A DNA stretch of 64,000 nt from Tachypleus tridentatus (taxonomy: Eukaryota > Arthropoda > Merostomata > Xiphosura > Limulidae): positions 42,442,035 to 42,506,034 of the forward strand of contig NC_134831.1 of NCBI RefSeq assembly GCF_004210375.1, given 5' to 3'. Position 1 is the first letter of the stretch, and the number at the start of each line of letters is the position of its first letter. The translations under genes were made by a program, and so were the position numbers. Below, one piece after another: positions 1 to 64,000 of the stretch. The notes under the pieces are model-generated. The model worked only from the letters and a program-made list of their open reading frames with translations, ran no database searches and was not told the origin of the DNA.

Positions 1-535
1 TTCTATAAGGAACACCCAACAGTGTTCAAGAAGCAAAAACTTTGTTGTGCAGTGCAATCTTAGCTTACCTAAGATTGCCAATTAAAAACGTCAGTGGGAT
101 GTAAAATTATGACATAACTCATATAGAAAGCGGGTTTAGTAGACAAAACTAGTAACTAGTGAAGGAGTTTCATATTAAATGTCAAAAAGTATAAAATTAT
201 ATACTATAAATATTATAAACTTAAAATTATATCAGGATTTCTTGTAAATATAATTGTATACCGACTCATCTGTTATGGTGATAAACATTTCTTAAAATTA
301 TGCAGAAGGGAAGAGCGTTGGCAAGACTTCCTATTAGTAACATTTATTTATTTTACTTACATAATATCATACATGCAAGAACGTCAAAGAAGGTTGCATG
401 TAATGATGTATCACGCTTTGAGTAAACATAAATATAGGCATAACGTAACTCGTTAAGCCTACTTTGCATATGTTGGAAGGATTTGTGTCAAACTCGCAAG
501 CCGATAGTTAATATTACTCTATTAGTACACTGCTA
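1..535. other. upstream flank / possible 5' UTR of BEN gene
   Basis: AT-rich sequence with no convincing open frame, repeat or SINE. It lies directly upstream of the proposed first coding exon of the BEN-domain gene, so part of it may be promoter or 5' UTR. I see no clear TATA box or initiator that would decide this. Confidence 0.3.
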
Positions 536-3500
536 ATGTCAGCGTTGGTGATGGGTAAGGCTTTACATTCATGGATATTTAGGTAATGTATTTTGCAAAC
601 ATTAATTAAGATGGTGACTTTCTGTTAAAAAAAACACAGTATAATTTTAATGGTTTTGCGTTCATAATATTAATAATTAAGATTATATAAATTATATAAC
701 TTACACATTATCAGTTTTTATCAATGAATTTAATATATCACGTACGTATTCATATATATTTGAGTTGATATCATAAAATTATAATTCAATGTGTCAAGTT
801 TGTTGAAGTTATGAATTATTTAGTGATACAAATGTTAAGTTATATTGTTTATATAACATTTTACATAAATGTATATTGTGATTTTCTGTTGTTTATTGTA
901 TTGAGCGACATTAAGTTAAGATTTACATATATTCTACTTTCTCTATTGAATAATAATAAAGCTAAGGTATTTCTATGCATGAGTAAAATGTGTTTCTAAC
1001 AAGTGCAATTTTTTCTAGTGAATGTTATTGATGTTTCGCTTTTAATCTGTATGGTTTTTTTTATTTGCTGTTTACTTATAACTGTTTTAAATTACTTGAA
1101 TGGTATTTTGTTTGAAGTATAGCTATATTATTATTAAGAATTTTGGGAAACAAATACAAGGTGTATAGCTTTTAAAGGCACATTTTTAAAAATGTGTTTA
1201 TTTTTTACGTCGATTAGGGCTTTGTTTTTGGAAATTTTCTTCAAGTTTATGTAATAGAGAACTTTTCTTATCCGTAAAAATAGAAATAAGAAATTGAAAT
1301 ATTGTTTGAATAATACACCATAAAGTAATTGATATTATTATTAATACAACTAATTGTATAGATAATATTGTCACAATATTCGAATGTATTAATAACGAAT
1401 TGAGAGTCGCAGACATAAGAACGTTTTTTTGTTGTTTTTTTTCCCAACTCAAGCCTCAGCTTCAAATTACTTTAATGGAATTTTGTTTGAAGTATAGCTA
1501 TATTATTATTAAGAATTCTGGGAAACAGAGACAAGGTAGATAGCTTTTAAAGGCACATTTTTAAAAATGCGTTTACTTTTTACGTCGATTATGGCTTTGT
1601 TTTTGGAAATTTTTTTCAAGTTTATGCTATAGAGAACTTTTCTTACCCGTAAAAACAGAAATAAAAATTGAAATATTTTGTTATTTTGAATAATACATCA
1701 TAAAGTAATTATTATTAATACAACTAATCATATACGTAATATTGTCACAGTATTCGAATGTATTAATAACGAATGGTGAATTGGAGACTTAAGAACGTTT
1801 TTTTTTTTGTTTTTTGTCCAACTCAAGCCTCAGCTTTTGTCCTTGTCTACTTCCCTCAAGACAAGACAACTACTATTGTTCCAAAGAGAAAAGTAGAAGG
1901 ATGGATTACGCCAGGGAAGAACGTAGGAATTAGGGCAGGAAAGAACAGGTTTCAAGGCACTGTCATCGCGGCAGATGGTAAACTAGAATACAGTTATATT
2001 GAAAATTCTTAAATTAAAAATCGGTCTTTCGCTACATTCCTTTAGGTAATATGTTTTTTTACCTTTTTTTTAGCTATCATTTAACCTGCTTTAGAAATTA
2101 TCAGTAGAGTTAATGAGCAACGTAATCATACAGTTTTAGTTATGAAAGTTTGAAAGAACAGTATTAGGCATTTTTTAGGTACTGTTGATGTTGTCATAAA
2201 GATGGTTATAAACATAACAACGATGTTAAATAGTTATAGAGTGTGTATTGAGAGAGATAGGAGAAAGTAATAAGTTAAAATACATAGTAAGTTCTGTATA
2301 ACTAAATAATAATTAGTTATAACGTAGTGATTTAATATAAATTTAAGTATTGCATAGGAATTTAATGTTGTCTATATTATGATGGGGTGATTCTTAGAAT
2401 ATAAATACATGGGTATTTTATAAATCTAAATTATTTCTATTTTAAAATTCTTTCTTTTTATAAATAATAGGCCTGGTGCTTGACTCATAATCTAAGTATT
2501 GCTGGTTGCCCTTTCAGCCATGGGGTATTGTAATGTTACAGTCAGTTCCACTGTTCCTTCGTAAAAGAGTAACAGAAGAGTTGGTGAAGGGTGGTGATGA
2601 CTAGCCACCTTCCCTCTAGCCTTTCACTACTAAATTAAGGATGACTAGAGCCAATAGCCCTCATGTAGTTTTGCACAAAATTCAAAATGTACAAACAAAC
2701 ATAAACAACACTAAGGGTACACAATGCTTCATTTTTGAGACTTGGAAAGTTTGCAAAACTTGTCTTATTTTTATACAAAAATTGATCTTGTAACTAATGA
2801 ATTGTTATTTTATTGTGGGTGGTCAAGTTTTCTCTCCCTTTTGCTTGCTTGGTTTCAGTTTTGAACATGACAGAAACTGGATTAATTAAATAAGTGTTGT
2901 AAACCTGCAAAAAGTTGTTAAAATCAATATTTATTCGAAATTACAGTATCAAGAGTCGTAGTGAGGCAAAGAAGAAGTGGGTTTGTTATTTAATGCTTAT
3001 ATTTGATATTTTAATATTTGAAAATTTCTTGCACATATTAATTTTTCAAGATGTAACTATGAACTGATAAATTAGTATGTTATTGAATGTTGTATATACA
3101 GATAGCAATGAACCATTGGAATTATGTAGAGCAGAATTTGAAAAGGAATGTTTTAAAGGAAATAAGCAAGTAGATGAAGAAGCAGCTGTGAAAAGGTTCA
3201 TCACAAAAAGAGGGGCTATTATGGATGAAATGGCAAAGTTAATAGGTACTGAAACAGATCCTGCAGTTGACATCAAAAGAAGAAAAATTATTTGTCAATC
3301 AAAAGGAAAGGTAAGAAACTTTGAATTAGACATGTTTTGAGTAGGAAACACACATGATTTATTTTAAGCTGATTTGAACAAGTACAGTGACCTTGAGCTG
3401 TATGAAGTATCCTGATGTGCAGTTATGAGAGTGTACCAATGATCACTGTTTTTATATTATGTAGCACTTACCCTTCATTTGAATGACATGTTTTAAACTA

Positions 3501-6500
3501 AATTCCAACACATATCTAATATAAATTATTCCTTTTACTCTTCTTCAAGTTTGGCTGATTGATGAAGGTTGGAAGACAATTGTCTAATCTTTTCCCAGAT
3601 TCTCTTAAATAGAGTTTCAAGTTAAGATTTGTACTCCCATTAGGCCATTCCAAGTTTTTCAAACACAAGGGGTGGGCTTAAAGTTTTACTTTTTTTTTTT
3701 TTTTTTACAAGAGTAGATGAAATTAGTGAGCATTTAGTTGTACAAGGATTTAATAGATGGGTTCCACCCCTAATTTGCAGAAATGCATCAAACACCATCA
3801 TGCCACCACTAGTTTTTTTTTACAGCTGGCACACACCCACAAAAATTGTTATGTTATTCATCTCCTTGCAGAGAGATCCATATTCAGCCATTGCTTCAGA
3901 ATAAAGGAGCTTATTCCTTACTTCTATAAAATTGACAAACATTAATCAAACATTAGTGCTATGACTTGTGTAATTTTACTATTCAAAAGGAATCTACATC
4001 CAAAAAGGAATTTTTTGACAGATCTGACAGATGACTATTTTGAATACAAGATGACATTGAACACTATAAAGTTACTGTGAAGTGTGTGCAAATGTGGTTT
4101 CTGTCATTATTATTCTGTCACTATTATGTAATTTCTTTTATCATTTGATGATTTAGTTTTATGCTTTGTTCCAATCCATTAATCACAAGAAGGCAGCTTG
4201 TTAGTAGCAACCAATCTAGATTTTAAATTTTCATCATTCATTATTGTTTATCTATTATTTTGTATTGTTAACACTATGTATTAAATGTAAGATTATTTCT
4301 ATATCTTTACTTCTATGACTATGGTACACTTACGTCTTGCACAGGATCCCCTTCCACCAGTAATCTTCTCAAGGTTCTTCTAATAACAATGCCCAGTCCA
4401 GTTTGGTTTAAATGGTGCTTGTAATTATAACATTTGTCACATTTAAGTAAAACTTCTGGCCAGTGAGAACATTTTTTAGTCTTTTGTGTTAAGTTCCTGA
4501 TGATATTGAATCGTTTTGTAAAGAGAATAGCCACTGTGACCAAGTACTGAAACATAACTTTCCATAATTCTGAAAGTCTGTAATATATCTTGTTGCGACT
4601 TCATGTAATTCTTATTATTACAGTCCTTTTTAAGATGCTTCTGCACCATCGATAGACATGTCTAATATGTTTGCATTCTAGAGTTTCCTTGTAGGTCAAT
4701 CTTCATAGTTCAAGTGTCACAGAAATGTCTGGATACTTGTGACAGGAGAACACGTTTGCAATTCACAACCATTTTTATATTGAGTCTGAATACTAGATAT
4801 ATTGAATATCTGAGGCCCAACTCAAAAATCCAAAAGAGATTTCTTAGAAAAGTAAAAGTTTTGGCTTATTAGTTAACCCTTTTGCTACAGGCTTGATATG
4901 ATATACAAGGGTTTGTCTACACATTTGTACACATTAAGTATTTATTCTATAATTTTTTATACAGCATGTGTATCTTCACAAAATTTGGTAGACTTTTAGT
5001 AAAGGTTACAAGTATTTTGTACACAAAAAATTAGTTTTTTAATTCAATGTTACTAAAGATTTGTTTGTGAATATAGTCTTTTTCATTACTAGTCTGATGC
5101 AAAGTAATTTCATGTTATGATTAAAAAAAACTGGTCTTTGTCCCAAAAATCTCAAATATTATTTGTGTAATTTCTAGAACCTTCTTAATACATTTCAAAC
5201 ATTTGTTTTCAGTTAAAACTTTATATTTTATATTATTTTCTGTACTTTAATTGTGTGGGGTCTGTCACTTAACCAACCTTACAACCATCATAAAAGAATT
5301 AGGAAATAAGTATAAGGTATGCTTTTTTTCCTGTTAGAATACTACATATTATAACATGAAAATACAAGTGTTTAGTCTAAGTAGCTTAAGTCTTATAATG
5401 CTATTTACTTACATATGCATTTATTAATTTTTATCATATTAACACTCCTACGAAAAGTGGGGCCTAATAGGCCCCAGAGCAACTTGAAAGGTTATTAATA
5501 TTAGGCTAATAATTTTGTATTTAAATCAAATTGCTATTTAAATCCATTAATGAATGGATTAACGAGATTCCCACTGTCCCTATCTACGATCTAGCGAAAC
5601 CACAGCCAGGGGAACGGGCTTGGAGAAATCAGGACTAGAAACGTCTTTTCGTAGGAGTGTTAACCTTCCAGTCAAGTTTAACTAACATTACATAACTTGC
5701 ATTGATGCTGTGCTTGTGCACTCATGTTATGTATTCTGTAATATAAAACTGACCTTTAGTCTTTCCTGTCTTGGCTGTGTTTTAATGGACTAGTGTTTTA
5801 TAATATACAGTAACATTTTAATTATTATACATTATATATGTAAATAGATTATTACTATTTAGAAATAAATTATTAAACTTTTTTTAAATATAGAACAACA
5901 AATCAAGAAGTGAAGCTAACAATTATCTCTTCTTGCTGTAATTTTTGTACTCTGTTGTTGCTGGATATAGGTTACTGAGCCTTTTAAAATTTTGCACATG
6001 GAAGATGTCAAAGAAAATTTTTTTTTAGGTTTTATATATACAGTAAAATAACCAAACAAAATCATAATTAACTGTACTGATACCATAGAATTCCACAATA
6101 ATTTATTAAGATTAGTAACTACAATGTATTTCGATTTTAAAAAAATATGAAACTCTGAACAGACTAAAGACACAACCTACCTCCTTGAAATTTTGGACCA
6201 AAAGAATGTGGTAGTCTTTTCACAGATTAAAACAGCTGAGAAAGCTACTCTAAAGGCATTCTAAGTTGTTGATTAGCTATTCACATGTCATATATTGAAG
6301 TAAGTATATACAATGAACCATTTTCAAAAATGGAAAGGGGTGAATGTTTTTGATTCAGTATATAAACCATATTTCAGCCAAATAAAATGATTTGAGGTTC
6401 TTATATATTCTAGCTTGATAATGTTAATAATCTGGGTTCCTGATTTGTATGATACTATAGACCTTGTATTTTGACAATATAAACGTCTAATTTTAAATAG

Positions 6501-9500
6501 TGCTGCATTCAACATACCATGTGACTCTCACTAAAATCTATATTTAGATCTGTTCTTTAAATATTTAAATTTAAATTAAAAGATTAACTCATATATTAAA
6601 GTTTGAATTAGGATCTACAATTTTATTCCAAACTTATTGACATGAATTCATAAATAGTAGCTCAATAAATTTTGAATGCAAGTCAACAAACGTGATGATA
6701 TGGCCTGTAACCTGTAGCAAAAGGGTTAATGGAGCACTTTGCTTGGTGTTGCATAATTTTAGAGTAGAAACTGATATCTAACTTACTGATTAAACATATT
6801 TTTGTAATTAATATTTGATCTGGTATTAAGTATTTCAGTATTCAGTAAAATATCAAGTGTTATATTTTCGAGGCCTTTCCTTGAGTTGTGGGTATCCTAG
6901 ATGTCAGTTTGATTCTTAATTGCAAAGCACAGAGATATTTTATGGATACCTATCTTTATGTCTGTGTTGCTCATCATCATAATGTTAAATGGTATTTTAA
7001 TAAAATAAAGCTAACTCAAGTTTGGCACTAACTACATTAAGTAATGTTTATAACTTTATGCAGTGCTTGAAACTGAATTATTTTGTCCATAAATATTAGA
7101 AACTTTCCCAGTGCCTCAGATGTTTGAATGAAGAATCTAATAATGCTAAATGTAAGTAAATACAAGTGTGAGCCCAACAACAATAAAATTTAAGCAAATT
7201 GACAGTTTAAAAAGAAACTTAATTAAGGCCAAATGTGAGGTATCTGAGTTGACTGTAGTGTGAAATATGATGTGTTTTATTGTATAGGGTGCTTAATGGT
7301 TAGATAATTTTTGGTGATATCTGTAACCCTGAATGCAGGTAATTTTGATGGTGAAGCCAGTACTATATGTTATTTAGCATCTTTAAACTTGCCCATATCT
7401 TAAATTTTGTTACTGATATTACGAGGAATTGCTCTTAATTTTCAGTAAACAAGCTACAATGAGTATACTAAAAGATATATGATATATTCACTGTCTCTGT
7501 TGTGGAATATTCAAGTAAAATTTGAATACAGGTAGTTGGTATTTACTTGTAAAATTTCATTGTTTATTTGAACTCCACACAAGTTAAAGCAATAAGAAAT
7601 TATTCTCTTTATTCAAATTAAACATGTTTAAATTTATCAGGGTTTTGTGTTTGAGAAATGCTGTTGTTTATAATTGCACAAAAAATGATACACACTTACC
7701 TAAATAATATCATCCTGTGATGAACCTTGAAATATTTAATTCTTGGAGCATACCAGGTGTGGTTCTGTGGTTAATATTCTGGACTGTGAATCTGAGGGTC
7801 CATGGTTCAAGTCTCTTTGCCACAGAAAATGTACTCTGCACTTTGTGGCTGTGAGGTGTGTTTTCAGAGTAGTAGTCTGATATTTACTATTTTATTAGAT
7901 ATTTCCAGTAATCCACCTTGGATGCTATTAAACAGCTGCTTACTCTCTAGTACATTTGTTAATGATGGACAACGAGTCCTTATGTTGTTTTGTGTGAATT
8001 TCTAAAAGTAGTAGTTTTTATGGAAAAAAAATTGGCTGATATTTTGTTTTTAAATAATGTAAATAAGTAACTTGTATAAATAACAAGTTTAATGCTTTAG
8101 TTGTTTGTTTTTTTTCTGCAAAGATAGAATTAAGCAAGGAAGTGTATGGCTAACTGAAGGTTTGAACTTTCTCACTGGATGCTTGTGATAAAAAGCTATT
8201 TGTTTAGGTATCAGAGTTTTAGTCATTTCCTCCATACACATGGGACAACACATCTTCTCTCAAAAAATGTCACATTAAGTTAGATGCCTTATTTTTTGTT
8301 AATAGAGTTATAGAGGAATGTTTTAATTTCACCTTTTTATTTGTTTGTTACATAAATAGTTATCAATTTTTTATATATAACACTTTTTGTTCCTGTTGAT
8401 ATTAGTGAATATAATCTAAAAATTATTTGTATAATTTATGAATTATTATTTTTTATTCATTAACTCTATCCCTGTTTTCGGTCATGTAACACTTTTTTTT
8501 ATTGGTACTCTTACTAGACTAATCACCCATGTATGTATAGGTATGAGTGAAGCATATCCTACTAGTATTATTGAAGAAGAATTGAGTTGCGAGTCTTAGC
8601 AACTAAAAATCCTGGGTTTACATGTTCTTTTAGCATGACACATGATTGTCATGGGAAGCTCTCTTCTAACCTCCTACATTGAACCCAAACAACCAGTTCC
8701 TGTTTCACCTGCATATCAAATAAATGTAGGTGTGTGCAACATACAACACACAGGTATTTTAACATTATGTTCTGTGAACCAGATGTGATGGACAGGGATA
8801 TGGTTAGCTGATGGTAAAACTAAAAAAAAGTAAATCATTGAATCATAAAACAAACTGCAAACTTATTAAAGAGAAATATTAAAAACATCTTTCTCTTCTA
8901 TCTCCTCTGACACCCACCTACACACAGAGGGAAAGAGAGGTGTGTGTGTGTAATTTATGTAATTATAGATTAATTCATCATTTTTTTTGCTTCCCTAGTT
9001 TATTCTTTGAAGGTTTATATATCTTTTAAGTATAAGAATAAATATTGCACAAACAAGTCAGTCACTTTCATAAGTTTTTATTTAGGAGTAAAATTTGTTA
9101 ATTGCAGGCCTTCATGTTTATAAAATGCATGAGAGCTGTAAACAGTTCACAGGCCCTATTAGCAGGCTGAAACTGCTACTTGAGTGTCTGTTTACATTAT
9201 TGGACAAGAGAAGTCAATTTGTATGGACTGAACTGTACAGTTTTACTGTTAACATAAAATGTTTTGCTGGCTAAAATATGAGACATGCTAATAGCATACC
9301 TCTAAACTGTGTTAACCCTTGCAGCCTCATATCATGTAGACAGTAGTTCATTAAGTGCAGTTTAGAATATGATCAAATTTACTTAATCTGTTCCTGTTAA
9401 TGCTTTAGTCTGAATTTGCTAATGATTAATACCAAATTCTGTAATTTAAGCTTTAGAACATTGACTTAGTTTGCCATTTACAAACATTTAGTGACTATAA

Positions 9501-12500
9501 ACAACAATATTGTTTGAAAATGCATTAATGCTTGTGTAACATCAGTAGTTTAGGCCAGTTAAAATTAAGGAATCAGAGTTACAGCAGCTAACAGGGGCAC
9601 ATGAAGTTACCTATGAGCTTGTTTGTATATGTAAACCAGTGGCTGATTAAATGGCCAGTGCCATGCCAACTAATAACAGGATCTGTATATAAAAAAAAAA
9701 ATTATATCTTGGTAAGAATAAACGAAATAGTAGCAGTTCTGAACCAGTGGGCATCATGACAGACTTGATGGGGGAGCTCTAACATGCTCTTGCAGAACTC
9801 ATTTTATAGGCACTTACAATTGTCATTGTAATAACACCAATCAAATGTTACAGACTGTAATCAGATGTATATATTTAATATAACATGTACTGTCTGTTAA
9901 TATGGTTCATCATATCCATAACACAAATTATAATCTCCTTTTTTCTGATCTGTGAAATTGTTCATTTGGTGAAAAATATTGGAAGGAAAGCTTGCTCCCA
10001 AAAGGGCTTTGACTGTTAATTGTTTATAATTGGGATTTATCTACTTCTTTGCTATTCACTTTAGATATCATAAGTGAGCATCTTTTTATTTTAAAATGTA
10101 AATAATTGGACAGTTTTATGGGTAAAATGTTTTGAAGAAGCAGTAACTTAAACTGGACCAAGATTGAACTTGCAATTTTTCCTGTTGGTTTTGAATGTTT
10201 TATACATAGGACACAGATAATGCTTCACAGCCTCATATTTCATTATTACTTCTTGTTGTTTTATGGTTATATACATATAACTGTTTCTTGTTAACAAGTA
10301 TGGAACATCCATTGAGAATTCTGAGAGTGTGTTGTTACTAAAGCTTTGTTTTCATTCTGTTTCATATTTTGAAATTTCATTTGTTCCTTCTTTATTTATT
10401 TTCACTTGTTTATGTATATCCATTTATTTATTGATAACATACATAGTGTGAAAGTTCTGGTCATAAGTTATTGCCCAAATTTTGATTTTATTTAAGATTA
10501 CCATATCTATAAATGTAGATTTACATGAAGACAAAATGGAGTGATTAAACATAATGAAATATGCTTTTTAATAACTAAGAAACTGACAACACTATGAAAG
10601 TCCTCTAATACTCATGACTATTCACTTAGGTGGCAAACAAGGTTACATGTTTGTTCCAATTTTCTTGGTAAAGGGCACTTATCCTGTGTCAAACCCAGGT
10701 GTAAAATACCATAGGAAATTGTGAAAAATTGAGTGGTGAATTATGATGTTTAACTGTAAAAGTTCTTCCACTGCTTGAACATATCTAACAAATGAACTTG
10801 TAACAAGATTGTCCACTTTATTAGTTTAGATAGTAAATGGATCACATAAATAAATGTAAAACAAGTAACACTGTAAATCATTCAAATTGGACAAATGTTT
10901 AAACTATATACTGAGTAACTTAATTGTTCCTGCAAGAATAAAAAGAGACGGAACTAGTATTTTTATTGAGGTGTTTGTTATAGCTCACTCTATACTTCAG
11001 AATTTTAAAAGAATGTTATTAATAATTGTTTGAGATTAGTTACTCGTGTATGGGAAGAAATTCCTGATGATGATGTTTTAATTCTACAAAAAGTACAGTT
11101 GAAGTTATTGATAATCAACTGGATCATAAATGAGTTTTGGATGGTAGTCTCTGTACAAAGGTAGTAAATCAAATGAATTTTCATCATTTACATTCATCAG
11201 CTATTTATATACAGTGTTCTGGTGAGTGTATGTAAATTTTATCAATATATAGTTATTTTTAATTTCTCTACTTTTCAGAAAAATATTTTGGATAAATGGG
11301 ATATTGATAGTGAAACTGAAGAATTACAGGAACCTTCTTCTACCAGTCACCAGACAATACAACAAGGTTTGGAAGATGCTTTGGATGATGGAACAATACA
11401 TGAACAGCAAAAAGATGCTAGCCTACAGAAAAGTAGTCCAGCAAAGAAATCTTTAACAGAAACATCTGTGGTAGAAATAGCAAAGAAAAACAGATCTCAA
11501 AGCTCTCAAGTTACTCGTAGCAACCAGAACACCAGTCCATTAGCTAGTGGTAACTTAAAAGAGAGTAGAGCTTCTAGTAACATTGGCCCAGGTAATGTTG
11601 AAGGTAATGACCAGAGAAATGTTTCAATGCAAATTCGACGCAAGAAACGGCATTTTATGAAACACATTCCTGTTCGTCAACAGTATCGGCACCTGTTATC
11701 ATCATCAGTTTCTACCGAATCCGTCAGGTCACCTTGTGTAGCAAGTCATGTACCTGTTTCTTGCCAAGATATAAATCACCTTGCTAAAAAAAACCAAAAT
11801 GTACATAATCAAAGTCCTGCTCAAGACTTGATCAATTTTTCCTCTTCACATGGTCTACCAGCAAATTTCAGAGCAGAAAGTATGAATGTCCAAGAAAATC
11901 ATGCAAGTGTTCTTAGTCCTACATCCACTACCCAAGGTAGGACATCCTTTTCTTCTTTCAAAGAAGTTCCATCTTCAAGCTCACCATATCAGGTTACTAA
12001 TTCTTGTCATGCAGTGGGGCCATCTATTTCTTTTTCTCCGTCCACGTCTCAAGGATCAGCCGCAGCTGCTGTGCATTTACATTGCAACTGTGGCTCACAG
12101 CTTGGTGAAGTAATACAAGAACTAAGATGTATTCGAAGGTTTTTGGAAAGTATCATGAATGATCTGAAGAAATCAAACAATCAGTCTTTGTTAGTTGTAG
12201 ATGGTCAACCCTCTTGTGTTACTTTCAACCATCCACAGTCTCTGAAGAGATTCCAAAGATCAAACACTCCTCTATCAGAACCACACTATCAGACAAGTGA
12301 ATTAGAAAAAAAACACCTTTATATGAAAGACCACTGTCCTCTTTCTACCAATTCAACTCTAGAGGAAGAACCTCTAGAGTTTCATGAAGCTGAAGAACAT
12401 CTTACTGCCCTTATAGAGCCATCAGATCATTATGACCAAGAAGAGATCAGTGTAGAAGAAACTGCAGATTTACCAATTGCTAGACATCAGTTAAAAGAAT

Positions 12501-12952
12501 TTGAGGATGCAAATGAAGATTACAGTATATCCCAGAGACCTCTTCAACAAAATGAAAAGGGGGAAACTGGAAGTGAGTTTCCTCAAAATGCTGGAATATT
12601 TCCTCTTGAGAATCAACGTGATCTGAGTAATAGAGAACTTGAAGAAATCCTTTCTAACTGTAATTCACCTCAGCAATTTGCAGTTTGCATTATGAGGAAA
12701 ATATTTACTGAGAAAGAGAGGTTATCTGGGAATGTAAATGGATGTGGAAAACCTCGTTTAAATCCTTTAAAAATAAAGTATATTAAGGAATGTGTTGAAA
12801 AGTTTTATGAATTTGATAAGAATGATCAGGCTGTGTGGAAGGTTTGTGTGAAAGCTATTGATTCTGCGAATAGAAGTTTTCGAAACAGGAATGAAGTGAT
12901 GAAGAAGAGAGCTGCTGAGGCAGTAGCAAGTGCAATACAGAATACTTTGTAA
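536..12952 (+). CDS. BEN-domain protein, four-exon gene
   Basis: Proposed coding exons are 536-554, 1834-1977, 3102-3310 and 11279-12952, about 681 residues. Introns have GT..AG ends (donors gtaagg, gtaaac, gtaaga) and the phases 1, 1 and 0 match at every junction. Exon 1 is tiny (ATG TCA GCG ... G); its second Met (551) gives M-A-F-V-L-V-Y-F. The N-terminus then reads as a compact basic domain (VLVYFPQDKTTTIV). The middle (exon 4 start to about 12600) is Ser/Gln/Asn-rich and looks disordered, with an acidic stretch near 12360-12480. The C-terminus, about 12618-12890, is a BEN domain: FAVCIMRKIFTEKE, LSGNVNG, then IKECVEKFY and W-x-VCVKAID. BEN domains bind DNA or chromatin proteins, so a nuclear regulatory role is inferred from the family. 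Exons 2-4 are well supported. Exon 1 rests on phase and donor only. Confidence 0.82.
1089..1838 (+). repeat. 375-bp tandem duplication of the intron 1 3' end
   Basis: Copy 1 (about 1089-1463) and copy 2 (about 1464-1838) run in parallel at an offset of 375 bases with scattered substitutions. Shared blocks include 'gaagtatagctatatta', 'agcttttaaaggcac' and the splice-acceptor tract 'ccaactcaagcctcag'. The right edge of the unit sits at the acceptor of BEN exon 2, so the 3' splice site exists twice. Only the second copy leads into coding sequence. Confidence 0.85.
2470..2706 (+). mobile_element. tRNA-derived SINE (family A), diverged, head partly lost
   Basis: Contains the family body in order: 'gactcataatcta', 'ccctttcagccatgg', 'gtaaaagagtaac', 'gtggtgatgactagcc', 'actaaattaaggatg', and an 'acaaacaaac' tail. 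The box B part of the tRNA-like head is missing. It lies in intron 2 of the BEN gene. Confidence 0.8.
5443..5659 (+). mobile_element. TTAA-flanked MITE carrying a 28S rRNA gene fragment
   Basis: Perfect inverted ends of at least 15 bp, 'cactcctacgaaaag' at 5443-5457 and its reverse complement at 5645-5659, are flanked by TTAA at 5439-5442 and 5660-5663. TTAA target duplication is typical of piggyBac, Kolobok and a few other cut-and-paste groups. No transposase is present, so it is non-autonomous. The inner right half is recognisably large-subunit rDNA. The left half (5458-5550) is AT-rich and unrecognised. Confidence 0.85.
5551..5632 (+). pseudogene. 28S rRNA gene fragment (captured)
   Basis: Matches the strongly conserved 28S stretch 'tgaatggattaacgagattc', 'ccactgtccctatcta', 'agcgaaaccacagcca' and 'ggaacgggcttgg', with a few differences such as 'acgatct' for 'actatct'. 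This is the well-known region where R2, R1 and Pokey elements insert in other animals. It is only about 80 bases long and sits inside a MITE, so it is not a functional rRNA gene. Confidence 0.9.
7755..7857 (+). mobile_element. tRNA-derived SINE (family B), fragment
   Basis: Shows the head 'gtggttaatattctggact', then 'tgaatctgagggtccatggt' with the box B-like 'ggttcaagtct', then 'ctttgtggctgtgagg'. The head differs from family A (Val/Asn-like wording 'ctggactgtgaatctgag'). A second diverged member lies at 20676. Downstream similarity fades quickly. Confidence 0.6.
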
Positions 12953-13128
12953 TCAGAAACTTTATACTTTTGTGTTTTTTTTATTTTGTTGCAGTTGGAG
13001 TACCCAGACCTGTTTTGTTCTTGTAGTTAGACAGTTTTCTGTTAGTGTTTACTGAAAGACTCAATATGAACAATATTTTTGAATCTTGAAAGATTGAGAT
13101 TATTTTATTAAATATTAGATTTCTATCA

Positions 13129-13422
13129 AATAAAATTAGAGGGATTGGTACAGATTGTGAATTGTCAATATGTCTAAAGAATTACTTTTCTTATGAACTC
13201 GCATATATGGGTTTTTTTAAGTATTTCTTTTGTGATTATCTTCTCAGAATATATGATGAACTTTTATATTATTCACATGCTAAAAAACTAGATTTTGCTT
13301 CATATTTATCAAGTAACATTGAATCGTATTGACTGCTGAAAAATGAAAGAATGAAAATACTTACCTATTATATAACCACTATATACTGTACATATTAAAA
13401 TATAATTGAAAATTTCAATAAA
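13129..13422 (+). promoter_or_regulatory. candidate polyadenylation signals of the BEN gene
   Basis: AATAAA occurs at 13129-13134 and again at 13417-13422, about 180 and 465 bases after the stop codon of the BEN gene. Both are plausible 3' UTR ends in this AT-rich context. Nothing in the sequence decides which is used. Confidence 0.45.
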
Positions 13423-13697
13423 TCTTTGATAATGCTAATTTAATTAATATCCTTAAATATTACATATGTTCACATCTTTTCCTTTTTCCACTTGCTCGTA
13501 TTTTTAATATAGAGAACGTAATAGCTCATGTGCTACACGTTATTTTACAAAGACAATTCTAATAGCCATAAAAAGGGTTAAGAATGCACTTTTTTAAATT
13601 AGAGAAAAAAAAGTATAAAAGAACATTTTGGAAATTTATTATCACAAATAACTTTGTTTTTTAATTACGTGGAAAGAAACATGAGAGATATCTATGT

Positions 13698-13908
13698 TAG
13701 CTGTTCCTAATTTAGCAGTGTAAGACTAGAAGGAATGCAGCTTGTCACCACTCTTGGGCTACTTTTTTACCAATTAATAGTGGGATTGACCAACTCATTA
13801 TAATGTCTCCATGTTTGAAAGGACAGGCATGTTTGGTGTGATGGAGATTCGAACCCATTACCCTCAGATTACGAGTTGAGCACCCTAACTACCTGACCAT
13901 ACTGGGCC
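13698..13908 (-). mobile_element. tRNA-derived SINE (family A), minus strand
   Basis: Read on the minus strand it gives the tRNA-like head (ggcccag..., 'cgtaatctgagggtaatggg', box B 'gggttcgaatc') followed by the body to 'tgctaaattaggaac'. The tail is shortened. Several substitutions and small deletions mark it as an old copy. Confidence 0.85.
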
Positions 13909-14317
13909 CCAATAGCTATGATAGAATATGATTAATAATTAAATTATTATATGATTGTGGTGTTGTGTAAAGTGTTTAACTTCTTTTGTCCGTTTTCTTG
14001 TGATAAATATTTCAGCATGTAGAAAAATTTAGTTTTCATAATTATTTATTATTTCTGTCAGTGGCCAAGTTTATAGGTAAACAATTTCTACAGATTTATT
14101 TATTGACAGTAAATTATTATTTTTTTTTTAATACAAAGGGTTAATCATGCTATATTAAAATGTAGTTTGAGCCTCACCAATCACAGTGCTACCAACAAAT
14201 TACAATGTTGGAACATGAACAGCAGAAAAATCTTAATTTGCAAAAAAGACAAAAAAAAAAAGACCAGGTCTTTAATTTGTCATGAATGAGGTTTACTTCC
14301 TCATCTCTGGACAGAAC

Positions 14318-15335
14318 TAGTAAATCAAATGAATTTTCCACATTAGGAACGATTTATTTACATTCATCATCCATTTATATTCAGTGTTCTGGTGAGTGTA
14401 TGTAAATTTTATCGTAACATAGTTATTTTTAATTGGTCTACTTTTCAGAAAACTATTTTGGATAAATGGGATATTGATAGTGAAACTGAAGAATTACAGG
14501 AACCTTCTTTTATCAGACACCACATAATACAACAAACTTTGAAAGATGCTATGATTGATGGAACAATACATGAATACAGGAAGATGTTGATCTAAAAAAA
14601 GGTAGTACAGAAAACAAGTCATTAACAGAAACATCTGCAGTAGAAATAGCAAAGAAAAACAGATCTCAAAACTCTCAAGTTACTCGTAGCAAACAGAACA
14701 CTAGTCCATTAGCTAGTGGTATTTTAAAAGAGAGTAGAGCTTCTAGTAACATTGACCCAGGTAATGTTGAAGGTAATGACCAGAGAAATGTTTCAATGTA
14801 GATTTAATATAGAAAACAGGATGTCATGAAACGTGCCAATTTTTCAACAGTATTGATACTTCTCCCATCATTAGTTTCTACCAAATCTTTCAGGCCACCT
14901 TGTGTAGCAAATTGCGTACTTGTTTCTTGCCAAGACATAAGCTACCGTACAAAAAAAAAACTACTACAAAATCAACATAATATCAAAGTCTTGCTCAAGA
15001 CTTGGGCCAGGTGGGTAAGGCGTACGACTCGTAATCTGAGGGTCGCGGGTTTGAATCCCCATTGCACCAAACATGTCCGCCTTTTCAGCTATGAGGGCGT
15101 TATAATGTGACGGTCAATCCCAGTATTCGTTGGTAAAAGAGTAGTCTAAGAGTTGGCAGTGGGTGATGATAACTAGTTGCCTTCTCTCTAGTCTTACACT
15201 GCAAAATTAGGGACGGCTAGCGCAGACAGCCCTTGTGTAGCTTTGCGCGGAATTCAAGACAAACAAACTGCTCAATACTTGACCAATTTTTTTATTTTCA
15301 CATAGTCCGTCAACAAAGTACAGAGCGTTCTTTCT
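14318..15335 (+). pseudogene. decayed duplicate of the BEN gene last exon (5' part)
   Basis: Duplicates the interval 11160-11880: intron end, 'gttctggtgagtgtatgtaa', the 'cttttcag' acceptor (about 14441-14448), and the exon start encoding ILDKWDIDSETEELQEPS. A one-base loss near 14580 and later stops (for example near 14800) break the frame. A SINE (15005-15268) is inserted, after which similarity resumes with 'gaccaattttttta' and stops near 15335. The disordered middle and the BEN domain are not duplicated, so it cannot encode a DNA-binding copy. Confidence 0.85.
15005..15268 (+). mobile_element. tRNA-derived SINE (family A) with 13-bp target duplication
   Basis: Nearly complete copy: head 'ggccaggtgggtaaggc', 'ctcgtaatctgagggtcgcg', box B, body and 'aaacaaac' tail. 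The flanks 'tgctcaagacttg' (14992-15004) and 'tgctcaatacttg' (15269-15281) are target-site duplicates. The undisturbed BEN exon reads 'tgctcaagacttgatcaat', so the empty site is visible at 11817. Confidence 0.93.
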
Positions 15336-15738
15336 TCCTGATATTGTAAGATTCTAAAGACGCGTGGCAGTGATGCAAATATAATTTTAGCTCGCAATCA
15401 TCTACAATTACATTAATTAACAAACGTAAGTTGGCAAATCAAAACTGAAACAAAGAAGATTAATTTTATGTAAGCTTCAACTATTGTTTTGAGCATGGAA
15501 GACTTCAGTCTTCAATGATATTGGTACTTTTTGCTAAAAAGAGGTGCTTCGTGAAATTTGAATGTATTGACATGTGTGTGCCAGTAGCATAAGATTTTAA
15601 TATGTGTGAAGACGTTTACTGAATTTAAACAAGTTAAGTACAAGTTGGAGAGGTTATCTACAGTGTAAAAAAATTAAGATGATGGTTATTGTAATTACAG
15701 AAGGGATTTGAGTCTCTCGCATATAATATCATATCATA

Positions 15739-16815
15739 GTGAGGGTTGTCTGAAAAGTTTGTGGCCCAATGTAAAAAAGAAACTAGAACATGCGATTTTT
15801 TTTTTATTGAGAAACAGTATGTTCGAATCGTTTTAAGAGTAAACAACATGTAATATATAACTTAGTGGAGCTATTTTCTATATGGTGGATTTTCGAAGGA
15901 AGGCAGTGATCTGGTGTTAAATGTCATGAATAAGATCGAATTTCGTTAAAAAGATGATGCAACCAAAAGAAATCCACCAGGACATGGCAAAAACATTGGG
16001 AGAAAACGTGATATGCTGAGTTTAAATGAGGTAGACAGTCATGTGAAGATGATCCTAGGTCAAGTTGGCTATCAACCTCAACCATAACGGAAATTGTTGA
16101 TACATTTTCTTGATTTTGTTATATATGAAAGAAAGATTACATTAGGAAGGGGGAATCGCTAAAGGTACTGTAAAACATTTTCAATGACAGTTTGGGCATA
16201 AGTAGGGTTATTGTCAGATGGGTTCCGAAAACTCTGTCAGCTGATCAGAAACGGACACTAGTTGTTGAAAGCCAATGCCTTCTCAAAGTAGATTTATAAC
16301 CATGGATGAATCGTCGGTACACCTCTACGACCTTCTGACAAAAATGCGAAATTTTCAATGAAAACACTCATCTTAAAGAAGTTCAAGTCATAACCCTTTA
16401 CTGGAAAGGTCATAACATCAATTCCTTGGGTAATCCCATTACAGGAAATTACTATATAACCTCAATCAACAATTTACATCAAGAAATCATAAATGAAAAG
16501 AGATTGTTCAAAAAGAAGGCGTAATCTTCCATCAGGACAATGACCCAACTCACAAGTTACATATTTTTGAAGACTATCTATGATGCTGGCTTTGAATTAG
16601 TTTGTCACTCTTTTTACTCACTGGATTTAGTTCCAAGTTACTTTTTTCTCTTCCACAATTTTAAAATATTTTTGAAAAGTTGAAGATTTCATCGAGATGA
16701 TGATCTTAAACATATTGTCCAGTTATGGATTGAAAACCAAAAAAAGAATTGTTTTATACTGTCATAAAGGTATTACAGCACAGCTGGAGGAGAATGCGTA
16801 GAGAAATAAATCATT
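15739..16815 (+). pseudogene. mariner-type transposase relic
   Basis: Begins with a mariner-like end ('gagggttgtctgaaaagttt') and carries broken reading frames. Conceptual pieces resemble mariner transposase in order: a VP-x-LSADQKRT block near 16225, a 'TMDES-like' segment near 16300, FHQDNDPTH near 16533, then a Ser-Leu-Asp-Leu-Val-Pro-Ser-like block near 16620 and a C-terminal WRR near 16780. Many stops and frameshifts are present. No matching 3' inverted end was found; a SINE piece follows at 16876. This is an old dead copy. Confidence 0.75.
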
Positions 16816-16875
16816 GTTGAGCCGGTCTCTCCCTCTATACGTCGATCCAGAAAATATTCTGGAAAATATCCAGAA

Positions 16876-16985
16876 AAGAGTAGCCCAAGAGTTGGCGGCG
16901 GTGGTGATAGACTAGAGTTGCCTTCCCTCTTGGGGCGGCTAGGGCAGATAGCCATCGTTTAGCTTTGCGCGAAATTCAAACCGTG
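16876..16985 (+). mobile_element. SINE (family A), 3' fragment
   Basis: Only the 3' half of the family is present: 'gtagcccaagagttggcgg', 'ttgccttccctct', 'ggcggctagggcagatagcc' and 'tagctttgcgcgaaattc', with an internal deletion after 'ccctct'. It abuts the mariner relic. Confidence 0.8.
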
Positions 16986-17510
16986 TCTAAAATATTAACA
17001 TATTTTCTGAGACAAATTGTTGGGAAATACTATTCCTTTATCCAAATATATTTTTATCACATTATTCGTTTTGAAGTTTCGCTTCTTACCATTCCAGTTG
17101 AGGATCATTTATTTATATACTGTCGATATTAACGCTTACACACTTTCCTTTTTTAGTTGGACAGGATTGTGGCTGATGACAAACCATCCAAAACTATTTA
17201 CATATACAGCATAGTAAATCACAGTTGAAGTTTTAATGTCTAAGAACAAAAATACAAGTCTGTTTTTGTGAGACAAAAATCACACAGACAGCGTATTTTA
17301 CATCATACTCCTAATTTTTTATATTGAATTTCAAATCGATGGTGGTAATAATGGTTTCGAATCAGTTTTGCTTTTCTCAAGTTACCGTTGAGAAGATCAA
17401 CACTAGAACAGAAGTCTTAAGTGATTTTTTATCTGAAATATTGATTACGTTATATTCTATCTCTACGACGTTCAGAATTCACACCTTTTGAAAATTTTAT
17501 ACTGCACATA

Positions 17511-19088
17511 CACTGCTGGCCAAAATCATAAAGACAATAAACATAAAGAAAAAAATATGCATTTTGCGTTGTTAGACTCAACAACTTATTTGAGTGGAGC
17601 TTCAAAAGATGAAAATAAGAAAAGGGAAAATAAAAATAAAATTAAACTTTTTTAGCATTTAATAGGAAAATGTGAACACTATAAAATTAGCCTAAATACT
17701 AGCTAGTCAAACGTTTAAGACCATACTGAAACGAAGCGTTAATCGGTAAACACGTAACGAAATTTAGTCATTTGTGTTCAAGCATTCGTGTTGTCAACAT
17801 CTCCCACTAACATCTCCTCTGTTATATTGGGTACAAACATGCCAAAGGCTAAAAAGTTGACAGAGCTTGAACGTGACAGAATTGTCGAGCTGCAAAAGCA
17901 AGGTCTCTCTCATCGTGCCATTGCTGGTGAGATTGGGCGTAGTAAAACTGCTGCTGCAAATTTGTTCCTGGGGGATATGGAACGAGAATTTCAAGTGATC
18001 GGCCCAAGAAAACTTCGCCGGCGTTGAGCAGGAGGATTCAACAGGTTGTTCGACAAGACACCAGTCGATCGTCGAATCAGATTAAGGCCCTTACGGACGC
18101 AGAATGCAGCTCAAGAACAATAAGACGGCATATACGAGAGAAAGGCTTTAAAAACCGTAAACGTCTTCAAAGGCCACGCCTCCTTCCACACCACGAAACA
18201 ACTCTGTTAAATTTTTCTGAGAAGCACCAAACATGAGACGTAGAAAAGTGGATGAAGGTTTTGTTCTCTGATGAGAAAAAAATTAACCTGGATGGTCCAG
18301 ATGGTTTCCAACGTTACTGGCACGATAAGGATACCGCACCAGAGACATTTTCTACACGACACAGTGGAGGAGGTTCCATCATGATCTGGGGTGCTTTCTC
18401 CTTCCATGGAACAATGGAGCTTCAGGTTATACACGAGCGTCAAACAGCAGCTGGCTACATTGGAATGTTGGAGAAAGCATCCTTATTGACTGTAGGCCCT
18501 CGCTTGTGTGGAAATGACTGGATCTTTCAGCAGAACAACGCTGCAATCCACAATGCCCGCAAGACAAAGGACTTTTTGATGGCGAATAACGTGATTCTTT
18601 TGGACCATTCAGCGTGTTCGCCCGAACTGATCCTTATTGAAAATGTTTGGGGTGGATGGCAAGAGAAGTCTATAGAAATGGATGTCAGTTCCAAACAGTG
18701 CATGATCTTCGTGAAGCTATCTATACCATTTGGAATAACATTCCAGCCAGCCTTCTGCAAACGCTTATATCGACCATGCCAAAGCGAATGTTTGCAGTTA
18801 TTCGCAATGACGGCCGTGCAACTCACTACTGAGACCTCTTGTTGGGCATTTCCTACCCTGTTTAGGACTTCTTTTTGGTATGGTCTTAATTTTTGACCAG
18901 CTAGTATTTAGGCTAATTTCATAGTGTTCACATTTTCCCTATTAAATGCTAAAAAAGTTTTTTATTTTCATTTTCCTTTTCTTATTTTCATCTTTTGAAG
19001 CTCTACTTAAATAAGTGGTTGAGTCTAACAACGCAAAATGCATATTTTTCCTTTATGTTCATTGGGCTTAAGATTTTGATCAGCAGTT
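17511..19088 (+). mobile_element. Tc1-like transposon, copy 1 (long inverted ends)
   Basis: TA-flanked element (TA at 17509-17510 and 19089-19090). Its inverted ends are about 210 bp, from 'cactgctggccaaaatc' to a mirrored copy ending 'gatcagcagt'. Shared end blocks include 'tagactcaacaacttattt' / 'aaataagtggttgagtcta' and 'gaaaatgtgaacac' / 'gtgttcacattttc'. The interior carries a broken transposase. A sister copy lies in opposite orientation at 22788-24361. Confidence 0.93.
17839..18832 (+). pseudogene. Tc1-like transposase, broken (copy 1)
   Basis: The start MPKAKKLTELERDRIVELQ (17839) opens a helix-turn-helix domain that stops at 18025-18027. The frame then shifts by one base and continues (SRSSNQIKALTDAECSSRT) to a stop near 18235 where the sister has Trp. 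The catalytic region (18252-18655) shows VLFSDEKK (first Asp), [16 protein letters not shown] where the second catalytic Asp is expected but Asn is read, and IENVWGGW with the Glu. The C-terminal piece ends RNDGRATHY in another frame. The family normally moves by cutting and pasting at TA; this copy cannot encode an active enzyme. Confidence 0.9.
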
Positions 19089-19204
19089 TATAAATTACAT
19101 TTTAGACGGGCTTTTGTCTTGTGGTATTTTAGGTACACTGATGTCAGAATAAATGTCCAAAATTCCAATAAAACTTTAGTTCAGGACCATTCGTTGTGAA
19201 AAAA

Positions 19205-19325
19205 TAGACAACTACTTGGTGGTTGGTAGTGATGATCTTTCTTCTAGTCTTTCATTGCTAAATTATGGATGGAGAGTGCAGATGGTACTCGTGTAGCTAG
19301 GCGCAAAATTTAAACCAAACCAAAT
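19205..19325 (+). mobile_element. SINE (family A), diverged 3' fragment
   Basis: 'ggttggtagtgatgat', 'cttctagtctttcattgcta', 'aattatggatgg', 'cagatggtactcgtgtag' and 'ggcgcaaaattta' follow the order of the family A body at reduced identity. Head and box B are absent. Confidence 0.65.
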
Positions 19326-20675
19326 TCAAATAATAATGTTGGTACCATATATGAGTTAATGGGATTCCTATAAGGATAATGTTATGATTCTACTGCTATA
19401 CATGTGTTACTGCTGATAACATTTAACATTTCACATTAATACGATTTCTTGAAAGACATTGCTGTGATGTCAAGCCATCGCATTTCGTATAAATTTATAT
19501 CTGTTTTGCTCATGATAATTATAAAGCTAATAAACGTATAAAATTCGTATTCCGATAAAAACTTAAACTAGAGAAATGAACATCGCCAACTGAGAGAATC
19601 ATAGTTTGTTGTGGACATTTTGTAAAAGTAAAAGCATACCATATTGGAAAAAGCAACATCTGTCTCACGCTGAGAAAAGGTCAATTGAATAATGAATTTA
19701 ATGGCAGTTACGCTTGTTTTGTCATATAAAATGTTCAACCTCGATACACATGATAAAAGTAGATTTATAATGACAAAGTCATGAATCAGAATAAATTTAA
19801 ATATAGTGCTACAAGTTACTCTGAAATATTCATATTTACTTATGTCACTATGAAATGTGACGTAACATCTTCCAAGATGTCATGTTCAGTCTTGTAAATT
19901 GTATTTTAGGTGTATACATTCAGTGTGCGTGTGATATAAACAAAGTTAGGCCTAATTAACATTGAAAACTAGACGCCATATATGAACGCTGTGAGAATCA
20001 ATGCTAATTAAACTGATTTTTTATTATTCAATACATATATCAGAAATGAATGAGTCTTTAGGATAAACGATAACATTGTTAGTGTTAGATGCTGTGTATT
20101 GATAAAGTTTTCTATTCCAGCTAAACGTTTGAATTCGAACAAAGTATTGGCGCATCTGTTGAGATCCATGGCGAGTTTTCTTTCTAAAGATTGAGAATGC
20201 AAGCATTCATATTCATGGAAGAAGTACATTTGACAATATATACATATATATATATATTGAATGAGAAGTGACGTAGAGACATCTTGTCTTTAAACATTGT
20301 TTAAGAGATAAATCAATGATCAATACATGCCAGTATATCGGATAAAAGAGACCCTAAAAATGATGTTGATATGGTAGACGGAAATACAGATTCAACAAAG
20401 GAGAATGCTTAGATGTTAAGCCTGTTCATTTGGTAGTTCATTTAGTTATCTTAACATCTTTATTTCAGGAAATATTTGGATTCGATATGAAAAGATAAAA
20501 ACAAAGCCGTTGATGCTATAGATAGAATTATACGCAATTTTTTCACTTCTGCGATTCACCAATATAACAGTAGTAAAATTTTATAAGTAGAATATTAACA
20601 CCAACCAACATCAGCTGTAGTTCAGCTAGAAAAAAAATGGTTACTGTTCAAACCAAAAGTGATAAGAAGCATGAG
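19326..20675. other. no gene seen
   Basis: AT-rich DNA without a supported exon or known element. It contains a short TA microsatellite at about 20238-20260. The small minus-strand frames at 20008-20229 show no domain. Confidence 0.5.
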
Positions 20676-20950
20676 CCGTGCGTGGCCTAGTGTTAGCGTG
20701 CCTGTGCTGTAAATCTAAGGATTCATGGTTAGCATTCTGATGACACAAAACACGAACCTCACTTTGAGATGTGGACGTATTTTACGAGTGATTGTCGAGC
20801 CACTCCATTTGGCCAGGTAATAGTAGGATCCAAGACTTGGTGATGGGCCTTTTTGAACAGTTGCCTTTCCCGAGTCTAACAGATCAAAATTAAGGTCGGC
20901 AGATTGTCCTTTGAAATAATTTGTACAGAAGTTCTAAAGACAAATAAAAA
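20676..20950 (+). mobile_element. tRNA-derived SINE (family B), diverged
   Basis: Head 'cgtggcctagtgttagcgtg' with a box A-like motif, 'ctgtaaatctaaggattcat', then 'cactttgagatgtgg', 'gccaggtaatagtagg' and 'ttgcctttcccgagtctaac' paralleling the family layout, ending in an A-rich 'agacaaataaaaata'. Box B is damaged ('ggttagcattc'). Confidence 0.55.
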
Positions 20951-21477
20951 TAATGTAGAAACACTCAAATGGGTAGATATTTATAACTGACGAAGTCTAC
21001 TTGTAAGGTATTATCATAGTCTGGATAAGTGGTAAAGAGATAATATACACGTTCACGACATCAGAAATATATGTGATTGAATCGATGGTGTACTGTTTAA
21101 ATTCGTTCCTCAGAACACGTGTTTTGCACAAATGCTGCGTGTTTGGTTATTATAGAATATATGTCTTATATATTTACTCTCATTTCATAAGCTTATGTAA
21201 CTTCACGATTAAAGTCAATACGTAATGCAAATCTTGACAGTTCTGGTTGGGTGCAAATGTAATGGATACAGTGACAATATCCTTTATATAAACACGACAA
21301 CTCTATGAAAACATTTGAATTTTAAAAATCTCTATCACTTAGAATGCTCATATTACGAAATTTGCCTGGATATAGTACAAGTTGATGAAAGGAAGTAAAG
21401 AAATGGAACAGTATCGTAATTTCGGTTTTTACTTTTAAGGTGTATTCTTTGATGAACAAGAACAATAAAATATTAAT

Positions 21478-21645
21478 ATGCAGCGTGGGTGTGTAATGCA
21501 CGAGACATTAATATATAGTTTGGATGTGTTATGTACAAGATATCAATGTACAGTTTCTGTGTGTTATGTATAAGATATTAATATATATAGTTTGGGTTTG
21601 TTATGTACAAGATACTAATGTACAGTTTGTGTGTGTTCTGTAGAA
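21478..21645 (+). repeat. about 42-bp minisatellite, four copies
   Basis: Four tandem units built on 'agtttgggtgtgttatgtac' followed by 'aagatattaatgta', diverged by substitutions and small indels. Nothing suggests coding. Confidence 0.75.
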
Positions 21646-21747
21646 TGGGCAGCAATATTAATTGTATGGTAAATTAAAACGTAAAGCATGTTGGAGTACA
21701 AAATATTGACAAATCATTTAACTTCCGCTGACAGTAAACAGAATGGA

Positions 21748-21797
21748 ACTGTCAGTGATGTCGAGAAAACCCACTTGTAGAGAAATATATATGCAAA
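21748..21797 (+). mobile_element. fragment of Penelope-like element end
   Basis: 'cagtgatgtcga-aaaacccac' and 'ttgtagagaaatatatatg' repeat the left end of the complete insertion at 50595-50640 almost base for base. Only this end piece is present, so it looks like a solo terminal fragment. Confidence 0.75.
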
Positions 21798-22133
21798 AAA
21801 AAGTTGATTTCGAACAACCCGTATAACGCACACTTTAAGTTGGATGAATTAACGTTTAATGACAGTACCTTCAGCAAGTAAATTGAAATTGTCTAGCTAA
21901 CTGTATAATCTTGAAAAACAATATGGATTTGAAGATGCGGTTGCTATGGTGAAATCTATATCGATTGACGTCATCAAATAATATATTAACCTTGTTACAC
22001 GACAGATAAATAAACATGTCGCACAGTTTTCGAGAACTGTAGTTTAAATTATGAACAACAGATGTCACATTAAACTGTGAAGGACAACTTCTTAAGTGGC
22101 AGTAGCAATTTTAAATTTAAAATACCCTTTGGC

Positions 22134-22412
22134 TTTGTTCGTTTGTTTTGGAATTCCATGCCAAGCTACACAAGGGCTATCTGTGCTAGCCGTCCCTAAT
22201 TTAGCAGTGTAAGACTAGAGGAAAGGCAGCGAGTTATCACCACCCACCGCCAACTCTTGGGCTACTCTTTTACCAACGAATAGTGGGATTAACCGTCACA
22301 TTATAACGCCCCCATGGCTGAAAGGGCGAGCATGTTTGGCGCGACCGGGATGCGAACCCGCGACCCTCAATTTACGAGTCGCACGCCTTAACACGCATGG
22401 ACATGCCTGGCC
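22134..22412 (-). mobile_element. tRNA-derived SINE (family A) with 10-bp target duplication
   Basis: Full-length minus-strand copy from tRNA-like head to a 'gttcgtttgttttg' (reverse) tail. Target duplicates 'accctttggc' lie at 22124-22133 and 22413-22422. The head reads 'ggccaggcatgtccatgcgt' on the minus strand, a slightly altered start. Confidence 0.93.
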
Positions 22413-22787
22413 ACCCTTTGGCAATTGAAAACTATGGTTATAATAGCCTGTTAATAACAACTGTTTAAATCGCGCACCATCATTTAATATCTTGGCAAAT
22501 ACGGATATCTGTTAATGTTTTGGATTTAAAAGATTCAACTGATTAAAAATATTGGACTGTCTTCGTGGACCAAAGATTTTTTTAACTTGAATAATTGAAA
22601 TTTTATTATTATCGAATAATTCCTAATGCTGTTTTGTTCCTCCCTGGACTTGCTCAAAATCAAGATTAATTCACTGGTTCGCCAGGTCTTTTGAGCAATT
22701 TAAGAAAATAATAAATAGTAATGTGTGGTGTTAAAATCAAGAACTAATATAATATGGTGTTGAATAATATTAGCTCTACTGCTGATA

Positions 22788-24361
22788 CACTGCTGGCCAA
22801 AATCTCAAGGCTAATGAACATAAAGAAAAAATATACATTTGCGTTGTTAGACTCAACCACTTATTTGAGTAGAGCTTTAAAAGATGAAAATAAGAAAAGA
22901 GAAAATAAAAAAACAAACTTTTCTAGCATTTAATAGGAAAATGTGAACACTATGAAATTAGCCTACATACTACACTGGTCAAAAGTTTAAGACCATACCA
23001 AAAAGAAGTCCTAAACAGGGAAGGAAATGATCAACAAGAGGTCTCAGTAGTAAGTTGCGCGGCTGTCATTGCGAATGACTTCAAACATTTGCTTTGGCAT
23101 GGTCGATATAAACGTTTGCAGAAGACTGGCTGGAATATTATTCCAAGTGGTGAAGATGGCTTCACGAAGATTATGCACTGTTTGGAATTGACGTTAATTT
23201 CCATAGACTTCCCTTGCCATCTACCCCCAAACATTTTCAATGGGGTTCAGTTCGGGCGAACACGCTGGATGGTCCAAAAGAATCACGTTATTCGCCATGA
23301 AAACGTCCTTTGTCCTGCGGGCATTGTGGATTGCAGCGTTGTTCTGCTGAAAGATCCAGTCATTTCCACACAAGCGAGGGCTTGTTAATAAGGAAGCTCT
23401 CTCCAACATGCTAATATAGTCACCTGCTGTTTGATGCCGCTGTATAACCTGAAGTTCCACTGTTCCATGGAAGGAGAAAGCACCCCAAATCATGATGGAA
23501 CCTCCTCCATTGTGTCGTTATAAAATGTCTCTGGTGGAATATTCATATCGTGCCAGTAACGTTGGAAGCCATCTGGACCATCCAGATCATTTTTTTTCTC
23601 ATCAGAGAACAAAACCTTCGTTCACGTTTCTACGTCCCATGTTTGGTACTTCTCAGCAAAGTTTAACAGAGCTGTTTCGTGGTGTGGAAGGAGGCGTGGC
23701 CTTTGAAGACGTTTACGGTTTTTAAAGCCTTTCTCTCGTAAATGCTGTCTTATTGCTCTTGAGCTGCATTCTGCGTCCGTAAGGGGCTTAATCTGGTTCG
23801 ACGATCGGCTAGTGTCTTGATGGACAACCCGTCGATTCCTCCTGCTCAACGCCGGCCAAATTTTCTTGGGCCGACCACTTGAAATTCTCGTTCCATATCC
23901 CCCAGGAAGAAATTTGCAGTTGCAGTTTTACTACGCCCAATCTTACCAACGATGGCACGTTGAGAAAGACCTTGCTTTTGTAGCTCGACAATTCTGTCAC
24001 GTTCAAGCTCTGTCAACTTTTTAGCCTTTGGCATGTTTGTACCCAATATAACACAGGAGATGTTAGTGGGAGATGTTGACAACACGAATGCTTGAACACA
24101 AATGACTAAATTTCGTCACATATTTACCGATGAACGCTTCGTTTCAGTATGGTCTTAAACATTTGACCAGCTCGTATTTAGGCTAATTTCATAGTGTTCA
24201 CATTTTCCCTATTAAATGCCAAAAAAAGTGTTTTGTTTTTATTATTCTCTTTTCTTATTTTCATCTTTCGAAGCTCTACTCAAATAAGTGGTTGAGTCTA
24301 ACAACGCAAAATGCATATTTTTTCTTTATGTTCATGGGCCTTAAAGTTTTGGCCAGCAGTG
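22788..24361 (-). mobile_element. Tc1-like transposon, copy 2 (inverted relative to copy 1)
   Basis: TA-flanked (22786-22787 and 24362-24363), about 1.57 kb, with the same 'cactgctggccaaaa' ends and 200-bp inverted repeats as the element at 17511. The transposase runs on the minus strand. The two copies face each other about 3.7 kb apart. Confidence 0.93.
23037..24034 (-). pseudogene. Tc1-like transposase, broken (copy 2)
   Basis: On the minus strand MPKAKKLTELERDRIVELQ starts near 24034. The helix-turn-helix piece stops at 23848-23846 and the next frame begins one base out of step, exactly where copy 1 breaks. Later pieces are SRSSNQIKPLTDAECSSR, a Trp-to-stop change just before [33 protein letters not shown] with Asn at the second catalytic position, and SPELNPIENVWG. 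The C-terminal part lies in a further frame. It is dead. Confidence 0.9.
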
Positions 24362-24423
24362 TATGTTGTTACATACATATATTAATGAAGAATTAATCCT
24401 ACACCACTTTAATCCAGTTCACT

Positions 24424-24660
24424 CCACACTCCACTCGTAATCCTAGGGTCGCAGATTCGAATCCCTGTCACACTAAGGATGCTCGCCCTTTTAGCCGTGG
24501 AGGCGTTATAATGTGACGGTTAATCCCACTATTTGGTAGTAAAAGAGTTGGCGATGGGTGGTATGACTAACTGCCTCCAACTAATCTTACACTGCTAAAT
24601 TAGGGACAGCTAGCTCAGATAACCTCGCGTAGCTTTGCGCAAAATTCCAAACAAACCAAA
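24424..24660 (+). mobile_element. tRNA-derived SINE (family A), 5' truncated head
   Basis: Starts at 'ccactcgtaatcctagggtc' and keeps box B ('gattcgaatcc'), the body ('ttataatgtgacggttaatc', 'ggcgatgggtgg') and an 'aaacaaacc' tail. Short deletions are present around 24530. Confidence 0.88.
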
Positions 24661-24990
24661 TCACTCCGTACCAGTTGTTGTCAATCAGTTTGATAGTAGA
24701 AACAATGCCTCAACCTCTATATCACCTTTTGCATCCCCACTGGCATGAAGAACCTTGGTATTGTGCGAGATGTTTTGTCGGCGCTGGATATAGTAGATAT
24801 AGCGTAATTGACATATTATTGGTACACTTTATCTTCACTCAGAAGTTCTAATTCATAATAATTGTTGTTTTAATATGTCGATCATCACACAGCCTGTTGT
24901 ACTTTTGTGAGCGATTACGAAGTCGTTTTATTTTAAAACGCTATTTGAGCTCACCATACCCCTAAAGATGGAAAGTTTCAACTATTCAAG

Positions 24991-25235
24991 GCCCGGCATG
25001 GCCAGGTGGTTAGGGGGCGCTCGACTCGAAATCTGAGGGTTACAGTTACGAATCCCGATTCCACAAAAGCTGCTCGCCTTTTTATGAGTGTAGATGTAAT
25101 TATGTGATGGTCAATTCTTCTATTCATTGGTAAAGAGTATCCGAGGAGTTAGCAGTGGATGATGATGACTGTTTTCCCTCTGATCTTAGGGATGGCTAGC
25201 GCAGACAGCCTTCGTGTAACTTTGCACGAACTTCC
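24991..25235 (+). mobile_element. tRNA-derived SINE (family A), old copy
   Basis: Head 'ggcccggcatggccaggtgg', then 'cgactcgaaatctgaggg', a damaged box B ('gttacgaatcc'), and a diverged body with the middle 'acactgctaaatt' segment lost, ending near 'aacttccag'. Confidence 0.85.
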
Positions 25236-26858
25236 AGAAAAACTCAAGCATTCACTTATATTATGAATGTTTTACACTTTTCGCCACTGAGTAACTTTTG
25301 TTGATATCTCCCTCCACTCCAATCGTCCCTCTTGGACAAAGAGGTCTGCTGGCTTAAAACAATAGAAACCGGTTTCGATAACCGTGGCGAGTAAAGGGCA
25401 GATAGGCCTTTTTGCTTAACTAGAAACACTCTATCCGTTATTGGCCATCTGCTTTTGGATTAGAATTCCGAAGGCTCACTGTTTGTTACCCGCTGATGGA
25501 AACATGAGTTTTTCACTTTTTGGGACGTTGGCGATTTATAAGCGATGTAGGTCAAGGTGTCTTCCACACAGTTTATCAGTTTAGAATCATGAACGACTAG
25601 GGTACGTAGGTGGATCTTCGTTTTGTGGGAAATAAATCTTCCATTATTACTGCTAATATGTGATTGGTTTCTTTCCATTACTGTTCCTCCAGTGGTCCAA
25701 AGTTAAGATTAAAGACTAAAAAAATTCTGATCCCTGAAATGGAACAGCAGAAAAAGTGCAATGTTTCGTCTGAGGGCTTATGACACCAAATATCTAGTTC
25801 CGATACTGGCGGCACAAATAAACCATTACATAATTTTACACTTTTTCTCATTTTCTCAGTGGCAAGAGGTACATCTGTAACCACCGTTGTTTACTGCTAA
25901 ATTTTATGTGTAAGGTTAAGCCTAATATCATTAAATGTTTTAGCGACACAGAACAAACTAGAAAATGATTATTATTTTGTTACTCAGTGAACATATAATT
26001 TTTTATGTGAATAACGTCTACGAAAAACACGTGAGGGGTTAATAGTTCAAGACCTAACTCTCTAAATACAGTCACTGTAGGATTAAAATTATTACATTGT
26101 AAGGATCAAATAGATCATTACCGACTAAACACGTGTTTAAAACCACGCTGCACCTGGTTTGACCACGTGCTTTAAGAACATTCTGTTCGTGTTGTAATCA
26201 GCTATTAATCAGTGGAACGTTCCTTAGACATCAACGAAAAAAATAATAAAACTCAGCAGGATGCTGATTAGAGCTCCCTAACACAAGCGTGGGCGAGTGA
26301 AACAGGTGTATAGTTGTTTAGATTTAGCTCACTTACTGCGTTTTATATGGGCTAATATTCTGTGAGAGGAATGAGGGACATACGACTCACAAAAGGGAAA
26401 GACTGAAGCGAAATATTATAGTTTATCGCACACAAAAAGAAAAGCAGTTTAGACGCCAACTGATAGACCTGTGTACACACACAAAAACAACTGCTAAACC
26501 GAACAAAATACCTTAAAAAGCTCCTTGTTTTGAAAATAATGTCTTCCATGTAAAATGTCAAGAAAAAAGATTTAAAATAATAATTAAAAGGTTTGAAACA
26601 ACAGTTACCTTGATTACATTATTTTTTTGCTTGAAATCAAGCACAGAGCTGTCTGTGTTCTGCTCACCATGGATATCGAAACCTGGTTTTTAGCACTGAA
26701 AGTCCGCTAAGAATAGGATGCTAATTAAAATTAACGTTTCTCTCAATTTAGAAATGTTAGAATGAATACCGTGACCAACTGATTAGTATGCCCAAACGTT
26801 AGCTGTGAGTATTATTGGGCAGATGCCTTCCCCTATAGTGAGTTTGCCCTTTCAAAAT
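25236..26858. other. no gene seen; one small SINE tail
   Basis: No exon supported. Around 25385-25428, 'gtaaagggcagataggcc' and 'ttgcttaactagaaacac' resemble the tail of SINE family C (compare 36433). Open frames at 25460-25884 and 26352-26561 on the minus strand have no domain. Confidence 0.5.
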
Positions 26859-27137
26859 CGGCCCGGCATGACCAGGTGGGTTGAGGCTTTCGACTCGTAA
26901 TCTGAGGGTCGCGGTTTTGAATCCGCGTCGCACCAAACATGCTCGCCCTTTCAGCTGTGGGAGCATTATAATGTGAAGGTCAATCCTACTATTCGTTGGT
27001 AAAAGAGTAGTCCAAGAGTTGGAGGTGGGTGGTGATGACTAGCTGCCTTCCCTATAGTCTTACACTGCTAAATTAGGGACGACTAGCACATATAGCCCTC
27101 GTGTAGATTTGCGCAAAATTAAAAAAACAAACAAACA
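26859..27137 (+). mobile_element. tRNA-derived SINE (family A) with 9-bp target duplication
   Basis: Complete copy from 'cggcccggcatgaccagg' to 'aaaacaaacaaaca'. Target duplicates 'tttcaaaat' lie at 26850-26858 and 27138-27146. Body features include 'actcgtaatctgagggtcgc' and 'gaccctatt'-like variants. Confidence 0.93.
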
Positions 27138-27474
27138 TTTCAAAATTAGACAATATGTCTAGCTTTGTGCGAATATGAAAACAAAACTATTTCGATGCTT
27201 TATCAGCCTACAATTGGCGATGGGCACTGTTGGCTAGCGCCCCGATCCTTTCCTTTAGTTCAACAGCTCAAATTATGCGAAATCTATGCTCAGGTAGGCT
27301 ATGTATTGCTTTGAGTAAAATTATGAACACGCACAAAAAAAAATGTGTAATTTTATTCATTTTCCATAAGTTAAATATATTTTAAGCTGTAAACCATTTA
27401 ACGATATATTTTTTAGACTAATAAAGCTATATCTAAACCTTTTTTAACATAATTAAATAACAGCTATTATTCAT

Positions 27475-27722
27475 CCTCGACTCGTAATCTGAGGGTCGCG
27501 GGTTCGTATCCCCGTCACACCAAACATGCTCGCCCTTTCAACCGTGGGGGCGTTATATTGTGACGGTCTTTTTACCAAAATTGTTTGGTAAAAAGAGTAG
27601 CCTAAGAGTTGACGGTGGCTGGTGATGACTAGCTGCCTTTTCTCTAGTCTTACACTGCTAAATTAGGGGCGACTAGCCCAGATAGCCCTCGAGTAGCTTT
27701 GTGCCAAATTCAAAACAAACAA
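27475..27722 (+). mobile_element. tRNA-derived SINE (family A), head truncated
   Basis: Begins at 'cctcgactcgtaatctgagg', keeps box B ('gggttcgtatcc') and the whole body, and ends 'aaaacaaacaaa'. The 'tttttaccaaaattgtttgg' around 27568 is a local insertion or repeat in the body. Confidence 0.9.
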
Positions 27723-27782
27723 AGAAGCTAGCGCAGATAGCCCTTGTGTAGCATTGGACGAAACTCAAAACAAACAAATAAA
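27723..27782 (+). mobile_element. extra SINE 3' tail
   Basis: 'gctagcgcagatagcccttg', 'tgtagcattggacgaa' and 'aaaacaaacaaataaac' repeat the last 60 bases of family A directly behind the previous copy. This suggests a second truncated insertion or a partial tandem duplication. Confidence 0.8.
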
Positions 27783-28839
27783 CTGAAAAGCTAAGATACG
27801 AAAAAAAAAGACAATTTTATTTAGTTTTGCAAGCAGAAGTGATATTGAGATCTTCGCCAAACTTTTGTTATAAAATGGTCGAGAAAAGTGAAATTTGAGT
27901 CGATATAAGAGTGGCGAAAGGTAATCAGGTGACGTGAGACAAGTAAACACCAGGAATGACATTGTCAGTAGCACTCCAACTGTTACGTCTGTTCTGATGA
28001 CCTGAATATCTATGGCTTACGTCTAGTTAGTCATAAGATTAAGTCTAGATAAAACTTGCGCACGTGTAAGTGCTTATTATTTCATTATAACAGAGAATTA
28101 GACCTTTTACACGTGACAGTATAAAATCATCATGGAGGTCTAAAACTGAGACAAAAGAAGAGGGGTGTACAGTGTTTGATAATCATGGTCAATTTAGCTT
28201 GGTAAAATCGATTATGGGTGAGTCATAAAACTTGCGTGTTTTTTTTTTTTTCTCAATGCTTGGGTAGCATCCACCTCCCCCCTGATGGAGTTAAGTAAAA
28301 CAAATACAAGAGTTGACAAAATGGAACTATTTCAATTTTATGGAGACAAGCACTTTCTATAATTGATGAGGAAAAGCATAGCATTGTACAACTACGACCA
28401 TTTAAATAACTTAATTAACTGAATCTTATTGAAGACAACTTAAAATCCTAAATTATTCACTAGTTCAACCCAGGAACAAAGGTCAAATAGATGTTGAGAA
28501 ACTAAAATGACGAACCACGTGCAAAATATAATATAATAACTGTTTCGATTTCTATATAGGTGAAAATGGACGTAAATTAAACATATGAAAAAAATCACAA
28601 AAAAACACGAAAACTCTTCCCGCCAGCAATCTAATCAGAAAACACTTTCAGAATAGAATGTAACTGTATTAAAACACGAACGCAATAAAAACAAAAAGGA
28701 AAATGGCCGAAGTTTTGCTAATTAAAAGCCATGATTTCAGAATCAATAAATACCAATAACATCTACTTATTTTCTTCTTCTGCAAACTGTTCATCTAATC
28801 ACATATTTGGTACAAATAACCAGGTCCCTCATATCCCTC

Positions 28840-29144
28840 CACAGTTTGAGCCGTTTAACTTTAAATTATCTCAACACAGTTTGAGTTGTCTAGTTTCCAA
28901 CTACCTCATCACAGTTTGAGTCGTTTACCTTCTTAGTACATCAACACAATTTGAGTGGTCTAGTTTCCAACTGCTTCAATACAGTTTGAGTCGTTTAGCA
29001 TCCAACTACTTTAACACAGTTTGAGTGGTCTAGTTTCCAATTACCTCAACACTGTTTCAGTTGTTTAGTTTCTAACTACTTCAACACGGTTTGAGTCATT
29101 CAGCTTCCAACTACTTCAACACAGTTAGACTCGTTTAGCTTACA
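28840..29144 (+). repeat. 35-bp minisatellite, about 8.7 copies
   Basis: Units follow 'cagtttgagtcgtttagc' plus 'ttccaactacttcaaca' with moderate divergence. Variation concentrates in 'gagtcgtttagc' versus 'gagtggtctagt'. The unit is not a multiple of three and no long frame runs through it. Confidence 0.85.
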
Positions 29145-29424
29145 AGTACGTGGTCAAAGCTTAACTCGTTGACACCAGCCAAGATAGACTTAATGTTACT
29201 GTAACCTTGTTCACCTTCTTAATTTATCTATACAAGTGGGTACATCGAAGCAAAAGAATAAAGAAACACTAAACATTTTGAAAACAGTTTTTCGAGCTTT
29301 TATTTTTAAAAACATATTAAAAAATGCGTTATTGTTGTTGTTTGTTTCGAAATTTTACCAAAACAAAGGTAAGAAACAATTATAAATTTTGACAGGGAAG
29401 GAGTGATCTTCAGCTAAGACAGTT

Positions 29425-29545
29425 TTACTTTTATAGCAAAATGGTTGGCTTTTGGAATGGGTTGCCTTCAGATGTAGTAGATGCAGTAAATTAAAGGGAG
29501 TTTAAGAGAATATTTGATAAATATTTAATTTATAAAGACTGGTTT
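29425..29545 (+). pseudogene. LINE C-terminal relic (CR1/RTE-type tail)
   Basis: The plus-strand frame reads FWNGLPSDVVDAV followed by a stop and then REFKRIFDKYL. This is the signature end of many animal non-LTR retrotransposon reverse-transcriptase ORFs (WN-x-LP-x-x-VV-x-A ... FK-x-x-LDK). Only about 40 residues are recognisable, with one stop. Confidence 0.65.
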
Positions 29546-29719
29546 TGAGTGTTAAATTCTTATTTTAGAGCTTAGTATAGTGGATAGGATGGCCAAGCTT
29601 TACCAACAGGTTCTTTGTTCTCGTTAAATTATATGTATGTATTGCTTAGTGCTCACCTTACATGTATATTAATTAAATCTAATGTATTTATGAATTATTC
29701 ATTGCTTCATTATTTCACA

Positions 29720-29840
29720 TCCCCCACTGGTACAGCGGCAAGTCTACGGATTTACAACGGTGAAATCAGGGGATTCGATTCCCCTTGGTGGACTCAACAG
29801 ACAGCCCAATGTAGCTTTGCTGTATGAAAACACACACATT
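29720..29840 (+). mobile_element. tRNA-derived SINE (family C)
   Basis: Head 'cccccactggtacagcggca' (box A-like), 'gtctacggatttacaacgg', box B 'gattcgattcccc', then 'tggactcaacagacagccca', 'atgtagctttgctgtatg' and an 'aaaacacacaca' tail. The same family is seen complete at 42730-42849 in opposite orientation. Confidence 0.85.
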
Positions 29841-30249
29841 CGTTATTTCACTGTCAGTTAGAGCTTACGTTTCCTTCTACAAAAACTTTTAGATGTCGGT
29901 TAACTAGATTCAAGTGTTTGATATGGCGCAGTAGATATTTAATAAACGTTAAGAGTTGAAAGAAAGAGGCCTAGCTTTAAAAGATGGTCATTGGACTTAT
30001 TTGTGACTACAAAATCAAATCACACTATTGTCACATTTTATTAATCTTTATTTAGGTTTTACACAAACGTGGACGCTTGTAAACAATATCCGGTTCCTTC
30101 AGAACTAAAAATAGTTCTCGCTTTCCTGCCAGATTTTCTCGGCTCATACTTTTAAAAGTTAGAAATTTTTAGTCTTCCGTTTTATGAGAACAGAAATGCA
30201 TGAAAATTCACTACAGCATACTTCGAGTTACTAATAAAGCTTAACAGAA

Positions 30250-30900
30250 ACTTGTTTGCTGTTTAAAGTGTTTTTGTTTTTACTTCAATGCGAAGAGTTC
30301 CTTTAATTTTTAACGCCATCTCAATTTTAGCCTTTTCAACGATGTGGCCATTTTTACACACTGAAATGTCGCATTTGTGAGCACGTGTTGAATAATTGAT
30401 CTGTTGGAAATGCTAGCATTAATTTTTATTATTATTATTGTAGTCTTCGTTAGTCTTCTTGCTGTAAAACCGATGTAATCGCCCTCACACGTCGTGTAAC
30501 TAAATCCATAAACTAAATAACTTCTGTGTTGAAGTCTAATCTCATCTTTATATGGGCAGGTCTTTTTAGTATCATGGAAGATTTGATTGTAGCTTTAGTT
30601 ATAAAAATACTCTTCTTTCAGCCTTGTACTTTTTTGTGTGTGTTAGCAGCAGTTTAAGTGAAATATCTAAACATTTATGTTTTAGGGACGTCAAAAATTC
30701 ATAACTGTAGGACTAGAATGGCGTTGCATCGTATTCTCAATAGTGAGATTAACAAATCGTCTTGGAAAACAATTAATTTTCGACTTACACCATTTTTATA
30801 AGAAAATCCCAGACGTATTGTTTACTCTATGAACAAGGCCTCCAAAGATATTTGTTAGGTTTTTGAAATGGTACAATTCTTTCAGAGTTTGAGGATAGTA
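30250..30900 (-). pseudogene. Penelope-like element relic with GIY-YIG domain
   Basis: On the minus strand a frame gives YLVYGFSYTTCEGDYIGFTA followed by RRL, then (near 30390) SIIQHVLTNATFQC and EKAKIEMALKIKGTL. That order (CxxC-like pair, DYIGxTxR, SxxxxH, E near the end, ALxIK) is the GIY-YIG nuclease of Penelope-like retroelements. Frameshifts separate the pieces, and further upstream (30600-30900) only degraded linker sequence is seen. No 3' hammerhead was found. Confidence 0.65.
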
Positions 30901-30942
30901 GGAATATTTGTGGTAAACCCCAAAGTCAAATATTCTATTATA

Positions 30943-31174
30943 CAGGGTGGCCCATAAGTCCCATATATATCTTATATATCCAGTGTATCTGTGTGCTGTC
31001 CCTCATTCTCGCTGCATAATATTATGCGACGCCATGTTCTGTGAGATATTTTCCTCAACATGGGCTTACATCGGCCATATTTCTCTGAAAAAAAAAGAAA
31101 CAAATTTATAATACATGCGTAATTGAATATAACATAATAACATATGGATGGGTAGGGACTTACGGGCCACCCTG
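30943..31174. mobile_element. mariner-type MITE
   Basis: A 232-bp element bounded by inverted ends 'cagggtggcccataagtccc' (30943-30962) and 'gggacttacgggccaccctg' (31155-31174), with TA on both sides (30941-30942, 31175-31176). The ends are typical of mariner elements in wording and TA target. There is no coding capacity. An internal perfect palindrome 'gcataatattatgc' lies at about 31014-31027. Confidence 0.92.
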
Positions 31175-32645
31175 TACATCATGGTGCTCATTAAAGGTAA
31201 CGCAGGTAAAATTTACGTTTAAATTAATCTAATTGACAAATTACACCAGTTCTTGTTATTGTTTGAACACCACAAAAATGCCACGACGTTTGTAAACCAG
31301 TGGAACACAGTCATTCATTTAAATCAAATAAATACATTAGTCATGATTGGATCCAGGCTCGAATCCATGTTAACGCTGTTTGTTTTCACATGAGAGTGAA
31401 TATTAAACTGAATGTTTCTTTAGCAGCAACAACCTCCACCAATCTTTGGTTTATTTAACCTCGATGTTTTTTTCTAAACATTGAACCAATAGTCTTATTT
31501 TGTTTAACATTTATAACCAAAGGGTCAGTATAGAAAAATCAATGCTATCGTAAGCCTAGTATCAGTTACTTCATCAGAAAATCAAAACTATCTTTTAAGG
31601 TGTGACTGTTATAAGTAAAATCACTTAGGAAAAGACACTTTGGACTAGAAACGATAGTTCGAGTAGGACAATTTATGATAACCCATACACACAACCTGAA
31701 TCAGAACATACAATGCCAAAACCAACTGGTCCAATATCGTTATAGGTTCTATCATGAATAACACTACGTAACAAAATTTTCACTTTTTATTGTTCCTTGG
31801 CAGAAAGTTACTTCCCAATTGCTTATGCCTAAAGTAAATGGTAAATACCTATTTTTCTCTTCAAACTTTGCTTTTGTGACCTGGGAGCGTATAACGAAAA
31901 CATGATGGGAGACTATATTTGGAGGCCGATACGTGAAAGTGATTTACATTACAGTCGCAAATGTTGAAAAACTACTCACTTCTAAACATTTTGTTCGTTT
32001 TTGTATTACTTTAGGATAAATACATGTAAATCTTGGTTTATATGTTGTTTTATTCAGATCTTATGTAAATGAAAATGTGCAAATTTGCCCATTTTTATAT
32101 AGAAAATAGGTTAATTTCTAAATTTCATTATCCAGGTCACAAAAGCAAAGTTTGAAGGGAATAATGGCCATTTTCTGTACTTTTACAACATAAGCAATTA
32201 AGAAATAACACATACTTTCCAGGAACAAAATTTGTGTTACATAATGTAATACTGTAATTCTTTGAGTTAAACAAATAAGTAGTAACCCGTTTTCTCGGGT
32301 AACAAGTGGATTGATGGTCATAACAGAGAATTTAGTAGCGTTACTATAACGTATTTGATCCATATTCACGACTATTCACGTATTTTTCAGCGCGTAATCA
32401 GGAACTGTAGCGTAGTGTCTAAAAATATGTTTAATATTGAAGTACATATAATGAGATGCTATTACGGATTTAAGAGATTCTTCTAATATTGACAAAACTC
32501 TGAACCTTTATTTATCTCTCCTTTACTATGAATTTAGAAATATCTAAAATTATGTTTTATTGTGACCGACGTTTCAAGAAACTGCGTTACGTTTGGTAAG
32601 TAAGACCTCGCTTAGCGACGAAGAATAGGAAGCACTTCAATCATA
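31175..32645. other. no gene; contains a long inverted repeat
   Basis: No supported exon. Two arms of about 100-120 bp, 31767-31888 and 32131-32255, are diverged reverse complements (both contain 'cttcaaactttgcttttgtgacc' in opposite senses). The minus-strand frame 32118-32369 lies largely inside one arm and has no recognisable domain. Confidence 0.6.
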
Positions 32646-32647
32646 TA

Positions 32648-35031
32648 CAGTCGTATCTCGGTTCTCGAACTTAATCCGTTCCAGAAGGCTGTTCAAAACC
32701 GAATCAATTTTTCCCATAAGAAATACTGTAAATTTAATTAATCCGTTACAGACCTCCAAAAATTACGCATTATCAAGCATTTTAAGTAAAAATATTGCTT
32801 ATTTATACCTGTATAATAATACTTACATGTATAAAGTCAACCACAAAAACTATAAACACAATAAAAAACAATAAATGAAAATTTAACTGCACTTTACCTG
32901 TGCTGAGGAGAGCTGATGGCGTAAGTGAAAGGTGGTGAGGAACGTGGAGAGTAGGATGGTTATTATTGTTTAGAAGGGGAGTCACCTTCCATAAAAACGT
33001 CAGGTTACTCTCCTTCTGGGGTTCTATTTTCTGTCTCTTTGCACCGCTACTACCTGCTTGAGACTCACTGGACCTATTTCTCACTAAAAAGTTGTCTAAT
33101 GTGGTTTGTTTCTGTCTGCATTTTCAAATTTTTCTGAAGTAAGACATGACATTGTCATTGAAACGGTTTATGCTGCAGTTTGCTACAGCTTTGTCAGGAT
33201 GTAATTTTTCCATAAAACTTTGTAACTCTTCCCATTTTCCACACATTTCCTTGATTAGTGAACCAGGAACATCCTCTCTTCCTTCCTCATCTGAAGACAT
33301 TTCCTCAGTTGCCTTCTGTTGCTGCTCCTTATGAAGGTCTTGGAGTTCTTCCGTGGTGAGCTCAGTGTTGTGGTCTTTCAGTAACTCCTCCACATCATCA
33401 CCACTCACATTCAAGCCCATACACTTGCCTAGTGAGACAATATCCTTGATAATAAATAGGCTCAGTCTCAAAGCCTTCAAAGTCTCTATCTGCTACTGAG
33501 TCTGCCCACAATTTCTTCCAGGCTGAGTTCATGGTCCTCAAAGACACTTCCCTCCACGCTTTGTCTATGATCCTCAAGCAATGGAGGATATTAAAGTGAT
33601 TTTTCCAGAACTCTCTTAGGTTAACTCTGTGTCATAGGTCACTTCAAAGCACCTTTGAAACAGTGCTTTGGTGTAGAGTTTCTTCAAGTTTGATATGACC
33701 TGCTGATCCATGGAATGAATTAGAGGAGTCGTGTTAGGGGGCAAGATCTTCACCGTAATGAAACTGTACTCCTCCACCAACCCGTCCTCCAAGCCTGGTG
33801 GGTGAGCAGGTGCATTGTCCATCACAAGAAGGGCCTTGAGTAGCAACTGTTTTTCCGTGAGGTAATTCTTTACACTTGGGGCAAACACTTCATTCACCAC
33901 TCCATAAAAAATTGCCTGGTTACCCTTGCTTTACTATTAGCCCTCCACATGACATTTAGTTTACTTTTCAGGACATTATTTTTCTTAAAAACCCTCGAGT
34001 TCTCAGAATGGTACACAAGCAAAGGCTTAAGTTTTAAGTCCCCACTTGCATTACTACATAACAATAGAGTTAGCCTGTCCTTCATTGGCTTGTGCCCTAG
34101 CAGTGACTTTTCTTTGGTGATGTAGGTCCTCTTTGACATTTTCTCCCAAAAGAGGCCTGTCTCATCACAGCTGAACACTTGTTGGGAAATAAAACCCTCA
34201 GCTTCTACATAGTCCTTAAATTCCCTAACAAATTTATCAGCAGCGTCTTTGTTAGAACTGGCACCCTTCCCATGTTTCACCACACTATGTATGCCACTTC
34301 TCTTCTTAAATTTTTCAAACCACCCCCTACTAGCCTTAAAGACATCACTTGTTTCAGCACTCGTTCCAGGGGTGTTTTTCAGGAGGTCAGTATGCAACTG
34401 TTTTGCTTTCTCACAGTTGATGGTCTCAGAAATGCTATCACCAGCTAACTGTTTTTCGTTTACCCAAATCAACAACAGTTTTTTCTACCTCTTTCATTGT
34501 TTGTGATCTTTGTTTCGTAAGCACTGTCACTTTTTTGCGACATCGGCTTCTTTGATGACCTCTTTATTTTTCAGTATGGTGCAGACTGTAGACTTTGCCA
34601 TACTAAACTGGTTAGACACCCGAACATCACTCTCATACTTCGCTATCAGATCTTTTTTCACTTCTATTGTGGCTCTAACAACTTTTCTTTTTGGTTTGCT
34701 GCTTTCATTATCCTTCTTTGACCCCATGGTGGCTTATTTAATCAGAATATTTAGAAAAAAAAGAAAACGAAAACGTTCTCAGCAGGTTTTAGCGGGGGTG
34801 CGGACTGAGCGACAGGTGTGGGTAAAATGTTTTGGATAAGCTTGGCGTGGGCCGAAAATGGTCGAAGGGTCGTTCGAGTCATCAGTCGGGTTATTTCGGG
34901 GATTCGGGCCACGACAGCTTGGTTCGGGACCCGAGTTTATGTTCGACAACCGAGACATTTTTTTCTCAAACAATATGTTCGAAAACCGAATTGTTCGAGA
35001 AGGGAGTCGTTCAAGAACCGAGGTACCACTG
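32648..35031 (-). mobile_element. Tigger (pogo superfamily) transposon, full length
   Basis: A 2384-bp element with TA target duplicates (32646-32647, 35032-35033). Its ends are 'cagtcgtatctcggttctcg' on the left and, read inward on the minus strand, 'cagtggtacctcggttcttg' on the right; similarity extends inward to 'cgaac...aattcggttttcgaac'. These ends are the classic Tigger wording. The transposase is on the minus strand and broken into several frames. Confidence 0.95.
32985..34727 (-). pseudogene. Tigger transposase, broken
   Basis: Minus-strand pieces in order: an N-terminal helix-turn-helix starting MGSKKDNESSKPKRK (34727-34527); the second CENP-B-type DNA-binding part with GWFEKFKKRSGI, then FSCDETGLFW holding the first catalytic Asp (34475-33894); LLVMDNAPAHP with the second Asp and LPPNTTPLIHSMDQQV with the third (33900-33616); and an acidic C-terminal tail (33480-33124, then 33084-32985). 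All three Asp are present, but frame changes near 34500, 33900, 33620 and 33490 break the ORF. It is related to human CENP-B and Tigger proteins by family; here it is not functional. Confidence 0.92.
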
Positions 35032-35916
35032 TATAGGTTATTTAGATTTATGCGCGAGAGAAGGTCAAGGCAATACGTTAACCTAAATCATTCACAGCTT
35101 TGTTCTTTGTTCAGAGCAAATAAATGTAATAAAAATTATTTACCTGTTTAGTGAGGAACGTACTGAACCGAATAATTAATTAAAAATACAGTAACAATAA
35201 CTTTTACGGTTGGCAAGTTTCAATTTTAATAATTACAGTGTTTCGATACGTAGAATTGAGTCATCCTCATGTATCGATACTACGGATTTAAACGTTATAA
35301 TTATTAAAATTACAACCTGTCTACCGTAACAGATTCAGTTACTGCATTTTTAACCAATTAAAGGATATGTAATCATTTATTTTTTAAAAAAAGAATATAA
35401 TTATTTACTAAGAATTCCACCACACTTTCTAGTTTCAAGTACTTCGCCATTATGGTGATAATTTGCCTGTATATTATCCTATAACACTAACATGAAACAA
35501 CACTATATGCAGCATGCACAAATTTAAAACACTTTATTAAATATCTTCAATTTGAGCATCACTTTATATAATATTCGGGCTACATGACCAGGTCAGAGAC
35601 CTAAAGGCTCAGACGGAGCCATCGCTAATTTCGAACTTTGAGCTGAGAGATAAAAACCGGTAACTAGTAACTAGCACGAGTGGAATTTACTTTAAAATTT
35701 ATTATAATTCTAAAGACGAAATTTTAGAGCGTGTTCAACAGCACATCGAGGCTTGAACGTTAGGCCTTTAGATACTCATTCATTACCTGCACCACTAAAT
35801 CACGCCTGATCCTAAGAGTTCAGCCAAAGTTTAACAATTCTATATAATATAGATATAAGACGGAACTTTCATTTCTGTCTCAAATCTTTTCAATCAGTTT
35901 TTAGCTTAAATTGATT

Positions 35917-36180
35917 TGTTTTGAATTGCGCGCAAAGTTATATGCGGACTATCTGCACTAGATGCCCCTAATTTAGCAGTTTAAGACTAGATGGAAGACA
36001 GCTAATCATTATCTCCCACCGCCAACTCTTAGGATACTATTTTAATAACAAATAGTGGGACTGAGGTTACATTATAACGTTCTCATGACTAAAAGTGAGA
36101 GCATTTTTGATGTGACGGGAATTCGAACCCGCAACCCACAGATTGCAAGTCGAGCGTCCTAACCATCTGACCATGTCAGA
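35917..36180 (-). mobile_element. tRNA-derived SINE (family A), old copy
   Basis: On the minus strand: head with 'gtcagatggttaggac', 'cgacttgcaatctgtggg', box B 'gggttcgaattcc', body and a 'aattcaaaacaaa' tail. Many substitutions are present (for example 'tattttaataacaaatag'). Confidence 0.88.
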
Positions 36181-36432
36181 TCTAGTCGGCATTAATTAGT
36201 TATTTTCTGAATATTGTTATACTGATTTATTTATCTAATGATACGTTTTTACAAACTAACTTAGCTCTTTTGTGAATTAGCTAGTTATTTCAATACTGTT
36301 CTGAATGTTTACTAATTATCCTAAAACAATCTCATGTATTAGAAACGTGCCTTCTGAACATTCTTATAGCGAAAGGAGTGTTTATGGTTTCCATTTCAAA
36401 GCAATCAGTTTGCGACTTCACAACGCTAGAAA

Positions 36433-36495
36433 CAGGGTGGGCAGAGAACAGATAGCCCATTGTGTAGCTTTGTGCTTAACTACAAAGAAACAAAA
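36433..36495 (+). mobile_element. SINE (family C) 3' tail
   Basis: 'gggcagagaacagatagccc', 'attgtgtagctttgtgctt' and 'aactacaaagaaacaaa' match the tail layout of family C. The head is missing. Confidence 0.6.
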
Positions 36496-36819
36496 AAACC
36501 AGTAGAGGGAACCATAAAGTTACAATTATGTTTTTTTTTCCGTATATCAACTAATTTAAAAAAAATCAGATTAGGAGTTAAAAATAGAGATTTTGATACA
36601 CAAGTCACCTCTGCTTTCTTATTTTTGTGACAGAACTTATATCTAATTACTCAAATTAATTGAGCTTGTTTGAAACAGGTGACAGGCACAGTTACCTACA
36701 TGAATTAAAATTCTGTTCTCTGAATGCATTTGTTTCATCAGATGTTGTTTCTGAGTTCATTACTTGATCTGTCACACATTACACAAACACTATTATAGTT
36801 GAAGCCTTGAGACATTGTT

Positions 36820-37180
36820 TGAAAGTTTGATATCATACAAAGACTGAGAGATTTAGGGATGTGGCAAACATTCTGAATCGTTCAGTTGTAAGGGGAAAGG
36901 ATGAGTGTCTTTGAAAGTTTCGTATAGCTCGACTATGAGTCAATAGAAAAACTCCTGTTATTTTATGACAGTCCAGAACTAGGGCACGTTATCATGAGAT
37001 GATCTCTAATAGAAGCAACTAGATGTCCGGACAATGTGCAACGTCTGTGAAAAAGACTCAAGCTAGCAGGTAGGACGCGATGAGGTGAAAACAAAACGTA
37101 TTTGACTCTTGAAAAACAAGTACTACCAGTATTTGGCAGCGATCACAAAGAAAGTTTCTAAATGCTTGACAGATTGTAAA
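36820..37180 (+). pseudogene. possible Tc1-like transposase relic, strongly decayed
   Basis: Fragments in successive frames resemble the N-terminal half of a Tc1 transposase: an LRDLG...VANILNRSVV helix-turn-helix-like stretch near 36850, then an NVQRL-x-KRLKLAGRT block with a YLTLEK piece near 37040-37110. Stops are frequent and no inverted ends were found. This is a weak call based on pattern order only. Confidence 0.4.
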
Positions 37181-37309
37181 AGATTTTCCTCCATTGAACT
37201 TATGCTTTTTTGGTTTTACCAGATTTTTTGGTAAAGTAGAAACTTACAGGAGTACTGCTAAAATAAACGAGATCAGTGTGTAGTTCGATGTTTCTTCCTA
37301 CGGGAAGCT

Positions 37310-39325
37310 TTCTGATTTATTTGTAAATATAACAGTAGTTTATCTACATATTAGCTATATTTTAACTGTGTGATCGATTAAATTAATCTCTGTATATTTG
37401 GTCTTTTTAGCCTGTGTGACAGATTGTGCAACACATGGGCTAAAGAGACAAGAGTATTGCATAAGACGTCGTTCAGATACCCAGTGGTTCAGGCTTAGTA
37501 ACTTTTACAGTACTTCAGGTCAGAGAGATAGCAACCAATCGGTAATTCTCGCCGCCCATGTGGCTACTTCTAAAGACATAGTGAGGTTGTCTATCATTTT
37601 AATAGTGCTCTAAAAATGTAGTATCTCGAGTGTTGAGCCTTGAACTTTTTAAACTACAGTTCTGTACGATAATCACTAGGCCTATCCGTGTATTGAAGTA
37701 AACATTTTGTATCAGTCAACCGTTAATGAAATTAATCTGATTCTTTAGTGTTACTAAACACCCACTAAGTTTTTAATGTTAATTTTGTTTTGGAGTTTCA
37801 GTTATATTAATATCACAGAAGAAATATTTTGTGTCGTAAAATACTTTCACCTAATTAGATTAGATACTAAAACTCGAGATAAAATAATCCTTCATTATAT
37901 GTAAAAAACACATGTAATTGAATTATCAATAATTTATCAGGTTAACGTCGATATCTCCATCCTGATCTTGGTTCGAATCACATTTAGTTTCTTCAAAGAA
38001 AACAGATGTCACAGTCATCACTGCCAACCTGTGAGAGTACATGTGTCACATCTCTTAGCAATACAAACATTCAGTCATGATTCAAGTCACACATTACTAG
38101 TAAATTACTGATAAAGTCACGAAAAAAAGAAAAAACATCCCCCAAAAGTCTGGCACGTGTTATTTTGGGCAACAGTTTACACGTTGTGATTTTCAAGTAA
38201 ACCACAGCCAACCCTAAGAGCTTACAGGTCCTTTGGTACTCCATTTAAGGGTTTTATTTTGAAAATACGTAAAAAAAGTGGATTAATAATTTTGATTGAA
38301 ATATTTTTTATATGTAAATTGGTTCAAAGAAACTTGAGAGCCGTTCAGAATTCCTTGGCCTACTTTTACTGCCCTCTCTTTGCATTAAAAAATAAACCAG
38401 GTAGTAGCGTTGAATACATTTCTTAGATGCACGTTTGTTTCATCTACATTACAAGAAGGTTTTTTTTTAAGTCTAAATGCATTACTTATGCTAAACATGT
38501 CTTTTTCCATAACGTTAAAAAGACATCTAGAATACTGTTTTATTATTCAGTTCTTAGAAAAATTGTTCAATGGCTCTTAAAGGTTTTGGCAGTCACACCA
38601 TTTCATGTTATTATTACTTCGCGAACCACTGTGGGAGCTATACATTATATTGTCTCTTACTTTGCGTTATAATACAACCTTTTGATGGACCACCTGAAAA
38701 ACTTTGCAAATCACTGATTTAAAAGTTAAGGATCTTTCTACATACTGAATCACTTAAAACAACTTGAGTGTGGTAGATACATCAACTATTTGAAATAACA
38801 GAACTACTTCTCGGACATGTGTTCTGAATAGTAAATTAAATGTTTACTAAATATATATCACATTTCTACCAGTTACTCATTGCACGTATATAAACCTTTT
38901 TTGATCTTTCATAGTGTTGTTTGGATGAGGCACTCTGGCGTCACTTGGATGCATGGTGCTGTAGTCGAATTATTTATTCAAATATCAGTTTTGATTGATT
39001 ATATTGCAGTTAGAAATATTAACTCTTAGGCTTAACGGGCGTGCATGACGTTTGTTACACTTGTTTACTTTGGTGGTTTCTTCCAAGATCTCAAATTTTT
39101 TCTGTGTTCTTTCCACACTCACATGTGTAACGATGGTTAAGATTCCTAGTTTATTAATTCTATCTTTTCACTGGCCCTCCTATCGTGTGCTGTCGCTAAT
39201 ACTTTTCGTTTAAATGTACGATGTGGTCTCATATCATTAACAACGTGAAAAGCATACATATGGTCAGTTACAGGCTCGTTTCACGTCACTAATGATGGAG
39301 CCGAAAGACATTTAAACAAAACCTT
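37310..39325. other. no gene seen
   Basis: AT-rich DNA without a supported exon or known repeat. A possible degenerate tRNA-like stretch ('cttggttcgaatcaca', about 37970) is too weak to call. Open frames 37398-37613 and 38427-38672 have no domain. Confidence 0.5.
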
Positions 39326-39821
39326 TATACCTCCTACTTTGTTTAATCAGGACTTGTTCATACCTTCTACTTTGTTTAATCAGGAATTGTTCATATCTTA
39401 TACTTTGTTTAATCAGGAATTGTTCATACCTTCTACTTTGTTTAATCAGGAATTGTTCATATCTTATACTTTGTTTAATCAGGAATTGTTCATATCTTAT
39501 ACTTTGTTTAATCAGGAATTGTTCGTATCTTATACTTTGTTTAATCAGGAATTATTCATACCTTCTACTTTGTTTAATCAGGAATTGTTCATATCTTATA
39601 CTTTGTTTAATCAGGAATTGTTCATACCTTCTACTTTGTTTAATCAGGAATTGTTCATACCTTCTACTTTGTTTCATCAGGAATTGTTCGTATGTTATAC
39701 TTTGTTTAATCAGGAATTGTTCATACCTTCTACTTTGTTTCATCAGGAATTGTTCGTATCTTATACTTTGTTTAATCAGGAATTGTTCATACCTTCTACT
39801 TTGTTTAATCAGGAATTGTTT
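39326..39821 (+). repeat. 33-bp minisatellite, about 14.5 copies of two unit types
   Basis: Each unit is 'tttgtttaatcaggaattg' followed by either 'ttcataccttctac' (type A) or 'ttcatatcttatac' (type B). The order is roughly ABABBBABAABABAA. Because 33 is a multiple of three, one plus frame stays open and reads an 11-residue repeat, LFNQELFI(PST/SYT). Both strands are open, so this is better explained as a minisatellite than as a gene. Confidence 0.93.
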
Positions 39822-40163
39822 GAGCTATTGAAATCGTGGTTCTTATTGGTTTATGATTCACAACAACTTTTGTTGAAGCTTATATTCTAATATTTCAGTT
39901 TTGTAAAACGCTGCCCGCTTTTCAACGATTTCTGTTGGTTCTGACAATATATTTTTTTTTAATTTTAGTATTCCACCATATAAATAATCCAATACTGTTA
40001 CACTGATTCGAACTTCCGATACTCAATACTTAACATTTTTGTATTAGATTTAGCAATAAAACTAATAACTTAGTACGTCGGTAACAAACACCGAAAGCAA
40101 CTGTGTAAACGAAATTATTTAGTAATTACGTAAATTTAAATACTCGACCTAATACAACAAAAG

Positions 40164-40428
40164 ATGGCCCGGCTCAGGTGGGTTAAGGCATTCGACTCGT
40201 AATCCGAGGGTCGTGGGTTCGAATCCCGGTCGCATCAAACATGCTCGCTCTTTCAGCCGTGGGGACGTTATAATGTTACGATCAATCTCGCTATTCGTTG
40301 GTAAAAGAGTAGACCAAGAGTTGGCGGTGGGTGGTGATGACTAGCTGCCTTCCCTCTAGTCTTACACGGACGGGTAGCGCTGATAGCTCTCGAGTAGCTT
40401 TGCGCGAAATTCAAAAACAAACAAACCA
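40164..40428 (+). mobile_element. tRNA-derived SINE (family A) with 10-bp target duplication
   Basis: Nearly complete copy with head 'ggcccggctcaggtgggtta', intact box B 'gggttcgaatccc', body and 'aaacaaacaaacc' tail. Target duplicates 'acaacaaaag' lie at 40154-40163 and 40429-40438. A deletion removes 'ctgctaaattag' near 40368. This is one of the best preserved copies. Confidence 0.94.
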
Positions 40429-41022
40429 ACAACAAAAGGTATGTGACTATACAAAGAATTAACAATACTTATATAAAGAAAACAATAAAACACGCACAAG
40501 AAAAAGGCGCAAAGCCAAAACTTTGAAGGATTATCTGGAGTTCACAATCACTTAATTGTTACAAAGTAACAATTAATTACTGATGTTTGTCATAAGACAT
40601 TACCATTAGGCTTACTGTTAAACACCGCATTATTTATTTGTTGTTGTCGGATACAGTGAAATAGTATGGTTGAAATAGGCTTTTCTTCTCTGAAAACTCT
40701 TTAAAGGTGAATTTTTAACAAATTTAATAATTGCCTTAGAAACTGTACTTTGGTTAGGTATGATTCCTGTGTGGTTGCCATATTCTTAAACACTTTAGTT
40801 TTTGAGTAAAAAATGAAGTTCCTCTCGGTCGTTCGGCTGTTTCCGTGACGTTTTACAACTATGACGTAATAGTTGCCAAACATGCTTTGTTGCGCGCCGA
40901 CCATGTTGTTCCTTTCAGTGCTGGTTTTTTATGTAAGTCTGTCGGGGCTTTTTTCGGATTACATACTCTGTGAGACTATTTTTTGTCTTGATATTGCTAC
41001 TTTATGTTTGTTTTATGATAAC

Positions 41023-42599
41023 ATGGTTTACTGCGTTGCTTATGGTTGTAAAAACGGTTCGGCATCGGGCAAAAGCTTCTTTTCGTTTGCGTGCAAGAAG
41101 GAACTGGCAAGGTGGCGACAGTGGGTGCGGATGGTCAATAGGAAGAACTGGACACTTTCACATCATGCAAAGCTTTGTCAAGATCACTTTGAACGCTCAT
41201 GTTTTGTGTCGGATTCCACTGTTTTGGATTCCGTGGGTTTCAAGACAGGGAGGTTAATACTGAAAAAAACCATAGGCAGTAGACAGGATCGTCCCCATCA
41301 TCTTTCCTCGTGTAGAGCTGAGGACTAATCTCAGCCTGCTGCCTACAGGTTCCACTCCTCTGAAGCCATCACGAAAAGAACAAACTTAAAGGAATGTGTG
41401 CAGTATAAAGCGATAAAAAATAACTAGTATAATATAATACTTTAAAAAGTACGAGTTTTTGAAGAATGTAACTAGACATATACATTTCACATTCATGAGC
41501 GTGTTTTGCATTTGTGGCACCTGAAAGTCAGTGAAACCTTGATTTCCTAGTCTAGACAGTGGACAAATCTATCCCAAATAGAGTACATTTCAAGTTTTAA
41601 AGCTGATAGATCATTCTGTAGATATTTTTGTATCATTCTTAAATATGGAAAAGTTTGAAGAATTCCATTTTTCAAATTTAACATTTCAAGATAAATTGAA
41701 ATAAGACTGTGTCTTGAACATGTTGAAGTAATCAAGTAAATGTTATGTATTTATAAAAAAAATTGTAGACTTGTAAACAATCAAATATAAACTCCATAAC
41801 ATATTTCCGTAACGTGTCATAATAAAATTAATCTTAACACAGTACTTTGACATTGTCATATTAAATGTAAATCTCATAAACCTCGTAAAGCATGTTGTTT
41901 TAATATATAGTCTTATATCTTCAGCTTTTAGAGGAAAGTACTGCTCATGTCACAGTGCCTACTTCTGTAGAGGAAGTTGTGCTTCAGCCCACCCCTGATG
42001 ATGACTGCCATGACTCTAGAGCTGACTCATTTCAGAGTGTGTCTGTTCACACTCTTGTAAGTAGATATTGTTAGATTAAACATTCATAAGTTGCAATAAT
42101 TGATGTATAATTTTATTTACATTAATTTGAATCTAACTGTGAAAGAATGTTATTATTTCAACTTAAATAAAAACCTATTGTTTTAGCTTATCCACAAGTA
42201 TTCCAAGAGGTACACAGACTGGCTGGTATTCTGTTTCCAGAGGTGTACACCATACAGGTATTCCCATCTGGCTTGAAGACTGTAGCTACCCAGTCAGAAA
42301 ATCTTCCAACAATAGATTTTGCTTGTCGTACTGGTAAGTTAGTTTGAATATGAATATGACATTTTCATTCATGATTTAACAATATTCAATAGTCAGATTA
42401 ATCTTGTTAATATTATTTTGATTATTTATTATAAACTATTGCTGGTAAACAGTACATTGTTCATATACATGTAATTCTGTCACTGATTTTTGCAGAATCA
42501 TCACCTGCTGCTAAGAAGTTCTCTGTATCACAAGTGACAGACGCTGATGATACTGATGATGTTCATGTGAGTGATGATGAAGGTGCTGATCCTGACTAG
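41023..42599 (+). CDS. THAP-domain protein, four exons, frame partly uncertain
   Basis: Exon 1 starts MVYCVAYGCKNG (41023) and holds a C2CH THAP zinc finger: C-x4-C, W-x2-W-x-R, NWTLSHHAKLCQDHFERSCF. The closing VPIIFP motif lies in the next frame (about 41288-41310), so a one-base shift or a 43-base mini-intron must be assumed. Exon 2, 41925-42056 (acceptor ttcag, donor gtaagt), encodes LLEESTAHVTVPTSVEE. Exon 3, about 42187-42333, encodes HRLAGILFPEVYTIQVFPSG; its frame fits exon 2 only if a later acceptor at about 42206 is used. Exon 4, 42496-42599, ends in an acidic tail and joins exon 3 in phase. THAP fingers bind DNA. It lies inside a TTAA-flanked unit and may be a transposon accessory protein, or a decaying gene. 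Confidence 0.6.
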
Positions 42600-42729
42600 A
42601 ACTTGTCAGATCTGTGTCAAAAGTAACTGTTCTAGGTTCGTTCAGAGTAGGTTCAAATTGATATGGCGCTGCTCGACACTGTTCAGAACACAAAGTCAAA
42701 ACAGACTCCGCCTCTGTTTCTCCGTATGC

Positions 42730-42849
42730 GTGTGTGTGTTTTTCTTTTAGCAAAGCCACAAAGGGCTATGTGCTCAGCCCACAGAGGGGAATCGAACCCC
42801 TGATTTTAGCGTTGTAAATCCGGAGACATACCGCTGTACTAGCGGGGGC
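42730..42849 (-). mobile_element. tRNA-derived SINE (family C) with 11-bp target duplication
   Basis: Minus-strand copy: head 'agcccccgctagtacagcgg', 'ggatttacaacgctaaaatc', box B 'ggttcgattcccc', and tail 'gctttgctaaaagaaaaaca'. Target duplicates 'tctccgtatgc' lie at 42719-42729 and 42850-42860. It is nested in the right arm of the TTAA unit, so it arrived later. Confidence 0.94.
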
Positions 42850-43121
42850 TCTCCGTATGCACTAGCCATGTTTATTTACATTCAACGCGCTGGCGTTGGC
42901 GGTTTGTTTGGCAACTATTACGTCACAGTACTTTTCCTCGCGGCAAACGTGAAAACTAAAACATTCGGATTGTTGCTCGGAAAGGGCTCTTTCTGCACCA
43001 AGTTCTATGTTTCATTTATTAGCACATATTTTTTATAAAAAATGTGAACCTGCAAAATTAATCAGTATGAGTAGTTCTTTTGACTGCAAAGTTTTCTTTT
43101 TTCTCTAAAATTCACCTTTAA

Positions 43122-43985
43122 GAGAATGAATAAAGAACGTAATATTTAAATATATACCAAGTCTGATAATATTATCTTATGAGAAATATAATTGATTATT
43201 AAAATGTTTTTCCAACAAAAATGTTTACACCAAACAATTTTTATGAAACAATAAGAGTGAATAAGTAGATAATAAATTGTACAATGAAGCAGACAAAATT
43301 ATATAAGGAGGTATAATTAATATGGTTTAACAACATCATCTAAAGACATTAGTTAAGTGATGTAATTTGTGTTGTAAAAAACTACTGTAATTCATGTTCT
43401 AAACACTGTTAACTTTAAAATAATATTATTAATGTAATTCATGCTGTTAGTTTATTTTCTGATAACAACTGAAATAGTATTTCTTGCCACCTCGTGGTGG
43501 AATTCTTTGAGGTTGGAATGTCAGTTGATCTGCGACGCCATAGTTTTATCGAGTGGCGCCAGAGAGCGAAAAGTTGCAAATTGGGCTGATATAGGATGGA
43601 GAATTTCAAATCGTGTCACCAGAAGTTTGTGATAAGATGATCATTGGGAGCGCCATCAGTGAGCATCCAATTACACGGAACAGATGTTTTATTATGAAGT
43701 GTTTGTAGGTTTACCATCAGAGGCGTTGTTAAATCTACCTGAGCTTGATTGTCAAGTTACATCAGGTTACATAAAATAAAGACAACTACTATTTTATTTT
43801 CTACAGCTCTTAATATAATATTAGTTTCCACATTATCGTTACGATCAACTTTATAATATAATATTTATAATAAAAATGCACTTGAATATATAACATTTAT
43901 GTATACTGCTTCATTCATTATAGTTTGATTGTTCGTAAAGCGTATTTGATGATTATCCTTACACTGGTTTGTTTCACAGATATTT
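43122..43985. other. no gene seen
   Basis: AT-rich flank of the TTAA unit. One plus frame at 43441-43632 contains a CG-richer patch (about 43490-43680) but no domain I recognise. Confidence 0.5.
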
Positions 43986-45380
43986 AGTCCTGAAAAGGAC
44001 CACTTTTAATGTTAACCTAAATAATTCAAGTTCTAAATATTTATCTCATTATCACACTATTTAAAGTAATTCTGGCTCTTCAAATCAAAATAGATTTTTG
44101 TTAGCAGTACAACTTACATTTGTCATGACCAATATGGTCCTGTTTTTATTATTATTATGTCTTATTACGTTTGTATCCACGTTATCAAACTTAATCAACT
44201 CTGTACATTTAATATAAAAATCTGTTTATGAAAGTTTAAAGTGTTAATTAGATTTGTTTTTCAGTCAGACACTAATTTAAAAAATGGACAAACTAATATC
44301 AGTATTATTATATTTAGTTGGAACAAACTTTTTTATGTAGAAATTAACAATTTATGGATAAAATTAGATTTACTAATACATGAGAATTAAAATAAACCCA
44401 CAAAACAGGGATATTTAGCTCAGTATATGTATATATATATATAACAGCCATAATATATAATTTCCTTTTGGGCATGCCGTATTATTCTTATTTTGAACGA
44501 TTCAGTTAGAAATATTTAGAATGAACGTATAAAACGACACGAAATAGTTTTTTTAAGGCTTGCGCAGATTGTAATTTAAATGAATGCATGGATGATCATA
44601 TGATTATGATGCATAGGACAAGAATCTAGAGTTTGAAAGTTTTATGTAACAATTTATATGGAAAACGGTCCTTTTCAGGATTATAGTTACACTGTAAATT
44701 AAAGTGATGATATGTGTGTAATTATTGAAGCAAGCTACAAAAATAGTGAAACTAAAAATTAGATGAAACAATATAAAAATTTCAATTATTACACTTTATT
44801 ACAATATACAATAATATTGTAATACAAATAATTACAATTATTTCACACTTTAACTTTTATTGATATTTACTGAGAAATTGAATACACAACTGTATTGTTC
44901 CTTTTCTTTAGGACTTACAACTTTAATCGCTGTTCATGTCCCCTGAAAAAGCACGAAGACATCCTGGAGGGGGTCACCTGTATTAAGCACTTGCATCACT
45001 ATAGTGTGTCGTAAGCCAGTAAATACTAAAATGTCGTCATCTGAGGAGTGCTTAACGTTGCAATAATTGTTTTCGTTACGTCAGTAAAGTGGTTTGCCAT
45101 GAATCACGAGAAACATTATGCACTCTACAGGCTACAGCACAACATTACATATGAAATTGAAAAACAAGTAATAAAAACTGACGTTACTCTTAATTTTGGT
45201 TTTATTACACTTAGTATATGGAATATATCTAGGGTTTGAATGTTTTAGTTTAACGTGGAAAACAGTCCTCTAAACAGATTGTAAGTTAAACATGTAACCG
45301 AATAATCGTAAAGATTGTGATACAATTAGTCAAACTGTAATAAAGAAAACGTAACATGCTTATTTCACGTATTAAAACAC
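43960..45380. repeat. diverged repeat units with histone-type stem-loop look-alikes
   Basis: Three related segments share a 'gaa-tttt-gttaac-tggaaaac' lead-in and a short hairpin: minus strand at 43986-44001 ('ggtccttttcaggact'), plus strand at 44667-44682 ('ggtccttttcaggatt'), and a decayed form near 45262-45280. The wording fits the histone mRNA 3' stem-loop. No histone coding sequence is recognisable next to any of them. The units are about 600 bases apart. Confidence 0.5.
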
Positions 45381-45697
45381 GATGTATCTGTAGAAACTTT
45401 TAATATAAAACGAGGCTATGGCTTTTGTACCATTTACTATTCGTGTATAATTACCAATGATTCTTCACTGGGATAGAGGAGTCAGAACTGTCTTTTAGCG
45501 ACAGTTTCTAAAGAGTGTTAGTTTAGTCAGAAATAGAGCAAGTTTTACTATTTATTTTCAATTACTTTATGTAATAGAAAACACAACAAACTATTTTCGA
45601 CAAAGTTACATATAGAATTCGACATATTCTACAGTAGATAAGAAAGGACATTCACGAAATAGCATGTAGTATTCAGTTCTGTGAAGAACAATATTAA

Positions 45698-45830
45698 CTG
45701 AGGTGATACAGTGACATGTTTCATGTTACATACAACAATGTTTGTTTTATATAACAGAGCTGACATATTTCATGCTACATAGAACAATTATAACTTGAGA
45801 TAATAGAGCTGACATATTTTATGCTACAAC
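45698..45830 (+). repeat. short tandem repeat, about 50-60-bp units
   Basis: Two to three imperfect units share 'gacatatttcatgctacata' and 'ataacagagctgacat'. It is non-coding. Confidence 0.6.
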
Positions 45831-46498
45831 GTTCTCACTATGGCATCTCTCACGTAGTTCGTATATACGCTTACAATTATTTTTCATGCACCGTGTTTCT
45901 TTCTTGTATACTGAACTTGTTATTAATGAGATGCCTGGTGTTTGTACTATTGTAATATATATTTGTCTGATGCTCTAATTAATATATCTAGTTTTGTGGT
46001 GATGCTATCACATATCTGGAATCACCCAAGTAGTCTCAGTTTTACACGTACTTTCTTTGTTGCTATGTTTTAAGAGAACATGTATGTTTTCTTTTTGCTT
46101 ATCAAAATTTGTTACCTTACTATGTTTTGTATAAATTCCTGTGGTATTTTCTTTTAAAACAGTCATCAGGTTTTATTGTAGCCTCCTTCAACAACAGGTG
46201 AATCGTTTTTTGACCTGGGAACTTTCAACTCTAGTGGGCTAAATGAACTTTTTAGTTTCTTGTAATATTTCTTGCTTCAGTTTAAACCACGCTTAAATGG
46301 ATTTATACAGTGAATTATGTATCTCTCTATTCATTTTTTTAACTATAATGCATATATTGTTAGCGCACGCATGCGTGTATATATCTGGATGTATTTATGT
46401 ATATATATATGTACATTGTTATACACGTTCATTTGTTACATTACCACGCGACATTCGATTTAGAATGTTTTTGTTGACGGTTTTACTGTTCATTTACT

Positions 46499-46535
46499 GA
46501 TACCTGAAAAGGGCCATTGCCCGAAACGTTGTATC
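46499..46535 (+). ncRNA. decayed hammerhead-ribozyme-like motif
   Basis: Layout: GATAC (46499-46503), CTGAAAA in place of the core CUGANGA, stem II 'gggc-catt-gccc', GAAA, 'cgtt', then GTATC (46531-46535), which pairs perfectly with GATAC as stem I. One core base (G to A) differs from consensus, so activity is doubtful. The 'GAAACGTTG' wording matches the motif on the Penelope-like insertion at 51193, so it is probably the 3' relic of another such element. Confidence 0.6.
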
Positions 46536-47535
46536 GACAATAGTAGATATATTAATATATCTGTTAGTTAACGTCTTGGTAGTTTTACCTTCAGTATTTT
46601 TTATGGTTTTATTTAAGTTTGTTGAAACGTATACAACGGTGTTTACATCTGATGACGTAATTCGTGCTGTATATAACAATAGTAACTTAAATAATGCCTT
46701 ATTTATCAACACTGACATAACGACAGACATAAATGACGAAGTTCTATCGTATTTAACAATACTCACGGAACGACAGAAGCACGTGATGTAATTTAGTCTG
46801 CAGTTAACAATATTCATTGCAGCAACATTGTTATATTTTATAGACGGGGGACAAACCTAGCTATATGAACATTGATCACACGAGTGAGCCTGTTTGAGTC
46901 TTTCAGATGATGAAGTTCTGCATGCAGTATAGAATTTAGAGAAACTTCAATTACTTGTTCAATAAGCAAAGTTAATTAGCTGCTGCCTTAATTATTGCAA
47001 GTCTCTACTTCGATTCCTTCAAGGATTTGAAGAGCAGCAAACACTCACCGTTCTAATTAGTTATTTTTCACCCTTATCTTCGTATTTATGTCAATAAGCG
47101 CCATCGAAGCAACTTCCTAAGATTTGTGACTTTTCATCACTGGCATGCTGAAAAAACGTTTCTACTTATATCGACTTAATTTATGCAACAGTGTAACAAA
47201 AATGGGAATACTGTTTTAATCTCAGAAATGGGTAAATGACACGTCTGTTTTAATTAGGCTGTTTTACGTCTAGTTTTGAGTTTCATTTCACAATCAGACT
47301 TGTCAGGTAGCCACTTCAAAATGGAGCATATAAGTCCAATAAAAACCACCTGGATATCGTGCAACGTCAATTTCCCAGTGAAGAGCGATCCTTTAATAGC
47401 ATGCATATTAAAGAGAAATGTTTGTTTTTAATATACATTATACACATTTATAAATGTTTCCTCCTTTTTTGTTCTCGAGCGTATCGAAACTCTGTAGAAA
47501 GTTTAGGTTTAAGGATTGATTAAAATGATAAGAGT

Positions 47536-47784
47536 TTGTTTGTTTGTTTTGAATTTCGTGTAAAGTTACACTAGGGTTAGCCGTCCCTAATTTTGCATCA
47601 CCTAGTCATCACCGCTCATCACCAACTTTTGGGCTACTCTTTTACCAACTCTTTTATAATGTTGACCGCCACACTATAACGCCCTCACTGCTGAAAGGGC
47701 GAGCATGTTTGACGTGATGTGGATTCGAACCCAGACCCTCAGATTACGAGTCGAACTCCCTAACCATCTAGTCATACCGGGCTC
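47536..47784 (-). mobile_element. tRNA-derived SINE (family A), with body deletion
   Basis: Minus-strand copy with head 'gagcccggtatgactagatg', box B 'gggttcgaatcc', a body missing the 'agtgtaagactagagggaag' part, and a 'gaattcaaaacaaacaaa'-type tail. Confidence 0.88.
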
Positions 47785-47959
47785 AACGATTCTAGAATTC
47801 TGCGTATTTGTACATGTGTAAAAGAAGGTAAAACATTATATACTTTAACAGTACATGAAACTGAGATTATATTTTCTCTTTTACAAGGTTTGATTATTAC
47901 TTTAGTAATTGTTATTAACACTAAATTTTCTATTATAATACTGTCTATGTATCTATCAA

Positions 47960-48700
47960 ATTACTTGTTGGTTTTACTCACTCCTATACGAATAGGACAT
48001 TACGTTTCTTACAAAGTCTCTCGATCTGTCTCTGTCCTGTGCAACCTCTGTCCATTCCTCATCTTCTATAAAAACATCAAAGACATTTTCTGTCAGATTA
48101 TCTTTGTTTTTGGTTATCCTAATGGTTTTCTCACTTTGTAGTATGTCAATTTTGGGCAGTCTATTCTATTCTGGTGACACACCAAACCAATCTCATTCTT
48201 CTTGATTTTACAATATTTATAATAGGAATTGCTCCTCTGTTACCCATGAACTCTTGGTTTTGCTATCTTTTCCATCTGTTCTCATCTGTATCATGTACAA
48301 GTCCTATAATTTTTTTTCGTAGAACCATATTCTCCAGAACCTGGACATTTTTTTTAAATGTCTTGAAAGTGAGCATGAATCAGATCCATGTGGAACAACT
48401 GGTTTTACAATGAGATTTTATATTCCCGTTTCACTTTATTGCTGAAACGTCTTTTACTTAATATTTCTTTCAAGCCCCTAAATATTCTATATCCACTTTC
48501 CATACTATTTATGGCATTTGTTTTCTTATCATTACCTTCTATTACTTTGGTTCTCAGATAGTTAAACTCATTCTTATATTCAGTATCCATAAACTTTTGT
48601 TCTTCAAGGTCATCATTTCTAAATATTTTCATAATATTTGTTTTTTCCTCACTGATCTCATCTTCTCAGACATCTCTATGAAATACAGTACTAATTCTGC
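47960..48700 (-). pseudogene. LINE reverse transcriptase C-terminal relic
   Basis: Minus-strand pieces in order: EISEEKTNIMKIFRNDD (about 48650-48600), INSMESGYRIFRGLKEIL, SNKVKREYKISLVKPVV and PHGSDSCSL (to about 48370), LENMVLRKKIIGL (about 48340), then WTEVAQDRDRSRDFVRNV (about 48050-48000). This is the order seen at the end of many non-LTR reverse-transcriptase ORFs (SxKT, lxR-lS, iYKtxixPvlxYGSE, ExkvLRxixG, W-x-A-x-DR-x-x-W). Frameshifts interrupt it. Clade not determined. Confidence 0.7.
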
Positions 48701-48719
48701 AATCACTTCTTCGATGTAA

Positions 48720-49695
48720 GCCATTGCAGTCACCACAGACAAGAAGATTTACATTTCGATTTTGACTATCCAATCTCCTGCTTTACCTCTGAAGTCTGTG
48801 AATAATCTCTTTTGATGATTTGTTATTAACCCGTTAATAACTGCTAAAACATTTCATATAGAAAAATAATTCATTTAACCAACTCTGTAGTCAGATTTTT
48901 TATCCTTAGTATTATAGCAGGCAACAGAATGAAGTGACTAAATAGCCAATATAATGTAGTAAGTGGACTTCATGTAAAGTTTTGTTCTTGAACAAACTTT
49001 TAAATATTGAAATAACTTAACTCCTAATGATCTATTACGTTCCCCTTATTTTGTCAGAAATTAACACAGTACTCATATAGTTACTTAAAAAAAGCTAATA
49101 CGTAAACAAAAAATCTATTTCAAGCAAGCTATACATGTACTACAGATCTTTCTTTAGTCTAGGAGAATAGATCTGATTACGTACCGAAAATAAATTGAAC
49201 ATTTGATTTCAGGTGGTTATTTTGTTGAAGTATCTCATTGCACTGTTAATACACTGCTCTATCTCATATTTCAACAGAAACCTTTGGCTTGCGGGAAACA
49301 AATGTTTTGTAGACTTACCAGCGTTCTAGCTCTCTTTGTTTATTCATAAGTTTGATGAGCAATTTGAAACTGCATAAACCAACTGAAATAATATCGAGCT
49401 ACTGTTTTTCACTAGAGAGCGCTGTCATCTGTCATGTGATCCTTTTATATTAATCTGCGATAGCTTCATATGCCATTTTCACCATCATCAAAAGTGTCTT
49501 TGCAATATCAATTTCAAGGAAACCAAACCTGAATTCTCACTTCCCCGTCAATAAACATGGTATTAATGTCACTGGTTTTCTCAGGTTTTCTGTACTGCTG
49601 TTTTATTAGCTGAAATTATTGTCTGTGTCGAGTTATTTTCAGTGCTCACCGCCAACAGATATTTCTTGTTTTTTCAAGTCCATTTTTTTATAACA
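48720..49695. other. no gene seen
   Basis: No supported exon and no recognised element. The upstream part of the minus-strand LINE may continue into 48700-48840 but could not be traced. Confidence 0.45.
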
Positions 49696-49699
49696 ACAG

Positions 49700-50215
49700 G
49701 TTAAGAAACAGCTTTTATAACACAAAGAAATCAACACTTTAAAGAAGTTTCAAATAACCATACGCCCTAATCTATTACAGAAACGAAAGTTACACTAGAA
49801 GGTTCTAATTTTTAATGGCAGTTAGGTTCACCTAAAGAAGTCTTAGTTTGTTATAGAAATGCAAATAGGTTACTTCTAGAATGTTTTCATTTTTCATGGC
49901 AATTAGTTTTGCCTAAAGAAGCCTTAATTTATCATAGAAATGCAAATTGGTTATGGTTAAGGAGCCATATATTTCGTAACAGCGTGTTAAGAAACAGCTT
50001 TTATAACAGGAAGAAACCACAACTTTATGACATCTCAAATAACCATACGATCTAATTTGTTACAGAAATGAAATTAGTTTACACCTAGAAGGTTCTAATT
50101 TTTCCTGGCAGTTAAATTCGCTGAAAGAAGTTCTAGTTTGTTATAGAAATGCTAGAGGGTTACTCCTAGAAGGTTTTAATTTTTCATGACAATTAAATCT
50201 ACACCTAAAGATGCC
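49700..50215 (+). repeat. 285-bp tandem duplication with inner sub-repeats
   Basis: Copy 1 begins 'gttaagaaacagcttttata' at 49700 and copy 2 at 49985. Within each, a shorter unit with 'gttatagaaatgc', 'ggttac', 'ctagaaggtt' and 'atttttcatggcaatta' is repeated. Moderate divergence; non-coding. Confidence 0.8.
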
Positions 50216-50672
50216 CCAGTTTTTCATTTACTTCAAATTCAGTTACTTCAAAAGGGAAAAAGTGGGGAACACTAATTTATTACGGAAATAACATTCTCAA
50301 TATAAACAAATGTAAACAAATCTATGTATAATTTCTACCTTTGGCTTTCAAAGCGTCCAGTTTTAGAGAAAATACGAAAGCATATTCTGCACGTAACATC
50401 TTTTCTTCACAAATCTTGTGGAGTAACTTTTTATCTCGGGGAAACAACCTACATTAGATTATAACTGTTTTATTGGGGCTCAAGATGTAAATATGTTTGA
50501 TTCAGCCCTAAAGCAAGTACAAGTTAGATGTTGGAACGATAACTATCGCTGTGTAACCGTTAATATTATATTTTTTTATATAAACGATTAAACATCAGTG
50601 ATGTCGATAAAACCCACTTGTAGAGAAATATATATGTAAAAACGGCTCGTTTGGGTTGAGAAAATATTTTAC

Positions 50673-51059
50673 GTGGAGGAGCGACCAATGTTTTTAATAT
50701 TTGACAATACCAAATTTATTCAAAAACCAGGCACAAAATTGAGGTCTATACTATGTAAAAACTACACTGACAAACACCACACCAACATTACTTATAAAAT
50801 ACAATGTGATAACTGCCACGACTTCTATATTGGAGAAACAAGTAGAAAAATGGAAACCAGATTAAAAAAACATAAAAAGTCACATTCACACGTTTTCGAA
50901 CACTGCAAGTCAAAGAAACACAACATAACCATAGAAAACACTCAAATACTTAATAGAGAAACAGATATAAACAAACGCAAAATTAAAGGAGCCTTACTTA
51001 TGCAACAACTTAAACCCAAAATAAACCAGTACAAAGGAAGACCTTTATACCTATGTTAA
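50673..51059 (+). CDS. GIY-YIG endonuclease end of a Penelope-like ORF (partial)
   Basis: An open frame of about 128 residues, C-terminal part only. It shows YKIQCDNCHDFYIGETSRK: a CxxC pair in the linker followed by the GIY-YIG signature in its FYIG form with the Arg; then HVFEHCKSKKHN with the conserved His; and NKRKIKGALLMQQLKPKINQ, where this family has its catalytic Glu just before ALxIK (here the residue is Lys or shifted, so check). In Penelope-like elements this domain nicks the target for reverse transcription. The start at 50673 is only the first Met after truncation. No promoter is seen, and the piece cannot move itself without a reverse transcriptase. Confidence 0.85.
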   Translation: MEERPMFLIFDNTKFIQKPGTKLRSILCKNYTDKHHTNITYKIQCDNCHDFYIGETSRKMETRLKKHKKSHSHVFEHCKSKKHNITIENTQILNRETDINKRKIKGALLMQQLKPKINQYKGRPLYLC

Positions 51060-51192
51060 AAATAATAAAATAAATAATATAAAATTATATATTCAGACAT
51101 CTAACACCGCCCTCTACATTGCGACACTTAGTTACACAACCCCTTTCAAACATGTGGTCAGCTTTCGGTCAGTTACCTCTTTCTTTCTTTGT

Positions 51193-51230
51193 GAACCTGA
51201 CGATGACCGAAGAAGGTCGAAACGTTGTTC
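51193..51230 (+). ncRNA. hammerhead-ribozyme-like core of the Penelope-like element
   Basis: Layout: GAAC (51193-51196), CTGACGA matching the core CUGANGA (51197-51203), stem II 'gacc-gaagaa-ggtc', GAAA, 'cgtt', and GTTC closing stem I with GAAC. A near-absent helix III is the published habit of hammerheads found on Penelope-like elements. All core bases I can check are kept. Self-cleavage is inferred, not shown. Confidence 0.75.
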
Positions 51231-51292
51231 GCTCCTTTACGTAAAATATTTTCTCAACCCAAACGAGCCGTTTTTACATAAACGATTAAACA

Positions 51293-51565
51293 GTTAATAT
51301 CAACTATACAGGACACACGTACCTTACTATTAATAAATTATCTTAATATCATATCTACAGGGCACATGCAACGTAATTTTGGTGGATCATTTTAATATCA
51401 TCTGTACAAAATTATTGTAACTTAATATCAATGGGTTATCTTAATATCATCTGTACATAAGTTTTGTGACTTAAAATTTACGAATTATGTTAATATCAAC
51501 AATATAGGACTCACGTAACTTAATATTAATAGGTATGTTCGTATCAATTATACAGGATTCTCACA
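51293..51565 (+). repeat. imperfect tandem repeat, about 60-bp units
   Basis: About five diverged units contain 'cttaatatcatctgtacag', 'gacacacgtaacttaatatt' and 'aataggttat'. It begins directly after the target duplicate of the Penelope-like insertion, so the insertion landed at the edge of this array. Confidence 0.65.
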
Positions 51566-53857
51566 AACAGAACTATCTAGAGCTTCAAGTAACATCAACA
51601 GTTCAAAGCTGATATTAATATTAACATTATTTTTATTAATACCCATCATCTACCGTCAGGGCTGTATAAAAATTGTTATTTTGTAATACAGTCTTGCCCA
51701 AAATCTTTGCATGCTGTTTTACGTTGATGGTATTTACTACATACATGCAGTAGTTACCGAGCAAATGCGTCAGTAGTAACAGAGAAGGTTGAGCAATAAT
51801 TTTGTGTTCAAGAATGATCATGCTACTATCAACAGTACTCGTACTACAGAGAATTATCTCGACCAAGAGAACGTCACAAGATTGCCATTGCCAGCGAAGT
51901 CTTCATATTGTAGTCTCATTAAGAATTGTTGTGCAGAAATGAGCCGTGAAATTGCTATCTAATGACAAGTTAGGATGAAATCGTGGGAGATTACATCAAT
52001 AACCTGATCGACAGCATGCCACATCTCCTTACGAAAATTAATAGAATACTGGGAAGATCAACTAAGTGCTTAATGTTTAATATGAAGTAATATGATGTTA
52101 CAGTTATGAATTATAATAATGTGGTGTTATATCTTGTCATTACAAATGCTTTGGTAAAGTTTTTTGTGTTAGTCGAAATGCTGAATTACACATCTTTCTA
52201 CAGGTGTTTGATAAAATTATTTGCTGTTATAATAAATCATTCGTGATATCCATAGAACCTGTTTCCTTATACAATTACATATTTAGATGTTTAATACAAC
52301 ACGCATTTCTCACTTTAACAGTTAAATGTATTTTTATTCCATCTTCATTATAATTATTTTATTTGTTACAATATATGCAAACACTTTGGTCGAGTGTGTA
52401 AGATACTATTGTAACATGAATTTACACTGACTTGATTTTTGGTTTCAGTTTACCACTATTTAATTATAGTAGCCCAAGAATTGGCGGCGGGTACTGCTAA
52501 GTAACAGCTTTCCTTCGAATGTATTTCCTTAAAGCTAAGGATAACTGCACAAAGATATCACTTGGGAACAGTAATATTTTGTTGTAATATCCAGGAAAAA
52601 AAGTGAACAGCTCACTGATGAATACATTATATGTTTAAATGGATAGAAGTATAGAAATAATCTGTTGAATTCAGTAATGATTAGATATTGACTAAACATT
52701 TAATATCTAACGTAAAGTAAGCTCTCCTTTACCAATGCTCTGCTCTTTATTATTACTACATGTGTATACATATATATATACATCCATAAAAATACGTTTG
52801 CATTTTCCAATGTCCTTCAAAGCAAACATGTTGCAAAACAGTTTTATAGTATTTTACAAACGTCAAACTCAGTGTCAGGCTTATTATAAATTTGAACTGG
52901 AGTTTTCTGTTTTCTTTTCCTTACGAAAGGTTATTTTTTTTTGTTTCATTTCATTCCTACTTGGCCGCGTTAGTTGTGATTTAACATTTACCTTTGGTCT
53001 CGCCACACTCGTAGAATAAAGATTTTATTTTTTACAGTTGCTATTTCAATCTAGTTAAAATTATGAGACGAAGAACTTTTAGTGATAAAAAAGAGAGAGA
53101 GAGAGACGAAAGTCTGGGAAAACCTACGCCGTTTTTACCCATGGGACACCTTTGGCAAGATAAATTATTTTTTTTCTTCGAAAATTTTTTTACTCTTGGA
53201 GTTATGGATCGAGATATATTAACTTTTTCTCGTGTAAGTTTAGTATCACAAGTTGAAAGTTCTGTAATATTGGTTTGTTTACTTTACCAAATTACCCAAA
53301 AAATTCGTAACGTAAAATTGTACTCTTGAGCTATAATGGAGTTATGAAACAGAAATCAGTTTCCTTTTATTTCTCCTCCTTCTGGTAGTACGTAGCGAAA
53401 AGAATCAGAGTTCGATCCATGCGATTACATGCATTGCAGGTAGATTATCACAAGACTTTTTGGTTAAAAACTAACAAAACTTTTCTCACTCAGTTCTCAC
53501 TCTTTGGTTTAAATTGACACCACATGGTGTAGCAATAGTTATCACGTCAATAAGAAAATTACCAACAGAAAATACTGAAAATCAATTGTTTTCCGCTGAC
53601 GTAGTTTTTGTTATCATGTGGCCATGCGAAAATGACTGAGGAAGGAAATGTAATGCCATTGTTTTATTTTTGACTAGCATTGCACAATGCAGTTACAACA
53701 ATTATGGGAGAATGAAAAGGTGGAGAACATTAGACTAATATCAATTTTTATTTGTAATCAAACAGCTATAAAAGTGACGAAAAGATAGAGAAATCTTAAT
53801 GTATCTTTTGTGTTTTTAAGTGATATCGCATAATATTGATATGGTAATAATGTGGCT
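51566..53857. other. no gene seen; one SINE scrap
   Basis: A short family A piece ('tagcccaagaattggcggcg', about 52469-52500) is the only recognised repeat. Open frames 51636-51866 (-), 52735-53019 (+) and 53063-53329 (+) are low-complexity with no domain or splice support. An 'agagagag' run lies at 53091-53105. Confidence 0.5.
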
Positions 53858-54135
53858 TAAAGTTTATTTCTGAATTTCGCGCAAAACTACATCAGAGCTA
53901 TTAGGGAGTTAGCCGTCCCTAATTTAGCAGTGTAAGACTAGAGGGAAGGCAGCTAGTCATCACCACCCACCGCCACCTCTTGGGCTACTCTTTTACCAAC
54001 GAATAGTGGGATTGACCGTTACATTATAATACCTCCACGGCTGAAAGGGCGAGCATCTTTGGTGCGACGGGGATTCGAACCCGTGACCCTCAGATTATGA
54101 GTGGAACGCCCTAACCCACCTGGCCATGCCAGGCC
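53858..54135 (-). mobile_element. tRNA-derived SINE (family A) with 7-bp target duplication
   Basis: Full minus-strand copy with head 'ggcctggcatggccaggtgg', box B 'gggttcgaatccc' and a body very close to the family norm. Flanking 'tgtggct' lies at 53851-53857 and 54136-54142. Confidence 0.92.
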
Positions 54136-54607
54136 TGTGGCTAACACAAACTGACGAACTGTAAGTTACGGTGTTAGTACAGTTATGACGTGAATATCAG
54201 GAGACGTTCGAGTGAGAAACGGCGCTTACCTAGGTGTATTTGATGAACAGAGTTTACCAGTTACCACGTAAGAGCGCGAGCAATTTACACGTGCTGTTTA
54301 CTTTGATAGAAACTCGCAAGTCTTGCAGATGATAATATTAAAGTGAGTATGAAAAGCTCATTAATTAACACTGTCCAATCACGAGCCTTCATGGCTTGAG
54401 GTATCAAATATATAATGTAAACAAACGGATACTCAGTCTAAAATACTAGTCCAAACACTATTGAATTGTTTAAAAACCCTACCATGTGAAAGAGTAATAT
54501 GCGATAATATAGGCACTATTTCAATATTTAGAAACAAATTATTAACTTCAGTTGGAATTCTTAAAAGTTGTTGTACAACATGATGGGGTGACCAGAATGA
54601 AATATAA

Positions 54608-54893
54608 CACGTTATTATGATCTGATAGTATTTCCATTGTTATATATCGTTATGATCTGACATTATTTCCGTTGCATTATACAATTATAATGTGACATTC
54701 TTTCCATTGGTATACCTTATTATGAACTGACATTATTTTCGTTGTTATATATTTTTGTAATCTGACATTATTTCCGTTGCATTATATTATTATGATCTGA
54801 CATTAGTACCGTTGCTACATACTATTTTGAACTGGTAGTAATTCCTCTGCCATATAATACTATAATCTGACATTATTTCCGTTGCTACGACAA
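54608..54893 (+). repeat. about 40-bp imperfect tandem repeat, seven copies
   Basis: Units follow 'ttatgatctgacattatttc' plus 'cgttgcattatat' with length variation. They lie just upstream of a second, unrelated minisatellite. Confidence 0.8.
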
Positions 54894-54982
54894 TCATGAC
54901 TAATTCTGTTAAACCTTATAACACTTTAAATGGCGTTCCAGTTCCAAAACTCAACTTCTATATAGAAAGATACAAGACTGAT

Positions 54983-55548
54983 GAACTAAATGTGATATAG
55001 GGATACATGATTGTTGGACTGAGTGTCATACAGGGATACATGATTGTTGAACTAACTGTTATACAGGGTAACATGATTGTTGAACTAACTGTTATACAGG
55101 GTAACATGATTGTTGAACTAAGTGTCATACAGGGATACATGATTGTTTAACTAAATGTCGTAAAGGGATACATGATTGTTGAACTAAATGTCATAAAGGG
55201 ATACATGATTGTTGAACTAAATGTCATAAAGGGATATATGATTGTTGAACTAAATGTTATCCAGGAATACATGATTGTTGAACTGAGGTCATACAGGGAT
55301 ACATGATTGTTGAACTGAGTGTCATACAGGGATACATGATTGTTGAACTAAATGTTATACAGGGATATATGATTGTTGAATTAAGTGATATACAAGGATA
55401 CATGATTGTTGAACTAAATGTTATACAGGGATACATGATTATTGAACTAAGTGATATACAAGGATACATGATTGTTGAACTAAATGTTATACAGGGATAT
55501 ATGATTGTTGAATTAAGTGTTATATTAGGATACAAGGTTGTTAAAATA
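54983..55548 (+). repeat. 33-bp minisatellite, about 17 copies
   Basis: Units 'gggatacatgattgttgaac' plus 'taaatgttataca' vary mainly in the second part (taaatgtcata, tgagtgtcata, taagtgatata). Where the length stays at 33, one plus frame reads MIVELNVIQGY over and over and the minus frame also stays open. A one-base loss near 55287 resets the frame. Judged non-coding. Confidence 0.92.
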
Positions 55549-57430
55549 AACCGATACTTATCATTTATAGACTTAAGTTAAAAGTTTGATCTTTAATATG
55601 TGTAAATATATATATATATATTTACTGAACTTAAAACTTGTATTGTAGAAGTCGAATATAAACTAGACGTTTAACGCACAAAGTGAGAAAATATTTAATC
55701 TAAGTTTATAGAATTTCATAAAACAATTTTTTTAGTAATGTTAGTACGATATATATGCTTGAACTATAAGGATTTTCACTGTTTCTCTATACACTTCATT
55801 ATGATGTAGCTGAAATGTAATATTTTCAAAAATTAAATTTGTTTTCGTAAAAAAGAGCTACAGTATTTAGTCTAATTTAATAAACAGGTATAAAGTATGT
55901 GAGAATTTTCAAACACCTTTCTATACAAGTTAAATAAATGTTCTGTATGATTCTTGCATGACGCTTGTTTCAAATAGAAGCCTAAGGTTGTTATAATTTT
56001 TTACAACTTTTGCAAAGCCACGGAATTTGTAAAATAATAAACTAACTATAATCGCTCAAATGAAAGTTTAAACGGCATATTTTTGTAGATCTTCATAAAA
56101 TTATAATTAAAACTTTATCATGCAATATTTCGTACTATGAGTAATAAAGCTGTAATTTATTTTAATTTAATTTACTGTTTTAATTTAATTTAATAGTTTT
56201 AAAATATTGTTATGGTAGAAGACATCAGTACAAAACTAGACTTAACATTTTTGTGTGTGAGGGGCACAAGATGATTCACTGTGATATGCTAGTCAGAATT
56301 ACTGTATCCAAAGAAAGTATCTCCATAGTATTAGTCAAGTGAGACGGTGCTTTATACGCATATTTTCAAGTAAATTTAATTAATATACAGAAATTTACAG
56401 AAGTAGATTATTTATTTATTTTTGGTTAGTTTATATAATAGAAAAATCTATTTTTGAAAAGTTTATGTATATAAACAGACCTGATGAAAGTTCTTTCGTT
56501 AAGAGATTGTTTGACAAAGCATAATATCAGTCTTACCACATTTAGTTGGAGTAAAATATTTATATAAACGGTAATAACTTAGAGGTAAAATTAGATTCAC
56601 CAGGACAAAAAAATAAAAACAGAGCTATATAGGTCATGATAGAATGAATACACGTTAACTGTTGCATATTTTGCATTTCAAAATAGTGTATAACTTTTAG
56701 GTTATATGATTCAGAATAAAATATTTAGATTTTAAACGTTTTACGGTCAAGTGAACTCGAAACAGTCTCTTTCATGACTATTTAGATTTTAAATGAAAGC
56801 AGTATATACGTATAATGATATGTGTTAATAATGAAATACGCTACACAAGTAGTAAAACTATAAAAATCAAAATATCAACTTTTACTTATTCAAATACTTT
56901 CTTTGCTATGACGAACTAAATACATAGTTTTACCTTCATTTACTTTTGGACATACAGCTTTAGTTAATATTTTGATAGGATCAGAGTAAACTATGTATTT
57001 GGAATGAAACTCAAACCCAAGTTGGCCATTAGTATAGCTAATTGAATGTATATTCATACTTATGTAGATTAGACTGAATTGTTTCATCAAATGGGTATCT
57101 TTGCTGTTAACGATATTATCGTCCGTAATTCCAGTAATATCTCATGAAGTTTGAACAGTCTTGAAGATTTGGTTAGTCCGAAATAATTGCATTAAACAAA
57201 CAAAGAATACTAATTTTTGTAATAACAGTGTAATTGTAAACATTAAATCAATATTAAAATTAATGACATTTGATTATACTTTCTAGAATTCAAATGATTT
57301 AAGTTAACTTGGAAAAGAGCTTTCTGGCTAGTTAATAAATCTTACTATGATAGATGTAGCGTGTATGTAAGTATCTATGTATGTAACAAAAACTCTTGAG
57401 CTATCTATTGAATGGCACAACTAGCACAAA
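55549..57430. other. no gene; diverged repeat copies
   Basis: AT-rich, with a TA microsatellite at about 55602-55621. Segments 56728-56875 and 57280-57360 resemble the 44.6-45.4 kb repeat units, including a decayed hairpin 'agtctctttcatgact' (about 56763-56778). No exon supported. Confidence 0.45.
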
Positions 57431-57670
57431 AGGCTCATCATGGAAAGGTGGTTAAGGTAGTTGACTCGTAATCTGAGGTTCGCGGGTTCGAATTCCGGTG
57501 GCGCCAAACATGCTCGCCCTTTCAGTCGTGGGAGCGTTATAATTCAACAGTCAATCACACTAGTCTTTGGTAAAAGAGTAGCCAAAGAGTTGGCTAAATT
57601 CACTGCTAAATTATGGACGGCTAGCGCAATAGCCCTCGTGTAGCTTTGCGCGAAATTCAAAAAACAACCC
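57431..57670 (+). mobile_element. tRNA-derived SINE (family A), internal deletion
   Basis: Head 'ggaaaggtggttaaggtagt', box B 'gggttcgaattcc', then the body lacking the 'ggtgggtggtgatgactagc' segment ('agagttggctaaattcactg'), ending 'aaaaaacaaccc'. Confidence 0.9.
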
Positions 57671-57984
57671 AAACGCAAATCCACAAGAGGACCGTTTAAT
57701 TATTGCCAAGGTAAATTTTTCGCGTGTGTATTTAGACCTTATGCATTACTGGAAAATGTGTTATAACAAATGCAGAACATTTTACCAGGTTACTAGGTAC
57801 ACTCAACCTTTGTAGGTTTTTAATTAGTTTTTATTTTGTTTCATTATTTACGCAAGTATCAATCAACGAACCTATTAATTGTAATATTCCTTACTTTATA
57901 CCAGATGATGCCAATTCCAAAACACAACTTCCCTTAGAAGTTTTGAAACGAATGGCGATTTTCATATGAATACAAGCTTTATTC

Positions 57985-58672
57985 TAATTTAATGAGGAAT
58001 TTCATGTTCAGATTGAGGGAATAATTATGGGCAACCCATTAGTACCTGTTCTAACTAACATATTTATGAACTTGTTTGATTATAAATTTAAAATTACGGT
58101 TAATTTTGGGTTATGTTGCGTTTTGTTTTGTCAGATATGTCGATGATATATTTACTAACTTTGTTTCTTGACAAATAGTTAAACAGATTTTAGTATTTTA
58201 AAATTCATTACACCTTGATATTAAATCTACCCATGAGAATGAAGATGAACTATTATTTCTCAATGTCGTGGTTAGTAGGCTTAATAACGCTTTTAAAATG
58301 AAGCTATTTGGAAAGGAAACTCGTACTGATCTGTACTTGAACTAGTTGTCAGCTCATCGCAAATCTAAAAAGAACAGAGATTATAAAAACGTTATCGACT
58401 GTTGTTAAAACTAATGACAGTTTAAAATGGGGGCTGGATAAAGAAGTACAATATTTGGAAAATGTTCTGGTGAAGTGGAATGATTATCATATGAGTGTGG
58501 TTAGAAAATATTTTGGCGAAGTGGAATGATTATCATATTAGTGTGGTGAGAAAATGTTTTGGTGAAGTGGAACCTGTTATTAATAAATGTAAAATTAAAG
58601 AAGCTATTTTAATAAAGGAATACAAACCTTTCGTAAATAAAATACTAGGAGTAGGTTTATACTTATTCTAAG
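57985..58672 (+). pseudogene. Penelope-like reverse transcriptase relic
   Basis: Pieces in order on the plus strand: IEGIIMGNPLVPVLTNIFMN (RT motif with G-x-P-x-x-P), RYVDDIF (catalytic Tyr-x-Asp-Asp box, about 58135), then FLNVVVSRLNN and KETRTDLYLN (about 58255-58345), a short internal duplication near 58465-58570 ('aatgattatcatat' twice), and IKEAILIKEYKPFVNKIL near the end, equivalent to the tail of the GIY-YIG domain at 51000. Most of the GIY-YIG region is deleted. 'ggcgaaacgttg' at about 58730 may be what is left of its hammerhead. Confidence 0.75.
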
Positions 58673-58778
58673 CTCAAGGATATGTTTATAACGTTACCAA
58701 TTGGGTGTACTAAGTGCTGTGTTAACAGTGGCGAAACGTTGATTTTTAAATGGTGTATATATATTTTTTTTCTACGGT

Positions 58779-59019
58779 CGTAATCCGAGGGTCGCGGGTT
58801 CGCGCCCGCGTGGCGCTAAACATGCTCGCCCTCCCAGCCGTGGGGATGTATAATGTGACGGTCAATCCCACTATTCATTGGTAAAAGAGTAGTCCAAGAG
58901 TTGGCGGTGAGTGGTGATGACTAGCTGCCTTCCCTCTAGTCTTACACTGCTAAATTAGGGACGGCTAGCACAGATAGCCCTCGAGTAGCTTTGTGCGAAA
59001 TTCCAAAACAAACAAACAA
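58779..59019 (+). mobile_element. 5'-truncated SINE (family A) with 12-bp target duplication
   Basis: Starts inside the head at 'cgtaatccgagggtcgcggg', lacking box A, yet is bounded by perfect duplicates 'tttttctacggt' (58767-58778 and 59020-59031). Truncation therefore happened during insertion. The body is very well preserved. Confidence 0.94.
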
Positions 59020-59580
59020 TTTTTCTACGGTTTTTTTCGTTATTAGCAGTAAAAAATGCAAACACTAGTCCTAATAATAGTAACCAAACTAGTCGGCCGT
59101 AAATATTTGTCATTCACTGTGCTAGAAAATATGTTTATTTATTATTTACTCGTAATACTGCAACACAATGTGCCTGAAAAGAAATTACATTGTTGTTTTT
59201 TTGGTTTTTTATCCCTATTGCGATTATTCCGATTGAAATATATCTACAACGTTACTAATGGCTTAAATATTTAAACGTTGTTCGCATGCGCTGTCATTGA
59301 CTGTTATTGTGGTATTTTATCACAGTACATTTAGCCATGACCTACTGACGAAGATTAAGGCTTAGAACTATCAAATCTTTCTTAAACGTTACACGTGAGA
59401 GAGACTGAACAAGTGTGGCACAGTATTTTTAAAATAAGTATTTTGTCAGCATTACCAGGATAATTACAACATAGGTGATGAAATAACCTGCAGAAATTAT
59501 TAATATGCTTTACTAACTCCGATAGATAAAATATAACAAGTTAGCACGCTATACAGCGTGGCATGCCACAAAGTTACAAT

Positions 59581-59853
59581 TGTTTGTTACTTTTGAATTT
59601 CGCACAAAGCTACACGAATGCTATCTGCGCTAGCCGTCTCTAATTTAGCAGTGTAAGACAAGAGGGAAGGCAGCCAGTCATCACCACCCACCGACGACTC
59701 TTGAGCTACTCTCTTGCCAGTGAGTGATGTGATTGACAGTCACATTATAACGCCCCACGGTTGAAAGGGCGAGCATCTTTGGTGCGGCGAGGATTCGAAC
59801 CCGCGATCCTCAGATTACTAGTCGAGCGCCTTAGCAGCCTGGCCGTGGGGGGC
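59581..59853 (-). mobile_element. tRNA-derived SINE (family A), minus strand
   Basis: Head 'ggccccccacggccaggctg' on the minus strand, box B 'gggttcgaatcc', full body, and tail 'aattcaaaagtaacaaac'. Confidence 0.9.
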
Positions 59854-59936
59854 CTTAATTTCATTGTTATTTGGATGTTGAATTTTACATTAGCCATTCT
59901 TAACTGACAAGAGATTGGGGAGAGGGAAAGCGTGAG

Positions 59937-60101
59937 CTAGATAGCACAACCAACTATTTTCCCCCAGTGAATGATGGGACTGATCGTCACATTACAATGC
60001 TCGCCCGCAAGGTTGAAATGACATGCTCGGCGACGGGATACGATCCCGCGACCTGTTTAACTGCGAGTCGAGCGCCCTAATAACCAGTCCATGCCAGGCT
60101 C
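59937..60101 (-). mobile_element. SINE (family A-like), partial head half
   Basis: Minus-strand 'gcctggcatggactggttat', 'gcgctcgactcgcagtt', box B-like 'gggatcgtatcc' and 'catgtcatttcaaccttgc' follow the family order at lower identity. The 3' half is missing. It lies 85 bases from the previous SINE in the same orientation. Confidence 0.7.
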
Positions 60102-60299
60102 TATTATTAGCCAACAATCGAGTACTGGTTTTACGAAAAACCCAATCCTGATAACGTTAAACTTGCACGACGCTTGAGAGACTACGTTCTCGTGAAGTAT
60201 TTCCCTAATTGTAATACTATTATGTCGTAATTCTTCATTAAATAAATATAAGGTATCTAGTCTTATGAAAAAGGAAAAAACGTCAGTGTTGTTGGGCTA

Positions 60300-60645
60300 T
60301 TTCTAAAGGCCGCGACGCGTCATAGCGTCTAAAATTCGTATATGTGTTACTATGGTGACGATTCAGCCATTCATCTGTGGCGCGGGATTCGTCTATGGGT
60401 GTTATAAACGCAGCTGTCAAGAAGGTAGCCAACCAAAACAGTCGAGAGACTAAAGCTGCGGGCTGTATGTACTCAGTCTGCTTTCAGAATATAGGCCTAC
60501 AACGGTTCGACTTTCTTGACGAAAGTTCAAACGTGGACAGCTAGGAACGAGCATTTCCGTGCATCTAGACGGCGTTCAAAATTTCTTTGTCTACCCGTGG
60601 TTCATTGTGATATTGACGCACCTGAGTAACGTGGTGCAGACAAAG
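60300..60645 (+). promoter_or_regulatory. candidate CpG-rich promoter and first non-coding exon
   Basis: The patch is much richer in CG dinucleotides than its surroundings. It carries an RFX-type X-box 'gttactatggtgac' (60346-60359), a TATA-like 'tataaa' (60403-60408), and arthropod initiator-like 'acagtc' (about 60438) and 'tcagtc' (60473). A possible donor 'caaag|gtgaag' follows at 60645/60646. No coding exon could be joined to it in the last 3.3 kb, so the gene, if any, would continue beyond the window. Confidence 0.4.
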
Positions 60646-62136
60646 GTGAAGTTGTCTTTCATTGTTATGAACTTACTATTCGTTAGTGTGTTATTATAAT
60701 TGATTAAAACATTTATTATTTGGTCGTGTTTACTGCGAGTGTAGAATAGACCAGCGTTAAGATTTCGAACATAACTGTTATAGTATTTTTCATAATAATA
60801 ATAAAAAATGTTAAAATGGATCGGGGACAGAGGGACATAACAAGTAATGTTGAATACTTACTTTTATTCATCCCCAGGTTTTTTCATGTTTTTGTGATGC
60901 TAAGTGACAACAAACTAGGGTAAAAAATTTACTCTAGTGGGGTTAAAAATGATGTAAGGCGTGTTACGTAATGAACATAGCTCCTGTTTCAAAAACGTCT
61001 TATTATTGGTATTGTGAACATAGTTTTTTAACCACCACTCCAATGTTCTAAAATTCGACCTGATCTCTGTGTTATACGAATGTTTTTCCCTTCAAATATA
61101 TATGGTTTCAACTATATATTATGGTTTCATCATCATTATTTAACTTCTTTCTACCGCACAGGCTAAAAGAGACAGTTTGTATTGTGTTAAATTATTTGAG
61201 TAAATTCTATATAACAGTATACAGAATTTTTATAGAAGTATATAGAACACATAGATGATTTTTTACGGAAAACAGTTGTTTATTAAGAAACATCTAAACG
61301 ACAAAACTTCATAAAGCAAAAACCAGTATTAAAAAAGGAAACCTCTCTTCCAAGAATCTCCTTCTCATAAATTGTTTTCTTTGTACGCTTTCTGACATTC
61401 AAACATTTAACAGCTTTTAAACAGTGCCGACACTAGTGGAAACAGGGATACTCTCCCCTCTAAACTAATATTGTTCGTTAATTTCATTTTAGAATTATTT
61501 TAGGTTTTGACAATATGATATACTTTATGACTTCCTAGTTAAATAAAGCTAGAACGGTAGTGCTTTAAAAGATTATGTTCTGTGTAACAGATGTGTTGTC
61601 TCTTCGTTATGAACTCTTTACTTGGATATATAAAAGGACACCTACCGAAACCAGAATTCAAGCTTCTCATACATAACAACCAAAATGAAAATAAGTCACA
61701 TTTTCAGAAGCATTATATGGGTGACTATTAATTGTTAGAATACTCTCATTCCTAACAGTTTATGAATTAAGTACAATTTGACGTTTTCCGTAGTTTATTT
61801 CTACTTTTGCTTGAGTCGTGCCACAAAAACTGAAGTACATCTTTTATGGCTAGGTGTTTAAAATCCACGCATGTGTGTGTGTTTTGTTGTTTTTTTTGCA
61901 ATTACGTTACTGTTTGAGATGTGTGTTTTCCAATATTGCAACTGTCTTTAATTTAACTGTGTACATCGGAAGCAACAGTGATTTTCTCTTGGTCTCAAAC
62001 TGTTAAAAGTCAAAATGCAAGAAAGTGTATAGTGCAACGTTTTAAGTACTGGTATTTATTTTACCCGATACACATTTTACAGAATTTGGAGTTCTCCCTC
62101 GGGGTGTTATTTATCACAGTACTACTGCATAAAAGG
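60646..62136. other. no clear gene; small TATA-led ORF
   Basis: Mostly AT-rich unique sequence. A TATA box 'tatataaaagg' (61627-61637) precedes a 17-codon frame starting at 61685 (MKISHIFRSIIWV...). That arrangement recalls the first exon of a small secreted peptide, but no second exon is recognisable. Confidence 0.35.
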
Positions 62137-62414
62137 GTCCGGCATGGCCAGGTGGGTTAAGGCGTTCGACTCGTAATATGAGGGTTGCGGGTTCGAATCC
62201 CGGTCGCACCAAAACATGCTCGCCCTTTCAGCCGTGGGAGCGTTATAATGTGACGGTCAATCCCTCTATTTGTTGGCAAAAGAGTAGCCCAAGAGTTGGC
62301 GGTGGGTGATGATGACTAGCTGCCTTCCCTATAATCTTACACTGCTAAATTAGGGACGGCTAGCACAGATAGACCTCGAGCAGCTTTGCGCAAGATTAAA
62401 AAAACAAACAAACT
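62137..62414 (+). mobile_element. tRNA-derived SINE (family A), well preserved
   Basis: Complete copy: 'gtccggcatggccaggtggg', 'ttaaggcgttcgactcgtaa', intact box B 'gggttcgaatcccg', body, and an 'aaaaaacaaacaaac' tail. A short target duplication 'actgc' may flank it. Useful as the reference copy for the family in this window. Confidence 0.94.
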
Positions 62415-63700
62415 GCGAAAAGTCGAGTGTATTTTATTAAGAAGATAACATCAGTAGCGCGTGTTTTTATAGCTAACAATCACCGAAGCTGGTAAACATT
62501 TAAAAATATGTTTATGGTTTGGTCAAAGTCGTTAGCACTACGTTAATATCAGGTCGTAGTAACTGAGGAAGTTTATTAAACGTAGTTGGAATGGTTTAGT
62601 TGTGAGGAAGTATTATGGTAAGTTAGATGTCAGAAAATGTCCTAAATTACGAATTTTATTTAACTTCTGATCAAACATAGATCAAAATTAAAACTGAACC
62701 AGTTATAGCTAATTAAATATTCTGTTCTTGCGTTATCTAACATATAGATATATGTTTGTGTCTGTGCGTTCACATCTCTCAGCCATCTGTTCCTAATAAG
62801 TTTCCACATTTCTTGATAAACCAGCATCCAGCTTTACACGAGAAAGGTCATGAGGTGTGGATCCTCAGCTAATTTCATGTTGGTAGAATTCTTGAAAAGT
62901 TTTTTTTTCAGTATTAGTACCTTTGTATTGTGCTATTACACTTTAAATTTGAATGTTTATTATGTTGAGAAAATTTTCTTGTCTTTTGTTACAAACAAGT
63001 TTTTATTTCTCTTGTTCAACATACGGGTACTCCCGCGAGTTACTTTAAACATTAGAAATTGTTGTTTGAACAGGTTCTCTTAGTAATTGTAAGTTAGTAA
63101 TGTTGCTGTTGGTGAATGGTGGTTCTCAGGAAATAGTTACATTACGATAGCTCTCGGGAACTAATTTGATTAGAGTAACTCTCTCGAAATAGTAACATTG
63201 CAACATAGCTATGAAGAAATAGTTGTAACGTTGGAATTATTGTGGTTTTCAAATTACATGTTATTGTGGCTGTTAGGATATTTTTACCTTTAACAAAACT
63301 AACTGCTGAACAGTACTCCAGATGTTGTGGATAGATTTATCATTTTAACTTCTATACTCTGATTTTGTGAGCTGCCTTTTCTTAAAAAAACAAACAAACA
63401 TGAAATCAGGAAAAAAAAAGAGAGTAAAATGTTTGGTAGAAGTTACTGTATGACTTTCTGAACAGTGGATTGAAACGAATTTTCAACGAATACATTAGAA
63501 ACTAGCTATGTTGATGTTTTTCTACATAAATTTGTTCTGTTATCGGTAGTTTATTGCTTTAGAATGCTGTCTTGTTCTCTTCCTTCATGTGAATGTAAGT
63601 TTAGAAGCTGACAGATTGCGACCTCAGCTAGGATTTCACGTCGGGGGTGGATGGGAGAGGTACTTAAAAAACCACGCCCCGCCTAAAAAGAAAACATTGC
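62415..63700. other. no gene seen
   Basis: AT-rich DNA with no exon or element recognised. The plus frame 62850-63083 is Phe/Leu-rich without a domain. A GC-box-like 'ccacgccccgcc' lies at about 63672. Confidence 0.5.
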
Positions 63701-63707
63701 TACTACC

Positions 63708-63907
63708 AACACTTTGATTTGTATTCAACACTTTGGTTTGTATTCAACATTTTGGTCTGTATTCAACACTTTGGTTTGTATTCAACACTTTGGTTTGTAT
63801 TCAACACTTTGGTCTATATTCAACACTTTGGTTTTTATTCAACATTTTGGTCTGTATTCAACACTTTGGTTTGTATTCAACACTTTGGTTTTTATTCAAC
63901 ATTTTGG
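63708..63907 (+). repeat. 19-bp minisatellite, about 10.5 copies
   Basis: Unit 'cactttggtttgtattcaa' with a few 'tttt/ctat' variants. Because 19 leaves remainder one on division by three, all three plus frames stay open and read the same cyclic peptide. This is an artefact of the repeat, not a gene. Confidence 0.94.
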
Positions 63908-64000
63908 ATACCTTTCCTTTATGAAAAACCAAGTATGAATTTTCTTCCTTTTTTTTCTTCAAAATTTCGATGAGGAATCCTCACTACAAAAACACTTCAA

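Follow-up and report, generated by a model that had tools for sequence, protein, structure and literature searches.

MITEs of the piggyBac superfamily are already known, as is the carriage of rDNA spacer sequence by a piggyBac element, for which Pokey of Daphnia is the precedent. R9 of rotifers makes a 126-bp 28S duplication at insertion, and SINE28 and other rRNA-derived SINEs are retroposed repeat families, without inverted ends, that spread a 28S segment. Our analysis concerns a miniature element in a stretch of 64,000 nucleotides of Tachypleus tridentatus (NC_134831.1, positions 42,442,035 to 42,506,034, forward strand; hereafter the window). This MITE shares with other piggyBac superfamily MITEs TTAA duplications, short inverted ends, a left palindrome and a long relative with a DDE_Tnp_1_7 transposase, and differs from them in carrying coding 28S rDNA and in ending on the right in a bare repeat. 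The R9 duplication likewise covers a long piece of 28S (in the present genome the distance from the R2 site to AAATCAG is 117 bp), but R9 is a retrotransposon within rDNA. We rejected membership in the class of 28S-derived SINEs, as SINEs lack constant TTAA duplications and the MITE has these together with perfect inverted ends.

R2 elements with 28S-derived 3' ends also represent uptake of this same part of 28S by a mobile element, and one locus of this genome joins R2 to 28S, although R2 is a retrotransposon without inverted ends and the MITE is a DNA transposon (available part of PMC5035012). Pokey and its MITEs (mPok) are also close, being piggyBac-type elements with TTAA and rDNA-derived cargo. 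Pokey inserts in 28S at what we deduce to be TCTC-TTAA-GGTAGCC and carries repeats of the IGS and ITS2 spacers (available part of PMC3849761), in contrast to the 28S coding sequence carried by the MITE. Among the listed titles and abstract openings of the open-licence PMC literature, we recognised no 28S-bearing MITE, and the papers listed for rDNA or 28S combined with piggyBac MITEs all dealt with Pokey. As far as this search shows, a 28S-coding cargo at about 2,000 copies, accompanied by longer relatives with other 28S stretches, is new.

Layout of the MITE and its 28S cargo

The window copy reads TTAA, CACTCCTACGAAAAG, body, CTTTTCGTAGGAGTG and TTAA (Table 1). The original prediction, made from the sequence of the window, had described a 217-bp unit with perfect 15-bp inverted ends and TTAA duplicates, and its coordinates and the 217-bp length were correct. 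The palindrome adjoining the left end has an equivalent position in a 2,229-bp long element described below, and the right side of the MITE is without a palindrome.

Table 1. Features of the MITE copy in the window
Feature	Position in window	Strand	Basis
TTAA-flanked insertion, 225 bp (217 bp without both TTAAs)	5439..5663		
Inverted arms, 19 nt each (15 bp plus TTAA), 187-nt spacing	5439..5457 and 5645..5663		100% complementary
Left TTAA target duplication	5439..5442	.	arm comparison and aligned copies
Left terminal inverted repeat, 15 bp, CACTCCTACGAAAAG	5443..5457	+	100% complementary to 5645-5659
19-bp palindrome TGGGGCCTAATAGGCCCCA adjoining left end	5458..5476 (element 20-38)	+	self-complementary
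Left arm common to 2,229-bp piggyBac element	5439..5538	+	MITE family consensus 97/100 bp
83-bp 28S rDNA piece, ATGAATGG..AAATCAG, sense strand	5550..5632 (element 112-194)	+	81/83 identical to 28S reference
12-nt stretch GACTAGAAACGT, 28S piece to right terminal repeat	5633..5644	+	reading of copies
28S/right-end junction sequence of MITE, AGAAATCAGGACTAGAAACG			
Right terminal inverted repeat, 15 bp	5645..5659	-	complementary to left repeat
Right TTAA target duplication	5660..5663	.	arm comparison and aligned copies

Where about 80 bases of 28S had been predicted inside the element, we found a piece with 2 mismatches over its 83 bp relative to a 292-bp 28S reference, which was built by joining two of the 28S copies that are dispersed through this genome. 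The MITE family consensus has one fixed difference from 28S (CAGCCAGGGG versus CAGCCAAGGG), and this difference and both 28S edges are identical across the aligned MITE copies. The cargo lies inside the element, with its left edge 107 bp inside the left TTAA and its right edge 12 nt from the terminal repeat. A TTAA predicted within the cargo is indeed present, in GGATTAACGAG, away from either cargo edge. The left edge itself reads TTA|ATGAATGG, such that another TTAA spans it, which may be chance. Rfam searched at gathering thresholds gave zero matches in the whole window, and thus missed the 28S piece.

Elsewhere in the window, frames were observed with a BEN domain (11222-12952), a weak DDE_3 match under the cut-off (18252-18896), DDE_1 plus HTH_Tnp_Tc5 (33894-34475) and a THAP domain (40873-41328). 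Two minisatellites with 33-bp units occupy 39327-39820 (15 copies, one reading frame of which forms a repetitive ORF of 183 aa) and 54969-55550 (17.7 copies). Coagulogen is a horseshoe crab protein, and the coagulin family PF02035 had 19 matches in the genome and 0 in 14 control genomes.

Family size and the long piggyBac relative

We searched an assembly of 2.17 Gb in 205 contigs, including 13 contigs of 59-276 Mb (C1-C13) and C19 of 70 Mb. The 19-nt end with its TTAA occurred genome-wide, at up to one mismatch, 2,669 times forward and 2,679 times in reverse (5,348 in all, or about 2,674 pairs; 0 for the reversed control), and the 20-nt 28S/right-end junction, at up to two mismatches, 1,065 and 1,003 times (2,068 in all; 3 and 4 for the control). 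Both counts are far beyond chance. They were used for copy number in place of an initial DNA search, whose 43 matches are a large undercount because common words were skipped. TTAA stood on both sides of 33 of 33 MITE copies aligning over their full length, a set chosen by full alignment and leaving out copies with a mutated or missing end (L035, in which the TTAAs are mutated, L042 and L043). The length was 225 bp or one less in 28 of these 33 copies; others measured 208 and 192 bp. The many TTAA-flanked copies of about 217 bp that the original prediction proposed to look for across the genome are therefore present, in a family that is short, non-coding, high in copy number, uniform in length and bounded by inverted ends, with the TTAA target duplication of piggyBac elements.

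The form with 28S accounts for about three-quarters of the family (2,068 junctions versus about 2,674 end pairs). On C1, the first 30 end loci represented 19 insertions, 17 of which had both ends at up to two mismatches, and 16 of the 19 carried the 28S piece (15 of the two-ended insertions plus L066). The fifteen 28S-bearing copies with both ends differ from the consensus by a mean of 1.8% (0.9-3.6%), and by this measure the burst is fairly young. The dominance of the 28S form would also be expected if the 28S piece were useful to the MITE, for example as a nucleolar address or a structural part. However, in the C1 sample the 28S part and the remainder of the element diverge at the same pace (24 of 1,244 positions versus 37 of 2,094 outside), and in a second set of copies that were picked by likeness to the window copy the 28S part diverges faster (50 of 2,738 versus 46 of 4,585); it thus shows no sign of being kept in these alignments. 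Furthermore, the unlike ends of the 28S form, with a palindrome on the left and a bare repeat on the right, could alone raise mobility, and a burst from a single master copy would suffice. We consider a useful 28S piece very improbable.

A profile search of the genome with PF13843, the piggyBac transposase family, gave 116 scored matches among 1,650 candidates. One of these (C2:75132476-75133477, E 9.8e-65) lies between MITE-type ends in a 2,229-bp element at C2:75131598-75133826, which provides the longer relative with a transposase that the original prediction had suggested seeking. This element starts with TTAA-CACTCCTACGAAAAG and finishes with TTTTTCGTAGGAGTG-TTAA, and 97 of its first 100 bp are identical to the MITE consensus. 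A 17-bp palindrome core is present near each tip, starting 16 nt in from the left one and ending 42 nt short of the right one. A genome-wide search with this right end gave 209 occurrences at up to two mismatches (control 0), and among 100 of these right ends listed, 38 were preceded on the same strand by a PF13843 match at 305-480 bp, the distance being exactly 335 bp in 19. Because a cysteine-rich stretch with CxxC pairs before the C2 right end is in a different frame from the end of the PF13843 match, the C2 copy may be dead. A working long copy presumably exists in the genome.

The same ends, the high copy number and the DDE_Tnp_1_7 transposase of the long relative together identify a MITE family of the piggyBac type that carries 28S DNA as a passenger, and the TTAA-specific MITE family of the original prediction was thus borne out. 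Kolobok elements also target TTAA, and a Kolobok identity was dropped once the piggyBac transposase had been found between MITE ends. The two best PF13843 matches, L131 and L132, were rejected as parents of the MITE since they are without MITE ends; L131 is about 6 kb from a MITE copy, yet is a different element. The 19-bp left palindrome of the MITE is comparable to those of Trichoplusia piggyBac, where identical 19-bp palindromes are present at both ends, asymmetric in their distance from the tips, and are bound by cysteine-rich domains (available part of PMC11707139).

Foldback relatives and capture of 28S

The right repeat of the MITE shares its ..GAAAAG with the long element's left tip, whereas the right tip of the long element reads ..GAAAAA. 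This one-base difference suggests, with less certainty than the family assignment, that the right repeat derived from a left tip. Foldbacks composed of two left arms without 28S were found at L046, L047, L086 (319 bp), L087 (162 bp), L089 (76 bp), L088 (64 bp) and L081 (57 bp), the last three being extremely short family copies with both ends present. In addition, 28S is located between two arms in L085 (393 bp) and in L101/L102 (528 and 592 bp, with near-identical flanks), and L110 contains 28S with one arm found. Positions 1379-1678 of L013 hold a foldback element that belongs to a different family, and 47 bp of 28S occupy its middle.

On the 292-bp reference, the 28S edges are 180-262 in the MITE, 183-270 in L085, 80-265 in L101/L102 and 59-262 in L110. 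L101 has ACTCTC-GATAGCC in place of the 28S sequence ACTCTCTTAAGGTAGCC, a change that looks like an R2 footprint when compared with the R2 end in L010, and the R2 site is uninterrupted in L110. The 28S of L085 and that of the MITE may stem from one event, as their edges are close and trimming of one longer piece is possible. On these edges, 28S was caught by this piggyBac MITE family at least twice, and probably three or four times. The family makes up about 0.03% of the genome, such that 0.02-0.06 cases would be expected if 69-200 fragments landed at random, and the chance of at least two landings in the family is 0.0002-0.0015, a figure that ignores that the cases were sought.

The original prediction considered it plausible that a TTAA-specific element resident in rDNA had acquired the adjoining rDNA sequence and spread it beyond that locus, with the TTAA in the cargo placed in the region used by R2, R1 and Pokey. 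The cargo is the 28S sense strand with an internal TTAA, the further TTAA across its left edge would be in keeping with such an event, and Pokey shows that a piggyBac element can inhabit 28S and carry rDNA spacer repeats (available part of PMC3849761). However, the cargo is internal, with 12 nt before the right repeat, and neither of its edges coincides with a tip or TTAA junction of the element. For insertion, Pokey prefers C at -1, T at -4, and AAATG and T downstream (available part of PMC3849761), and we deduce its 28S site to be TCTC-TTAA-GGTAGCCAAATGCCT, which lies outside the cargo and some 45 bp upstream, so the TTAA within the cargo is not Pokey's. Also, the 28S stretches enclosed by two arms in the longer relatives have different edges. 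We therefore regard it as highly unlikely that an rDNA flank was captured by way of TTAA, and favour a break healed with a 28S fragment.

The sequence of events that we propose begins with a foldback MITE that had a left end on either side, in which a DNA break near the palindrome centre would have been healed with a free 28S fragment, as DNA or cDNA, from around the R2 target, placing this fragment between the arms. Most of the right arm, including its palindrome, would then have been lost to leave the bare terminal repeat, and the 28S-bearing 225-bp form would have amplified after this single capture, with the transposase of the long piggyBac family moving it in trans. We infer, with good support, both the movement in trans and the status of the 28S piece as passenger DNA captured once before the burst; the foldback precursor, the insertion of an R2-region 28S fragment between its arms and the loss of the right arm are less certain. 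Donors of piggyBat with two left ends were inactive with normal transposase in cell assays (available part of PMC11707139), a finding that weighs against the mobility of foldbacks with two left ends, even though copies of this kind with TTAA on both sides exist here. For this explanation as a whole, a piggyBac MITE mobilised in trans whose 28S passenger was caught by a foldback before arm loss and a burst, we estimate a probability of about 0.8.

Dispersed 28S fragments and R2

Outside the MITE, a 25-mer at the R2 site occurred at 69 places with up to one mismatch (33 exact; control 0), of which 67 are on C1-C13; the 69 include duplicated loci. A control 25-mer far upstream in 28S occurred at 6 places, another immediately downstream at 16 (a single stretch of C11 accounting for 8) and an 18S 25-mer at 31 (18 on C19, 4 on C14/C15 and 9 on C1-C13), such that R2-region fragments are in greater excess relative to some controls than to others. 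The rDNA array seems to be unassembled, the universal 28S 25-mer being present at just 6 places. At C10:109530501 and C10:109533039, 18S and 28S words were observed about 2.5 kb apart on one strand in an rDNA-unit-like arrangement. Since the 18S words come in two forms (..CGGGA and ..CGGGG), some of the assembled rDNA may be foreign.

We read 30 of the 33 exact places (L090-L099 and L111-L130; C9:75322658 and two places on C19 were omitted) and the inexact L110, and by eye combined places that shared their flanks, which gave 23 groups. In 14 of the 23 groups the 3' edge fell within -6 to +12 nt of AAATCAG, and in 5 of these it was no more than 1 nt away. Because the first query ended at this edge, it was checked with a longer reference, which showed it on loci found by another word as well. 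The 5' edges were at reference positions 57-80 in nine groups, at 111-120 in nine and elsewhere in five, the 111-120 cluster being partly forced by a search word that begins at 120. Among the 36 one-mismatch places, 16 differed from the word at its first or second base, where an even spread would give about 3, as if their 28S started at 121-122, a position that precedes the R2 nick by 27-28 nt.

Several fragments have unusual surroundings. L121 and L094 hold 28S beside a tRNA-like SINE that is also seen in L134, and L015 holds a fragment in a 242-bp direct repeat. L113 and L115 are tandem repeats grown from R2-site 28S, and the 28S piece of L120 is followed by its own inverted copy.

R2 is a natural suspect as the source of such fragments. 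In L010/L011, which are one locus present twice (99.9% alike), an R2 3' end runs into 117 bp of 28S whose last bases are AAATCAG, at a joint outside rDNA, and the reverse transcriptase of this locus has its best matches among solved proteins in those of R2 (9nl3_A, E 6.2e-86). L117, likewise outside any rDNA array, contains 28S up to CTCTTAAGG, followed by sequence that by eye resembles the R2 of L010/L011. A horseshoe crab R2 is described as having an intact frame and 28S duplications at its 5' junctions, with a ribozyme cut predicted 28 nt upstream of the site (available part of PMC3774820).

These observations raise a tentative alternative in which the fragment arrived as RNA, with an R2 or 28S transcript ending near AAATCAG being reverse-transcribed and the MITE an accidental target. 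The shared 3' edge of the 14 groups with their variable 5' edges, the run of R2 into 28S stopping at AAATCAG outside rDNA in L010/L011, and the 16 of 36 inexact places that fit a start at the predicted ribozyme cut (available part of PMC3774820) are all consistent with this route. Conversely, 9 of the 23 groups end elsewhere, no target duplications were seen by eye around the fragments at the loci read, and the piece in L121 looks by eye like a replacement of part of the SINE repeat. The 36 one-mismatch places, of which L110 alone was read, may include duplicated families, and the horseshoe crab R2 ribozyme did not cleave in vitro (available part of PMC3774820). We regard arrival as RNA as possible, though doubtful.

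A broader proposal, which we hold with similarly low confidence, is that R2 activity, through transcripts or target cleavage, sheds 28S fragments from the R2 region into the whole genome, with a 3' edge preferred near AAATCAG and perhaps a 5' edge where the R2 ribozyme would cut, and that piggyBac foldbacks repeatedly catch them close to the palindrome centre, one such catch having been amplified in a burst to about 2,000 copies. Such a possible by-product of R2 activity becomes testable through the scattered R2-region fragments, and the ordered series of a 2.2-kb parent, a foldback, a foldback with 28S and a burst form is material for studies of DNA capture by MITEs. About 2,070 copies of 83 bp amount to some 172 kb of 28S-coding sequence outside rDNA, which in this species would mislead any rDNA assay by qPCR, read depth or probe that falls within the 83-base piece. 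If the proposal on R2 is true, one mobile element, by damaging rDNA, would contribute to the expansion of another.
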